A program made the position numbers and the translations under genes. From a bacterium (lineage in GTDB: Bacteria; Bdellovibrionota; Bacteriovoracia; Bacteriovoracales; Bacteriovoracaceae), in NCBI GenBank assembly GCA_030425045.1, contig JAUHVL010000026.1:1-44561 (forward strand): DNA of 44,561 bases. The letters run 5' to 3'. Position 1 is the stretch's first letter. Every line of letters begins with the position of its first letter. Positions 1 to 44,561 of this stretch are shown piece after piece. Under the pieces are notes generated by a model. That model had not been told where the DNA came from and made no database searches. It saw only the letters and a program-made list of their open reading frames with translations.

Positions 1-1574
1 GTACATATCGCCCATGTTTAGATTGGATGTTAGAACATCGAAAAGCATTTCTTATCTTTCCTACTTTAATTTTATTACTAGGAATCTATGCTTATTCTAA
101 TTTAGGTAAAGAGTTCATGCCCTCTCTAAATGAAGGAGAAATACTTTATATGCCGGTGACTACACCAGATGTAAGTATGTCTAAAGCGAGAGATTTATTA
201 TCTTATACAGACAAAAAACTAAAAGAGCATCCTCTTGTTGAAAATGCTATTGGTAAACTAGGACGTGCTGATACCGCAATTGATCCTGCTCCTGTTGCAA
301 TGATTGAAACAATTGTAAAACTTGTACCAAAAGAAAACTGGCCAAGAGGTGTTTCGATTTATGATATTATGGCAGAGCTTGATGCCGAACTTCAGGTACC
401 AGGACTTGTTAATGCTTGGCTTTTTCCCATTGAAAACCGTATTGCTATGATTTCAACTGGAATCAAAACTCAAATCGGTATTAAAATATTTGGTGAAAAT
501 TTAAAAACTTTAGAAATGCTAGCTTCAAAAATAGGAAAAGAAGTCGAAAAAGTCAGTGGAGCTTATGGAGTCTACGCAGAGCAAATTACAGGAAAACCTT
601 ATATTGAGTTTGATATTGATAGAGTTGCGGCGAGTCGCTATGGAATCAATACAGGTACGATAAATAAAATTCTTCAAACAGCGGTAGGAGGCATGGCCAT
701 AGGTCAGTTTTATGAAGGAAGGGAACGCTATCCTATTCGTGTTCGTTATAAAAAAGAACTACGAGATAGAATAGATGAACTTAAAAAAGTACTCGTTCCA
801 AGTCCTCTTGGACAGCATATACCATTAGAGCAACTGGCTGAAATAATAATCGTTACAGGACCTGCTGCCATTCATTCTGAAAACGGACTACTAAGATCTC
901 TCGTTCTTTTAAATGTGCAAGGAAGAGATTTAATTGGTTTTGTTGAAGAGGCAAAGAAACATATTGAGAAAACGGTTGATATACCTAATGGATACTCAAT
1001 TGTTTGGGCCGGACAATATGAAAATCAAATCAGGTCAAACAAACGTTTAATGCTATTAGTTCCTATAGCTCTATTAATAAACTTATTGTTAATTTTTATA
1101 GGGATAAGAAATCTAAGAAACGCCACCATTATCTTTAGTGCTGTTCCAATAGCATTTTCGGGTGGTCTAATTCTTCTTTGGCTAGGAGGCTTTAATACTT
1201 CTGTCGCTGTTTGGGTTGGCTTTATAGCCTTATTTGGTATCGCAGTTGACGACGGTGTTATTATGATGACTTATTTGCAAGAAAGCATAAAAAAGAATAG
1301 TCCAAAAAATTGGAATGAACTAAAAAGCTGTATCTTGGTTGCAGGTTGCCGAAGAATACGTCCTCTTATTATGACGACAATGACAACAATAGCCGCTTTA
1401 CTTCCTATTATGTGGTCAACAAGTACGGGAAGTGAAGTCATGAAACCCATGGCCATACCGACTCTAGGGGGAATGTTAGTTGAATCAATAACTTTATTTA
1501 TTGTACCCGTTGTCTTTTCATTTTTTGAATATAGAAAAATATTAAACTCACAAGGAGCAAGTTATGAAGTCTAA
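1..1574 (+). CDS. cusA: CusA-type heavy-metal RND efflux pump, C-terminal part (5' end outside window)
   Basis: Inner-membrane proton-driven pump subunit of a CusCBA-type tripartite system that exports Cu(I)/Ag(I). The reading frame is open from the window edge (codons from base 3 read TYRPCLDW before the Met at 27), so this is the C-terminal half of a protein that is usually about 1040 residues. The family stretch GRADTAIDPAP is clear. Counting from the Met at 27, Met42 (YMP), Met92 (APVAM) and Met141 (RIAM) are spaced 50 and 49 residues apart, as are the methionines 573, 623 and 672 that bind metal in E. coli CusA; this supports monovalent-metal specificity. Four or five hydrophobic segments follow from about residue 340, with AVDDG in the TM10 region and RIRPLIMT after it. 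The last bases overlap the next gene. Metal specificity is inferred from the motif only. Confidence 0.93.
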   Translation, partial: TYRPCLDWMLEHRKAFLIFPTLILLLGIYAYSNLGKEFMPSLNEGEILYMPVTTPDVSMSKARDLLSYTDKKLKEHPLVENAIGKLGRADTAIDPAPVAMIETIVKLVPKENWPRGVSIYDIMAELDAELQVPGLVNAWLFPIENRIAMISTGIKTQIGIKIFGENLKTLEMLASKIGKEVEKVSGAYGVYAEQITGKPYIEFDIDRVAASRYGINTGTINKILQTAVGGMAIGQFYEGRERYPIRVRYKKELRDRIDELKKVLVPSPLGQHIPLEQLAEIIIVTGPAAIHSENGLLRSLVLLNVQGRDLIGFVEEAKKHIEKTVDIPNGYSIVWAGQYENQIRSNKRLMLLVPIALLINLLLIFIGIRNLRNATIIFSAVPIAFSGGLILLWLGGFNTSVAVWVGFIALFGIAVDDGVIMMTYLQESIKKNSPKNWNELKSCILVAGCRRIRPLIMTTMTTIAALLPIMWSTSTGSEVMKPMAIPTLGGMLVESITLFIVPVVFSFFEYRKILNSQGASYEV

Positions 1575-2064
1575 GTTTTTATTGTTATTTTTAATTGTAA
1601 GTAGCTTAAGTATGTCTAGTTTTGCAAAAAAAGTTGAAAGAAAAAAGTTATCAGAGCAAACTAGAAAGAATGTCGTGGCCATGCTTGAGGCTAATGAGGC
1701 TCTTCATGGAGCATTTTTTAAATATGACGGAAAGAATGTAGAAAGTAAGGCAGAAGCGCTTAAACAAAAAATTGCTAATATTAAAGATAAAGAAGTTTCA
1801 AAACTATTAAAGTTTTCACATTCAAAATTATCAGAGATTAAAGCAACAAATAAAAGAGAAGAAAATAATCAAAATTATCACTTAATATCTATGGCATTAA
1901 TTTATATCGTAAATACATATGATGTTGGATCAAAATACAATGCTTATTCTTGCCCTATGATCAAAAAGAAGTGGGTACAAAATAGTAAAAAGATGAATAA
2001 AGTACATAATCCTTATGCCCCAGAAATGCCTCATTGTGGCAGTAAGGACAGTCAGTACAATTGA
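1564..2064 (+). CDS. Secreted DUF3347-like metal-binding protein linked to CusA
   Basis: 166-residue protein with an N-terminal signal peptide (about residues 1-21, ending SSFA). The C-terminal part has a CPM motif at 130-132, then KKWVQ, then NPYAPEMPHCG at 149-159. This resembles the Cys/Met-rich tail of DUF3347 domains, which occur in CusB-like adaptor proteins and as small periplasmic copper/silver proteins. Likely metal ligands are C130, M132, M155, H157 and C158. The gene starts 11 bases before the end of the cusA-like gene with AAGGAG just upstream, so the two are probably translated together. A plausible role is periplasmic metal capture or delivery to the pump. The family assignment rests on motif recognition without a search. 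Confidence 0.72.
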   Translation: MKSKFLLLFLIVSSLSMSSFAKKVERKKLSEQTRKNVVAMLEANEALHGAFFKYDGKNVESKAEALKQKIANIKDKEVSKLLKFSHSKLSEIKATNKREENNQNYHLISMALIYIVNTYDVGSKYNAYSCPMIKKKWVQNSKKMNKVHNPYAPEMPHCGSKDSQYN

Positions 2065-2180
2065 GAAATTATTCGTCGAAAAAGGAAAAGAATAATTAGT
2101 TTATGATTAAAAAGAAAGACTAAGGAAACTTACATAGAATTTTTAATCTAAATTTGGTAGGTTCGATGCCATAACAACAT

Positions 2181-2990
2181 TTGAATGGTGATCATATGCA
2201 TGTCATTACTTGTACAATTTTAATTCTTTTGGTGAGCTGGGGATATACCTACTATACGTTCGCTACTCATGGTATGCTTAAGTATTTTAATTACGTGATG
2301 TTTTTACCGGCACCACTGGCCTTGGTATTTTCATACCTTGAGTATAAATCTGTAAAAAAAGTGTTTGATCCTGTTTTGACCATACCGAGTGCTAAGTCAG
2401 TGTTTTTTTCAATTTTTTATCCGTTATTATTTTTGATTGTTTGCGGTCTCATTGCTGTCGTTATTGGCATAGGAGAATTGAATTCTTCGAGTGCTGCTAA
2501 ATTGTTTAAGCTTCATACGCTGTCTAATTTTATCTTTGCTCTTTTGGTTTTATTTGGTGAAGAGTTTGCGTGGAGAGGTTATTTACTTCCTTCTTTTAAA
2601 AAGAAGTGGGGAATTGTTCCGGCGGTTTTAATTGTGGGGTTTGTTTGGGCAATTTGGCATGGGCCAATGATGTATGGACTTGCGGGAGTGATGAAAACGT
2701 CGACCAGTCCAGCTTTGTTATGTTTGATTCAGATGGGTGCCGTTATGGTTTTCTCGTTTCCATTTGCTTATTGTTATTTGATATCTGGCAGTATTGTTCC
2801 TCCGATGATTTTTCATTATGTTTGGAATTGGATGAACCCAGTGATACTTGGAAATATTTACAGAAATAAACCAGGTATTATTGAAGGTAATATTGTTTAT
2901 ATCAATGGTGAAGGGGTGATGGGAGTTCTTGTTGGCCTATTGTTTATTGTTTGGTTTTTAAAGAAATCAAAGGTGATTGATCATGACTGA
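2181..2990 (+). CDS. CPBP-family intramembrane metalloprotease (Abi/CAAX-like)
   Basis: Multi-pass membrane protein with the CPBP (CAAX protease and bacteriocin-processing) motifs. Numbered from the TTG at 2181, these are GEEFAWRGYLLPSF with E127, E128 and R132, WAIWHGP with H160, and FHYVWNW with H212 and N216. In Rce1/CPBP enzymes these glutamates and histidines form the in-membrane active site. At least six hydrophobic segments are visible. The start is uncertain: TTG at 2181 or ATG at 2196, neither with a convincing Shine-Dalgarno. The next gene starts inside its 3' end. Substrate unknown; nothing nearby looks like a bacteriocin or prenylated protein. Confidence 0.85.
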   Translation: MNGDHMHVITCTILILLVSWGYTYYTFATHGMLKYFNYVMFLPAPLALVFSYLEYKSVKKVFDPVLTIPSAKSVFFSIFYPLLFLIVCGLIAVVIGIGELNSSSAAKLFKLHTLSNFIFALLVLFGEEFAWRGYLLPSFKKKWGIVPAVLIVGFVWAIWHGPMMYGLAGVMKTSTSPALLCLIQMGAVMVFSFPFAYCYLISGSIVPPMIFHYVWNWMNPVILGNIYRNKPGIIEGNIVYINGEGVMGVLVGLLFIVWFLKKSKVIDHD

Positions 2991-3426
2991 GAAAGAAGAA
3001 ATATATAATTGGAATGAAGAAATCAAAAAACTAGAAGGCTGGCACTTCGGTGGAAAAGGCTCGGGGATCGAAGATGAGCTTGCTGATTTGGTAGTTAGAG
3101 GAATAAAGTCGGCAACGTGTGGCTGGCTTGAGGCTTACAAAGTTGAAAATGAACCAATTCCTTGTGTTGGTGAAAGATCTTATATTCTCAACTCTCATGA
3201 TAACCCGGTATGTGTTATTGAATTAGTGAGTGTGGAAGTAAAAAAATTTTTAGAAGTTGATGAAGAGTTTGCTTTTCTCGAAGGGGAAGGGGATCGGTCC
3301 TATCGTTATTGGAAAGATGCTCATGAAAAGTTTTTTTCTGAGTATGGAAAAGAGATTGGTGTAACTTGGGATTCTGAGAAGCATTCTGTCGTATGTGAAA
3401 AATTCAAAGTCTTATATGTGTTTTAA
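2983..3426 (+). CDS. ASCH-domain protein
   Basis: Small soluble protein (147 residues from the ATG at 2983) matching the ASCH fold, a PUA-like RNA-binding beta barrel. Typical features are GIKSATCGWLEAY near residue 40, a central GERSYIL strand, and GDRSYRYWKDAHEKFF near residue 104, the acidic/aromatic helix of bacterial ASCH proteins. Some relatives are ribonucleases or amidohydrolases acting on modified nucleosides; the activity here is not predictable. ATG at 2983 is preferred because AAAGGTG lies 8 bases upstream; an in-frame TTG at 2977 would be too close. It overlaps the end of the CPBP gene by 8 bases, implying coupling. Confidence 0.8.
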   Translation: MTEKEEIYNWNEEIKKLEGWHFGGKGSGIEDELADLVVRGIKSATCGWLEAYKVENEPIPCVGERSYILNSHDNPVCVIELVSVEVKKFLEVDEEFAFLEGEGDRSYRYWKDAHEKFFSEYGKEIGVTWDSEKHSVVCEKFKVLYVF

Positions 3427-3438
3427 AAGGAACGTGAG

Positions 3439-4179
3439 ATGAAAGCAGTATTTTTTAATAAACCACTTGAACTCTCTCTCGAAATCAAAGGAGAGAAATG
3501 GCATCAGGGTGATAAAGTTGAAGGCTCACTATCGGTAAAAAATCATAGTGGTGAAGACATTAATTTGGAAAAGCTTGGCGTCCTTCTAGCTGTTGGTAAT
3601 ACCAAAAAAGTAAAAAATAAAGATCCAGAGGCTTTCGTTGTCGAAGCGAGTCGCTTCTTTTCTGATAGTGGAGAGTTGTCACTTGATTTTGAATTTCAGT
3701 TAAATGAAGATTGCCCCATTAGCGAAAATGCCAGCAGCTATTATCTTATTTGTGGAAAAGATATTGAACATCATGAAATAGGGCATATGAGACTTGATAT
3801 TGTTCCTGCAGAAACACTAAGTAACTTTTTAGAAGTGCTTCTCGATACTTTTCGCTTTAAGGTAAAAACATTTAAAAATAAAAAGGGAAGTATTGAAGTC
3901 ACCATGGTTGTTCCTGATCATAAAGACTATAGCAATATCGGCCAGTATAAAATTTTAATGAAGGTGGACGATGATAAGATCGTCTTAAAACATCAATTTA
4001 AAATTAAGAAAATTATCTTTGAGGATGGAGGGCAACAAATAAAAGATGAAACGCGCTCCATTGATCAAGAGTTAACAAGTGATGATTATCTCATCTATGG
4101 GAAGGCCGTTAATCGAGCGGGAATTTCCAAACGTTTTGAGGAAGTTCTTGAGCAGGTGAAGTTCAAACCTTTAATATAA
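3439..4179 (+). CDS. Unrecognised beta-rich cytoplasmic protein (possibly arrestin/Spo0M-like)
   Basis: 246 residues, no signal peptide and no membrane segment. The N-terminal half has alternating hydrophobic strands with a pattern such as WHQGDKVEGSLSVKNHSGEDI, reminiscent of the arrestin-like beta sandwich of Spo0M-type proteins, and a second beta-rich half follows after about residue 130. I do not recognise a family with confidence. It follows the ASCH gene by 12 bases with AAGGA upstream of its ATG, so it probably belongs to the same transcript as the CPBP and ASCH genes. Confidence 0.55.
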   Translation: MKAVFFNKPLELSLEIKGEKWHQGDKVEGSLSVKNHSGEDINLEKLGVLLAVGNTKKVKNKDPEAFVVEASRFFSDSGELSLDFEFQLNEDCPISENASSYYLICGKDIEHHEIGHMRLDIVPAETLSNFLEVLLDTFRFKVKTFKNKKGSIEVTMVVPDHKDYSNIGQYKILMKVDDDKIVLKHQFKIKKIIFEDGGQQIKDETRSIDQELTSDDYLIYGKAVNRAGISKRFEEVLEQVKFKPLI

Positions 4180-4277
4180 AATTGTCTTAGACAGTTCTTC
4201 TCTCTCTCTAGTGTTTTTAAATGATCTTAAGTAAGCTCAATTAAAATCATTTTTACAATAAGACTAAGGAGAGTCTC

Positions 4278-4961
4278 ATGAAGTATATCATTTTAAGTTT
4301 TCTATTTTGTTTTTCTACAACAGCAATGAATTTGACTGCAGAGCAAAGATCTCTCAAGCAACAAATCATTAAGCTTGCCGGTACGAATACCAATAATATG
4401 GCAAACCGGCCTGTTGTGAGAGCTGAGCTTGATAATTTAATTACTCAGCTGACAAGTGATCTTCCACTCGTGACGGCACAAACTTGGACTCAGCATGCAA
4501 CGGGATCGTGGAAGCAATTGTGGGCCGATGAGCAAAATAATGGACCTTCGGAGATTGGGCAAAATTTAGATCGCATTTTTCAATATGTAACAATCGATGG
4601 AAAGGCCGTGAATCTTGGGGAGCGTATTTTACCAAATGGTCAACGAGTTACCTTCGCACTTCGTGCTCGCGGTGCGGTTAACGGAAATATTCAAAAGACA
4701 ACCATTCTCGAAGGCTTTTTTAAAGATACTCCTTTGTTAAGTGGAATGAGTATTTCTTACCTCGCTAAGGATATTTTAGATCAACGTTTCGCTATTTTTA
4801 CTCCGACAAATGGTGGAACTTTTCCTAATGGGCCAATCAATGCGGAAAGTGATTTAACTTTTTCTTATCTTGATGAAGACTTAAAAGTGGGAACGGCTCC
4901 GAATGTTTATACGGGCTTTAACGAGATGTTTATTCTTGTTCGTCAGGAAATTATTCCTTAG
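4278..4961 (+). CDS. Secreted PAP/fibrillin-like protein
   Basis: 227 residues starting with a signal peptide (about 1-16). The body resembles plastid-lipid-associated protein (PAP)/fibrillin: an N-terminal helical stretch, a TGSWKQLWADE segment in the place of the family's G-x-W-x-L-x-(Y/W)-T motif, a NLDRIFQYV segment, and a C-terminal FSYLDEDLKVGTAP...FILVRQ matching the family's YLD-x-D-L-R-I...FVL-(V/I)-(R/K) ending. Fibrillins are lipocalin-like proteins that bind hydrophobic molecules; they are best known from plastids and cyanobacteria, and a secreted form here is unusual. A strong AAGGAGA precedes the ATG. Assignment by pattern only. Confidence 0.6.
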   Translation: MKYIILSFLFCFSTTAMNLTAEQRSLKQQIIKLAGTNTNNMANRPVVRAELDNLITQLTSDLPLVTAQTWTQHATGSWKQLWADEQNNGPSEIGQNLDRIFQYVTIDGKAVNLGERILPNGQRVTFALRARGAVNGNIQKTTILEGFFKDTPLLSGMSISYLAKDILDQRFAIFTPTNGGTFPNGPINAESDLTFSYLDEDLKVGTAPNVYTGFNEMFILVRQEIIP

Positions 4962-4967
4962 GTTTTA

Positions 4968-5519
4968 TTATAACGTATAGGCAAGGATGAAACTCGCAGA
5001 AATCATTCTTGCCGTACTATTTAGTGACTGATCAGTATTGTTTTTAAAATCGACTTCTTTATAAGATATCGTTGAATAGTTCGAACCAAAACTCCAGTTT
5101 TCTCCAAATTTCTTAAGTATTGTAAAGCCGATACCACTTGCTTTGGTACTGCTTGCAATATTTTGATCTTTTTCTTGTTTTAAAAATACATACCCAAGAT
5201 TAGTTGAGTATAACTTGAATATAAAGTCATAGAGAGTGAAGCCGATCACCGGTGAAGCAATAATTGATTTTTGGTTTTTATATAACCTGAGTTGCTCATT
5301 TGTTTTTACTAGCCTTGTTAGAGCGCGATACTCTGTTAAGACTCCAGCAAAAAATTGACTTCCGTATGCTAAAGTTAAACCACTTCCAACGTGTATTAAA
5401 TCTACTTTGTCATTAAAAGGAGTTTTAATATTTGAATATCCTAAATCGAAAAATGCATCGACATAACATTTTGTTGGGTTGTTAAAAAATATAAAAAAGA
5501 GTAGTAGAAAATATTTCAT
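4968..5519 (-). CDS. Small secreted, probable outer-membrane beta-barrel protein
   Basis: 183 residues from the ATG at 5519. Signal peptide about residues 1-20, then alternating amphipathic strands rich in aromatic and glycine residues (YVDAFFDLGYS, SGLTLAYGSQ, SFGSNYSTISYKEVDF) and a C-terminus ending in ...SASFILAYTL, as in small outer-membrane barrels. The frame could be extended upstream to 5585 but that lies within the PAP2 gene; the ATG used here overlaps the PAP2 stop as TGATG, the usual coupling arrangement. It ends 6 bases from the convergent fibrillin-like gene. Specific function unknown; a partner role with the coupled phosphatase is possible. Confidence 0.65.
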   Translation of the reverse strand: MKYFLLLFFIFFNNPTKCYVDAFFDLGYSNIKTPFNDKVDLIHVGSGLTLAYGSQFFAGVLTEYRALTRLVKTNEQLRLYKNQKSIIASPVIGFTLYDFIFKLYSTNLGYVFLKQEKDQNIASSTKASGIGFTILKKFGENWSFGSNYSTISYKEVDFKNNTDQSLNSTARMISASFILAYTL

Positions 5520-6241
5520 CAAAAAGTATAGGTGTATAAAGCTCCAAGACCTTTTAGCCCTTTTGTAGGGTATAAGGAAAGCCAATATGGTTTATTATGG
5601 TTCTTATGATTAAAGTACACTCCCCAACCATAACTCATACCAATCGTCATTCCAGCTACAACATCGTGGAGGTAGTGCCAGTTATCATTCATTCTACTAA
5701 AGGCGATAAAAGAAGCAACAAGGTGAGAAAGTCCACCCCATGCCCATCCATGATTAGCAGTGACCACTGAAGCAAAGGCGAAAGCAAAAGAGGAGTGACC
5801 AGAAGGAAAAGAGTCTGGATCATCTCGATAGCCTGGTCTTCTTTCACTAATACTTTTTTTCAGTCCGTATGTAACACCAAGTGTATAAAAGGATGCTTCA
5901 AACATATGTTCGGCCCTCTCACCACCCTTACTTCCTCCAAAACTTAGTTGACCTAAAAAGTAGAGTGCGTTGAGATAACCATAACCTACCTCTCCACCAA
6001 CCTCACCCCAGCTTTTAAGGTGGTTTTTACTAACGGTACGAGATTGAACTTCATCTACAAAAGGATCTTTGGCCAACCTAAGCGCTAAGGTTAGACCGGC
6101 GCCCGTCCAAAAGATATATTTTGCATCGGTACAAACTGGAGAAGTAAAATTACTTAACCAGCTGCCGCATTCATTGGCAAAAGAGATATTGGTAAAAGCA
6201 GCTATTAAAATTGAAATGAATAGCTTTCTAAGAAGTTTCAT
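5519..6241 (-). CDS. Periplasmic PAP2-family phosphatase
   Basis: 240-residue type 2 phosphatidic-acid-phosphatase-like enzyme. All three catalytic motifs are present: K128-x6-R135-P136 (KKSISERRP), P146-S-G-H149 (FPSGHSSFAF), and R183-x5-H189-x3-D193 (SRMNDNWHYLHD). H189 is the expected nucleophile and H149 the acid/base. An N-terminal signal peptide (1-22) and moderate hydrophobicity suggest a periplasmic or membrane-facing enzyme. PAP2 enzymes hydrolyse lipid phosphates, undecaprenyl diphosphate or lipid A phosphates; the substrate here is open. It is followed directly by a coupled barrel-like gene. Confidence 0.9.
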   Translation of the reverse strand: MKLLRKLFISILIAAFTNISFANECGSWLSNFTSPVCTDAKYIFWTGAGLTLALRLAKDPFVDEVQSRTVSKNHLKSWGEVGGEVGYGYLNALYFLGQLSFGGSKGGERAEHMFEASFYTLGVTYGLKKSISERRPGYRDDPDSFPSGHSSFAFAFASVVTANHGWAWGGLSHLVASFIAFSRMNDNWHYLHDVVAGMTIGMSYGWGVYFNHKNHNKPYWLSLYPTKGLKGLGALYTYTF

Positions 6242-6354
6242 TAGAAAACTATATCAAGGAAATATGATTTGACCAATTTTAGATAGAGTTAAACAAATAA
6301 GCTGTAAGGCCAATAATACAAGAGATTAAAACTCAAGAACCTTAAGATTATTTC

Positions 6355-6627
6355 CTAAATTGGTAACTCATGTGGAGATTTTCTAATGAGTTCAACTCTA
6401 TCGAGTTCATTAATTATCATATTCAAAAAATTATCTAATCTAGCGTCGTCCATATCACTTAAACTTGAAATAGACTGTTTAATATCTTGAAGTGAGTTTG
6501 AACCATTTAGCTTTTCCCATACATATGCTGCAACAAAACTAACTTCATAAGCTTCGCCTTTTTTATTTTGTAAAATTGGATTACCAGAACCTGATTCTTT
6601 ATAAATTTTTCCTTGCTTTAAGTACAT
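6355..6627 (-). CDS. Stand-alone PqqD-like (RRE-type) protein
   Basis: 90 residues. The N-terminal beta region (KESGSGNPILQNKKGEAYEVSFVAAYVWEKLNG) followed by a helix beginning SLQDIKQSIS and a C-terminal helix (LDNFLNMIINELDRVELI) matches PqqD and the PqqD-like RiPP recognition element: an acidic/strand region, a Phe-Ala-Ala-x-x-W motif and G-(S/T)-x-x-(E/D)-I. In known systems the domain binds a precursor's leader peptide for a radical-SAM or other maturase, but none is found in this window. A strong GGAGG precedes the ATG. Divergent from the CarD gene. Confidence 0.7.
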   Translation of the reverse strand: MYLKQGKIYKESGSGNPILQNKKGEAYEVSFVAAYVWEKLNGSNSLQDIKQSISSLSDMDDARLDNFLNMIINELDRVELIRKSPHELPI

Positions 6628-6693
6628 AATACCTCCATGTATGTTATTTATTTTAACGTAGTTAATTGTAATGAGTGCATATCATCTAGCTAC

Positions 6694-6708
6694 TTCGGAA
6701 AAACCTCA
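6694..6708. promoter_or_regulatory. Partial copy of the TTCGG-N5-CCGAA operator
   Basis: TTCGGAAAAACC here is identical over 12 bases to the site at 9084-9095, but the right arm then diverges (TCA instead of GAT). It lies in the divergent region between the PqqD-like and CarD-like genes. It may be a weak binding site of the same regulator, or chance. Confidence 0.3.
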
Positions 6709-6781
6709 TCTCTATTAGAATCTCATGATTATAAGTAATTCTTGATCTATTCTATTCATTGTAAAAAATTAAAGGTTTTGA

Positions 6782-7267
6782 ATGTTTAAGTTTTGTGAAG
6801 GTGATTATGTATCGAGCACTGAAGTTGCTGCAGGAGAGTATGTTGGTAAAGACAATATACTGGGAAATGATTATCATAAAGTTTATGACGCTAAAACTAA
6901 GCTAACTCTATTTATACCAGTAGAAGATGAATACAAAATAAAAAAACTACCACGAAAATCTACAGTAAAGAATTACTTAAAGATATTTAATCAGTATCAA
7001 TTACTTGATTGCAAAGATTTAAATGGTAGTCGTTATAAGTATTTTAAAAGTAAGGCTGAATGCAATAATTTAAAAGCCTGCTTAGAAGTTTTTCATGACC
7101 TTGAAGTTTTACAACTTAAAAAACTAATAAGTCCTTCTGAGAGAAAGCTCAAGAGTAGAATAAAAGAACGTTTAGTCGATGAACTCGCCCTTATACTGCA
7201 AGAAGAGGCAGACTTTGTTGAAGGATTAATGAACTTACAAGGAGCTAGAAATGAACTTCAACGATGA
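6782..7267 (+). CDS. CarD-family transcription regulator
   Basis: 161 residues. The N-terminus (FCEGDYVSSTEVAAGEYVG...KLTLFIPVED) follows the RNA-polymerase-interacting CarD/TRCF Tudor-like domain, and the C-terminal helices (ISPSERKLKSRIKERLVDELALILQEE, about residues 119-145) resemble the CarD C-terminal helical domain. CarD proteins bind the RNAP beta subunit and stabilise open promoter complexes; in delta-type bacteria there are often several paralogues. AAAGG lies upstream of the ATG. The last 17 bases overlap the next small gene. The role as a global or specific regulator cannot be told from sequence. Confidence 0.75.
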   Translation: MFKFCEGDYVSSTEVAAGEYVGKDNILGNDYHKVYDAKTKLTLFIPVEDEYKIKKLPRKSTVKNYLKIFNQYQLLDCKDLNGSRYKYFKSKAECNNLKACLEVFHDLEVLQLKKLISPSERKLKSRIKERLVDELALILQEEADFVEGLMNLQGARNELQR

Positions 7268-7469
7268 GATCGTTAATTTGAACTGTCATAAAAAGGCAAG
7301 TGAGTTTTTGTTAAATAGAATAAACGATATTGAAAAAACAATTTCGGATCTGAATTCTCAAGAGAAGAATGTACCAGCTATAACAAGAGAGACTTTGAGG
7401 CTAAATCAATTCCTCTTAAACCGGGTGATGAAGTCAAGTGAGAAGCTTAAACTAAATAAAGGCATTTAG
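7251..7469 (+). CDS. Small helical protein coupled to CarD
   Basis: 72 residues, highly helical, charged and probably coiled coil (SEFLLNRINDIEKTISDLNSQ...LRLNQFLLNRVMKSSEKL). No family recognised. Evidence that it is real: a GGAG (in ACAAGGAGCTAG) correctly spaced before the ATG, 17 bases of overlap with the CarD gene, and no better frame in this interval. It converges with the deacetylase gene, and the two 3' ends overlap by 18 bases. Could be a small partner or modulator of the CarD protein. Confidence 0.55.
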   Translation: MNFNDEIVNLNCHKKASEFLLNRINDIEKTISDLNSQEKNVPAITRETLRLNQFLLNRVMKSSEKLKLNKGI

Positions 7470-8477
7470 TAAGCTGACAACATTCTTTCCTAAGTCTTTG
7501 GTGTGGTAACCACCTTCTTGGAGAATAACTGTAGGTATTTTTAGAGATTTAAAGAGACGTCCAATAGAGTAGAAGTCTTCAGTTTTTAATTTAAAATTTC
7601 CAATTGGATCCAGTTCATAAGTATCAAAGCCAGCACTTAATACTAAGTAACTTGGCTCATACCTTTTGATGACCGGCAGTACGGTTTCTTTAAGAGTTTT
7701 GATATATGTTTTTATATCAGTATTGTCTTCTAGGATAATGTTAAGGTTATAACCTTCTCCTTTTCCTTGACCAATTTCATGAGGGAAACCGCAGAAGTAA
7801 GGGAAGTGTTTTCTAGGGTCACCATGAATTGAAATGACAAAAACATTATCATCTCGATAAAACATTTCTTGTGTTCCATTTCCGTGGTGAAAGTCAATAT
7901 CGATGATGACGATTCGACCTTGTTTTTTTAAAAGCCTGGCCGCAATGGCAGCATTATTAAAATAACAATAGCCTCCGTAAGTATCTCTCGATGCGTGGTG
8001 ACCTGGAGGGCGACTAAGGGCGTACGAATAAAAACTTTCATTTTTTAATATAGAATCAGCAGCATAGTAAGCAGAAGCAGCACTCCAGGCTGAGGCAAGC
8101 CATGTTTTGTTATTAAGAGGTGTTCCACTATCAAAACAGTAAAATCCAGCGTGATATATATTTGTAGGGTCAGGCTTTGCTTTCATTCTTTGTGGAAAGA
8201 CGCTTGGATAAAATGCCTCATCATCTTTAAGCGTTGTTGCAGTGTTATATAAAGTCATAAGTTGATAATTGTGGGCCTCCCTAATCGCTTTTAAAGGAAT
8301 TCGAGGAGGCTCAAGGATTTCAAAATCATTTTTATTTTTTTTTATGGCCTTGAAAATGGACTCCGCCCTTCTTGTTGTTTCAGGGTGCTTGATTCTATTA
8401 CCTAGCGCCCATTCGTATTTAGGGTGAAATTCAAGTTGAGAGGTATGAAAGTATATTGGAAATTTTTGATTCATCAC
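7452..8477 (-). CDS. Histone-deacetylase-family (acetylpolyamine/lysine) deacetylase
   Basis: 341 residues, Zn-dependent arginase/deacetylase fold. Visible active-site elements are RPPGHHA with H160-H161, DIDFHHGNGTQ with metal ligands D195 and H197, SAGFD with metal ligand D285, and the transition-state tyrosine Y324 in QEGGY. Length and the FDSGTPL segment near 115 are closer to acetylpolyamine amidohydrolases and bacterial class II HDAC-like enzymes than to AcuC. Substrate could be acetylated polyamine or protein lysine. Start is GTG at 8477 or ATG at 8474; the latter overlaps the upstream acetyltransferase stop as TGATG. Translationally coupled to that acetyltransferase. Confidence 0.9.
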   Translation of the reverse strand: MMNQKFPIYFHTSQLEFHPKYEWALGNRIKHPETTRRAESIFKAIKKNKNDFEILEPPRIPLKAIREAHNYQLMTLYNTATTLKDDEAFYPSVFPQRMKAKPDPTNIYHAGFYCFDSGTPLNNKTWLASAWSAASAYYAADSILKNESFYSYALSRPPGHHASRDTYGGYCYFNNAAIAARLLKKQGRIVIIDIDFHHGNGTQEMFYRDDNVFVISIHGDPRKHFPYFCGFPHEIGQGKGEGYNLNIILEDNTDIKTYIKTLKETVLPVIKRYEPSYLVLSAGFDTYELDPIGNFKLKTEDFYSIGRLFKSLKIPTVILQEGGYHTKDLGKNVVSLLNAFI

Positions 8478-8974
8478 TTATGTTTATACTCGTAAAGGTG
8501 GAAGCCTTCTTCATAGTATGGCCTTAAAAGACCATTTTTATACGTTAAAACTTGATCTTTTTTTTCATACTTCTTTTTAAAACCAAATTTTTCATAGGCC
8601 CTGGTTGCCCATACGGCTTTAGGGTGTGCAATAAGAATTAGTGATTCTTGCCCTTTCTCTTCAGACTTCTTCTCGGCAAACTTTATGAGTTTTTGTCCAT
8701 GTCCTTTTCCAGCCTCTTTAGCGTCTAGATAAATATATCCCAAATAGGTTTGTTTACCAAAGTACTGTAGTGAGATTGTTCCAATTCCTTTACCATTTTC
8801 GCTTTCTCCAATGTAGAAGTCTCTTTTTTTATAGTTTTCCTGAATCCACTTTTGATCAACAAGATGCTCTTTCATGTCTTTTTTACTAAGAAATGGCTTA
8901 TACCAAGAAGCTGATGAGCGAATAAACTGTGCTACCATAGACATGTCTTTTAACTTAGCTTTTTTTATATTCAC
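8474..8974 (-). CDS. GNAT-family N-acetyltransferase
   Basis: 166 residues. GNAT fold with a variant acetyl-CoA loop (EAGKGHGQKLIKFAEKK, standing for the Q/R-x-x-G-x-G/A pattern), the preceding strand LGYIYLDAKE, and the C-terminal NP-loop-like ATRAYEKFGFKKKYEKKD, where AYEKFGF is the common Y-x-x-x-G-F element. Acceptor substrate unknown. The start is a GTG at 8974 with AGGAGG seven bases upstream. Its stop overlaps the start of the deacetylase gene, so an acetyltransferase and a deacetylase are made together. It is divergent from the mini-CarD/LysR unit, with the palindromic operators between them. Confidence 0.85.
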   Translation of the reverse strand: MNIKKAKLKDMSMVAQFIRSSASWYKPFLSKKDMKEHLVDQKWIQENYKKRDFYIGESENGKGIGTISLQYFGKQTYLGYIYLDAKEAGKGHGQKLIKFAEKKSEEKGQESLILIAHPKAVWATRAYEKFGFKKKYEKKDQVLTYKNGLLRPYYEEGFHLYEYKHK

Positions 8975-9051
8975 CTGAATATCCTCCTGTCATTGGTGAT
9001 TAATTTAGCTTAGAAAGAATTTATGTCTTGATATAGTCGGAAATTAGTTTT

Positions 9052-9066
9052 TTCGGAAATTCCGAA
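9052..9066. promoter_or_regulatory. Palindromic operator TTCGG-AAATT-CCGAA (site 1)
   Basis: Perfect 7-base inverted repeat around one central base. It contains T-N11-A (9053-9065), the general form of a LysR-regulator box. It lies between the divergent GNAT and mini-CarD/LysR genes. Its centre is 32 bases from the centre of site 2, about three helical turns, and a half site (GTCGGAAATT, 9036-9045) lies 16 bases upstream. Proposed as the binding site of the LysR protein encoded downstream. Confidence 0.6.
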
Positions 9067-9083
9067 TATTCAATCTTTGTTGT

Positions 9084-9098
9084 TTCGGAAAAACCGAT
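9084..9098. promoter_or_regulatory. Palindromic operator TTCGG-AAAAA-CCGAT (site 2)
   Basis: Second copy of the TTCGG-N5-CCGA(A/T) motif, with the same 15-base length as site 1 and the site at 10378. It overlaps the -35/spacer region of the putative promoter whose -10 is at 9106-9111, a position where a bound regulator would directly affect transcription of the mini-CarD/LysR unit. Confidence 0.6.
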
Positions 9099-9102
9099 TT
9101 TG

Positions 9103-9111
9103 TGCTATATT
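9103..9111 (+). promoter_or_regulatory. Putative extended -10 promoter (TGCTATATT)
   Basis: TG-n-TATATT is a good extended -10 element. The region 17 bases upstream has no consensus -35 and is occupied by operator site 2, which is compatible with an activator-dependent promoter. Transcription would begin near 9118, almost on the AAAGGAG Shine-Dalgarno of the gene starting at 9130, giving a very short leader. Confidence 0.45.
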
Positions 9112-9129
9112 GTTGTTAAAGGAGTCCGA

Positions 9130-9369
9130 GTGTTAAAAACTAAATGGAAAAATAAGACAGCAAAAAAAGAGTATTTACAGTTACTTATCAACTCTAGTGA
9201 AGTTGAGGCCACAAATTATGATATGAGTCGCCCTCATCAAATAGGACAGCTTATCAATCATCCAAAATTTGGAATTGGTTTTATTCAAGGAACAATTGGA
9301 GAGAATCGAATTCAAGTTTTCTTTGAAGAATCTGAAAGAGTTCTTTTACAAAACTGGATTAAAGTCTAA
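9130..9369 (+). CDS. Mini CarD/Tudor-like protein upstream of LysR
   Basis: 79 residues from a GTG at 9130 that has AAAGGAG five bases upstream; an in-frame TTG at 9100 exists but lies on the -10 element and is unlikely. The C-terminal half (IGQLINHPKFGIGFIQGTIGENRIQVFFEESERVLLQNW) follows the pattern G-x-x-(I/V)-x-H-P-x-F-G-x-G-x-V...I-x-V-x-F, a small Tudor/SH3-like barrel seen in CarD-type RNAP-binding proteins and in many short proteins of delta-type bacteria. The N-terminus is basic. It precedes the LysR gene by 22 bases, likely in the same transcript. Function unknown, perhaps nucleic-acid or RNAP binding. Confidence 0.65.
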   Translation: MLKTKWKNKTAKKEYLQLLINSSEVEATNYDMSRPHQIGQLINHPKFGIGFIQGTIGENRIQVFFEESERVLLQNWIKV

Positions 9370-9391
9370 TCATCAACTCAATAGGTGTGCC

Positions 9392-10351
9392 TTGCACAGA
9401 CTAAAAGATATAAATTGGAATCATCTCTATGGTTTTTATGAAGTCGCAAGAGCGCAGTCTTTAAAAGAAGCTGCTGCTTCTCTCAATATCGCACCTTCTA
9501 CTCTTAGTGAGCAACTTAAAAAGCTTGAAGAACGATTTACTAAAAAACTTTTTAAAAGAAGTTCAAAGGGTCTTATTTTAACTTCAGATGGTCAGGTGTT
9601 ATTCGAACATTCAAGAGTTATTTTTGAAGAGGGAAGTCGAGTCTTAGAGAAGTTTTCAGATGATGATATTGGTGGCTACCCCGTGAATATCGGAATTGAA
9701 GAGACCATCTCTTACGACTTGGCGGTGGAGTTTTCTTCTCAGTATTGGGACAATTATGCGCCTTTTGGGACCGTTAATACTCTACGACAGGTTGAGCATG
9801 AGGTGTTAATCGATAACTTACTTCAAGATAATATTGATTGGGGAATTTCTCTACGTAAGCCTAAAAGAAAAAGTCTCAATTCGGCAGAGATTGGTTCTTT
9901 TGAAATTGTTTTTTGTTGCTCTGAAGAATTGTTTCATATGTTTAAAGATGTGAAAGATCTGATGATCAATATTCCTTTTGCTGAAAGTACCTGGGACAAG
10001 ACTCTGAATAAGGCCATTTATCAACATATGAGTAAAAATGGAGTAAATCCAAAAGAGAAAATTTACAGTGATCATCCGGACTTTATTAAAAATTTATGTT
10101 TGAGAGGCCGCTGCATTATGTTTATGGTTAAAAACCCTTTGAGAGAATACCCTGGGCTCATCACTTTTGATTTAGGGGAGCCTTTAAAGGTTTCGTTGCA
10201 TGCTATTTGGAAGCGAAAAGATGAGAGTCTTATTTCGATCAAAAAGCTTGAAGAGCTTATTCACTCTAAATTCTCTCAGTTACCAGAACGCTATGAAGAC
10301 GTAGAGTTTCAAGTAGAGTTGTCCGATGTCTCTGATAAGTTGTTGAAATAA
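9392..10351 (+). CDS. LysR-family regulator, NhaR-like
   Basis: 319 residues from a TTG at 9392. The N-terminal winged helix (INWNHLYGFYEVARAQSLKEAAASLNIAPSTLSEQLKKLEE) is very like NhaR of enterobacteria, which has NYNHLYYFW at the same place, and is followed by KLFKRSSKGL and an effector domain. NhaR activates Na+/H+ antiporter and stress genes in response to Na+. The frame remains open upstream to 9269, but that would overlap the mini-CarD gene and add an unrelated tail; TTG 9392 has AGGTG just upstream and puts the start a few residues before the helix-turn-helix. It sits between two groups of TTCGG-N5-CCGAA sites and directly upstream of the BCCT gene. The Na+ response is inferred. Confidence 0.82.
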   Translation: MHRLKDINWNHLYGFYEVARAQSLKEAAASLNIAPSTLSEQLKKLEERFTKKLFKRSSKGLILTSDGQVLFEHSRVIFEEGSRVLEKFSDDDIGGYPVNIGIEETISYDLAVEFSSQYWDNYAPFGTVNTLRQVEHEVLIDNLLQDNIDWGISLRKPKRKSLNSAEIGSFEIVFCCSEELFHMFKDVKDLMINIPFAESTWDKTLNKAIYQHMSKNGVNPKEKIYSDHPDFIKNLCLRGRCIMFMVKNPLREYPGLITFDLGEPLKVSLHAIWKRKDESLISIKKLEELIHSKFSQLPERYEDVEFQVELSDVSDKLLK

Positions 10352-10377
10352 TTAACTTCGTTCCTTGTGTTTTCTTG

Positions 10378-10392
10378 TTCGGTAAAACCGAA
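10378..10392. promoter_or_regulatory. Palindromic operator TTCGGT-AAA-ACCGAA (site 3)
   Basis: Perfect 6-3-6 inverted repeat in the 95-base gap between the LysR gene and the BCCT transporter gene. It has the same 15-base TTCGG-N5-CCGAA frame as the two sites upstream of the LysR unit. This links regulation of the transporter/MscS pair to the same DNA-binding protein. Confidence 0.6.
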
Positions 10393-10446
10393 CTTCTCGT
10401 GTGGATCCTTTAAGTCATGACCATTTCCTAGTAAGCATAGTGCACT

Positions 10447-11952
10447 ATGAAAATCTTTAAAAATAATAAATGGCATATCAATCCCAATGTCTACATCGGC
10501 TCTTCTCTTATCATATGGGGATTAATCATTTTCTCACTGCTTTTTAAAAACTCAGCTACAAGTATCTTTACGGGAGCTTTTCAATTTACGACTAAAAATT
10601 TTGGATGGCTTTATATCGGGGCGATGGGAATTTATCTCTTCTTTTGTTTGTATCTTATGGTTTCTCGACATGGAGATATTGTCTTAGGTGATGACGGTGA
10701 AAAACCTCAGTATAGTTTTTTGAGCTGGATGGCGATGCTCTTCAGTGCCGGCATGGGAATTGGACTATTATTTTATGGAGTTGCTGAACCTGTCATGCAC
10801 TTGAGTGGGGCGACTCCATTGTATCAGACATTAGATCAAGCAGAGGCAACCGCCATGAGTGTGACATTTTTCCATTGGGGGCTAAACGCATGGGCCGTTT
10901 ATATTCTCATTGGGCTTGCCCTCGCTTATAGTGCTTATCGAAAAAAAAGAAAGTTATCAATTCGTTATTGTCTAACTCCCATCTTTGGCAACCGAGTTGA
11001 AGGGAAAATTGGTGACCTCATTGATATCGTTGCCGTTGTCGGGACACTGTTTGGAGTTTCTACCTCACTAGGTCTTGGGGTTATCCAAATTAACTCTGGT
11101 TTAAATTATTTATTTGACCTTCCTAAAGAAACTTGGATTCAAGTATTAATGATTGCATTTATCACTCTCGTGGCGACGATTTCAGTTGTTTCCGGTGTGG
11201 ATAAAGGAATTAAAAGGCTAAGTGAAATTAATATAATGGTAGCGATTCTACTTTTACTATTTGTTTTTTTTAGTGGGCCTACAGTAAATCTTTTGAATTT
11301 GTTTATCGAAAATATTGGTGGTTACTTTCAATTTCTTCCGAGAAATACTTTTGAAACAGGAGCGAGGGGAGGTAACCCTTGGATGAGAGACTGGACTATC
11401 TTTTATTGGGGCTGGTGGATTTCGTGGTCTCCATTCGTCGGTATGTTTATCGCTCGGATTTCAAGAGGAAGAACGATAAAAGAGTTTGTCGCGGCCATAC
11501 TTTTTATACCCACCACGTTTACATTTTTTTGGATGACTGTTTTTGGTGAGTCTGCTTTTAAAATAATTAGAAACGATGGTGGTGCCTTAAAAACTGCCAT
11601 CAATGAAGATGTCGCTCAGTCACTCTTTTTATTTTTAGAGAATTTACCCATGTCGCAGCTAACTTGTTTTTTAGGAGTTCTCGTTATTTTTAGCTTTTTT
11701 GTGACTTCAAGTGATTCCGGCTCCTTTGTTATAGATATGATTACGGCGGGAGGGCATCCTAATCCTCCTACTCACCAGAAGGTTTACTGGGCGGCGATGG
11801 AGGGAATTGTGGCGGCAGTATTATTACTCGTCGGAGGTCTCAAAGCGCTACAAACAGCGGCCATAAATGCTGCTTTACCATTTTCTTTAATCTTGATACT
11901 CATTGTTTTCTCTCTTTTAAAAGAGTTAGGTCAGGAAGCAAAGGGAAAGTAA
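10447..11952 (+). CDS. BCCT-family betaine/choline/carnitine transporter
   Basis: 501 residues, about 12 membrane segments, short tails. It has the family signatures AGMGIGLLFYGVAEP (101-115) and WGWWISWSPFVGMFIARISRGR (321-342), with W323, W324 and W327 matching the aromatic substrate box of BetP, and SSDSGSFVIDM near the position of a BetP sodium site. The GMGIG motif is typical of Na+-coupled members, so it likely imports glycine betaine or a similar compatible solute with Na+. No clear Shine-Dalgarno precedes the ATG. An MscS channel gene begins one base after its stop, and operator site 3 lies upstream. The short tails suggest that regulation may be mainly transcriptional. Confidence 0.93.
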   Translation: MKIFKNNKWHINPNVYIGSSLIIWGLIIFSLLFKNSATSIFTGAFQFTTKNFGWLYIGAMGIYLFFCLYLMVSRHGDIVLGDDGEKPQYSFLSWMAMLFSAGMGIGLLFYGVAEPVMHLSGATPLYQTLDQAEATAMSVTFFHWGLNAWAVYILIGLALAYSAYRKKRKLSIRYCLTPIFGNRVEGKIGDLIDIVAVVGTLFGVSTSLGLGVIQINSGLNYLFDLPKETWIQVLMIAFITLVATISVVSGVDKGIKRLSEINIMVAILLLLFVFFSGPTVNLLNLFIENIGGYFQFLPRNTFETGARGGNPWMRDWTIFYWGWWISWSPFVGMFIARISRGRTIKEFVAAILFIPTTFTFFWMTVFGESAFKIIRNDGGALKTAINEDVAQSLFLFLENLPMSQLTCFLGVLVIFSFFVTSSDSGSFVIDMITAGGHPNPPTHQKVYWAAMEGIVAAVLLLVGGLKALQTAAINAALPFSLILILIVFSLLKELGQEAKGK

Positions 11953-11953
11953 G

Positions 11954-12814
11954 TTGAGTCGCTCTGATATAATTTATTCACTATCCGTGTCTAGTTTTTT
12001 CTTACTAGTTTATTTCTATTCTTTCTTGAAACTTCGCTCGACGAGAATGAAAAAGTTAAAGCGGTTTAAGAAAAAAGATATCATTGATCCTATCGAAACA
12101 GACGCCCCGGTTGATAATCAGGATAAAGTTTTTAAAGAACGAGGTATTGATAGTATTGAGGATCGTTATTCTTTTCTCACTAAAGCATTACCAATTGTTT
12201 TATTGTCTCTTTGGATAATGACGATAGTCTTACCATTTATTGGAAAGATTCCAACTGTCTATGTTTCGATTCTTGCTGCCGTGGTTTCTGTCGTCGCTGG
12301 TTTTTCCCTAAGACCATTTTTAGAGAATTTGTTTTCAGGCGTTGTAATCTTCTTTTTTAAGTCAATAAAAGTGGGAGACACTGTTATTATTGATGGCCAT
12401 TACGGGTTAATCGAACAAATTGAATTAACTTACTCTGTCGTTAAAAGATGGGATTGGAATAGGATTGTCATCCCCAACACAAAGTTGATTCAAAAAGAGA
12501 TTCAGAACTTAACCATGACGGATAAATATATCTGGGCCCATGTTGAATTTTTTGTTGAGCCAGATGCCGATTTAACCAAAGTTGAAGAGATTGCCAAAGC
12601 AGTAGCTAAAAAATCCACCTATTTCAATGATTCTGACGACCCTGCCTTTTGGGTAATGGACTTGCAAAAAGATGCGATAAACTGCTGGGTTGCCGCTTGG
12701 GCCGATAATCCCGGAGATGCCTGGGAGTTACGTCATGAAATTAGAATGGGGCTGTTGAAAGAGCTAAAAGCAAATGGGATCAGCACTCATAAGACGATTT
12801 GGTCAAATCAGTAG
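11954..12814 (+). CDS. MscS-family mechanosensitive channel
   Basis: 286 residues. One N-terminal TM, a charged linker, then two TMs leading to the MscS pore helix and beta domain: AAVVSVVAGFSLRPFLENLFSGVVIFFFKSIKVGDTVIIDG (about 112-152), followed by RIVIPNTKLIQKEIQNLT, the standard IPN signature. It would release solutes on hypo-osmotic shock. Start is a TTG one base after the BCCT stop, so the two are almost certainly co-transcribed: uptake transporter and safety valve for the same solute pool. Confidence 0.9.
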   Translation: MSRSDIIYSLSVSSFFLLVYFYSFLKLRSTRMKKLKRFKKKDIIDPIETDAPVDNQDKVFKERGIDSIEDRYSFLTKALPIVLLSLWIMTIVLPFIGKIPTVYVSILAAVVSVVAGFSLRPFLENLFSGVVIFFFKSIKVGDTVIIDGHYGLIEQIELTYSVVKRWDWNRIVIPNTKLIQKEIQNLTMTDKYIWAHVEFFVEPDADLTKVEEIAKAVAKKSTYFNDSDDPAFWVMDLQKDAINCWVAAWADNPGDAWELRHEIRMGLLKELKANGISTHKTIWSNQ

Positions 12815-12841
12815 GTTCTTAGTACTTTGAAACTAGAATTT

Positions 12842-12869
12842 TTGACTTAAATTAGGTAATTTCTAATTC
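12842..12869 (+). promoter_or_regulatory. Possible sigma-70-type promoter for the ACMSD gene
   Basis: TTGACT (12842-12847) and TAATTC (12864-12869) separated by 16 bases, in the 77-base gap before the gene. The -35 is good, the -10 weak. Confidence 0.35.
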
Positions 12870-12891
12870 GGTAGAAAACGAGGAATCACCT

Positions 12892-13908
12892 ATGCTGAAA
12901 ATAGATATTCATAATCATATACTTCCAAAAGAAATTCCCGATTTTAAATCAAAGTTTGGCTATGGGGGCTTTATCAGAGTTCATCCGACTAAAGATGGCC
13001 ATGCTGATATGATTCGTGATGACGGCAAGTTTTTTCGGGCGATTGAGCCTAATTGTATGGACCCTCTCGTGCGTCTTGAAGAGATGGATAAATTTAATGT
13101 CGATGTGCAGGTACTTTCAACAGTTCCCGTGATGTTTTCTGAATGGGCCAAACCAGAACACACTCAGCAGGTAAATCGTTTTTTAAATGAAGATATTGCT
13201 AAGTCTGTGGAGGTGAACCCAAAACGCTTTGTTGGCCTTGGAACAGTTCCTCTCAATAATCCAAGCCTTGGTATTGAAGAGTTGCATTTTTGTATGAACG
13301 ATTTAGGACTCAAAGGAGTGCAGCTCGGTAGTCATTATGGAAAGTTAAATCTAAACGATAAAGGACTTTTTGATTTTTACGCTGAGGCAGAAAAATTAGG
13401 GGCCGCTTTACTTGTTCACCCATGGGATATGATGGGCAAAGATACCATGCCTGATTACTGGCTTCCTTGGTTAGTGGGAATGCCAGCTGAAACCAGTAGG
13501 GCGATTTGTAATATGATTTTCGGTGGAGTCTTTGAAAAGTTTCCAAAACTTAAAGTTTGTTTTGCTCACGGTGGAGGATCTTTTCCTGCAACCCTTGGGC
13601 GAATTAGACATGGCTATAATGTTCGTCCTGACCTTTGTGCTGTTGATAATGATAAAGACCCTATCGAATATTTAGGGAAGTTTTGGATCGATTCTATAAC
13701 TCACGATCCTGTTATGCTTCGTTATATTGTAGAGCTTTTAGGTGAAGACTCGATAATGTTAGGTACAGATTACCCCTTTCCCCTTGGAGAGTTAGAACCC
13801 GGTAAGTTGATTGAGTCGATGGATGATTTTTCTGCAGATCGAAAACAAAAGCTTTTAAGTGGAAATGCTCTCGATTGGTTATCAATGAGCGAGTCAGATT
13901 TTCAGTAA
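12892..13908 (+). CDS. 2-amino-3-carboxymuconate-6-semialdehyde decarboxylase (ACMSD)
   Basis: 338 residues, the same length as vertebrate ACMSD and strongly similar throughout (FGYGG, STVPVMFS-x-WAKPE, KYW/DYWLPWLVGMPAET, FPKLKVCFAHGGG, GTDYPFPLGELEPGKLIES). It is an amidohydrolase-fold Zn enzyme that decarboxylates ACMS in the kynurenine branch of tryptophan or 2-nitrobenzoate breakdown. Metal ligands seen are H7 and H9 (DIHNHILP), H176 (VHPWDM) and D293 (GTDYPFP), with catalytic H226 (FAHGGG); R49 and W190 match substrate-binding positions. No other kynurenine-pathway gene is in the window, so it appears to stand alone. GAGGAATCACCT precedes the ATG. Confidence 0.94.
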   Translation: MLKIDIHNHILPKEIPDFKSKFGYGGFIRVHPTKDGHADMIRDDGKFFRAIEPNCMDPLVRLEEMDKFNVDVQVLSTVPVMFSEWAKPEHTQQVNRFLNEDIAKSVEVNPKRFVGLGTVPLNNPSLGIEELHFCMNDLGLKGVQLGSHYGKLNLNDKGLFDFYAEAEKLGAALLVHPWDMMGKDTMPDYWLPWLVGMPAETSRAICNMIFGGVFEKFPKLKVCFAHGGGSFPATLGRIRHGYNVRPDLCAVDNDKDPIEYLGKFWIDSITHDPVMLRYIVELLGEDSIMLGTDYPFPLGELEPGKLIESMDDFSADRKQKLLSGNALDWLSMSESDFQ

Positions 13909-13933
13909 ATTAAAGATTTGTTTCTAAATGTTC

Positions 13934-14368
13934 TTACCACGTTGTCGGATTGTGAAGAGCGATATCGTCAGTTGGAACACAGTCGCTATACTCTTTAACA
14001 TCGGTGAGAAAAAAAGAGTTATCGTAGATTTCTACTTTTAATGTATTTCTAGCAATGTCATAAGTCATAATTTTTCCGTACTTGAGTCCAAGTGAACTTT
14101 TAACATTGTTTAAGACGATAAAACTTGGATCAGTCGATGTGTCGGCAATTTCAGTCGTCCCATCACCCATATAGTTTTGGTGCCAGCCATACTTTCCGTC
14201 AATTTCGTTAAAGGCGACATAAAAGCCTTCAGGGTTAACTGAAGATTCGTCGTAGCAAAGTACTTTATGGATATCGTTATATTTATCTAAGTCGTCAATA
14301 AAACGATACTCTGCGTGTGTATTTAGTGAGAAGGCCAAAATCAGGCTAGTTAGATATGTCTTATTCAT
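13934..14368 (-). CDS. Small secreted protein, unknown
   Basis: 144 residues with a signal peptide (about 1-19, ending THA). The mature part is acidic and probably all-beta, with two cysteines (VLCYDE and SDCVPT) that could form a disulfide. GAGGG precedes the ATG. It converges with the ACMSD gene, 25 bases apart. No family recognised. Confidence 0.6.
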   Translation of the reverse strand: MNKTYLTSLILAFSLNTHAEYRFIDDLDKYNDIHKVLCYDESSVNPEGFYVAFNEIDGKYGWHQNYMGDGTTEIADTSTDPSFIVLNNVKSSLGLKYGKIMTYDIARNTLKVEIYDNSFFLTDVKEYSDCVPTDDIALHNPTTW

Positions 14369-14466
14369 TTTTCCCTCGTGTGATGTTGCCCTCTATTTAG
14401 CCTTATATTGCCCTTTTGGGTAGTCTCTCTAAAGAATTTACATAGTTATAGTGAAGAGGATTTTAC

Positions 14467-15231
14467 CTAGTAGTAGTGACCAAAAGTTAGCTTTATTAGG
14501 GTAAAAATAATTTTAAAATTTCCCCAAAAAGAAATTTTGGTAGGTGTTTTGCCTAGTGGGTAGGCCCTTGTGACTGGAATTTCGCAAACTTTTTTTCCAA
14601 GCTTTGGTGCCATGACGGACATATAAAAGAGCAGCTCATAAGCAGAGAAAATATTTCTAAATATATTAAGGTTTTTATCTTCGAGTAATTCCCTTGAAAT
14701 ACCTCGGTAGCCACTGGTGGTGTCGGTATAGCGAAACCTAGCGAGAAAAGATATCCAAGGGCTATGGATAAACTTTACCGCAAATAATCTCGATAGAGGT
14801 GTATTGATATGCTCTCCGCCTTCGATAAATCTTGATCCTTGAATGAAGTCATGGCCTTCTTTTAGTTTCTCAATAAAAGTTGGAATAGACTCAATACTAT
14901 CTTTATTATTTCCATCGATAGTCACGACTCCCTTATAACCTTGAGAGAGAAGGTAGGAAAAGCCCATTCTAAATTGAGCTCCTTGTTTACCAGGTCCTTC
15001 TTTAATTAAAAGAGTTCTGACAGCGTATTTTGTTAAGTTCTCACTACTGGTAGATCCATCATTTGAACCCCCATCAAAGATGATAATATCTGCGTGATGA
15101 TGAATACCGAATTGAAACATTCTTTCGAGCTGTTTTAGGATTTTATCTCCTTCATTTAAAAGGGGGATTCCAACACAGTAGTCATGTTTTTTTGGAGAAA
15201 ACTCAAATATTTTAAATTGAGGAACTTCCAT
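14467..15231 (-). CDS. GT2-family glycosyltransferase
   Basis: 254 residues, soluble GT-A fold of the polyprenyl-phosphate-sugar synthase type. CVGIPLLNEGDKI is the first strand, DIIIFDGGSNDGST the nucleotide-sugar site, VVTIDGNNKDS stands where DxD normally lies (here D-G-N), then IQGSRFIEGG and TDTTSGYRGISREL, as in dolichol-phosphate-mannose-synthase-like enzymes. No membrane anchor. It is the last gene of the six-gene minus-strand cassette; its ATG overlaps the stop of the previous gene (TAATG). Confidence 0.85.
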   Translation of the reverse strand: MEVPQFKIFEFSPKKHDYCVGIPLLNEGDKILKQLERMFQFGIHHHADIIIFDGGSNDGSTSSENLTKYAVRTLLIKEGPGKQGAQFRMGFSYLLSQGYKGVVTIDGNNKDSIESIPTFIEKLKEGHDFIQGSRFIEGGEHINTPLSRLFAVKFIHSPWISFLARFRYTDTTSGYRGISRELLEDKNLNIFRNIFSAYELLFYMSVMAPKLGKKVCEIPVTRAYPLGKTPTKISFWGNFKIIFTLIKLTFGHYY

Positions 15232-16037
15232 TATGGTTGATATATTCCTTCGACAAATTTAATGTTGTCTTTTGCTGTTTGTACATCGGTATAGAGCATT
15301 TCTATAGAGACGTATTTATCGTAGTTTAACTCAGTCAGTGTGTTTCTAATTTCAGTATGAAGGTTCTCATCTTCCGGTAGTGGTTTTAAAAAGGGCTCAC
15401 TAAGATGAATATGATTGATAAAGGGGAAGCTTTGTTGAATGACTTCACGAGCGTTAGATTGATTTAGCTTAACAGTCGAGAAATCAAGATTGAGCCTTAA
15501 TCCCGGAGAATTTACTTTTTCTAAAAAATTGAGTGTCTCTTTGGTTGTTGTTAAGAAGTTTGCTCCATAATCGCTGGCATTTGGCTCTAGTGAAACAATA
15601 GTATTTTTTTCAATGGCATAGTGAGCAAGCTTTTTAAAAAAGAGATAAGCAAGATCAAAAGCCTCATCCTGAGAAATGCTATCTGAGATAAAACGATTCT
15701 TAGGAGATCCAAAGACTATATTTTTTATTCCTAAATGAGATGTAAAATCAATCACATTCATCATATGCTGAAACAGTCGCTCTCTATTTATTTCTTCTTT
15801 AAATAAAAATAATGATTCGGTATTAAAAAGAATAGACTGGATTGAAATGAGAGGAAGCCCAATCTCACGATGCTTTAGTTTAAGTTTATTAAGTTCCTCT
15901 TTCGAGCTTAAGGGAAAGTTTTGCGGTAAATGCTCTGGAACACATTCTATACCGGAGAATTTAGTCGTTTGAAGAAATGATAGCATTTCCTCATCATGTT
16001 CTTTTTTCCATGCAAGATTTGAGATTGCTAACTTCAT
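15231..16037 (-). CDS. Sugar phosphate isomerase/epimerase (xylose-isomerase-like TIM barrel)
   Basis: 268 residues with the AP-endonuclease-2-like TIM-barrel pattern. The expected metal ligands lie at the ends of strands: Glu in VSLEPNASDYG, Asp in LRLNLDFSTVKL, His in INHIHLSEPF and Glu in YVSIEMLY. Members isomerise or epimerise free or phosphorylated sugars, inositols and hydroxypyruvate. It overlaps the SDR gene by ATGA and the GT2 gene by one base. In context it probably makes or tailors the sugar transferred by the neighbouring glycosyltransferases. Confidence 0.82.
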   Translation of the reverse strand: MKLAISNLAWKKEHDEEMLSFLQTTKFSGIECVPEHLPQNFPLSSKEELNKLKLKHREIGLPLISIQSILFNTESLFLFKEEINRERLFQHMMNVIDFTSHLGIKNIVFGSPKNRFISDSISQDEAFDLAYLFFKKLAHYAIEKNTIVSLEPNASDYGANFLTTTKETLNFLEKVNSPGLRLNLDFSTVKLNQSNAREVIQQSFPFINHIHLSEPFLKPLPEDENLHTEIRNTLTELNYDKYVSIEMLYTDVQTAKDNIKFVEGIYQP

Positions 16038-16960
16038 AATGCCACTTTGTTTTTTTGATAGAATGCTTTTAACTCTTTTAAGACTTCATCTTTTGAGTAC
16101 AGGTATGGCGAGTTATTCCCATATTTTGTCATCATATTAAAGTTTTGTTTTTGAGCTTCACAAATGGAAAAGTCATTTCCTGTTAGGTGTTTTGCTAACT
16201 CTTTTGCACTGATAGGGGGAGAACAAATATTGAGCTCTTTTAGTGAGTTCTCTATAGCAAAAGTTATGTCTTTCCAAATATGATCAAGATTATAAAACTG
16301 ATACATCGACTCTGCATTGGTGAAGTTTAGGGCGGAAAAGCCAACGTCTTTGAAGAAGTCTTGTAGTTCTTTGAACTGATCTGAAGAGAGGTCCTGTGAA
16401 CATTCCCAGAGTTTTCCGTTGAAGGAGTATGAACTCTCTAAGAGTTCGCTTTTGGGATGATTTGATAACTCTTTGTATTTTTCTTCCGATAAAAATTTTG
16501 GTGCTATTTTTATGAGGTCAAAGATAAAGTTCTTTTTGAGCCCCTCTCCAAAAAGTGCAGGCAAACGTATTATATGACGCTCTGGAAAGTGCTCTGAAAG
16601 CTCTAACTCAGTAATTCTTCTATTCTTACCGTAGGGCAAAGACTGCTCAAAACTGGGAGCTTCATTTTCTAATTGGTTTTCAGACCCTTGTTTATAAACC
16701 GATATCGTGGAGATTAGGACAAGCCTTTTGGTGCTCACTGTTTTTAAGAGATTTGTTAAGACTCTTATATTGGCGAGGTCTTCAGCTTCATTTTTGTTAG
16801 CAAGCCACATGGCCGCTGGGACTCCTGCACATACAACCAAATCGAATTCACCATTTTTGATTTCACTTATATTTTTCGAGTTATAAAAATGAGTAAACTT
16901 GTGTTGATTAGCTATATTACTTCCAACAAAGCCTGTATGACCGATAAGTGCACTTTTCAT
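16034..16960 (-). CDS. NAD(P)-dependent sugar epimerase/dehydratase (extended SDR-like)
   Basis: 308 residues. Rossmann motif GHTGFVGSN (7-15), CAGVPAAMWLAN in place of the usual NNAG strand, STISVYKQ with the catalytic Ser/Thr region, and PYGKNRRITELE, where Y110 is in the catalytic tyrosine position but the residue four places on is Arg114 rather than the usual Lys. HIIRLPALFGEGLKKN follows as in sugar-nucleotide SDRs. GAGGAAT precedes the ATG. Probably acts on a nucleotide sugar; exact reaction unknown, and the Lys-to-Arg change should be kept in mind. Confidence 0.8.
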   Translation of the reverse strand: MKSALIGHTGFVGSNIANQHKFTHFYNSKNISEIKNGEFDLVVCAGVPAAMWLANKNEAEDLANIRVLTNLLKTVSTKRLVLISTISVYKQGSENQLENEAPSFEQSLPYGKNRRITELELSEHFPERHIIRLPALFGEGLKKNFIFDLIKIAPKFLSEEKYKELSNHPKSELLESSYSFNGKLWECSQDLSSDQFKELQDFFKDVGFSALNFTNAESMYQFYNLDHIWKDITFAIENSLKELNICSPPISAKELAKHLTGNDFSICEAQKQNFNMMTKYGNNSPYLYSKDEVLKELKAFYQKNKVAL

Positions 16961-16969
16961 ATCTATTCC

Positions 16970-17923
16970 TCAAGAGTCTGACTTCACATTCCACTTTAAT
17001 CTTTCAGTTGACGTTGGCCCCCTCTTTTCAAAAAGAATATCGTACTCTTTTGACATCCATCTTTCGTCAACAAGTCTGGCCATATATTCACCGTAAATAA
17101 AAAGGACTAAAAAAAGAATACAAAACTGTACTGAAATAAAAAGACTTAAAGAAGTCCATCCTTCCATTACTTCTTGTTTAAAGAGATTCACCATAAAGAC
17201 ATAAAGAGATATTAAAAAGGCCATCATTCCACCACCAAGGCCTAAAAGATTAAAAATTCGAAGAAGCTTGGTAGAGTTAAAGACCAAAAGTTTTAAAACT
17301 TTTTGAAGACCTGAGATATACGATTTCTGAGAATCCTCTCGATAGTTGATATAAGAATAGTGAGAAGCGTTTTGAATGATTGAGAGATTCAATTGAGAAA
17401 GTAGTTTTTTTCTTGAAAGGGCAATATTCAGGGCCCCTCTTGAAATTGCTTTAAAATGAGTCAGCCCTGAAGGGATTTTTACACCGAGGGTATAAGTCGA
17501 AATGATATTAAAAAGCTTATGAGAGAGTTGATAGAAAGCGGGAGAAGGTTTTGAGTTCTTTCCTAGAATCACAGGTGTATCAATATCAATTTTTTCGATA
17601 CTTTCATTAATTAAATTAAGCGGAGTAGAGGTTAAGTTAGTTGTGATAACGATATCACCAATCGCATTTTCTAAGCCTGCTGCAAATGCTAGTTCATCAT
17701 CAACTTCACCAACAAGTTTAAGATATCTTAATCCAGGTGTTTGTTGAATATTTTGAAGATTATTTTGATCTTGATGAGTCGAAACGATGATCACTTCGTA
17801 ATCACTATAATTATTTGAAAGCAGTGTGATAAGTTCTGTGATCGCTGAGTCTGCAGAAACATGTTTGTGCAGCACTACTACAGAAATAAATATTTCTTTT
17901 AAATCAGAGCTTAAATCTTTCAC
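16970..17923 (-). CDS. Membrane GT2-like protein with missing acidic motifs (GtrB-like)
   Basis: 317 residues. The overall plan is that of GtrB/DPM-type GT2 enzymes: an N-terminal GT-A domain (ISVVVLHKHVSADSAITELITLL, DYEVIIVST, GLRYLKL, FAAGLENAIGDIVITTNLTSTP) and two C-terminal TM helices (about 225-245 and 260-282) followed by a GEYMARLVDERW segment typical of GtrB. However the D-x-S-x-D and D-x-D motifs are replaced (THQDQNN and TTNLTSTP), so normal metal-dependent catalysis is doubtful. Starts with GTG and overlaps the FAD-oxidoreductase gene by 20 bases. Could be a degenerate or scaffolding partner. Confidence 0.75.
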   Translation of the reverse strand: MKDLSSDLKEIFISVVVLHKHVSADSAITELITLLSNNYSDYEVIIVSTHQDQNNLQNIQQTPGLRYLKLVGEVDDELAFAAGLENAIGDIVITTNLTSTPLNLINESIEKIDIDTPVILGKNSKPSPAFYQLSHKLFNIISTYTLGVKIPSGLTHFKAISRGALNIALSRKKLLSQLNLSIIQNASHYSYINYREDSQKSYISGLQKVLKLLVFNSTKLLRIFNLLGLGGGMMAFLISLYVFMVNLFKQEVMEGWTSLSLFISVQFCILFLVLFIYGEYMARLVDERWMSKEYDILFEKRGPTSTERLKWNVKSDS

Positions 17924-19025
17924 TATCGTTTTCCATTATCTTAATCATGTCATATACGTTATCAATTTTTGCACCAACAATACAGTGAAGACCTTTGTGC
18001 CCATAATCAAATTTAAATAATATGGGACGGCCGTCATTTTCACTATTTCTTGGAAGGACCGTTTTTATTTCCCATAATGACTTTTTGTATTTTGAATCAG
18101 AAATAATAGGGAGGTATCTGGCCGTATCTCTGACCATATGTCCAAAATGAGTTTTAATTCCCGAAAAAGGGTTCTTGGAGTTTGTTCCATCATGACTGCT
18201 AAGACCTTCTCTCCATTCAGAGTGAGGAGTAAAGCTTACATGACTAAAGGAATGAAGGTTTTCTGCCGGAAAAGGCATTGTCGAAAAAAAGGGGCCACAC
18301 ATAACAGTAATTCCAATATTTCTTATCTCCTCTGGTGGTTCTATCAGGCAAATTTCAGCAACCTCATTGATGATAGGAATGTCTTCAATTTTAAGATCTT
18401 TCATAACCTTATTAATACTCGAATAGGTACAATTAAATACTTGATGAGCTAAAAAAGTGTCTTCTTTATCATTTGAAATAGTGGTGACTTTAAAAAGCTG
18501 TGTTTGTTCTTCAACTTCGATTTTTGTGACCTGATGAGCAAGTTTTGTTTCCGCTGATGTTTGTCCTAAGCGGCTTACAATTTCATCTTTTAATTTTTTT
18601 GAATCAAAGGCAAATTCTTTAGTAAGAAAAACCTCGTCAATGAGATCACGATTAAAAAGAGATTTAATCTTTGATGGGGCGACCTCGCAAGGAGCATCGA
18701 TATTTTTGGTAAATTCATTAAATTGTTTAGCACTAATTTTCGATTGAATTTTAGGGATAGCGTAATATTTATCAAAACTGTCATCAATACATTGGTGAAA
18801 GTCATCAACAAAAATAGGAAAGGAGCGACTTGATCTTAGTGCCGTTAATAATGATCTAGGATAGTGATAGCCATGGTGTATTCGCGCTTGGTTGTTATAA
18901 GATGCTTTGGTCATAAATTCGTTTTCTTTTTCCAAAAGAAGTACGGATTTATTTCTTCTCGCTAAAAAATTTGCCAGATATAATCCAAAAAAACCGCCAC
19001 CAATGACAATATTATCGTATACCAA
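17904..19025 (-). CDS. FAD-dependent oxidoreductase (DAO-like)
   Basis: About 373 residues. N-terminal dinucleotide motif IGGGFFGLYLANFLARRNKSVLLLEKE near residue 8, then QARIHHGYHYPRS, and a C-terminal GLHCIVGAKID. The fold is that of DAO/glycine-oxidase-like flavoenzymes; relatives sit in surface-polysaccharide clusters. The TTG at 19025 is preferred over the TTG at 19031 because AAAGGA lies 7 bases upstream of it. The gene overlaps both neighbours by 14-20 bases. Substrate unknown; perhaps oxidation of a sugar or amino-sugar intermediate. Confidence 0.8.
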   Translation of the reverse strand: MVYDNIVIGGGFFGLYLANFLARRNKSVLLLEKENEFMTKASYNNQARIHHGYHYPRSLLTALRSSRSFPIFVDDFHQCIDDSFDKYYAIPKIQSKISAKQFNEFTKNIDAPCEVAPSKIKSLFNRDLIDEVFLTKEFAFDSKKLKDEIVSRLGQTSAETKLAHQVTKIEVEEQTQLFKVTTISNDKEDTFLAHQVFNCTYSSINKVMKDLKIEDIPIINEVAEICLIEPPEEIRNIGITVMCGPFFSTMPFPAENLHSFSHVSFTPHSEWREGLSSHDGTNSKNPFSGIKTHFGHMVRDTARYLPIISDSKYKKSLWEIKTVLPRNSENDGRPILFKFDYGHKGLHCIVGAKIDNVYDMIKIMENDSERFKL

Positions 19026-20316
19026 ATCCAAGTCCTTTATTACTGATCTTACTTTTGATTAACAATAATAAGTCACCAACAAAAAATCCCCACACCGAAA
19101 AGGCAAAAAGTGTTGCGGGGTAATGCCACAAGATAAAGTTAATATGAGGATGATAGTGAGAGTGAGGCTTCGCCAAGATATGCCAGCTTAGTGCAGGAGT
19201 GAAAGAGAAAAGGGTCGTAATGATGAATGATTTTTTTAATTGAACGTGATCAGCGTACATACCCATTTTATAATAAAAGAGGTAAATCATCATCATCCCT
19301 AAAAAAAGCTTCCAGATTTTTGTTCGAAAGTAATGATCTTTAATTTTAAAAAAGAAAATTTTTGATGTTGTATACTTTTCCAAAACACGACTTAGTAAAC
19401 TCTTTTTGATTTGATTACTTCGTACAATGAGCCCTTGGTCGGGATGAGTTCTTACAGATGCTCGATCTTTGATCACAGCAAAGCTATTTTTCATGCTTCC
19501 AAATATTGGGGAGAGGCTGGCCGTATGAATCACCATCGCCCCAATAAACGCTACAAGAAATGATAAGAAAGTCATCGTCGCTACTTTAAAATATCCAGTG
19601 ATGTTTAATTTCTCTTTTTGCGATAGAAAGTAAAAAAGTGGGGGGACAATAAGTGAAAGCCCAACTGTCGATATATATTCATAACCGGCCAGGGACTTTA
19701 AAAGAACGAGGAAAGCTACTCCTCCATAAAATAACTTATTATGCTTAGACTTTAATTTTGGTTTTAAATACCAAAAATAAAAAGCCGAAAAGAAAAAGGG
19801 GGCCATATTAAGCCACCAAATCCAATATAGGTTTCTTGTCATAATTGTTAACCATGGTGAAAACAAAGAAAAAACTAATGAAAACAAAAATGCGCTGATG
19901 CCAAAGAGCTTTAATAAGATGAGATTAAAAAGTGAAAGCAATATTCCCATCATGACAGAGTTCAGTGCATGGCCGACCTTATCATCACTACCAAAAACTT
20001 TAGCTAGTGCTTGAAAGAGCCGTCCTTGAATTCCATATTGAGAAGTATAGGGAAAGGGGAATTGGCATTTTGATTCACTTTGAAAATCAACTTGTTGATT
20101 AATCTCTAATCGCTTTTGCTCGGTACATAACCAAAGCCCATTCCAATGACTTTTATTATTTTTATAAATGAGGCTTCTTTGCACCAGAGCTTCAGAATCT
20201 TGTTGAAATTCATTAAACTCTTTTTTGGAAACAACAGAAAAAGCGTTATGATAAAAGCCCAATGTGTAGAGAACTATTTGTATTAAAAATACGATGAGTA
20301 TTTTGTAAGGTGACAT
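19012..20316 (-). CDS. Polytopic membrane protein, possible GT-C glycosyltransferase
   Basis: 434 residues with about nine or ten hydrophobic segments. A large loop after the first TM (about 28-90) carries acidic and aromatic residues and the segment PYTSQYGIQGRLFQAL, an arrangement seen in GT-C enzymes that use polyprenyl-phosphate sugars in the periplasm. The C-terminus has HSHYHPHINFILWHYP. It is the first gene of the six-gene cassette and overlaps the next. Assignment to GT-C is an inference from topology and context. Confidence 0.6.
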   Translation of the reverse strand: MSPYKILIVFLIQIVLYTLGFYHNAFSVVSKKEFNEFQQDSEALVQRSLIYKNNKSHWNGLWLCTEQKRLEINQQVDFQSESKCQFPFPYTSQYGIQGRLFQALAKVFGSDDKVGHALNSVMMGILLSLFNLILLKLFGISAFLFSLVFSLFSPWLTIMTRNLYWIWWLNMAPFFFSAFYFWYLKPKLKSKHNKLFYGGVAFLVLLKSLAGYEYISTVGLSLIVPPLFYFLSQKEKLNITGYFKVATMTFLSFLVAFIGAMVIHTASLSPIFGSMKNSFAVIKDRASVRTHPDQGLIVRSNQIKKSLLSRVLEKYTTSKIFFFKIKDHYFRTKIWKLFLGMMMIYLFYYKMGMYADHVQLKKSFIITTLFSFTPALSWHILAKPHSHYHPHINFILWHYPATLFAFSVWGFFVGDLLLLIKSKISNKGLGFGIR

Positions 20317-20398
20317 TATCTAAGGGCCTTGATTTTTGGTGTATAGAATATATACTGCGTTAGGTTAAGTAAATACTGCCTCGCGTTTTAGTTAAGCG

Positions 20399-22204
20399 TT
20401 ACTTTATACTTTCACAAAAACTTGTAAAGACCTTCTTATGGCGTTCTAAATCAAACTCAGGAGAGACAGAAACGCGCACAATATAATCTTTATCACCTTC
20501 TTTTGTTGTTCCTTGAGTTGAGGTGGCTGGAATCGTCCAATAGCAGCCTTTTAGTTGGCCATAACTTACGCAAAATTTACTTTGCTCGGGGATTTCTTTA
20601 ATCATCATATTGATAAGTTTTAGGTTGAGCTCTCGTTTATAGAGCTCTCTTTCTTGTTCACTATATCCTTTTGTGGGTAGATCTAATGAGAAAACCGAGG
20701 GGGTAAAGCCCATTTGCGCGAGCTCCTCTGAAACAAAATTGATTTTTGCGCCGGGAAGCTCTTTTTCAATATGATTGACGAACGCTCTGGTGTTTTTATA
20801 GGCATCGGCTATACGTTGATTCATGGAAGGCATTTGTTCTGATAAAACTTCGAGTTGAAAATTAGTGGCCTCGTTATGACATAACTTTAAATGTTTATCG
20901 ACGAAAGAGATAAGTTGCTCTGCTTTTTTATTGGCGACACAATAACCGGCAGTACAAAGACCTCCACTTGGGAACTTAGAGCCACTGACATAAGAAATGG
21001 TTTGGACATTAGCAAGTGAATCGTTAGGTCCTAAAAAGTGAAAATTTGGGCAAAAGGTTTGATCGAGTATAAAGACCGGATCGATCGCTTTGTCTCTCTT
21101 TTTCTCTAATGCCTGTGCTAGTTTCTCTAAGTTGGGAACTTCTACTCTTGGGTTCGTTGGAATTTCGGCGATGATAAAAGGAACGGCTTGTTCCCTCGCT
21201 ACGTGATCTAAAATTTGATCAACACTTGTGACCATATCTCGACCACTATCGACAGGAAGATCAAGAATTTCTACGTGTTCTAATGTTGCCGCTGCTCTTC
21301 TCGCCTGATCGTTTGTTCCTCCATAACAATTTGGAGGGACGATAATTTTGATTTTTTTTCCGGGAAGGTTTTTACCTGCATATTCAATTAATCCCATCGT
21401 AATAGCATACTGAATCGAAAGACCACTGGATCCAAGGACAACCTCACCGTTAGTCTGGGTAATATCATTAATTGTTTTCTTTAAGGGATTGAGGTCAATT
21501 GTTTTACGTCGACTCGATTTATTTTTTAAGAAGTTAAAAGTACTTAAGCAATCTTGAGGAGTCATGGCAATAGACTCTCTTCTTCTTACGTGTTGAATTT
21601 CAGAAATATAAGCTTTGGCTTTTTGAGTGAGACAGAGAGTTAGACTGCCAAGGTTATCATCAACGGCAATGACAAAGTCGATATCTTTATTAAATTCGCT
21701 AAAAAGATGATCAAAGTTTGTCACAAGGATATTTGTTTTTTCGGAATTGATTTCCTCATCTTTGGTGAGGTGAAATGAATAACCATACACATCTCTTAAC
21801 GTCTTTTCATCAAACGAAGCGGGGAGGTTTTGATGAATAATTTGAGAATCAATCGTTTCTAATTTATTTTTTCTCAAGATAGCAAAGAGGGGCATATTAG
21901 TGGAAGAAAAGGAGATGACGTCATCACTGCTAAGATTACACTTTTTGGCAATAGTCCACTCTAAAAAACATGAAAGGGGATGGCCTAGTCGAATATAATC
22001 AAAAGCAGTAGGAAGAAGTTTTAATTTTTCATCAAGCTCATTTGGATCGTTAGTATCGATGAGTTTTTCTAGTTCTTCTAAAAACTCAGTTTTTGCTTTG
22101 CTTTCGTTATAAATATCAAGTCTATGTGTTGTGAGCTTTGCCCACTCAGACGGAGCATTTTCAAGGACACGATCTATAAAACTGTTGATTGATTGGTTAT
22201 TCAT
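20399..22204 (-). CDS. Long PLP-dependent Cys/Met-metabolism-type enzyme with N-terminal extension
   Basis: 601 residues, against about 400 for cystathionine gamma-synthase/lyase relatives. Residues from about 240 follow the fold-type-I plan: GSSGLSIQYAITMGL (258-272), IVPPNCYGGTND, AEIPTNPRVEVPNLEKLA (346-363), FILDQTF with D381 and YVSGSKFPSGG with the Schiff-base lysine K410. The first ~235 residues match nothing I recognise; they include a helical part and a domain with VTNFDHLFSE...FVIAVDDNLGSL. Possibly a two-domain enzyme that makes an amino-acid or amino-sugar precursor. It lies 82 bases upstream of the glycan cassette on the same strand. Reaction unknown. Confidence 0.8.
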   Translation of the reverse strand: MNNQSINSFIDRVLENAPSEWAKLTTHRLDIYNESKAKTEFLEELEKLIDTNDPNELDEKLKLLPTAFDYIRLGHPLSCFLEWTIAKKCNLSSDDVISFSSTNMPLFAILRKNKLETIDSQIIHQNLPASFDEKTLRDVYGYSFHLTKDEEINSEKTNILVTNFDHLFSEFNKDIDFVIAVDDNLGSLTLCLTQKAKAYISEIQHVRRRESIAMTPQDCLSTFNFLKNKSSRRKTIDLNPLKKTINDITQTNGEVVLGSSGLSIQYAITMGLIEYAGKNLPGKKIKIIVPPNCYGGTNDQARRAAATLEHVEILDLPVDSGRDMVTSVDQILDHVAREQAVPFIIAEIPTNPRVEVPNLEKLAQALEKKRDKAIDPVFILDQTFCPNFHFLGPNDSLANVQTISYVSGSKFPSGGLCTAGYCVANKKAEQLISFVDKHLKLCHNEATNFQLEVLSEQMPSMNQRIADAYKNTRAFVNHIEKELPGAKINFVSEELAQMGFTPSVFSLDLPTKGYSEQERELYKRELNLKLINMMIKEIPEQSKFCVSYGQLKGCYWTIPATSTQGTTKEGDKDYIVRVSVSPEFDLERHKKVFTSFCESIK

Positions 22205-22287
22205 ACTTCCCCCATTATTTTTATAGTGCTTTTGAGCTCAATTGAATAGTTTGGAAAGCTACTTGTGCATAGCGCGTGAGAGAAGAA

Positions 22288-22311
22288 GTTGCCGTGAGCG
22301 ATCACGGCAAC
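22288..22311 (-). terminator. Perfect 10-bp hairpin downstream of the SYLF gene
   Basis: GTTGCCGTGA / TCACGGCAAC with a GCGA loop, starting 9 bases after the stop of the SYLF gene on the minus strand. The following minus-strand bases are pyrimidine-rich (TTCTTCTCTC) rather than a clean T-run; on the plus strand a T-run follows instead. Probably a transcription terminator, possibly weak. Confidence 0.5.
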
Positions 22312-22320
22312 GAGTATTTT

Positions 22321-23061
22321 TTAATCGATGAGATAATTATTAATAAAGTCTAAAAGGCCAGCTGGAGTATCGTCTCTTAAAACAGTGTGGGCATTTTGTG
22401 GTAGTCCGTAAGAGTTGATATTTCCATAAGCTTGTCTATTGAGCCTTTTTACTGGCGTAATGGTTGAGCCTTTAAGTGAAACAAGATCAATCATGAGGCC
22501 TTCACTTTTAGCATAAGCAAAAACAGGACCTGTTCCATCTTCATTAAAGTTGATCGCCACTTGAGCTTCTCGTCCGATTGGTCCAAGGGTAATGGTTGAA
22601 TCTAATCCAATGCTAACATTTTCATTTGTCAGGGTGTTGAGACCAGTTCTTCTGTCAGTAAAAATTAACACTAAATCCATTCTTTGAAGTCCAGCATTTA
22701 GTCCTAATGAGGCGGCAGAGATACGGTAAAATAATGGAGAACTCCATTCATCTTCACCGAGACGACAGGTTCCGATACCTGTTCCCGATTGAGCTCCAAT
22801 ACCGACACCACCTTTTATAATATTGGGAATAAACATGAGACATTCAGCATTGTCTAAAAGAGAGAGAGGGATACTGGCATCATCTTGCTCGAGAAACTTA
22901 CGGAAGTCTCTATTTACTTCACGACTTTTTTTCTCGACACTTTTTCCTATTTTGATCTCAATTCCTAACTCATCTCCAAGGTCTTGTAAAAATCCAAAGC
23001 TATGAGCATTCGAAATTAGGGTCAAAAAGCTAAACAAAGTAATTAATGATTTCATTTGCAT
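22321..23061 (-). CDS. Secreted SYLF-domain (Ysc84-like) lipid-binding protein
   Basis: 246 residues with a signal peptide (about 1-21). The SYLF/Ysc84 domain is clear: VNRDFRKFLEQD, NAECLMFIPNIIKGGVGIGAQSGTGI, WSSPLFYRISAASLGLNAGLQRMDLVLIFTD, and GPIGREAQ...VFAYAKSEGLMIDLVSLKGS. These domains bind phosphoinositides or other lipids in eukaryotes; bacterial secreted forms are common but poorly understood. GGAGAT precedes the ATG. It lies 129 bases downstream of the Mrp operon on the same strand, with three phased CGTTTT repeats in that gap. Confidence 0.88.
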   Translation of the reverse strand: MQMKSLITLFSFLTLISNAHSFGFLQDLGDELGIEIKIGKSVEKKSREVNRDFRKFLEQDDASIPLSLLDNAECLMFIPNIIKGGVGIGAQSGTGIGTCRLGEDEWSSPLFYRISAASLGLNAGLQRMDLVLIFTDRRTGLNTLTNENVSIGLDSTITLGPIGREAQVAINFNEDGTGPVFAYAKSEGLMIDLVSLKGSTITPVKRLNRQAYGNINSYGLPQNAHTVLRDDTPAGLLDFINNYLID

Positions 23062-23131
23062 CTCCTAGAGTAAGTGTTTAATTCGCTATCTTATGTCTAA
23101 ACTTTTTACAAAGTTAAAGCTAATAAATACA

Positions 23132-23158
23132 CGTTTTAATGACGTTTTCTGTCGTTTT
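23132..23158. repeat. Three phased CGTTTT direct repeats upstream of the SYLF gene
   Basis: CGTTTT at 23132, 23143 and 23153, spaced 11 and 10 bases, about one helical turn each (AAAACG on the transcribed strand). They are positioned 70-100 bases upstream of the SYLF start, where an activator array could bind. No family of regulator is implied. Confidence 0.4.
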
Positions 23159-23190
23159 GATAATAGATAAGCAAACTTAATGCCAGAGAA

Positions 23191-23463
23191 CTATTTTAGC
23201 TTTTTATCTGCTTGGGCAAGAGCGTGAGCACCGATAGGAGTTGAAACCAAAAGAAAAATAAAGATAAAAAAAGCTGCCCATTCGAAGTTCCAATTTTTAA
23301 TCAAAATAGCACCGCCGATAAGAATTAAGATGATACCGAAAGCACTGGCCTTACTGGCCGCTTGTAGGCGCATTAAATAGCTAGGCATTTTAATGATACC
23401 GATTGCAGAGAGAAGCATAAAAATACTGCCTAAAAGGACAAATAATTCACCTACGATCGTCAT
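23191..23463 (-). CDS. mrpG: Mrp Na+/H+ antiporter subunit G
   Basis: 90 residues, three TM helices. GELFVLLGSIFMLLSAIGIIKMPSYLMRLQAASKASAFGIILILIGG is the usual MnhG/MrpG/PhaG pattern (family form: R-x-(P/M)-D/S-x-x-x-R-(L/M)-x-A). Last gene of the seven-gene operon; overlaps mrpF by 4 bases (ATGA). Small accessory subunit of the complex. Confidence 0.93.
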   Translation of the reverse strand: MTIVGELFVLLGSIFMLLSAIGIIKMPSYLMRLQAASKASAFGIILILIGGAILIKNWNFEWAAFFIFIFLLVSTPIGAHALAQADKKLK

Positions 23464-23726
23464 TCTTTATCCTTTTGTTGAGGGAGAAAGGTTGAGAAGA
23501 CAAGCGCCGTGATAAAACTAATGATCGTTAAAACCACAGCTAAATCTAAAAAGAGAGAGTTTTCTTTAATAATATATAAAACAATAAACAGACCTATACT
23601 TGTGACACCTATAAGATCAAATGCGAGAACTCTGTCGAGAATGTGTTCTCCTGAGACGCATCTGTATAGAAGTATGAAATAAGTCAAGACAATGAGAATA
23701 ATTGATAGTGTTAAAATTATACTCAT
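23460..23726 (-). CDS. mrpF: Mrp Na+/H+ antiporter subunit F
   Basis: 88 residues, three TM helices. Contains YRCVSGEHILDRVLAFDLIGVTSIGLFIVLY, matching the MrpF core R-x-x-x-G-P-x-x-x-D-R-(V/I)-(L/V)-A-x-D, with D-R-V-L-A-F-D conserved. Overlaps mrpE and mrpG by 4 bases each. Located between the D/E and G subunits as in other Mrp operons. Confidence 0.93.
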   Translation of the reverse strand: MSIILTLSIILIVLTYFILLYRCVSGEHILDRVLAFDLIGVTSIGLFIVLYIIKENSLFLDLAVVLTIISFITALVFSTFLPQQKDKE

Positions 23727-24049
23727 CTTAAGATCCTCAACACTCGCGCTTCAAACTTATCACGAAATTCTTTTATTGCCTGATCTTTATCTAATAAAAA
23801 CATTATATGGATATAAAGATGAGAGCGATCCTCATCAATATCAATAACCATTGAACCAGGAGAAAAAGTAATTAATGTCGATAACAAGCCAATTTCAAAA
23901 TCAGTTTCAGCTTTTAAGGGAAAACGAATAATACCTGGAGATGAGAGTTCTTTTTTGGTGACAACATCACTGGCCACACGAAAAGCTCCCAGCGTAAGAT
24001 CCCAAAAAAAGAAAATTAAAAAATCGAAAATATAATAAATTTTAATCAT
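23723..24049 (-). CDS. mrpE: Mrp Na+/H+ antiporter subunit E
   Basis: 108 residues from the ATG at 24049, whose A is also the last base of the mrpD stop (TGATG); an upstream in-frame start to 24085 would lie inside mrpD. N-terminal TM pair, then the soluble part with PLKAETDFEIGLLSTLITFSPGSMVIDIDEDRSHLYIHIMF, the recognisable MrpE pattern (T-(L/I)-T-P-G-(T/S)). Shorter than the ~160 residues of Bacillus MrpE, mainly at the N-terminus. Confidence 0.92.
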   Translation of the reverse strand: MIKIYYIFDFLIFFFWDLTLGAFRVASDVVTKKELSSPGIIRFPLKAETDFEIGLLSTLITFSPGSMVIDIDEDRSHLYIHIMFLLDKDQAIKEFRDKFEARVLRILR

Positions 24050-25497
24050 CACAGACCAACCTTGTTGGAAAGGATATACAACCAATTTGGATTAAGGCTA
24101 ATACAAATAGTGAGAAGGCATAAGAGGATAATAGCAAGGTAGCTACTGATATGAACACTTTCTAAGGGGGAATGATCCTCAACTTCACCCCAAAAAGAGT
24201 TACTCCAAATTTTTACCATACTAAACAGTGTGAAGAAACTACCAAGTATCATGAATAGGCATACCCATAGGTAACGAGTTTCAATACTAATTTTAAAAAG
24301 ACTTAATTTGGCCCAGAAGCCAGATAAGGGAGGAATGCCAATTAAGCTTCCTGCAGGAATTAAAAATAAAAGTGCAAGAAAAGGGTAGCGACGAAAAAGT
24401 CCGCTTAGGTCTTTTAATTCTTCACTTCCTTTTTTAATTTGGATTAAGCCAGATATAAAAAAGAGATTCGTCTTCACGATAATATGATGAATGATATAAA
24501 AGAGAGCTGCTCCTTGTGCCAGCATGCTAATTTTCTTATCGGGATAAAAACTAAAACTGACGGCCACACCAATAAACCCAACCTGACTGATAATATGATA
24601 GCTCAAAATTTTGCGAATATGGCCTTGAATAACGGCTCCCCACACTCCAATCAATAAAGTGAGAGCGGAGAGAATTAAGACAACGGTAAAGAAAGTCATA
24701 TCATGGGGAAATACTTGGCCAAAAACTCTTAGCATTGCATAGAGACCCAGTTTGGTAAGGAGCCCGGCGAGGACACCGCTAAGACCAGGAGAAAGACGAG
24801 GATAGCTTTCTGGTAGCCAAAAAAAGAGCGGAAAAAAAGCAGACTTAATAGCAAAGGCAGAGAATAAACTAAAAGCTAACGCGCGAACATAAGCGGGATT
24901 TTCTTGATAAAGGTAATTTAGTCTTTCAGAAAGAGTTGAAAAGTCTAACGTTTTTGTCGCCTGATAAATAAGCCCAATACTGAGAAGAAAAATCAGGCCA
25001 CTACAAAAGTTTAAAATGATATATTTAAGACCACCAATTAATCTCTCTTTTTCTTCTCCTAAGACGACTAATACATAACTACTCATGAGCGTAATTTCAA
25101 ACCAGACAAAAAGGTTAAAAAGATCATTGGTGAGGAAGGCCCCTGTCAGACCTAAGAACAGAGAGTGATAGAGAAAGAGATAGTTACGATGATTTTCAAT
25201 TGTTTTTTTCGATAGGCCATAAAGAGCGCCAGCAAAATACATAAAACCAACAACCGTAATCATGAGAAGGGCCATCAGATCACTTTTAAGTTTTATGCCA
25301 ATACCAGAAGGCCAGTCTCCTGCAACGAGTTCATGATTATACTGAGAGGTTAGAAGAAGGTAGCCGGCAAAGAGAATATAGGAGAAAGAGAAAATGAGTG
25401 TGATACCATTTTCAACGGCCTTGTTCCCCCTGAAGTATAAAGATAAAGCGGAAGCAAAAAGAGGAATAAAAATTAAAAGGAAGAAGTATTCACCCAT
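24049..25497 (-). CDS. mrpD: Mrp Na+/H+ antiporter subunit D (proton-channel subunit)
   Basis: 482 residues from the ATG at 25497, which overlaps the mrpC stop as TAATG and has AGGAGGAG upstream. About 14 TM helices, homologous to complex I NuoM/NuoN. Conserved elements are DLFNLFVWFEITLMSSYVLVVLG with the TM5 glutamate E134, AIKSAFFPLFFWLPESYPRLSPGLSGVLAGLLTKLGLYAML with the proton-path lysines, and the later HIIVKTNLFF. One of the two ion-translocating subunits. Confidence 0.95.
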   Translation of the reverse strand: MGEYFFLLIFIPLFASALSLYFRGNKAVENGITLIFSFSYILFAGYLLLTSQYNHELVAGDWPSGIGIKLKSDLMALLMITVVGFMYFAGALYGLSKKTIENHRNYLFLYHSLFLGLTGAFLTNDLFNLFVWFEITLMSSYVLVVLGEEKERLIGGLKYIILNFCSGLIFLLSIGLIYQATKTLDFSTLSERLNYLYQENPAYVRALAFSLFSAFAIKSAFFPLFFWLPESYPRLSPGLSGVLAGLLTKLGLYAMLRVFGQVFPHDMTFFTVVLILSALTLLIGVWGAVIQGHIRKILSYHIISQVGFIGVAVSFSFYPDKKISMLAQGAALFYIIHHIIVKTNLFFISGLIQIKKGSEELKDLSGLFRRYPFLALLFLIPAGSLIGIPPLSGFWAKLSLFKISIETRYLWVCLFMILGSFFTLFSMVKIWSNSFWGEVEDHSPLESVHISSYLAIILLCLLTICISLNPNWLYILSNKVGL

Positions 25498-25790
25498 TAA
25501 GTATCTCCTCCTAATTGATTTAACTTCTTTATCACGGCAACTACGAAACATAATGTTGCAAAAGAAATCACAATAGCCGTTAGTACAAGGGCTTGAGTCA
25601 GGGGATCTACAAATTCACTAAATTTATTGATGAAGGGAAAGGCATCTTCTTTCACAACTCCAATAGAAAAAATAATTAAATTGACACCATTTCCAAGGGC
25701 AATCATGCCATATACATAACTAGGCCAGGTATCTCTTAAGAGAAAATAGATTCCAACAATTAAGAAAAGACAACCTAGTACATAGGTCAT
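25497..25790 (-). CDS. mrpC: Mrp Na+/H+ antiporter subunit C
   Basis: 97 residues, three TM helices, NuoK-like. It has YVYGMIALGNGVNLIIFSIG and FVDPLTQALVLTAIVISFATLCFVVAVI, the standard D-P-L-(P/T)-Q-A-L-(V/I)-L-T-A-I-V-I motif of MrpC. Overlaps mrpB by 4 bases. Confidence 0.95.
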   Translation of the reverse strand: MTYVLGCLFLIVGIYFLLRDTWPSYVYGMIALGNGVNLIIFSIGVVKEDAFPFINKFSEFVDPLTQALVLTAIVISFATLCFVVAVIKKLNQLGGDT

Positions 25791-26215
25791 AGGAACCTTC
25801 CTTCACCACTGAAGTCCGTAAATTCCACATAGGCTCGAGTAGTACTGATGGCGACAATCAAATAAATAAAGAGATCAAATATGAGAATGGAGCTGAATTT
25901 TCCTGCTATAGGAAGAGGAATACTTGTCCAAATTCCAGTAAAAAGTGTTTTATCGAGCATCAGAGGAAAGAGAGCGGTAAGGGCGAGTCCCATCAAACAA
26001 ATTGCCATCACTTTAACAAAATAAATTCGAAGTATTGATTCAAGCTTAGACTCTTTATTAGATAAAATAAGGAGAATCATTGATAAAGATAATGTTAAGC
26101 CTCCAATGAATCCACCGCCAGGTAAATTATGACCTCTTAAAAAAAGGATAAGAGAGACCAAGGCAAGGAGAGGACAAAGAATTTTAAAACTTGTTTTTAT
26201 TAAAACTTCATTCAT
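25787..26215 (-). CDS. mrpB: Mrp Na+/H+ antiporter subunit B
   Basis: 142 residues, four TM helices. FLRGHNLPGGGFIGGLTLSLSMIL is the hallmark MrpB G-H-(N/D)-x-P-G-G-G-F-x-G-G motif and SILIFDLFIYLIVAIS the fourth TM. Its ATG lies 8 bases inside the end of mrpA, with a near-perfect AAAGGAGGT Shine-Dalgarno in the mrpA 3' end. Confidence 0.95.
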   Translation of the reverse strand: MNEVLIKTSFKILCPLLALVSLILFLRGHNLPGGGFIGGLTLSLSMILLILSNKESKLESILRIYFVKVMAICLMGLALTALFPLMLDKTLFTGIWTSIPLPIAGKFSSILIFDLFIYLIVAISTTRAYVEFTDFSGEGRFL

Positions 26216-28373
26216 GTTGACCTCCTTTTTTGGTTAAAAGAGATCCCACGCCGATAATGGCAATGGTCACGACGATCACTTCTCCAAAAGTATCAAGGGC
26301 TCGAAAATCTACGAGAATAACATTAACGATATTTTCACCTTTTGCTAAAAGATAGGAGTTGTCTTTATAGAAGTTACTAGCAAGTGAGCTAAAGTTAACT
26401 TTTTCAATGAGGTAAAAGGCTAAAAACGTAAGGCCAAAGAAAAGAGAGATAAAAAAGTTTGCGAGCTGATTTGTTCTGACGACGTATTCAAATCCTAATG
26501 CTTTAACCATAAAAAAGATAAAAAACAGAGATAGGCTTTCTACCAATAGTTGAGTCATGCTCACATCCATTGCACTGTGAAAGGCAAAAAATAAAGCAAT
26601 GAAAAGTCCAGAGATGGCAAAATAGATGAGTACTCTATAGTGGCGACTGGTGGCGAGAGTTAAGAAAAGCCCGATGAGCATTCCGGAATAAAGAAGCGCT
26701 TTGGTGATGGTAAAATCTAGTGAAGGTAGTGCATACGACTCGACTTTTAATAGCCCAATGAGGACAAGACCTGCGACTGTAGATAATGTAATGATAAGGT
26801 ATTGTCTTAAATTTCCATTTTGTAATATCGAAAATAGTTTCTTAAATTGACCTAGGTAAAAATCTAATAAAACTTTATTAAGGTTCCAAAGACTAAAATC
26901 GTGGTAGCGATTAGAAAATATTGTGAACTTATCAAGATGTTTTGAAAAAAGAAAACTTCCACTAATACTGATAAGTATTGTGAGAACACTTAAAAGAATG
27001 ACGATATCATAGGGATAAGCCAAACCATGCCAAAGTTTCAATGTCACTGCTGGATTTGATAGAGAAAAGTTTTTCAATATAGCAGATAAAGAAATATTGA
27101 GGTTGGTTAAACCTGGCGCTATGGCCAGAATAGTCGCAACTAGTGAATAAGCAAAGGCGGGAATAATTAATAAGGTCGATACTTCTGATGTTTGCAGCCT
27201 CTTTTCTTTCTTTGGCCAAAAGACTCTTAAGAAGTTGATTGCTTGAATTCCCATACAGCAATTAGCAAAAAAGATAATAAATGTTATTAAGATGGGAAAA
27301 GATGATTTGAGTGCACTATAATAAATAAATTCTTTAGCGTAGAACCCCATGGTCAGAGGAATTCCAACCATACTTAATGTGGAAAGAACGACGGTTAGCA
27401 GTGCTAATTTATTATCAAATTTAAATTTTTGTAATTCAATAAAGTCCTTCGTTTTATAACGGGAGTCGAGGTAACCGGCAATTTGAAAAAGGGCAGCTTT
27501 ATATAATGCATGAGCAAGAATGAAGACGATAAAACTTACGTGTGCTTTAAATGCTCCAAGTCCGATTAAGATGGCAAGAATACCAAGAACACAGCTGGTT
27601 GAGTAGGCCAGCATAGTTTTGAGGTTCCTTTGTAAAAAGCATTGTATTGCTGCATGGAAGGCGCTGAGTGATCCTATGATGATGAAGCTATTTTGCCAAA
27701 GGGCTTGATCTCCATAAAGGGGAAATAACTTTACCGCTAAGATAAACCCGGCTTTAACCATTGTTGCGGAGTGAAGAAAACTACTGACCGGAGTAGGACC
27801 GGCCATGGCCAGTGGTAACCAAAAGGAAAAGGGGAAAAGGGCAGATTTCGAAGCGAGACCAATAAAAATTAAGATGAAAGAAAGTGAGAAAAGGTCATGG
27901 CGATAGAAATGTTCGATCTTTGCAAGTTCGGTAAGTGAAAATGATTGAATAGGGTTAAGTCCGTTCTCTACTCCAATTTGTGAGGCCATCACGATACCAG
28001 TGAGTAAAAATAAACCTCCACCTACTGTTGTATAGAGCGCCCACTTTGCTTTGTCTCGAACTTCTTCTTTTTCGTTTTTAAATCCAATTAAGAAAAAAGA
28101 ACAAGCGCTGGTCATTTCCCAAAATAAAAAAAGTAAAAGTAAGTTATCTGTAAAAATTAAGCCCAGCATTGCTAGAGTAAAAAGACTTAATGACGTGTAA
28201 AAAACAGTCTTTTTATCTTCTGGGTAGTTTTTCATGTAGGCAGTGCTGTAGATAAAAACACCGAGACCAATAAAGAGAACAAGGCATCCAAAAAATAAAT
28301 TTACGGAATTAGAAACAAAAGAAATATTGAGGCCAATTGCGGGAGCTAATTGACCAAACTCGATCCAATTCAT
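26208..28373 (-). CDS. mrpA: Mrp Na+/H+ antiporter subunit A
   Basis: 721 residues, about 20 TM helices: a NuoL-like antiporter half and a C-terminal MbhD/MbhE-like half. Signature parts are LLFLFWEMTSACSFFLIGFKN with E86 and ASKSALFPFSFWLPLAMAGPTPVSSFLHSATMVKAG, where the usual F-x-F-H-F-W is F-P-F-S-F-W, i.e. the histidine is Ser here. Mrp complexes exchange cytoplasmic Na+ for H+ and support growth in salt and at high pH. First gene of the operon A-B-C-D-E-F-G, all overlapping. No strong Shine-Dalgarno before the ATG. Somewhat shorter than Bacillus MrpA. Confidence 0.95.
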   Translation of the reverse strand: MNWIEFGQLAPAIGLNISFVSNSVNLFFGCLVLFIGLGVFIYSTAYMKNYPEDKKTVFYTSLSLFTLAMLGLIFTDNLLLLFLFWEMTSACSFFLIGFKNEKEEVRDKAKWALYTTVGGGLFLLTGIVMASQIGVENGLNPIQSFSLTELAKIEHFYRHDLFSLSFILIFIGLASKSALFPFSFWLPLAMAGPTPVSSFLHSATMVKAGFILAVKLFPLYGDQALWQNSFIIIGSLSAFHAAIQCFLQRNLKTMLAYSTSCVLGILAILIGLGAFKAHVSFIVFILAHALYKAALFQIAGYLDSRYKTKDFIELQKFKFDNKLALLTVVLSTLSMVGIPLTMGFYAKEFIYYSALKSSFPILITFIIFFANCCMGIQAINFLRVFWPKKEKRLQTSEVSTLLIIPAFAYSLVATILAIAPGLTNLNISLSAILKNFSLSNPAVTLKLWHGLAYPYDIVILLSVLTILISISGSFLFSKHLDKFTIFSNRYHDFSLWNLNKVLLDFYLGQFKKLFSILQNGNLRQYLIITLSTVAGLVLIGLLKVESYALPSLDFTITKALLYSGMLIGLFLTLATSRHYRVLIYFAISGLFIALFFAFHSAMDVSMTQLLVESLSLFFIFFMVKALGFEYVVRTNQLANFFISLFFGLTFLAFYLIEKVNFSSLASNFYKDNSYLLAKGENIVNVILVDFRALDTFGEVIVVTIAIIGVGSLLTKKGGQHE

Positions 28374-28414
28374 ACACAGAAATATAATGAAAAATAATGA
28401 AAAATTAAAGGTTT

Positions 28415-28435
28415 ATCGGCTTTAGGGATGCCGAT
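28415..28435. promoter_or_regulatory. Inverted repeat upstream of mrpA (ATCGGC-N9-GCCGAT)
   Basis: Perfect 6-base arms 42 bases upstream of the mrpA start, in the divergent region shared with the TPR gene. The arms share TCGG/CCGA with the LysR-type sites at 9052, 9084 and 10378, but the spacing is 6 bases longer, so it is probably a different site or a small hairpin. Confidence 0.3.
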
Positions 28436-28469
28436 TTACGGCAACGAGTTTGCATGATTTTTTTTTATT

Positions 28470-28475
28470 TATAAT
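28470..28475 (+). promoter_or_regulatory. Consensus -10 box for the TPR gene
   Basis: TATAAT 30 bases upstream of the start at 28505. A TTGCAT lies only 14 bases upstream, too close for a standard -35, so the promoter may depend on the -10 or an activator. Confidence 0.35.
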
Positions 28476-28504
28476 GGTTAAAAATTGTCTTAGAATATCG
28501 GGCT

Positions 28505-29437
28505 ATGAAAAGCTTTATCTTGCCATTTTTGATTTTTGTAACACTACTAACAGTAAGGGCCAATATGGCCGATACCCAAGATTTTGACTCTCTTTGGAAC
28601 TACTCAAACCCAAGCGAGACGAGGACAAAGTTTGAGGCTTTGAAGCCAAAACTCGATAGTAAACAAGATCAAAATCAATATTATCAACTTATGACTCAAA
28701 TCGCTCGAACCTATAGTTTAGAGGGTAAGTTTGAAAAAGCTCATCAAACCTTAGATCAAGTAGAAAAAGTGCTTTCGAAAGCAAGCACCATGGTAAAAGT
28801 GAGGTATTTTTTAGAGCGTGGTCGAACGTATAATTCTTCAAAAGATAAGGATAAAGCAAAGAGTCAGTTTAAAAAAGCGTACGAGCTAGCTAAAACTGAA
28901 AAGCTTGATATTTATACCATCGATGCTGCTCATATGATGGCCATCGCTGAAACTGATCATGCTGTAAAAAGAAAGTGGAACCATCTGGCCATTGATATTG
29001 CAGAGAACTCTCAAGTTAAAAAGGCTCAGAAATGGTTAGGGTCTCTTTATAATAATCTCGGATGGGATTACCATGACAATCAGCAATTTTTAAAAGCTCT
29101 CCCTCTTTTTATCAAGGCTCAGGAATTTCATCAGAAGTCTGGGAATGAACAAAGAGTTTTTATTGCCAAGTGGACAGTGGCCAGATGTTACCGCTCACTA
29201 AATAAGATCGATGAGGCATTGAAAATTCAACTTTCTTTACAAGAGACAATGAATAAAAAAAAGAAGCCAGACGGATATGTTCACGAAGAACTAGCAGAGC
29301 TTTACTACGTTTTAAAAAAGGATAATCTCGCAAGAGACCATTTTAAAGAGTCTTTTCAGCTGCTTTCTCAAGATAAATGGCTAGTCAAAAATGAGCCAGA
29401 GAGAATTAAGCGCTTGAAAAAAATGGCCGGCTTGTAA
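28505..29437 (+). CDS. Secreted TPR-repeat protein
   Basis: 310 residues, signal peptide about 1-19, then tandem helical pairs of the tetratricopeptide type: e.g. YYQLMTQIARTYSLEGKFEKAHQTLDQVEKVL, KVRYFLERGRTYNSSKDKDKAKSQFKKAYELA, LGSLYNNLGWDYHDNQQFLKALPLFIKAQEF, and AKWTVARCYRSLNKIDEALKIQLSLQ. About five to six repeats. A periplasmic protein-interaction scaffold; partner unknown. Divergent from the Mrp operon. Confidence 0.8.
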   Translation: MKSFILPFLIFVTLLTVRANMADTQDFDSLWNYSNPSETRTKFEALKPKLDSKQDQNQYYQLMTQIARTYSLEGKFEKAHQTLDQVEKVLSKASTMVKVRYFLERGRTYNSSKDKDKAKSQFKKAYELAKTEKLDIYTIDAAHMMAIAETDHAVKRKWNHLAIDIAENSQVKKAQKWLGSLYNNLGWDYHDNQQFLKALPLFIKAQEFHQKSGNEQRVFIAKWTVARCYRSLNKIDEALKIQLSLQETMNKKKKPDGYVHEELAELYYVLKKDNLARDHFKESFQLLSQDKWLVKNEPERIKRLKKMAGL

Positions 29438-29519
29438 AAATTCATAACACCGCTATAAAGATTACAAATACTGAAAACGGTATCTAAATCCATGATAGTT
29501 TTAACTACTTGGAGAAAAA

Positions 29520-29984
29520 ATGAAGATACTTAATACAATATTACTTTCTATCCTGATAATATCCTCAGTTAAGGCCCATCGCCTCGTCGTTACAGATGAA
29601 GACTACTCAAGAACCCCAAGCCCCGTGATAAGAAGTGTTGAAATGGACAATTCGAGTATGGGCGACGGCCTAAAGGCATCGAATTTCTTAGAGGTTTTTT
29701 TCTGTCAGCAAAGAAGAGGACAAGTAAAAGAATGTGAGAGGCAAGGTGAGTTTAGTAGTTACGAGCTTGGCGTTTTGGAGAGGGAGGAGCTGAGTGGTTT
29801 TTTTAGAAACGCTTGTCCCTTAATCTTTGCAGACACAAGTGGTTACACAAGAAAATGTCTTAAGGCCTTTAGTGAGCTAAATATCTTTGAAATAAGAGGT
29901 CACCGGGAGTTTCGTGTTATCACCGATGAAATTGGTTATTCTGAAATAAAAAGGGCAGTGGAGTATATCCTAAGTAAACAGTAG
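29520..29984 (+). CDS. Small secreted protein, unknown
   Basis: 154 residues, signal peptide about 1-19 (ending VKA). The mature protein is charged with four cysteines (FFCQQ, KECER, NACPL, RKCLK), possibly two disulfides, and a helical middle. GGAG precedes the ATG. No family recognised. Sits between two other secreted-protein genes on the same strand. Confidence 0.6.
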   Translation: MKILNTILLSILIISSVKAHRLVVTDEDYSRTPSPVIRSVEMDNSSMGDGLKASNFLEVFFCQQRRGQVKECERQGEFSSYELGVLEREELSGFFRNACPLIFADTSGYTRKCLKAFSELNIFEIRGHREFRVITDEIGYSEIKRAVEYILSKQ

Positions 29985-30022
29985 GGAATTAAAGGCCACA
30001 AAACTCTTACCGATAAGATTCC

Positions 30023-31408
30023 ATGGTTAAGATCTTTACTTTATTAAGTTCTCTTATTGTTTTTTCGTCACTTACGAATGCCTCGCCATTAAGTTGTTTA
30101 GAACAACTTAAGAGAGTTCTTCCTGCAAAACAATTACCCATTCTTTTAAGATTAGATGGCCATGCACGCTTGGATATAACACCCGTCTTTTACGATAAGT
30201 TTATCTCCTATATTAGAAATACAGATCAAGGTAGCGAGGTGGTTGTTCGTCGTTTAGAAGATGGACAAATTCAATTTAAAAAAGCAGTAGAAACAGATGA
30301 TGTAGTTGAAATACTTTTTAATAGAAAAAAAGGAACATTAAATCTCAAAAAAACTAACTTAAAATTAAAAAGGATATGGGGTTACTCTATAAAGCCAATT
30401 GAGAGAGAGCCGGTTTCCTATAATGAAGTTTTAAAGGCGATGGAATTGCGTCCCTATGATGTAAGAGAGTTACCCACCATTCCTCTTCAGATGTTTCGCT
30501 TTTTTGCCAACAGATTATTAGAGTTTTTTGTGGGAAATAGATCAGTCGAAATTCTAAAAGATGGACTCGATTATAGAAAAGTTGGAATGGATAAACCAAT
30601 CCATCCGATGGGCATCGGAGTTGAAGGGAAAATTGTTTTTAAGAAAACGAAATACTCTGGAGTCTTTGCTAGTGGGGAGTTCCCTATGCTTGGAAGACTT
30701 TCCATTAGTCAAGGGAACCCTTCTAAATATAAAGAAAGGACGTGGTTTCAGAGAATGACTGGTGCCCCTGCTGATCGTGAAAAAAGGTCTGTTGCGGCTG
30801 CCTTTAAAGTCTTTAATACCCAAGATAAAGATGAAAAAGTGGTAACGGCCAACGCTCTTTTTCAAAATGATCTCAACGGTGAAGTTTTAGAAAATTATAT
30901 TGATGGGGTGATGACGAACCAACCTCAAATTGACTTTTTAAAGATTAGACAAGCCTATGAAGTGTTTACGTTAATGGGTGTGGTGAGGGGAGCTCTCGCA
31001 AATCCTAACGACCTTAAAAAGACTTTTCCCTTTATTAATCCTCAGCTTAGACCTCTTCATCAGTTTGCAGAAATGGGAGTTGATGATCCCCTTGCCGTCG
31101 TTACGCCTACGTGGATAAAACTACAATCAGAAGACGGACAAGAAATCATCGTTAGAGACGACTTTCGTGAGGAGCTGCTAGAAACTATTCAAAACAAAGG
31201 TCTTCGTTATGATATCTTTTTAGCCGATGAAGTCGATGAGCAAGGAGAAATCATCTGGGAGCGAGCGGGTCATATGGAATTTGAAAAGACGATCCTTAGT
31301 CAAGGTGTCGATCAAAATGTGCTCTTTCATCACGATGGCCTGAGAAGTCCATTTACCGGAGAAATTGTAGACCCAGATGTGGTTCCTGTCCCTGTCAGAA
31401 GTCAATAA
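30023..31408 (+). CDS. Secreted catalase-fold protein (y4iL-like)
   Basis: 461 residues with a signal peptide (about 1-20). The central part follows the catalase-related y4iL-like domain: HPMGIGVEGKIVF, YSGVFASGEFPMLGRLSIS, then SVAAAFKVFNTQDKDEKVVTANALFQNDLNGE and MTNQPQID, corresponding to the family's H-P-x-G-(I/V), G-x-F-x-x-G, R-x-S, K-(L/V)-F-x-T-x-D, T-A-N-F and D-L-x-G elements. The His of HPMG (about residue 193) is in the place of the distal haem histidine. Whether it binds haem is unknown; a proximal tyrosine is not obvious. Assigned by pattern only. Confidence 0.6.
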   Translation: MVKIFTLLSSLIVFSSLTNASPLSCLEQLKRVLPAKQLPILLRLDGHARLDITPVFYDKFISYIRNTDQGSEVVVRRLEDGQIQFKKAVETDDVVEILFNRKKGTLNLKKTNLKLKRIWGYSIKPIEREPVSYNEVLKAMELRPYDVRELPTIPLQMFRFFANRLLEFFVGNRSVEILKDGLDYRKVGMDKPIHPMGIGVEGKIVFKKTKYSGVFASGEFPMLGRLSISQGNPSKYKERTWFQRMTGAPADREKRSVAAAFKVFNTQDKDEKVVTANALFQNDLNGEVLENYIDGVMTNQPQIDFLKIRQAYEVFTLMGVVRGALANPNDLKKTFPFINPQLRPLHQFAEMGVDDPLAVVTPTWIKLQSEDGQEIIVRDDFREELLETIQNKGLRYDIFLADEVDEQGEIIWERAGHMEFEKTILSQGVDQNVLFHHDGLRSPFTGEIVDPDVVPVPVRSQ

Positions 31409-31476
31409 TCAACGTTATAGACTTATCAAATGCCTTCACTGCATGGTATCTTTAAGAGAAAAATTAAGGAACGAGC

Positions 31477-32436
31477 ATGGCAGATCTTTATCCACCTATA
31501 GAACCCTATCAGTCAGAAAAAATAAAAGTTTCAGATTTACACGAAGTCTATTACGAGCAATGTGGTAATCCCGACGGAGAACCCGTTATCTTTTTACATG
31601 GCGGACCTGGGGGAGGATGTCACGATGATTATCGTCGTTATTTTAATCCTAAAAAATATCGAATTATCTTATTTGATCAAAGAGGATGTGGAAGAAGTAC
31701 ACCTTTTGCCTGTCTCGAAGAAAATACAACGTGGGATTTAGTTAGTGATATTGAAAAAATTAGAACGACCCTAGGGATAAACCGATGGGCCGTTTTTGGA
31801 GGGTCGTGGGGATCAACACTTGCTCTTAGTTACGCTCAAGCTCACCCCGATCAAATTTCAGCTCTTTTTTTAAGAGGCATTTTCATGTTGAGAAAAAAAG
31901 AGATTGAATGGTTTTATCAAGAAGGCGCCTCCAAAATCTTTCCCGATGCTTGGGAAAAATATCTTGCTCCCATTCCCGCTGACCAACGAGGAGATCTCCT
32001 CAGTGCCTATCATCAATTGCTAACAAGCGAGGATGCCGATCTTAGAAAGCAAGCTGCGAGGGCCTGGTCAACTTGGGAAGCTTCCACTTCGAAGCTGATT
32101 CCAAGTCAAGATCTTATCAATGACTTTGGGGAAGATGAGTTCGCTGAAGCCTTTGCCAGAATTGAATGCCATTACTTTATGAATGGTGGCTTTTTTGAAC
32201 AAGAAGATCAGTTATTAAATAATATTGATTCCATCAGGCATATTCCTGCTGTGATTGTGCAAGGTCGTTACGATGTTGTTTGCCCAACTGAAAGCGCTTG
32301 GGAGCTTCACAGAGCATGGCCTGAAGCAGACTTTATATTAGTAGAAGATGCTGGCCATTCACTTTCTGAAAAGGGGATTACCGAAGCTTTGGTTAAGGCA
32401 ACTGATACGTTTGCTGAAAATGGAAAAATGTCATGA
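31477..32436 (+). CDS. pip: Proline iminopeptidase
   Basis: 319 residues, alpha/beta-hydrolase that removes N-terminal proline from peptides. Family motifs are [14 protein letters not shown] (39-52), [11 protein letters not shown] (66-76) and the nucleophile S110 in [11 protein letters not shown], with D266 (GRYDVVCP) and H294 (EDAGHS) completing the triad. Length and sequence are typical of the monomeric S33 enzymes. AAGGAACG precedes the ATG. No signal peptide; cytoplasmic. Overlaps ychJ by ATGA. Confidence 0.95.
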
Positions 32437-32933
32437 AAGAAGACTATCTCGAAAAAAAATGTCCATGTGGAACTGGTGACAACTTTAAAGACTGCTGTTT
32501 TCCTTATATTAATGGCGATAAAAAAGCACCAACGGCCGAGACCTTGATGAGGTCACGTTATAGTGCCTTCGTGGTCTTTGAGCCTGAATATATTTTTAAT
32601 ACTCATAACCCTAAAACCAGAACTGAAACCAGCGTAGAAGATATTAGTAAATGGTCGAAGGAGTCAGAGTGGTTGGGACTTGAAATTAAAAATACAGAAA
32701 AGGGTGAAAGTCATGATTCGACAGGAGTTGTTGAGTTTGTTGCCAGCTACTCTGTTGAGGGAAAAGCGACAAAACATCATGAAGTCTCTACATTTAATTT
32801 TATTGATGGTTCTTGGTTCTTTACTGATGGAAAAATAATCCAAGAGGCCATACGCCGTACAACTCCGAAAATTGGTCGAAATGAGCCTTGTCCTTGTGGC
32901 TCGGGAAAGAAATTTAAAAAATGCTGTGGTTAA
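32433..32933 (+). CDS. ychJ: YchJ-family (UPF0225) SEC-C protein
   Basis: 166 residues. Two SEC-C zinc-binding motifs, one at each end: [18 protein letters not shown] and [19 protein letters not shown]. Between them is the YchJ core ([50 protein letters not shown]), an NTF2-like domain. Function in E. coli is not established. Translationally coupled to the iminopeptidase gene. Confidence 0.93.
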
Positions 32934-33043
32934 ACTCTCAAGTATAACTAGGTTAAATTTTCACTTTTAATCAATTTTCTCGCTTACTTTCGATTCATCA
33001 AGAGTCTTTTCCGATGAGATTCTATCAACCATGGTGAAGAGAA

Positions 33044-36000
33044 ATGAAAAAAGCGCCCAAAATTTTAAATGATCAAAAAAGACTAGAAAAGCTTTATAGC
33101 TTTAATATCTTAGATAGCGATCCCGCTCCTGAGTTTGATGCCATAACAAGATTGGGTTCACAAATTTGTGAGTCTCCAATATGTGTTATCAGTTTGGTTG
33201 ATAAAGATCGGCAATGGTTTAAATCTAAAGTCGGTCTTGATGCATGTGAAACTCCAAGAGATATTTCTTTTTGTGGTCATGCAATCGAATCGGATGATCT
33301 TTTTATTGTCGAAAATGCACTAGAAGATTCTCGCTTTTGTGATAACCCCCTTGTCACGGGTGGACCTGAGATAAAATTCTATGCCGGAGCCCCACTTGTG
33401 ACTGAGGATGGTTATAGACTAGGTACAATTTGTGTCATTGATAGTAAACCAAAAACATTATCAGAAAGTCAGAAGCAATCATTAAAAGATTTATCTTCCA
33501 TGGTCATGAGCCTTTTAAATTTAGGTTATAAAAATCAAAATCTCGATGAACTCAAAACTCAATATGAGGATGTTCAAGAAATGAGTCATACCGGAGGATG
33601 GGAGCTAGACCTTAAAACTAGTAATACGACTTGGTCTAAAGAAGTATATAGAATCCATGGTATACCCTACGGACAACCTACAAATAAAGTTGATGGGATT
33701 TCATTTTATGCCCCTCATGAAAGAGAGAGAATTACAAAATTCATTGAGAACTGTATTTCCAAGAGAGAATCATTTGATGAAGTCTTTGAGTTTTTTGATG
33801 CTAATGATAAAAGAAAATGGGTCCGCTCAATTGGTCGTGCTGTCGTTAATGAAGAAAATGATGTGGTGAAGTTAATTGGAACATTTCAAGATGTGACGGA
33901 AGCAAGAAATAAAGAGTTTGAGTTTGATCTTATCTTAAAAAATACGAAAGTAGGTATTTGGAAACTCAATCTGCAAACAAATGAGCTTATCTGGGATGAT
34001 AGTATGTATAGGCTTTTCGATGTGGATAAAGAAAAGTTCTCTGGAGCTTATGATGCTTGGGTGAATACCTTAGCGCCTGATTATAAAGAACAAGCCACGG
34101 CTGAAATAAATGAAGCGATAGCTGGAGGTAAAAAGTTTGATACAACTTTTGCCATAAAAACAAGTGAAGGTAAAAGAAGGTATATTGGTGCACGGGCCGA
34201 GATCGAAAGAGATGAGCAAGGCCGTCCACTTATGATGACGGGGATAAACTGGGATAAAACAGAAGAGTTTATAGCACAAGAAAAAAGTAAACGAGAAGAA
34301 AAGGCACGCTTGAATCAGTTAAATACCATGATGACATCGACTCCTTCATGTTTAAAGGTCATCACCCGTGAAGGTTCTCTTATCAATATGAATCCTCAGG
34401 GAATTCGTCTAATTGAAGCTGAAAGCTTTGAGTCTGTAGAGGGCGCTGATGTCTATCAAATCGTAGAAGAGTCACATCGAGAAAAATTTAAAGAGTTTAA
34501 TGAAAAAATATGTGAAGGAAATCATGGCAGTTTGACTTTTGAGATTGTTGGTCTCAAGGGAACCAAAAGATGGATGGAAACGTTCGCAGCTCCTTTTATT
34601 TTAGATAATGGTGAGATGGCCCATATTGCTATAACCAATGACATCTCAGAGCGAATTAAGAGTAAAGAAAAGTTTGATCAGTTATTAGAGTTGAATGAAG
34701 AGATATTAAACTCCACGACAGAAGGAATTCTTCTGGTTAATCATCAAACACGCTCGATTCAAAAGTTTAACGATAAGTTTATCAAAATGTGGAAGATTCC
34801 AAAGTCCTTCACTGAAACTCACGAAGATGAGAAAATGATAACATTTGTCTTGGATCAATTAAGTGAACCTGAGAAATTTGTACAGTTGGTTGAAGATCTT
34901 TACACACGTCCAGATGAAGAAAGCTTTGATACTTTGAAATTTAAAGATGGACGAATCTTTGATCGTTATTCGACTCCTTTAAGAGTGGGAGAGGAGATTA
35001 AAGGTCGCCTGTGGTTTTTTCGAGATGTGACAGAAAAAAGACAGCTAGAACAAATTGTGAATCATAATTCAAAGCTTGCAGCTATTGGTCAACTAGCCGC
35101 TGGTGTTGGCCATGAAATCAATAACCCTCTTACTATTATTAAAGGTTATGTTTCAACAATTAAGAGAATGAATACTGATCTAAAAGAAGATATTAAGTTG
35201 GGGCTTGATAAAATTGATCTCGCTTCTGAGAGAATAAAGAAAATAGTCTCTGGCTTAAGAACATTCTCACGTCTTGAAAAAGAGGGAGAGTCTAAACTTT
35301 TTAATGTATTAGATCTTATCAATGAAATAGAGAGCATGATTAGTGAGATTTACCGACAAGAGCAGGTTCAATTAAAATTTGATTGTCAAAATCTTGATCA
35401 TCATTTTCACATCAATGGAGATAGAGGAAAATTAGAACAGGTCATCATGAATCTTATTTCTAATGCCAAAGATGCCACTGAAGATTGTGAAGAAAATAAA
35501 AAATCGATATTTGATCCATTTTTTACTACCAAAGAAGTGGGAAAGGGAACAGGTATTGGACTTTCTCTGGCCCATAAGTTTATTCATGATGATTTTCTTG
35601 GGAGTTTGTATTTATCAGATACGGAACATGGAGCTGAATTTGTTATAAAGATTAACGGTCAAGTAAACCCCATTCAATTGCCTGTTAAGTCTTCATCTCA
35701 TGGAGAATTAAACTTTAATTTGAAGGCCATTATTGCAGATGATGAAGAGGGAATTCGTCACCTTTTAAAAACTCAGCTAGAAGATATTGGAATCGAAGCT
35801 GTAACTTTTGAAAATGGTGAACTTGCTTATGAGCATTATCTTAAAAATCCAGAGGCCTACGATTTGATTATCTCCGATATCAAAATGCCTAAGATGGATG
35901 GACCAACACTATTGAAAAAAATCAAAAATAACGAAGAACTGAATCGGCCATGTTTTTATTTTATCACTGGCGGGGTGAATATTAACTTGGACGACCCTGA

Positions 36001-36112
36001 AAAACCTTATTTTAAAATGCTTGATGGTTTGATCTTTAAACCATTTAATCTCGATGATATTGCACTTGAGCTATCAAAGAAGTTTGATGGTTCGAAAAGA
36101 AAATCTGCCTAG
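33044..36112 (+). CDS. Hybrid sensor histidine kinase with incomplete ATPase domain
   Basis: 1022 residues, soluble. Order: GAF (about 10-160), four PAS-type domains (about 175-287, 290-405, 425-537, 545-664), HisKA with H690 (GHEINNP), HATPase (about 750-872), and a receiver (about 893-1015) with D899/D900, phosphoacceptor D945 (SDIKMPKMDG) and K in FKPF. The HATPase has its N box (NLISNAKDAT, 803-812), F box (FDPFFTTK, 823-830) and G2 box (GKGTGIGLSLA, 833-843), but the DxGxG G1 box and surrounding strands, normally ~30 residues between N and F boxes, are gone in frame: only EDCEENKKSI lies between. ATP binding is thus doubtful. Could be pseudokinase-like and act through its receiver. Confidence 0.9.
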   Translation: MKKAPKILNDQKRLEKLYSFNILDSDPAPEFDAITRLGSQICESPICVISLVDKDRQWFKSKVGLDACETPRDISFCGHAIESDDLFIVENALEDSRFCDNPLVTGGPEIKFYAGAPLVTEDGYRLGTICVIDSKPKTLSESQKQSLKDLSSMVMSLLNLGYKNQNLDELKTQYEDVQEMSHTGGWELDLKTSNTTWSKEVYRIHGIPYGQPTNKVDGISFYAPHERERITKFIENCISKRESFDEVFEFFDANDKRKWVRSIGRAVVNEENDVVKLIGTFQDVTEARNKEFEFDLILKNTKVGIWKLNLQTNELIWDDSMYRLFDVDKEKFSGAYDAWVNTLAPDYKEQATAEINEAIAGGKKFDTTFAIKTSEGKRRYIGARAEIERDEQGRPLMMTGINWDKTEEFIAQEKSKREEKARLNQLNTMMTSTPSCLKVITREGSLINMNPQGIRLIEAESFESVEGADVYQIVEESHREKFKEFNEKICEGNHGSLTFEIVGLKGTKRWMETFAAPFILDNGEMAHIAITNDISERIKSKEKFDQLLELNEEILNSTTEGILLVNHQTRSIQKFNDKFIKMWKIPKSFTETHEDEKMITFVLDQLSEPEKFVQLVEDLYTRPDEESFDTLKFKDGRIFDRYSTPLRVGEEIKGRLWFFRDVTEKRQLEQIVNHNSKLAAIGQLAAGVGHEINNPLTIIKGYVSTIKRMNTDLKEDIKLGLDKIDLASERIKKIVSGLRTFSRLEKEGESKLFNVLDLINEIESMISEIYRQEQVQLKFDCQNLDHHFHINGDRGKLEQVIMNLISNAKDATEDCEENKKSIFDPFFTTKEVGKGTGIGLSLAHKFIHDDFLGSLYLSDTEHGAEFVIKINGQVNPIQLPVKSSSHGELNFNLKAIIADDEEGIRHLLKTQLEDIGIEAVTFENGELAYEHYLKNPEAYDLIISDIKMPKMDGPTLLKKIKNNEELNRPCFYFITGGVNINLDDPEKPYFKMLDGLIFKPFNLDDIALELSKKFDGSKRKSA

Positions 36113-36114
36113 GC

Positions 36115-36615
36115 ATGGACATTCTCATAAGAAAAGCAGTGTTTGAAGATAAAGAAGCGGTAAATCGAGCTCACTGTGAGTCAATACAAAAAATATGCAT
36201 TCAAGATTACACTCAGGATCAAGTCGATAAATGGTCCAACGTTAAATACTCAGACGATATTTGGCGAAACACTGTTGAAAATGATTGTTGTTATATTGTA
36301 GAAGCTGATGGGAGAGTTGAAGGTGTTTGTCACAGTCGTATTCATAATTCTCATCACGGTGAGATTGTCGGAATGTATATTACGCCAAAAGCTTTAGGTC
36401 TTGGGATTGGTCGTAAGCTTTTTGAAAAATGTATGGAGTATTTAATTGATGCTAACGTCGACAAAGTTACGATCAGTGGAACTAAAACCGCACTTTCGTT
36501 TTATCAAAAAATGGGATTTGAATTACGTGAGAAAGTCATGGCAGAAATAAGAGGTGCCCAACTTGAAACCTATAATATGCAATGGACTAATCCAAAGCTT
36601 GGGGAGAGAGATTGA
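36115..36615 (+). CDS. GNAT-family N-acetyltransferase
   Basis: 166 residues. GNAT acetyl-CoA motif GLGIGRKLFEKCMEYL, preceded by strand IVGMYITPKAL, with TISGTKTALSFYQKMGFEL as the C-terminal Y-x-x-x-G-F element. Starts 2 bases after the kinase stop with no good Shine-Dalgarno, suggesting coupling to it. Substrate unknown. Confidence 0.85.
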   Translation: MDILIRKAVFEDKEAVNRAHCESIQKICIQDYTQDQVDKWSNVKYSDDIWRNTVENDCCYIVEADGRVEGVCHSRIHNSHHGEIVGMYITPKALGLGIGRKLFEKCMEYLIDANVDKVTISGTKTALSFYQKMGFELREKVMAEIRGAQLETYNMQWTNPKLGERD

Positions 36616-37790
36616 GTACGATAACCAGTATTCTTCAAAAGCCCGATAAAAGCCTGATTACTCCCCATATTGATTTTTGGGTAATCGGAGGAGCAAGTCT
36701 TCTTTTTTGGATCGTCAGTCAGAGTTTTTCATATTTTTCAGGTCTTTCTCCAAGGACTGGCTATTATCTTAATAACCTTCCTCTTTTTTTTACCACTTTG
36801 AGTTTAATCGTTAACTATCCTCATTTTATGGTGTCTTATCAGCTTGCTTATGGACGGGGACAAAAGTTTATTTTTAAAAATTGGTTTCAGTTAATACTAA
36901 TTCCTTTCATTCTTGTATCGATGGGGCTTGTTGCTTGGTTCTTTTTTAACTCTTCTCATAATTCAATTGTGGTGCTGTTTTCACAACTCAATCACAGCTT
37001 AACGCCTTTAGGTTTAAAGATTCCAATCGGACTTTTTCCAAGAGTAGGATTAGATATAACAGGTCTATTAGTCAATTTTATGTTTTTTACAGTTGGATGG
37101 CATTACACCAAGCAAGCGTTTGGTTGCACGATGGTCTATTCATCATTACAAAAGTATCGTTATTCAAACTGGCAGAGAATTCTTTTGCGTTATAGCTTAT
37201 TAAGTATTTGGCTCTTAAATTTTTCTTCCTATGCTATTGGCTCAACGTCTAAATTAGATAGCTTTACTTTTTTTACCGCTAAGATTCCTCATTTCTTTTA
37301 TCAAGTATCACCTTATCTTTGTATCACGCTTTTTTTAGCAACTCTCTATTTTATTTTTTACAAAAATTATAAAGATAATAATCAGCTTCCTACAATTTAT
37401 ATGCTCGCTCCTTTTCTTGCGATCTATGCCTGGTGGATGCCTCTGGGAAGAACAAATCTCTTTTATATTTATGCCGTTCCTTTTTTTCATTCTCTACAGT
37501 ATTTTCCTTTTACTTATAAGTTGCTAAAAGGTAGAGAAAATAAAAAGGTTCTTGCACAAAAATCATCGCTTGGTTTAGGTTGGAACTTTGTTCTTCTGTG
37601 TTTTGCAGGACTTCTTATTTTTGAATTCATTCCTGACGTGCTCGATGGAAGTTTGCAGTCAAAAGGTAAAACATCTTTTTCATTTTGGTACGTTTACGCC
37701 ATGTTAATTATCAATATACATCATTACTTTATTGATAATATTATTTGGCGTTTTGATAATGAGGAAGTGAAAGAAAACTTATTATCTTAA
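36612..37790 (+). CDS. Polytopic membrane protein with conserved histidines, unknown
   Basis: 392 residues and about ten TM helices. Histidines sit in sequence-specific contexts inside or next to helices: NYPHFMVSYQLAY, GWHYTKQAFG, FFHSLQYFPF and INIHHYFIDNIIWR. Such a pattern suggests a membrane metal enzyme or haem/metal-binding protein, but it is not one of the usual families I can name. Start is a TTG overlapping the GNAT stop (TTGA) with GGGGAG upstream. No function assigned. Confidence 0.7.
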   Translation: MSTITSILQKPDKSLITPHIDFWVIGGASLLFWIVSQSFSYFSGLSPRTGYYLNNLPLFFTTLSLIVNYPHFMVSYQLAYGRGQKFIFKNWFQLILIPFILVSMGLVAWFFFNSSHNSIVVLFSQLNHSLTPLGLKIPIGLFPRVGLDITGLLVNFMFFTVGWHYTKQAFGCTMVYSSLQKYRYSNWQRILLRYSLLSIWLLNFSSYAIGSTSKLDSFTFFTAKIPHFFYQVSPYLCITLFLATLYFIFYKNYKDNNQLPTIYMLAPFLAIYAWWMPLGRTNLFYIYAVPFFHSLQYFPFTYKLLKGRENKKVLAQKSSLGLGWNFVLLCFAGLLIFEFIPDVLDGSLQSKGKTSFSFWYVYAMLIINIHHYFIDNIIWRFDNEEVKENLLS

Positions 37791-37791
37791 A

Positions 37792-38265
37792 TTAATTACA
37801 CGGACCATCTAAAACGATATCATCTTCAGTTTCTGGAGCGCAGGCATCAATCCATCTTTTAACATAATCGACTTCAGCATCGTTGAGATCATTTTTAGTT
37901 TTTGGAGGCATATCTCCACTGGCCACAGCTTTATAGAGGCTACTATTTTCGGCATCTCCTTTGACTAGAAGAGGTATGAAGTTTCCGTTAATGGTGGAGT
38001 CATAAGAAGTGAAGATAATGGGATCAAAACTAGGTTCTGCATCATCTCCCGAATGGCAAAAGGTACATTTTGGATCGAGAATATGTTTTTTAAGGTTTGC
38101 AAAAGTAAGGGGAAGAGTTTCGTAGTCTAATTCTGAGTCTACACCTTTCTTTTCAAGTCTATCAATAGGAGGAAGGTTATCAAGGTCTCTAAAGGTAACT
38201 TCGGATGTTGGCTTTTTATCACAAGAAAGTAAGAGAGTAAGTAAGATGAAAAATAATATCTTCAT
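37792..38265 (-). CDS. Lipoprotein c-type cytochrome
   Basis: 157 residues. Lipobox LLLSC with the lipidated Cys15, then a single haem-c site CTFCH (C67, C70, H71) and a probable axial Met in SGDMPPKT (M119), followed by VDYVKRWIDACAP, which is the C-terminal part of class I cytochrome-like domains. Anchored in the envelope facing the periplasm. Convergent with the polytopic membrane gene, two bases between stops. Confidence 0.85.
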   Translation of the reverse strand: MKILFFILLTLLLSCDKKPTSEVTFRDLDNLPPIDRLEKKGVDSELDYETLPLTFANLKKHILDPKCTFCHSGDDAEPSFDPIIFTSYDSTINGNFIPLLVKGDAENSSLYKAVASGDMPPKTKNDLNDAEVDYVKRWIDACAPETEDDIVLDGPCN

Positions 38266-38380
38266 AAGTATTTATAGCCTAAGTTATCTAAAAAAAAAGG
38301 TACCTTGAATTTAATATAGACTATAAGTAATTGAAATCTTTTTCAAAAGAATTGACAATTTTGCAAATTAGTTTACTTTT

Positions 38381-38878
38381 TTAGTACTCTGCCCAAAAGA
38401 ATCCTCTTATTTGACCAGCCTTATAACCAACCGCCTTGTCGTTAGGGTACTTCTTCTTAATTGTTGAATAAAGTTTTGGATCAATATTAGTTCCATGACA
38501 ATTTAAACAAAGTGGCATTGTTTTGATAGGTTTTAAAAGGCCCTGTTTTCCGTTTTCTAAACTTACAACTGTAAAAGGTTTTTGAATTTTATTTTGTTGA
38601 TAAGCTTGTATCGTCTCAAGCATCCACTTCTTGGGAAAATTATTTGGATTTCTGTTTTTAGTACTCACTCTTCCTATTTTAATATTTTCATTTGAATTTT
38701 TATTCTGGATTTGTGGTGCTTTTAGATTACAAACTTCCACAGCATGCTCTGGAGACTTCTTCATCGCCGCTTTGAGCTCTGACTTTAGTGCTTTTCCGTA
38801 GCTTTTGATTTGTTGAAGAGCTTTTTCTTCAGTAGCAAAGCTCGTTGTCATAAAAAGGATTATAAGTAGTGTTTTCAT
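38381..38878 (-). CDS. Secreted haem protein, DUF3365/Tll0287-like
   Basis: 165 residues with a signal peptide (about 1-15). It has the Tll0287-like/DUF3365 pattern: HAVEVCNLKAPQ, IGRVSTKNRNPNNFPKKWM, and the haem-c site CLNCHG (C124, C127, H128), followed by YPNDKAVGYKAGQIRGFFWAEY. These proteins are c-type haem sensor or electron-carrier modules. Upstream of the other cytochrome on the same strand, 115 bases apart, and divergent from the desaturase gene. Confidence 0.85.
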   Translation of the reverse strand: MKTLLIILFMTTSFATEEKALQQIKSYGKALKSELKAAMKKSPEHAVEVCNLKAPQIQNKNSNENIKIGRVSTKNRNPNNFPKKWMLETIQAYQQNKIQKPFTVVSLENGKQGLLKPIKTMPLCLNCHGTNIDPKLYSTIKKKYPNDKAVGYKAGQIRGFFWAEY

Positions 38879-39058
38879 GTGAAAAAGATATCACAAGGTT
38901 CTTAATTTAAAATTGATTAAAATCAATATTATTAAATTATGACGCTAGCTCTCAAGCATTAGGTTAATTGACTAAAAGGGTATGAGATTCACTTCATGCC
39001 CTTCAATATTTCAAATAGATGGCCCTAAATTACATTTTTGTTACAAAATAATTCGAAG

Positions 39059-40114
39059 ATGACTGTTACCCTTTTAAGTGAAAACACTGGGGGGTGGGTT
39101 ATCTCTAACTATCAAAAAATTGCAAAGCAATATACTAAAATAGATGAACATAAGTCTTGGATGATTACCATATCGACGTTACTCTTTGTTGCCCTTTCTT
39201 TTGGATCATCTTTTTATTTCAATGATAAGAACATTTTTCTTTTTCTTTTATCCACTTTGATTGCGGGTGGGTTCGTTATTAAGAGCTTTATTATTATGCA
39301 TGACTGTGGTCATGGAACATTTTTTGAGAAGAAAAGTACGAGAGATTTTATAGGGAAAATATTTAGCTATATTTGCTTTACGCCTTATTTTCAATGGGCC
39401 AATGACCACGCTATACACCACCAAACTTCAGGTAATCTTGGTAAAAGAGGCTGGGGAGATGTGTGGACCATGACTGTTAAGGAATATGAGCAGGCAACTC
39501 GTTTTGAAAAGTTTCAATATCTCGCTTATCGTAATCCTTTTATTATGTGTGTAATTGGTGGCTTTTATTTATTCTTTATCCGTTTTCGTATTCCTCAAAA
39601 AAGGGATGATCAAGAAGCAGCAAGAAATGTAACCATCACAACGTTAGTCATATCTCTCTATTTTTTATCTTGTTTTTATTTTTTTGGAATAGCGCAAACA
39701 TTAATAACAACGCTTTTGATTTATACTGTGGCCACAGCAACGGGAACGTTTCTATTTTATATTCAACATCAGTATGAAGAATGTTATTGGCGCCAAGATA
39801 AAGAGTGGGATTACACCACAGCAGCTCTTGCAGGCTCAAGTTATTTTAAATTACCCGCAATCCTTCAATGGTTTACAGGAAGTATTGGTTTTCACCATAT
39901 ACATCACTTAAATCATCGAATTCCTTTTTATAATCTCGAAAAGTGCTATCTCGAAAACGATTGTTTTCAAAACGTTAAAACACTCGGCATTTGGGAAGCT
40001 TGTAAAACTTATGCCATCAAGTTTTACGACGAAGAACATGAGAAAATGATTACTATGGCCCAGTTTAAAAAGCTGAGAAAGCGTAATAAGCTGACGTTAC
40101 AGACCGCTTCCTAA
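39059..40114 (+). CDS. Membrane fatty-acid desaturase
   Basis: 351 residues. Di-iron histidine boxes HDCGH (81-85), HAIHH (117-121) and HHIHH (279-283), with about four TM helices. The spacing and the NHRIPFYNLEKC sequence after the last box match acyl-lipid/Delta-desaturases of the FADS family. ATG at 39059 is used rather than the in-frame TTG at 39038, since the extra seven residues are not conserved-looking. Introduces a double bond into membrane fatty acids, probably for fluidity. Confidence 0.92.
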   Translation: MTVTLLSENTGGWVISNYQKIAKQYTKIDEHKSWMITISTLLFVALSFGSSFYFNDKNIFLFLLSTLIAGGFVIKSFIIMHDCGHGTFFEKKSTRDFIGKIFSYICFTPYFQWANDHAIHHQTSGNLGKRGWGDVWTMTVKEYEQATRFEKFQYLAYRNPFIMCVIGGFYLFFIRFRIPQKRDDQEAARNVTITTLVISLYFLSCFYFFGIAQTLITTLLIYTVATATGTFLFYIQHQYEECYWRQDKEWDYTTAALAGSSYFKLPAILQWFTGSIGFHHIHHLNHRIPFYNLEKCYLENDCFQNVKTLGIWEACKTYAIKFYDEEHEKMITMAQFKKLRKRNKLTLQTAS

Positions 40115-40195
40115 TGTATTAATAATTGTGCATAGCTGAATTCACAGTAAAGATTTTATATCGATAAATACTCACGATTAAGTTACTCTAACTGT

Positions 40196-40729
40196 ATGGA
40201 GTCAAAAAATTATCGTACCGTTTTTGATCAAGATGTATTTGAGATCTTAAAAGAATTTCCCTTTAGTGAAGTGACCTGGCATGAAAGTGATCCACCAAGT
40301 GTTGCTCATTTTACAGACCAAACAAGGGTTAATCTTTTGCTTCAGTCAGCTCAAGCTATAATTTCTTCAAAATATATTGAATATAAAAAAGAGCTAACTC
40401 CTATTTTCTCAAGAGTTTGGAAAGGTAAAACTTCAGATGGTGAGAATCGTGACTATCACTCTGATAAACTTTTTGAAATAGAAACTGATGGAAAAAATGA
40501 AAGGGATGTCAGTAATATTTTTGCATTATATTATCACTGTGATCTCGCCTTTTTAGGAGGCGGTCTTAAATTTTGGAATAGAATAACAGGAGAAAAAGAA
40601 GTTGTTGTTCCAAAATTTGGTGAACTCGTCATAATTGACGAAAGAGAAGATGATATATGGCATAAGGTTTTGCCAACATTAAGAGATGATAATCGTTATG
40701 TTATCGGTTTTGGATTTTATTCGGAATAA
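40196..40729 (+). CDS. Small 2OG-Fe(II) oxygenase-like protein
   Basis: 177 residues. The double-stranded beta-helix pattern is clear: DYHSDK (H88-x-D90), YYHCDLAFLGGGLKFWN (strand and GGxLxF), KFGELVIID, IWHKVLPT (H156) and RYVIGFGF (R167). This provides the two-His-one-carboxylate iron site and the 2-oxoglutarate-binding Arg of prolyl-4-hydroxylase-like enzymes. Substrate unknown: protein, amino acid or small molecule. The next gene begins three bases after its stop. Confidence 0.75.
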   Translation: MESKNYRTVFDQDVFEILKEFPFSEVTWHESDPPSVAHFTDQTRVNLLLQSAQAIISSKYIEYKKELTPIFSRVWKGKTSDGENRDYHSDKLFEIETDGKNERDVSNIFALYYHCDLAFLGGGLKFWNRITGEKEVVVPKFGELVIIDEREDDIWHKVLPTLRDDNRYVIGFGFYSE

Positions 40730-40732
40730 TAC

Positions 40733-41416
40733 ATGGATAATGAACAAGTATTAAAAGCTTTTCCTTCAATCGATGCATGGGGTATTCAACTTCTCCAAAA
40801 TATTATTGAAGAATCTTCTCATTTTTTTAATTTTCAAAACTCTCAAAGACCTGAATACCTATTTGAATTTTCTTATGCAATATATCTCGCTGATGATAAT
40901 CGTGACTTTCTTCAAACTTATAAAAAAGTGCTTTTACAGGCCTGCTATCATGAGTTTCTTGAATGGTATGAATATCTTTGTAAAAATATTTTTGATCCAA
41001 AAGTCCAAGCCGAATTTGATTTGAAAATTGATGTGAGTGAGCCCCAATGGGTGGAGCGCTGGAAGGCCTCCTCAGTCGTCGGTTGGGCCTATCAATTAAA
41101 AGATGAGCAGGAGTTTTCCCATCATCTTGATAAGGCGCTTATTCTTGGAAAGAAAATGTCCACCTTCTTTAATGAGAGAAGCAAACCTTCAACTCTAGAT
41201 CAAGATTATTTTCAATCAGACCATGCTCAGATCGTTCTTGATTCGATAGAGCATATTTTGATTCCAAGTGACGACCATAAGTTAAGAGAACAGCTCTTAT
41301 CGGATGATTTCTTGTGTATTATTGATGTATTTGGCTGGGATAATACTTTCAATCCAATACTGATGAGATGGTTTCATGAGAATCAAAAAACAATTAAAAA
41401 ATGGACGCAAAGTTAG
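40733..41416 (+). CDS. Unknown protein linked to the 2OG oxygenase
   Basis: 227 residues, mostly helical, acidic, with many aromatic residues and no signal peptide or TM (ECD-like stretches such as ACYHEFLEWYEYL and WVERWKASSVVGWAYQL). No family recognised. Starts 3 bases after the oxygenase stop, so the two form an operon; it could be its substrate or partner. Confidence 0.6.
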   Translation: MDNEQVLKAFPSIDAWGIQLLQNIIEESSHFFNFQNSQRPEYLFEFSYAIYLADDNRDFLQTYKKVLLQACYHEFLEWYEYLCKNIFDPKVQAEFDLKIDVSEPQWVERWKASSVVGWAYQLKDEQEFSHHLDKALILGKKMSTFFNERSKPSTLDQDYFQSDHAQIVLDSIEHILIPSDDHKLREQLLSDDFLCIIDVFGWDNTFNPILMRWFHENQKTIKKWTQS

Positions 41417-41514
41417 GTATAAAATATTTTTATCACAGTGCTTATAAACTTTAATTATATTTATTTTTAAGGTTGATTTAATTTGAGCTCATCGAAACGT
41501 ACAAGGAGACTCAA

Positions 41515-41901
41515 ATGAAAAAACTTTTATTACTGACAGCAACACTTTTAAGCTTCAATTGCATGGCGTTGGACTTATACAAATGCGAGACGCTTCTTCC
41601 TGAAGGGAGCGCAGATGTACTTGTTGAGGGATATCAGCAAGGTGATGTGATTGAGATGGATTTTCTAAATAATGCGCTAGGTAGAGTGATTGAAGGAAGC
41701 TTTGTTATTAATTTTGTTGATAAAAAAAACGGAAAGTTTCATGCTTCAGGTGTTTTTACCGATGGTCGTGACCAGTTTGAAGGTTTTCTTCAGGGAAGGC
41801 TTATTTCCAACGAGGGGCGAGTGCACTTTGCTATACATGCCAATTGGGACCATCGAATTGAATTTGGCTACGGAAACTTCGCTGTCTGTGACTTAGACTA
41901 G
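41515..41901 (+). CDS. Small secreted protein, unknown
   Basis: 128 residues, signal peptide about 1-18 (ending CMA). The mature domain is all-beta with two cysteines (YKCET and FAVCDLD near the ends) that could pair. AAGGAGA precedes the ATG. A perfect hairpin follows. No family recognised. Confidence 0.6.
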   Translation: MKKLLLLTATLLSFNCMALDLYKCETLLPEGSADVLVEGYQQGDVIEMDFLNNALGRVIEGSFVINFVDKKNGKFHASGVFTDGRDQFEGFLQGRLISNEGRVHFAIHANWDHRIEFGYGNFAVCDLD

Positions 41902-41912
41902 TCTTAATATTT

Positions 41913-41936
41913 ACGGGTACAAGTCTTTGTACCCGT
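41913..41936 (+). terminator. Perfect 10-bp hairpin after the small secreted-protein gene
   Basis: ACGGGTACAA / TTGTACCCGT with a GTCT loop, 11 bases after the stop of the gene ending at 41901. No T-run follows at once, so termination efficiency is uncertain. Confidence 0.5.
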
Positions 41937-42003
41937 ACCTAAAATTTAACAAATCGTTTTTTTTCATCTACGGTATTAGCATATTTTTTTTAAAGGACTT
42001 TGG

Positions 42004-42612
42004 ATGAAAACGATTTGTTTCTTGTTAATGATTTTTGCTTCGTTAAATAGTTTCTCATGGGATATGGTTCTTCAGGAAGAGGGAATTACAATCTTTGCAA
42101 AAACAGAAGCTCCTGGTGTGATGCCATTTAAAGCGGACGGTGTGGTGAATGCGAATATCGATAAGATTGTAGCGGTCATTCAAGACTACCAAAATAAACA
42201 TTTATGGTCCCCGAAGTTGAAAAGAGTAGAACTTCATGAAGCTTTAGATGATCAAACGTTTATTTTTTCTGAGTTTTATAAAACACCGTGGCCTGCCGTT
42301 GATAGAGAGTTTTTACTCAAAGGAAAGATTTTTAAAGTCTCTGAAAATAGAGTGAATATTATGGCCAACTCTATTGTGGATACAGAATTACACAATGACG
42401 ATTATATCCAAGCAGAAGTAAAGGCGTTGAACATTACACTTGAAAAAATTGATCAAAATAAAACGAAGATGACTTTTGAATTTTATGGAGACATGAAAGG
42501 TTGGATGCCTAATTGGTTGATGAACTTGATTCAGAAAAAATGGCCATTTCGTTTTATTCAATCTTTAAGAAAAAGAATTGTTGAAGTCGATCGTATTCAA
42601 AGCGAACTTTAA
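42004..42612 (+). CDS. Secreted START-domain lipid-binding protein
   Basis: 202 residues with a signal peptide (about 1-17). The mature protein follows the START/SRPBCC pattern: ITIFAKTE near the N-terminus, PFKADGVVNANIDKIVAVIQD, LWSPKLKRVELHEALDDQTFIFSEFYKTPWPAVDREFLLKG (the family's P-W-P-x-x-x-R-(D/E)-x-x motif), LEKIDQNKTKMTFEFYGDMKGWMPNWLMN, and a C-terminal helix. START domains carry lipids in a hydrophobic pocket. AAAGGA precedes the ATG. The ABC exporter gene begins at the very next base. Confidence 0.88.
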   Translation: MKTICFLLMIFASLNSFSWDMVLQEEGITIFAKTEAPGVMPFKADGVVNANIDKIVAVIQDYQNKHLWSPKLKRVELHEALDDQTFIFSEFYKTPWPAVDREFLLKGKIFKVSENRVNIMANSIVDTELHNDDYIQAEVKALNITLEKIDQNKTKMTFEFYGDMKGWMPNWLMNLIQKKWPFRFIQSLRKRIVEVDRIQSEL

Positions 42613-44379
42613 ATGTTGAGTTCACCCGGAAAAAAACTTTGGACACATTTTCGGGCGAAACATCGGCAAGTCTTTGAGGCCAGTCTTTATTCTATCCTAA
42701 ATAAGATCTTTGATATCGCTCCTCCCATGTTAATTGGGTTGGCCGTTGATATTGTTGTTAAAGCAGAAGAGTCTTTTATCGCTAGCTTTGGTGTAACAAA
42801 TAAAATTCACCAGCTTTACTGGCTAGCTTTTTTAACATTTTTAGTTTGGGCGTTAGAGTCAGTCTTTGAATTTTTATTCAAAGTGAGGTGGAGGCACCTA
42901 GCACAAGAAGTTCAGCATGAGCTTAGGTTAGAAACCTATGATCATCTTCAAAAGCTCCATATCTCTTTTTTTGAAAATCAAAATACAGGTAATTTAACAA
43001 CTGTCTTAAATGACGATATTAATCAACTAGAGCGCTTTTTAGATGTGGGTGCTAATGATATTTTACAAGTTCTCACTACTGTCATTACCATTGGTAGTAT
43101 TTTCTTTTTTATCTCACCCCTTATTGCGACTTTTTCATTTTTACCGGTTCCTTTTATTTTGATTGGTTCATTTTATTTTCAAAAGAAAATAGCACCTCGT
43201 TATACCAGTGTTCGTGATGAGGCCGGACTTCTTGCCAGTATTATCACAAATAACCTGACGGGAATGATGACTATAAAAAGCTATGTGGCCCAAGCGTTTG
43301 AGAAAGAAAGACTTCGAAAACAATCTCTTGGATACTCATCTTCAAATAAAAGTGCGATTTTATTGTCCTCTTCTTTTTCTCCACTGATTAGAATGGTCAT
43401 TTTATGTGGATTTTTATTTACGATCGTTCTTGGAGGAATGCAGGTTTTTGATGGAGTGTTAGAAATTGGACTTTACTCTACATTAGTTTTTCTCGTTCAA
43501 AGACTTTTATGGCCGCTGACCAGGCTGGGGGAAATATTTGATTTATATCAAAGGGCCATGGCGTCCACTAAAAGAGTAATGGATTTATTAAATACACCAA
43601 TTAAAATCGACGACGGTGAAGATAAGATTCAATATGAAAACTTTAAAGGGGATATCAACTTCAAAAATATTTCTTTTAAGTATGACACTGGAGTTGAGGT
43701 CTTAAAAAAGATAAATATTGATATTAAAGCCGGGCAAACGATTGCCCTTGTGGGGGCAACAGGCTCAGGAAAAAGTACTGTGTTGAAACTGTTGATGAGG
43801 TTTTATGATGTTGTTTCTGGAGAGATTCTAGTCGATGGAAAAAATATTAAAACGTTATCGCAAAACTCTCTGCGCTCCTTAGTGGGATTTGTCTCTCAAG
43901 AAACGTATCTCTTTCACGGCAGTATCAAAGAAAATATTCTCTACGGTAGTTTTGATAAGTCAGAAGAGGAATTATTAAGTGCCTCGAAAATGGCCGAGGC
44001 CCATGAGTTTATTGAAAAACTTCCAAATGGGTATGACACAATTGTCGGTGAAAGAGGTCAAAAGCTATCCGGTGGACAAAGGCAAAGATTATGTATCGCT
44101 AGGGCGCTCATAAAAAACCCACCACTATTTCTTTTTGATGAGGCGACAAGTGCCGTTGATAATGAAACAGAAGCGGCCATTCAAAGGTCTCTTGAGCGAA
44201 TAACCAAAGACAGAACAACAATTATGGTGGCCCATCGCCTCTCAACGATAAAGCATGCTGATCGAATCTTCGTGCTTGATCACGGAGAGATTGTGGAGTC
44301 TGGTAATCATGATGAGTTAATTAATCAAAACGGACTTTATCGCGCTCTTTGGAATGTTCAGACAGGAAGTAAGAACTAA
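42613..44379 (+). CDS. ABC exporter, MsbA/multidrug type (fused membrane and ATPase domains)
   Basis: 588 residues. N-terminal six-TM domain (about 20-320) with the coupling-helix element HISFFENQNTGNLTTVLNDD, then an ATPase: Walker A GATGSGKST (381-389), Q-loop VSQETYLF, signature LSGGQRQR (485-492), Walker B FLFDEATSAVD with D509 and E510, and H541 (VAHRLS). Homodimeric flippase/exporter. The substrate may be a lipid, suggested by the START gene ending exactly where this one starts. Confidence 0.93.
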   Translation: MLSSPGKKLWTHFRAKHRQVFEASLYSILNKIFDIAPPMLIGLAVDIVVKAEESFIASFGVTNKIHQLYWLAFLTFLVWALESVFEFLFKVRWRHLAQEVQHELRLETYDHLQKLHISFFENQNTGNLTTVLNDDINQLERFLDVGANDILQVLTTVITIGSIFFFISPLIATFSFLPVPFILIGSFYFQKKIAPRYTSVRDEAGLLASIITNNLTGMMTIKSYVAQAFEKERLRKQSLGYSSSNKSAILLSSSFSPLIRMVILCGFLFTIVLGGMQVFDGVLEIGLYSTLVFLVQRLLWPLTRLGEIFDLYQRAMASTKRVMDLLNTPIKIDDGEDKIQYENFKGDINFKNISFKYDTGVEVLKKINIDIKAGQTIALVGATGSGKSTVLKLLMRFYDVVSGEILVDGKNIKTLSQNSLRSLVGFVSQETYLFHGSIKENILYGSFDKSEEELLSASKMAEAHEFIEKLPNGYDTIVGERGQKLSGGQRQRLCIARALIKNPPLFLFDEATSAVDNETEAAIQRSLERITKDRTTIMVAHRLSTIKHADRIFVLDHGEIVESGNHDELINQNGLYRALWNVQTGSKN

Positions 44380-44497
44380 TTTTTGTAAGCTTTATGAACT
44401 GATCCCCTTAATTGGAGATAAGTATTCGACGTAAACTAGTAATATTTATTAAGTTCCAAAAACTAACAAAAAATAAATTAAAACGTCCATGTTTTGC

Positions 44498-44551
44498 GAT
44501 AACCAATATCGGGTCATCCTGCCCCGACCCTTCGGGCAAGTATTGGTCATC
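44498..44551. repeat. Imperfect palindrome / structured element near the window edge
   Basis: Outer arms GAT-ACCAATA (44498-44508) and TATTGGT-ATC (44541-44551) pair with one mismatch. Inside, TGCCC/GGGCA (44520-44524, 44534-44538) form one stem, while GGGTC/GACCC (44511-44515, 44526-44530) or CCCGA/TCGGG (44523-44527, 44532-44536) form alternatives. It is more G+C-rich than its surroundings and may be a terminator, repeat element or recombination site. The 118 bases between it and the ABC gene hold nothing I recognise. Confidence 0.4.
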
Positions 44552-44561
44552 TCCTATTTTA

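Follow-up and report, generated by a model that had tools for sequence, protein, structure and literature searches.

The window, by which we mean the whole 44,561-nucleotide stretch of DNA analysed, carries a six-gene cassette that we read, with a probability of roughly 0.6, as a Gtr-like extracytoplasmic side-chain system in which the donor sugar is remodelled on undecaprenyl phosphate along a 4-deoxy-sugar route. As an architecture, a Gtr-like extracytoplasmic glycosylation cassette combined with sugar remodelling is very probable. Of the readings considered, the one proposed by an earlier note, in which these genes make an unusual polyprenyl-linked sugar and transfer it in the periplasm, has the best support from the conserved gene content and the GT-C fold described below. 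The kind of system is known; what is new is the trio of remodelling enzymes, together with a GtrB-like protein that lacks the DxD motif. All six open reading frames were confirmed; they occupy the minus strand from 14467 to 20316 and follow one another as the earlier note had described:

19012..20316, minus strand: GT-C glycosyltransferase of 434 aa (fold assigned from a model; no Pfam or NCBIfam match)
17904..19031, minus strand: FAD-dependent oxidoreductase with a DAO fold, 375 aa, TTG start (Pfam DAO, 8e-14)
16970..17923, minus strand: GtrB-like membrane GT2, 317 aa, GTG start (profile and model match to GtrB)
16034..16960, minus strand: NAD(P)-dependent SDR, 308 aa (Pfam Epimerase, 1.8e-5)
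15231..16037, minus strand: xylose-isomerase-like TIM barrel, 268 aa (Pfam AP_endonuc_2, 2.5e-18)
14467..15231, minus strand: soluble GT2 of the dolichyl/undecaprenyl-phosphate hexose synthase type, 254 aa (NCBIfam AglJ, 2.8e-13)

The tight packing reported beforehand, with overlaps or gaps of at most 9 bases, is borne out by the junctions, which run from the 434-aa gene to the soluble GT2 gene as two successive 20-base overlaps, the single gap of 9 bases, a 4-base overlap and a 1-base overlap. Likewise, the families first assigned from the letters alone were upheld by Pfam and NCBIfam, profile and model comparisons, which give a DAO-type FAD enzyme, an AP_endonuc_2 TIM barrel, an SDR, a GT2 and a GtrB-like GT2. 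The window cassette encodes no small flippase (GtrA or SMR), and no GtrA was found in the genome of the window organism, where a tandem SMR pair outside the cassette is the only flippase-type candidate found. Just upstream, on the same strand and outside the conserved cassette, lies a gene for a 601-aa PLP enzyme (20399-22204) with a weak match to Cys/Met-metabolism enzymes.

Relatives of the cassette were gathered from plasmids, genome contigs and viral contigs, yielding 94 loci in total, in which membership of the core was established by ORF calling and profile searches. On the genome contigs, a single-sequence query returned no matches, whereas an alignment query recovered 440 stretches encoding relatives, 80 of which were kept. 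All five core genes (FAD enzyme, GtrB-like protein, SDR, TIM barrel and soluble GT2) lie on one strand in 59 of the 94 loci, spread over many phyla; many of the incomplete loci are short contigs. The core falls within 6.5 kb in 55 of the 59 full sets, with a median span of 4.8 kb. Compared across genomes, as the earlier note had suggested, the gene content proved conserved in many phyla, and the gene order of the window, FAD-GtrB-SDR-TIM-GT2, is the most frequent (22/59), followed by FAD-GtrB-GT2-SDR-TIM (18/59). The five-gene core thus recurs far beyond chance. Distances within the gene families also correlate between families, with r values of 0.63-0.92 against a maximum of 0.26 in 1000 label shuffles, the highest values being those of the FAD/GtrB-like (0.92) and SDR/TIM (0.86) pairs; since label shuffling keeps shared ancestry, this congruence speaks for co-inheritance and not for physical interaction. 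Of the 59 full sets, 46 come with a variable polytopic protein and 31 with an SMR or GtrA flippase, which, together with the GT-C fold, is as expected for a Gtr-type system.

The fold of the 434-aa protein, described earlier as GT-C-like and polytopic, was examined in an AlphaFold2 model built from a ten-sequence alignment (pLDDT 74, pTM 0.78), and the predicted fold is indeed GT-C. With VIA-align, the top match of the model is ArnT with undecaprenyl phosphate (5f15; Z 18.4, 4.5 A over 326 residues), followed by ALG12, Pmt4, OST, AftD, AftA and others; the first 44 rows of the ranking are GT-C or related enzymes, after which Z falls to 5.2. GT-C matches of the same model in Foldseek were weak, with E of 0.15 or worse. 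The family conserves the motifs YxxQxG, LYW, GYEY and SWxxLAKxHxxxH, and for the 434-aa protein we propose the role of moving the sugar off polyprenyl phosphate and onto an acceptor at the surface.

Three enzymes of the core are candidates for remodelling the sugar before transfer. The FAD enzyme matches glycerol-3-phosphate oxidase by profile (4x9m, E 1e-8), with a conserved His52 that aligns with a GlpO His, and its motifs are invariant across 87 relatives. Type 2 glycerol-3-phosphate oxidase, the closest solved structure, acts on a secondary alcohol, and we propose that the cassette enzyme oxidises a secondary hydroxyl of a lipid-linked sugar. In the TIM barrel, an invariant metal quartet (E151-D185-H211-E246) reproduces the Glu-Asp-His-Glu arrangement of ketose 3-epimerases. 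Its profile matches comprise ketose 3-epimerases, the 3-keto-D-glucoside 4-epimerase 6wn6 and AsbF (3dx5), a dehydratase, with epimerases rather than dehydratases as the nearest; IolE and AsbF, which belong to the same superfamily, carry out beta-hydroxyketone dehydration. An epimerase or dehydratase acting on a keto intermediate is therefore the role proposed for the TIM barrel. All aligned members of the SDR family have YxxxR where classical SDRs have YxxxK, with Y110 and R114 invariant in 66 relatives, and we propose that the SDR serves as a reductase.

A candidate for the sugar itself comes from Escherichia coli. In strain NCTC10973, the set lies between gnd and ugd, directly downstream of gnd and beside an ABC-transporter rfb of the O89/O101/O162 type. 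The passages of PMC13168486 that concern these serotypes describe a 4-deoxy-D-arabino-hexose side branch on the O162 O antigen and an O101 antigen without that branch; citing Liu et al. 2020, they present as a hypothesis that the genes directly downstream of gnd add the O162 branch, and that the same genes, interrupted by a transposon in O101, do not. Among 326 genomes with a related rfb, five match at an identity of at least 99%, and exactly those five carry the set, which is intact in two strains (NCTC10973 being of this type) and interrupted in three by IS4, which sits at base 13 within the FAD gene. The insertion removes the FAD start, and the first in-frame ATG lies after GGGFFG, so that this motif is lost from the open reading frame. 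These observations concern genotype, and the match of the five strains to the O101 and O162 phenotypes is taken from the literature statement. The earlier note had not recognised the set as a known pathway; this holds in that no characterised pathway with these enzymes was found in the open-licence literature (papers beyond it may treat the pathway), but the set does match the gene group downstream of gnd in O162.

The link to 4-deoxy-D-arabino-hexose is hypothetical, drawn from one serotype pair and a published gene-assignment hypothesis, and because the window proteins share 30-50% identity with those of the E. coli set, the sugar may differ; we lean slightly towards 4-deoxy-D-arabino-hexose or a near relative as the product in the window organism. 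Further 4-deoxyhexose strains include Franconibacter pulveris O1 and Citrobacter, the sequence of the Franconibacter locus being stated as unavailable (PMC11231755). At one rhamnose-type locus of E. coli that has the cassette (L095), none of the genes links the locus to a published 4-deoxyhexose structure. A xylulofuranose side chain, at which the isomerase had hinted, was also considered as the product and set aside, as the literature gave it no support and the O162 link pointed elsewhere. A PRPP-based pentofuranose system was ruled out, since the cassette encodes no such synthase.

One alternative keeps the architecture and lets the FAD/TIM/SDR trio alter stereochemistry only, leaving an epimeric hexose or a pentose on the lipid. 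Ketose 3-epimerases and the 3-keto-D-glucoside 4-epimerase, to which the TIM barrel is most closely related among solved structures, would fit such a role, as would an oxidase-plus-reductase logic identical to that of DprE1/DprE2 in the formation of arabinofuranose (PMC11127046). We nevertheless consider it unlikely, because a 4-deoxy sugar, whose formation requires the loss of a hydroxyl, is what the only serotype pair of known structure indicates, and because no PRPP-dependent polyprenyl-phosphoribose synthase was found among the six open reading frames or their direct neighbours.

We give a similarly low probability to a cytoplasmic route in which the trio modifies either a nucleotide sugar or a free sugar phosphate that is only afterwards handed to the lipid. 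The pairing of the FAD and GtrB-like genes, which are adjacent in most loci and reach the r of 0.92 given above, is tight and points to a flavoenzyme that cooperates with a lipid-binding membrane protein; moreover, the window cassette encodes no nucleotidyltransferase. In favour of a cytoplasmic route, nucleotide carriers are the usual site of deoxysugar synthesis, and the trio is present without the GT2s in viral contigs.

The two GT2 proteins that the earlier note had placed in a membrane-linked sugar system both retain their family assignments, but the membrane-bound one probably does not synthesise a donor. This protein matches GtrB closely by profile (sll0501, E 1.4e-57) and by model (9nyf, Z 22.0), and keeps the membrane part of GtrB, with two C-terminal TM helices. 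Where GtrB has its metal/nucleotide-binding DxD motif (DADLQ), however, the window protein has TTNLTST. Since DxD is degenerate in 70 of the 71 members of the family, we regard a donor-synthase role as improbable; judged from its sequence, the protein may instead be a lipid-binding membrane scaffold. That it might be an active second polyprenyl-phosphate sugar transferase tolerating the loss of DxD, with the cassette adding two sugars, appears very unlikely, for although the GtrB fold and membrane anchor are retained and some GT2 enzymes function with an altered DxD, the degenerate members share no common replacement. The soluble GT2, in turn, matches dolichol-P-mannose synthase by profile (5mlz, E 9.7e-13) and carries DGGSxDGS plus an invariant DGNxKD. 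Given a GtrB fold without DxD on one side and a DPMS-like soluble GT2 with DGNxKD on the other, donor synthesis is assigned to the soluble enzyme, a putative polyprenyl-phosphate-hexose synthase. On plasmid p.A of Cereibacter sphaeroides (L099:8627-11146), the soluble GT2 and a PMT_2 (GT-C) domain form a natural fusion.

In the 4-deoxy-sugar route that we favour, the soluble GT2 (14467-15231) would load a hexose, probably glucose, onto undecaprenyl phosphate, and the DxD-less GtrB-like protein (16970-17923) would keep the lipid-linked sugar at the membrane. The FAD enzyme would then oxidise C2; the TIM barrel would eliminate the 4-OH of the 2-keto sugar, in a beta-hydroxyketone dehydration comparable to those of IolE and AsbF, to give a 4-deoxy-2,3-diketone; and the SDR, with reduced flavin, would return hydride to C3 and C2, yielding 4-deoxy-D-arabino-hexose. 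The lipid would next be flipped, a step for which many relatives carry an SMR or GtrA gene and the window cassette none, and the GT-C enzyme (19012-20316) would attach the sugar to a surface polymer. Chemically, once C2 is a ketone, the 4-OH is a leaving group in the beta position, its elimination produces the 4-deoxy-2,3-diketone, and reducing both keto groups resets C2 and C3; from this combination of elimination and double reduction, we infer that three enzymes would be enough for the differences from glucose at C2, C3 and C4. In its most specific form, the scheme has the deoxysugar built on polyprenyl phosphate and not on a nucleotide, with a catalytically dead GtrB-like protein presenting the hexose to the oxidase, the TIM dehydratase and the SDR, so that O4 is removed, C2 and C3 are inverted and the redox equivalents are recycled before export and GT-C transfer; this we put forward as a possibility at somewhat below even odds. 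The exact order of the chemical steps on the lipid is equally tentative. The protein families and folds, the conserved module, the losses of motifs, the mobility and the genotype in E. coli are direct results of the analysis, while we infer the order of the first five steps, the sugar of the window organism and the acceptor.

Several known systems share parts of this scheme. Like the GtrA/GtrB/Gtr* systems for O-antigen glucosylation (Shigella, Salmonella, phage-borne), the cassette combines a putative polyprenyl-phosphate donor, a GtrB fold and a GT-C transferase, with an SMR/GtrA-type flippase in many of its relatives and carriage by phages and plasmids; unlike them, it adds three proposed sugar-remodelling enzymes and a separate soluble candidate synthase, and its GtrB-like protein lacks DxD. 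The mycobacterial DPA pathway (Rv3806c, DprE1, DprE2, Rv3789, Emb/Aft) likewise deploys a flavoenzyme and an SDR on a polyprenyl-linked sugar, along with an SMR-like flippase and GT-C transferases. It differs, however, in its PRPP-based synthase, in having no TIM barrel and in its flavoenzyme, DprE1 being a VAO-type flavoprotein whereas that of the cassette is DAO-type. The three-component pentofuranose system of Citrobacter youngae O1/O2 (PMC11127046) also has a polyprenyl-linked cytoplasmic donor, an SDR acting on the lipid and GT-C transfer, but uses a PRPP-based synthase and a MATE flippase, and that source mentions neither an FAD nor a TIM-barrel enzyme. The E. coli O162/O101 set downstream of gnd (PMC13168486) shares with the window a single operon that holds all five families of the core plus a polytopic protein; it differs in having an SMR (EmrE-like) gene and in a GT-C protein that falls outside the sequence family of the window's own.

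The window cassette looks acquired, because the FAD gene has no relative in 36 other genomes of the organism's family; its GC content gave no indication of recent transfer. The set was recovered on a 10.8-kb Psychrobacter plasmid and on alphaproteobacterial plasmids, and it is present in 9 of 295 genomes of Enterobacteriaceae, 7 of 5426 of E. coli and 1 of 17 of the genus of locus L011. This sporadic distribution is typical of a variable surface antigen, and carriage by phages and plasmids is as expected for antigen-switching cassettes. A prophage-like locus (L089:2309-15266) contains the full core cassette together with tail tape-measure-like and repressor-like genes, and a gene for a 531-aa polytopic protein on the other strand; it is probably a lysogenic-conversion cassette. 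On the E. coli plasmid pCUPF09A from pig faeces (L094:7980-14839), the cassette lies beside IS elements and aminoglycoside phosphotransferase genes. Three viral contigs (L090, L091 and L092, one of them 372 kb long) encode distant FAD, SDR and TIM homologues side by side (e.g. L092:7989-10433) without either of the GT2s, and L093 encodes the FAD enzyme and SDR only.

No bacterial route to 4-deoxyhexoses has been worked out in the literature searched. If our reading is true, the cassette would provide a gene set for a 4-deoxyhexose and a marker by which 4-deoxy-sugar antigens could be predicted across hundreds of genomes, as judged from the 440 stretches encoding relatives, and would exemplify deoxysugar chemistry that takes place on a lipid carrier. 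It would also mean that antigen-modifying cassettes borne by phages and plasmids can bring, beyond transferases, a whole sugar-remodelling pathway.
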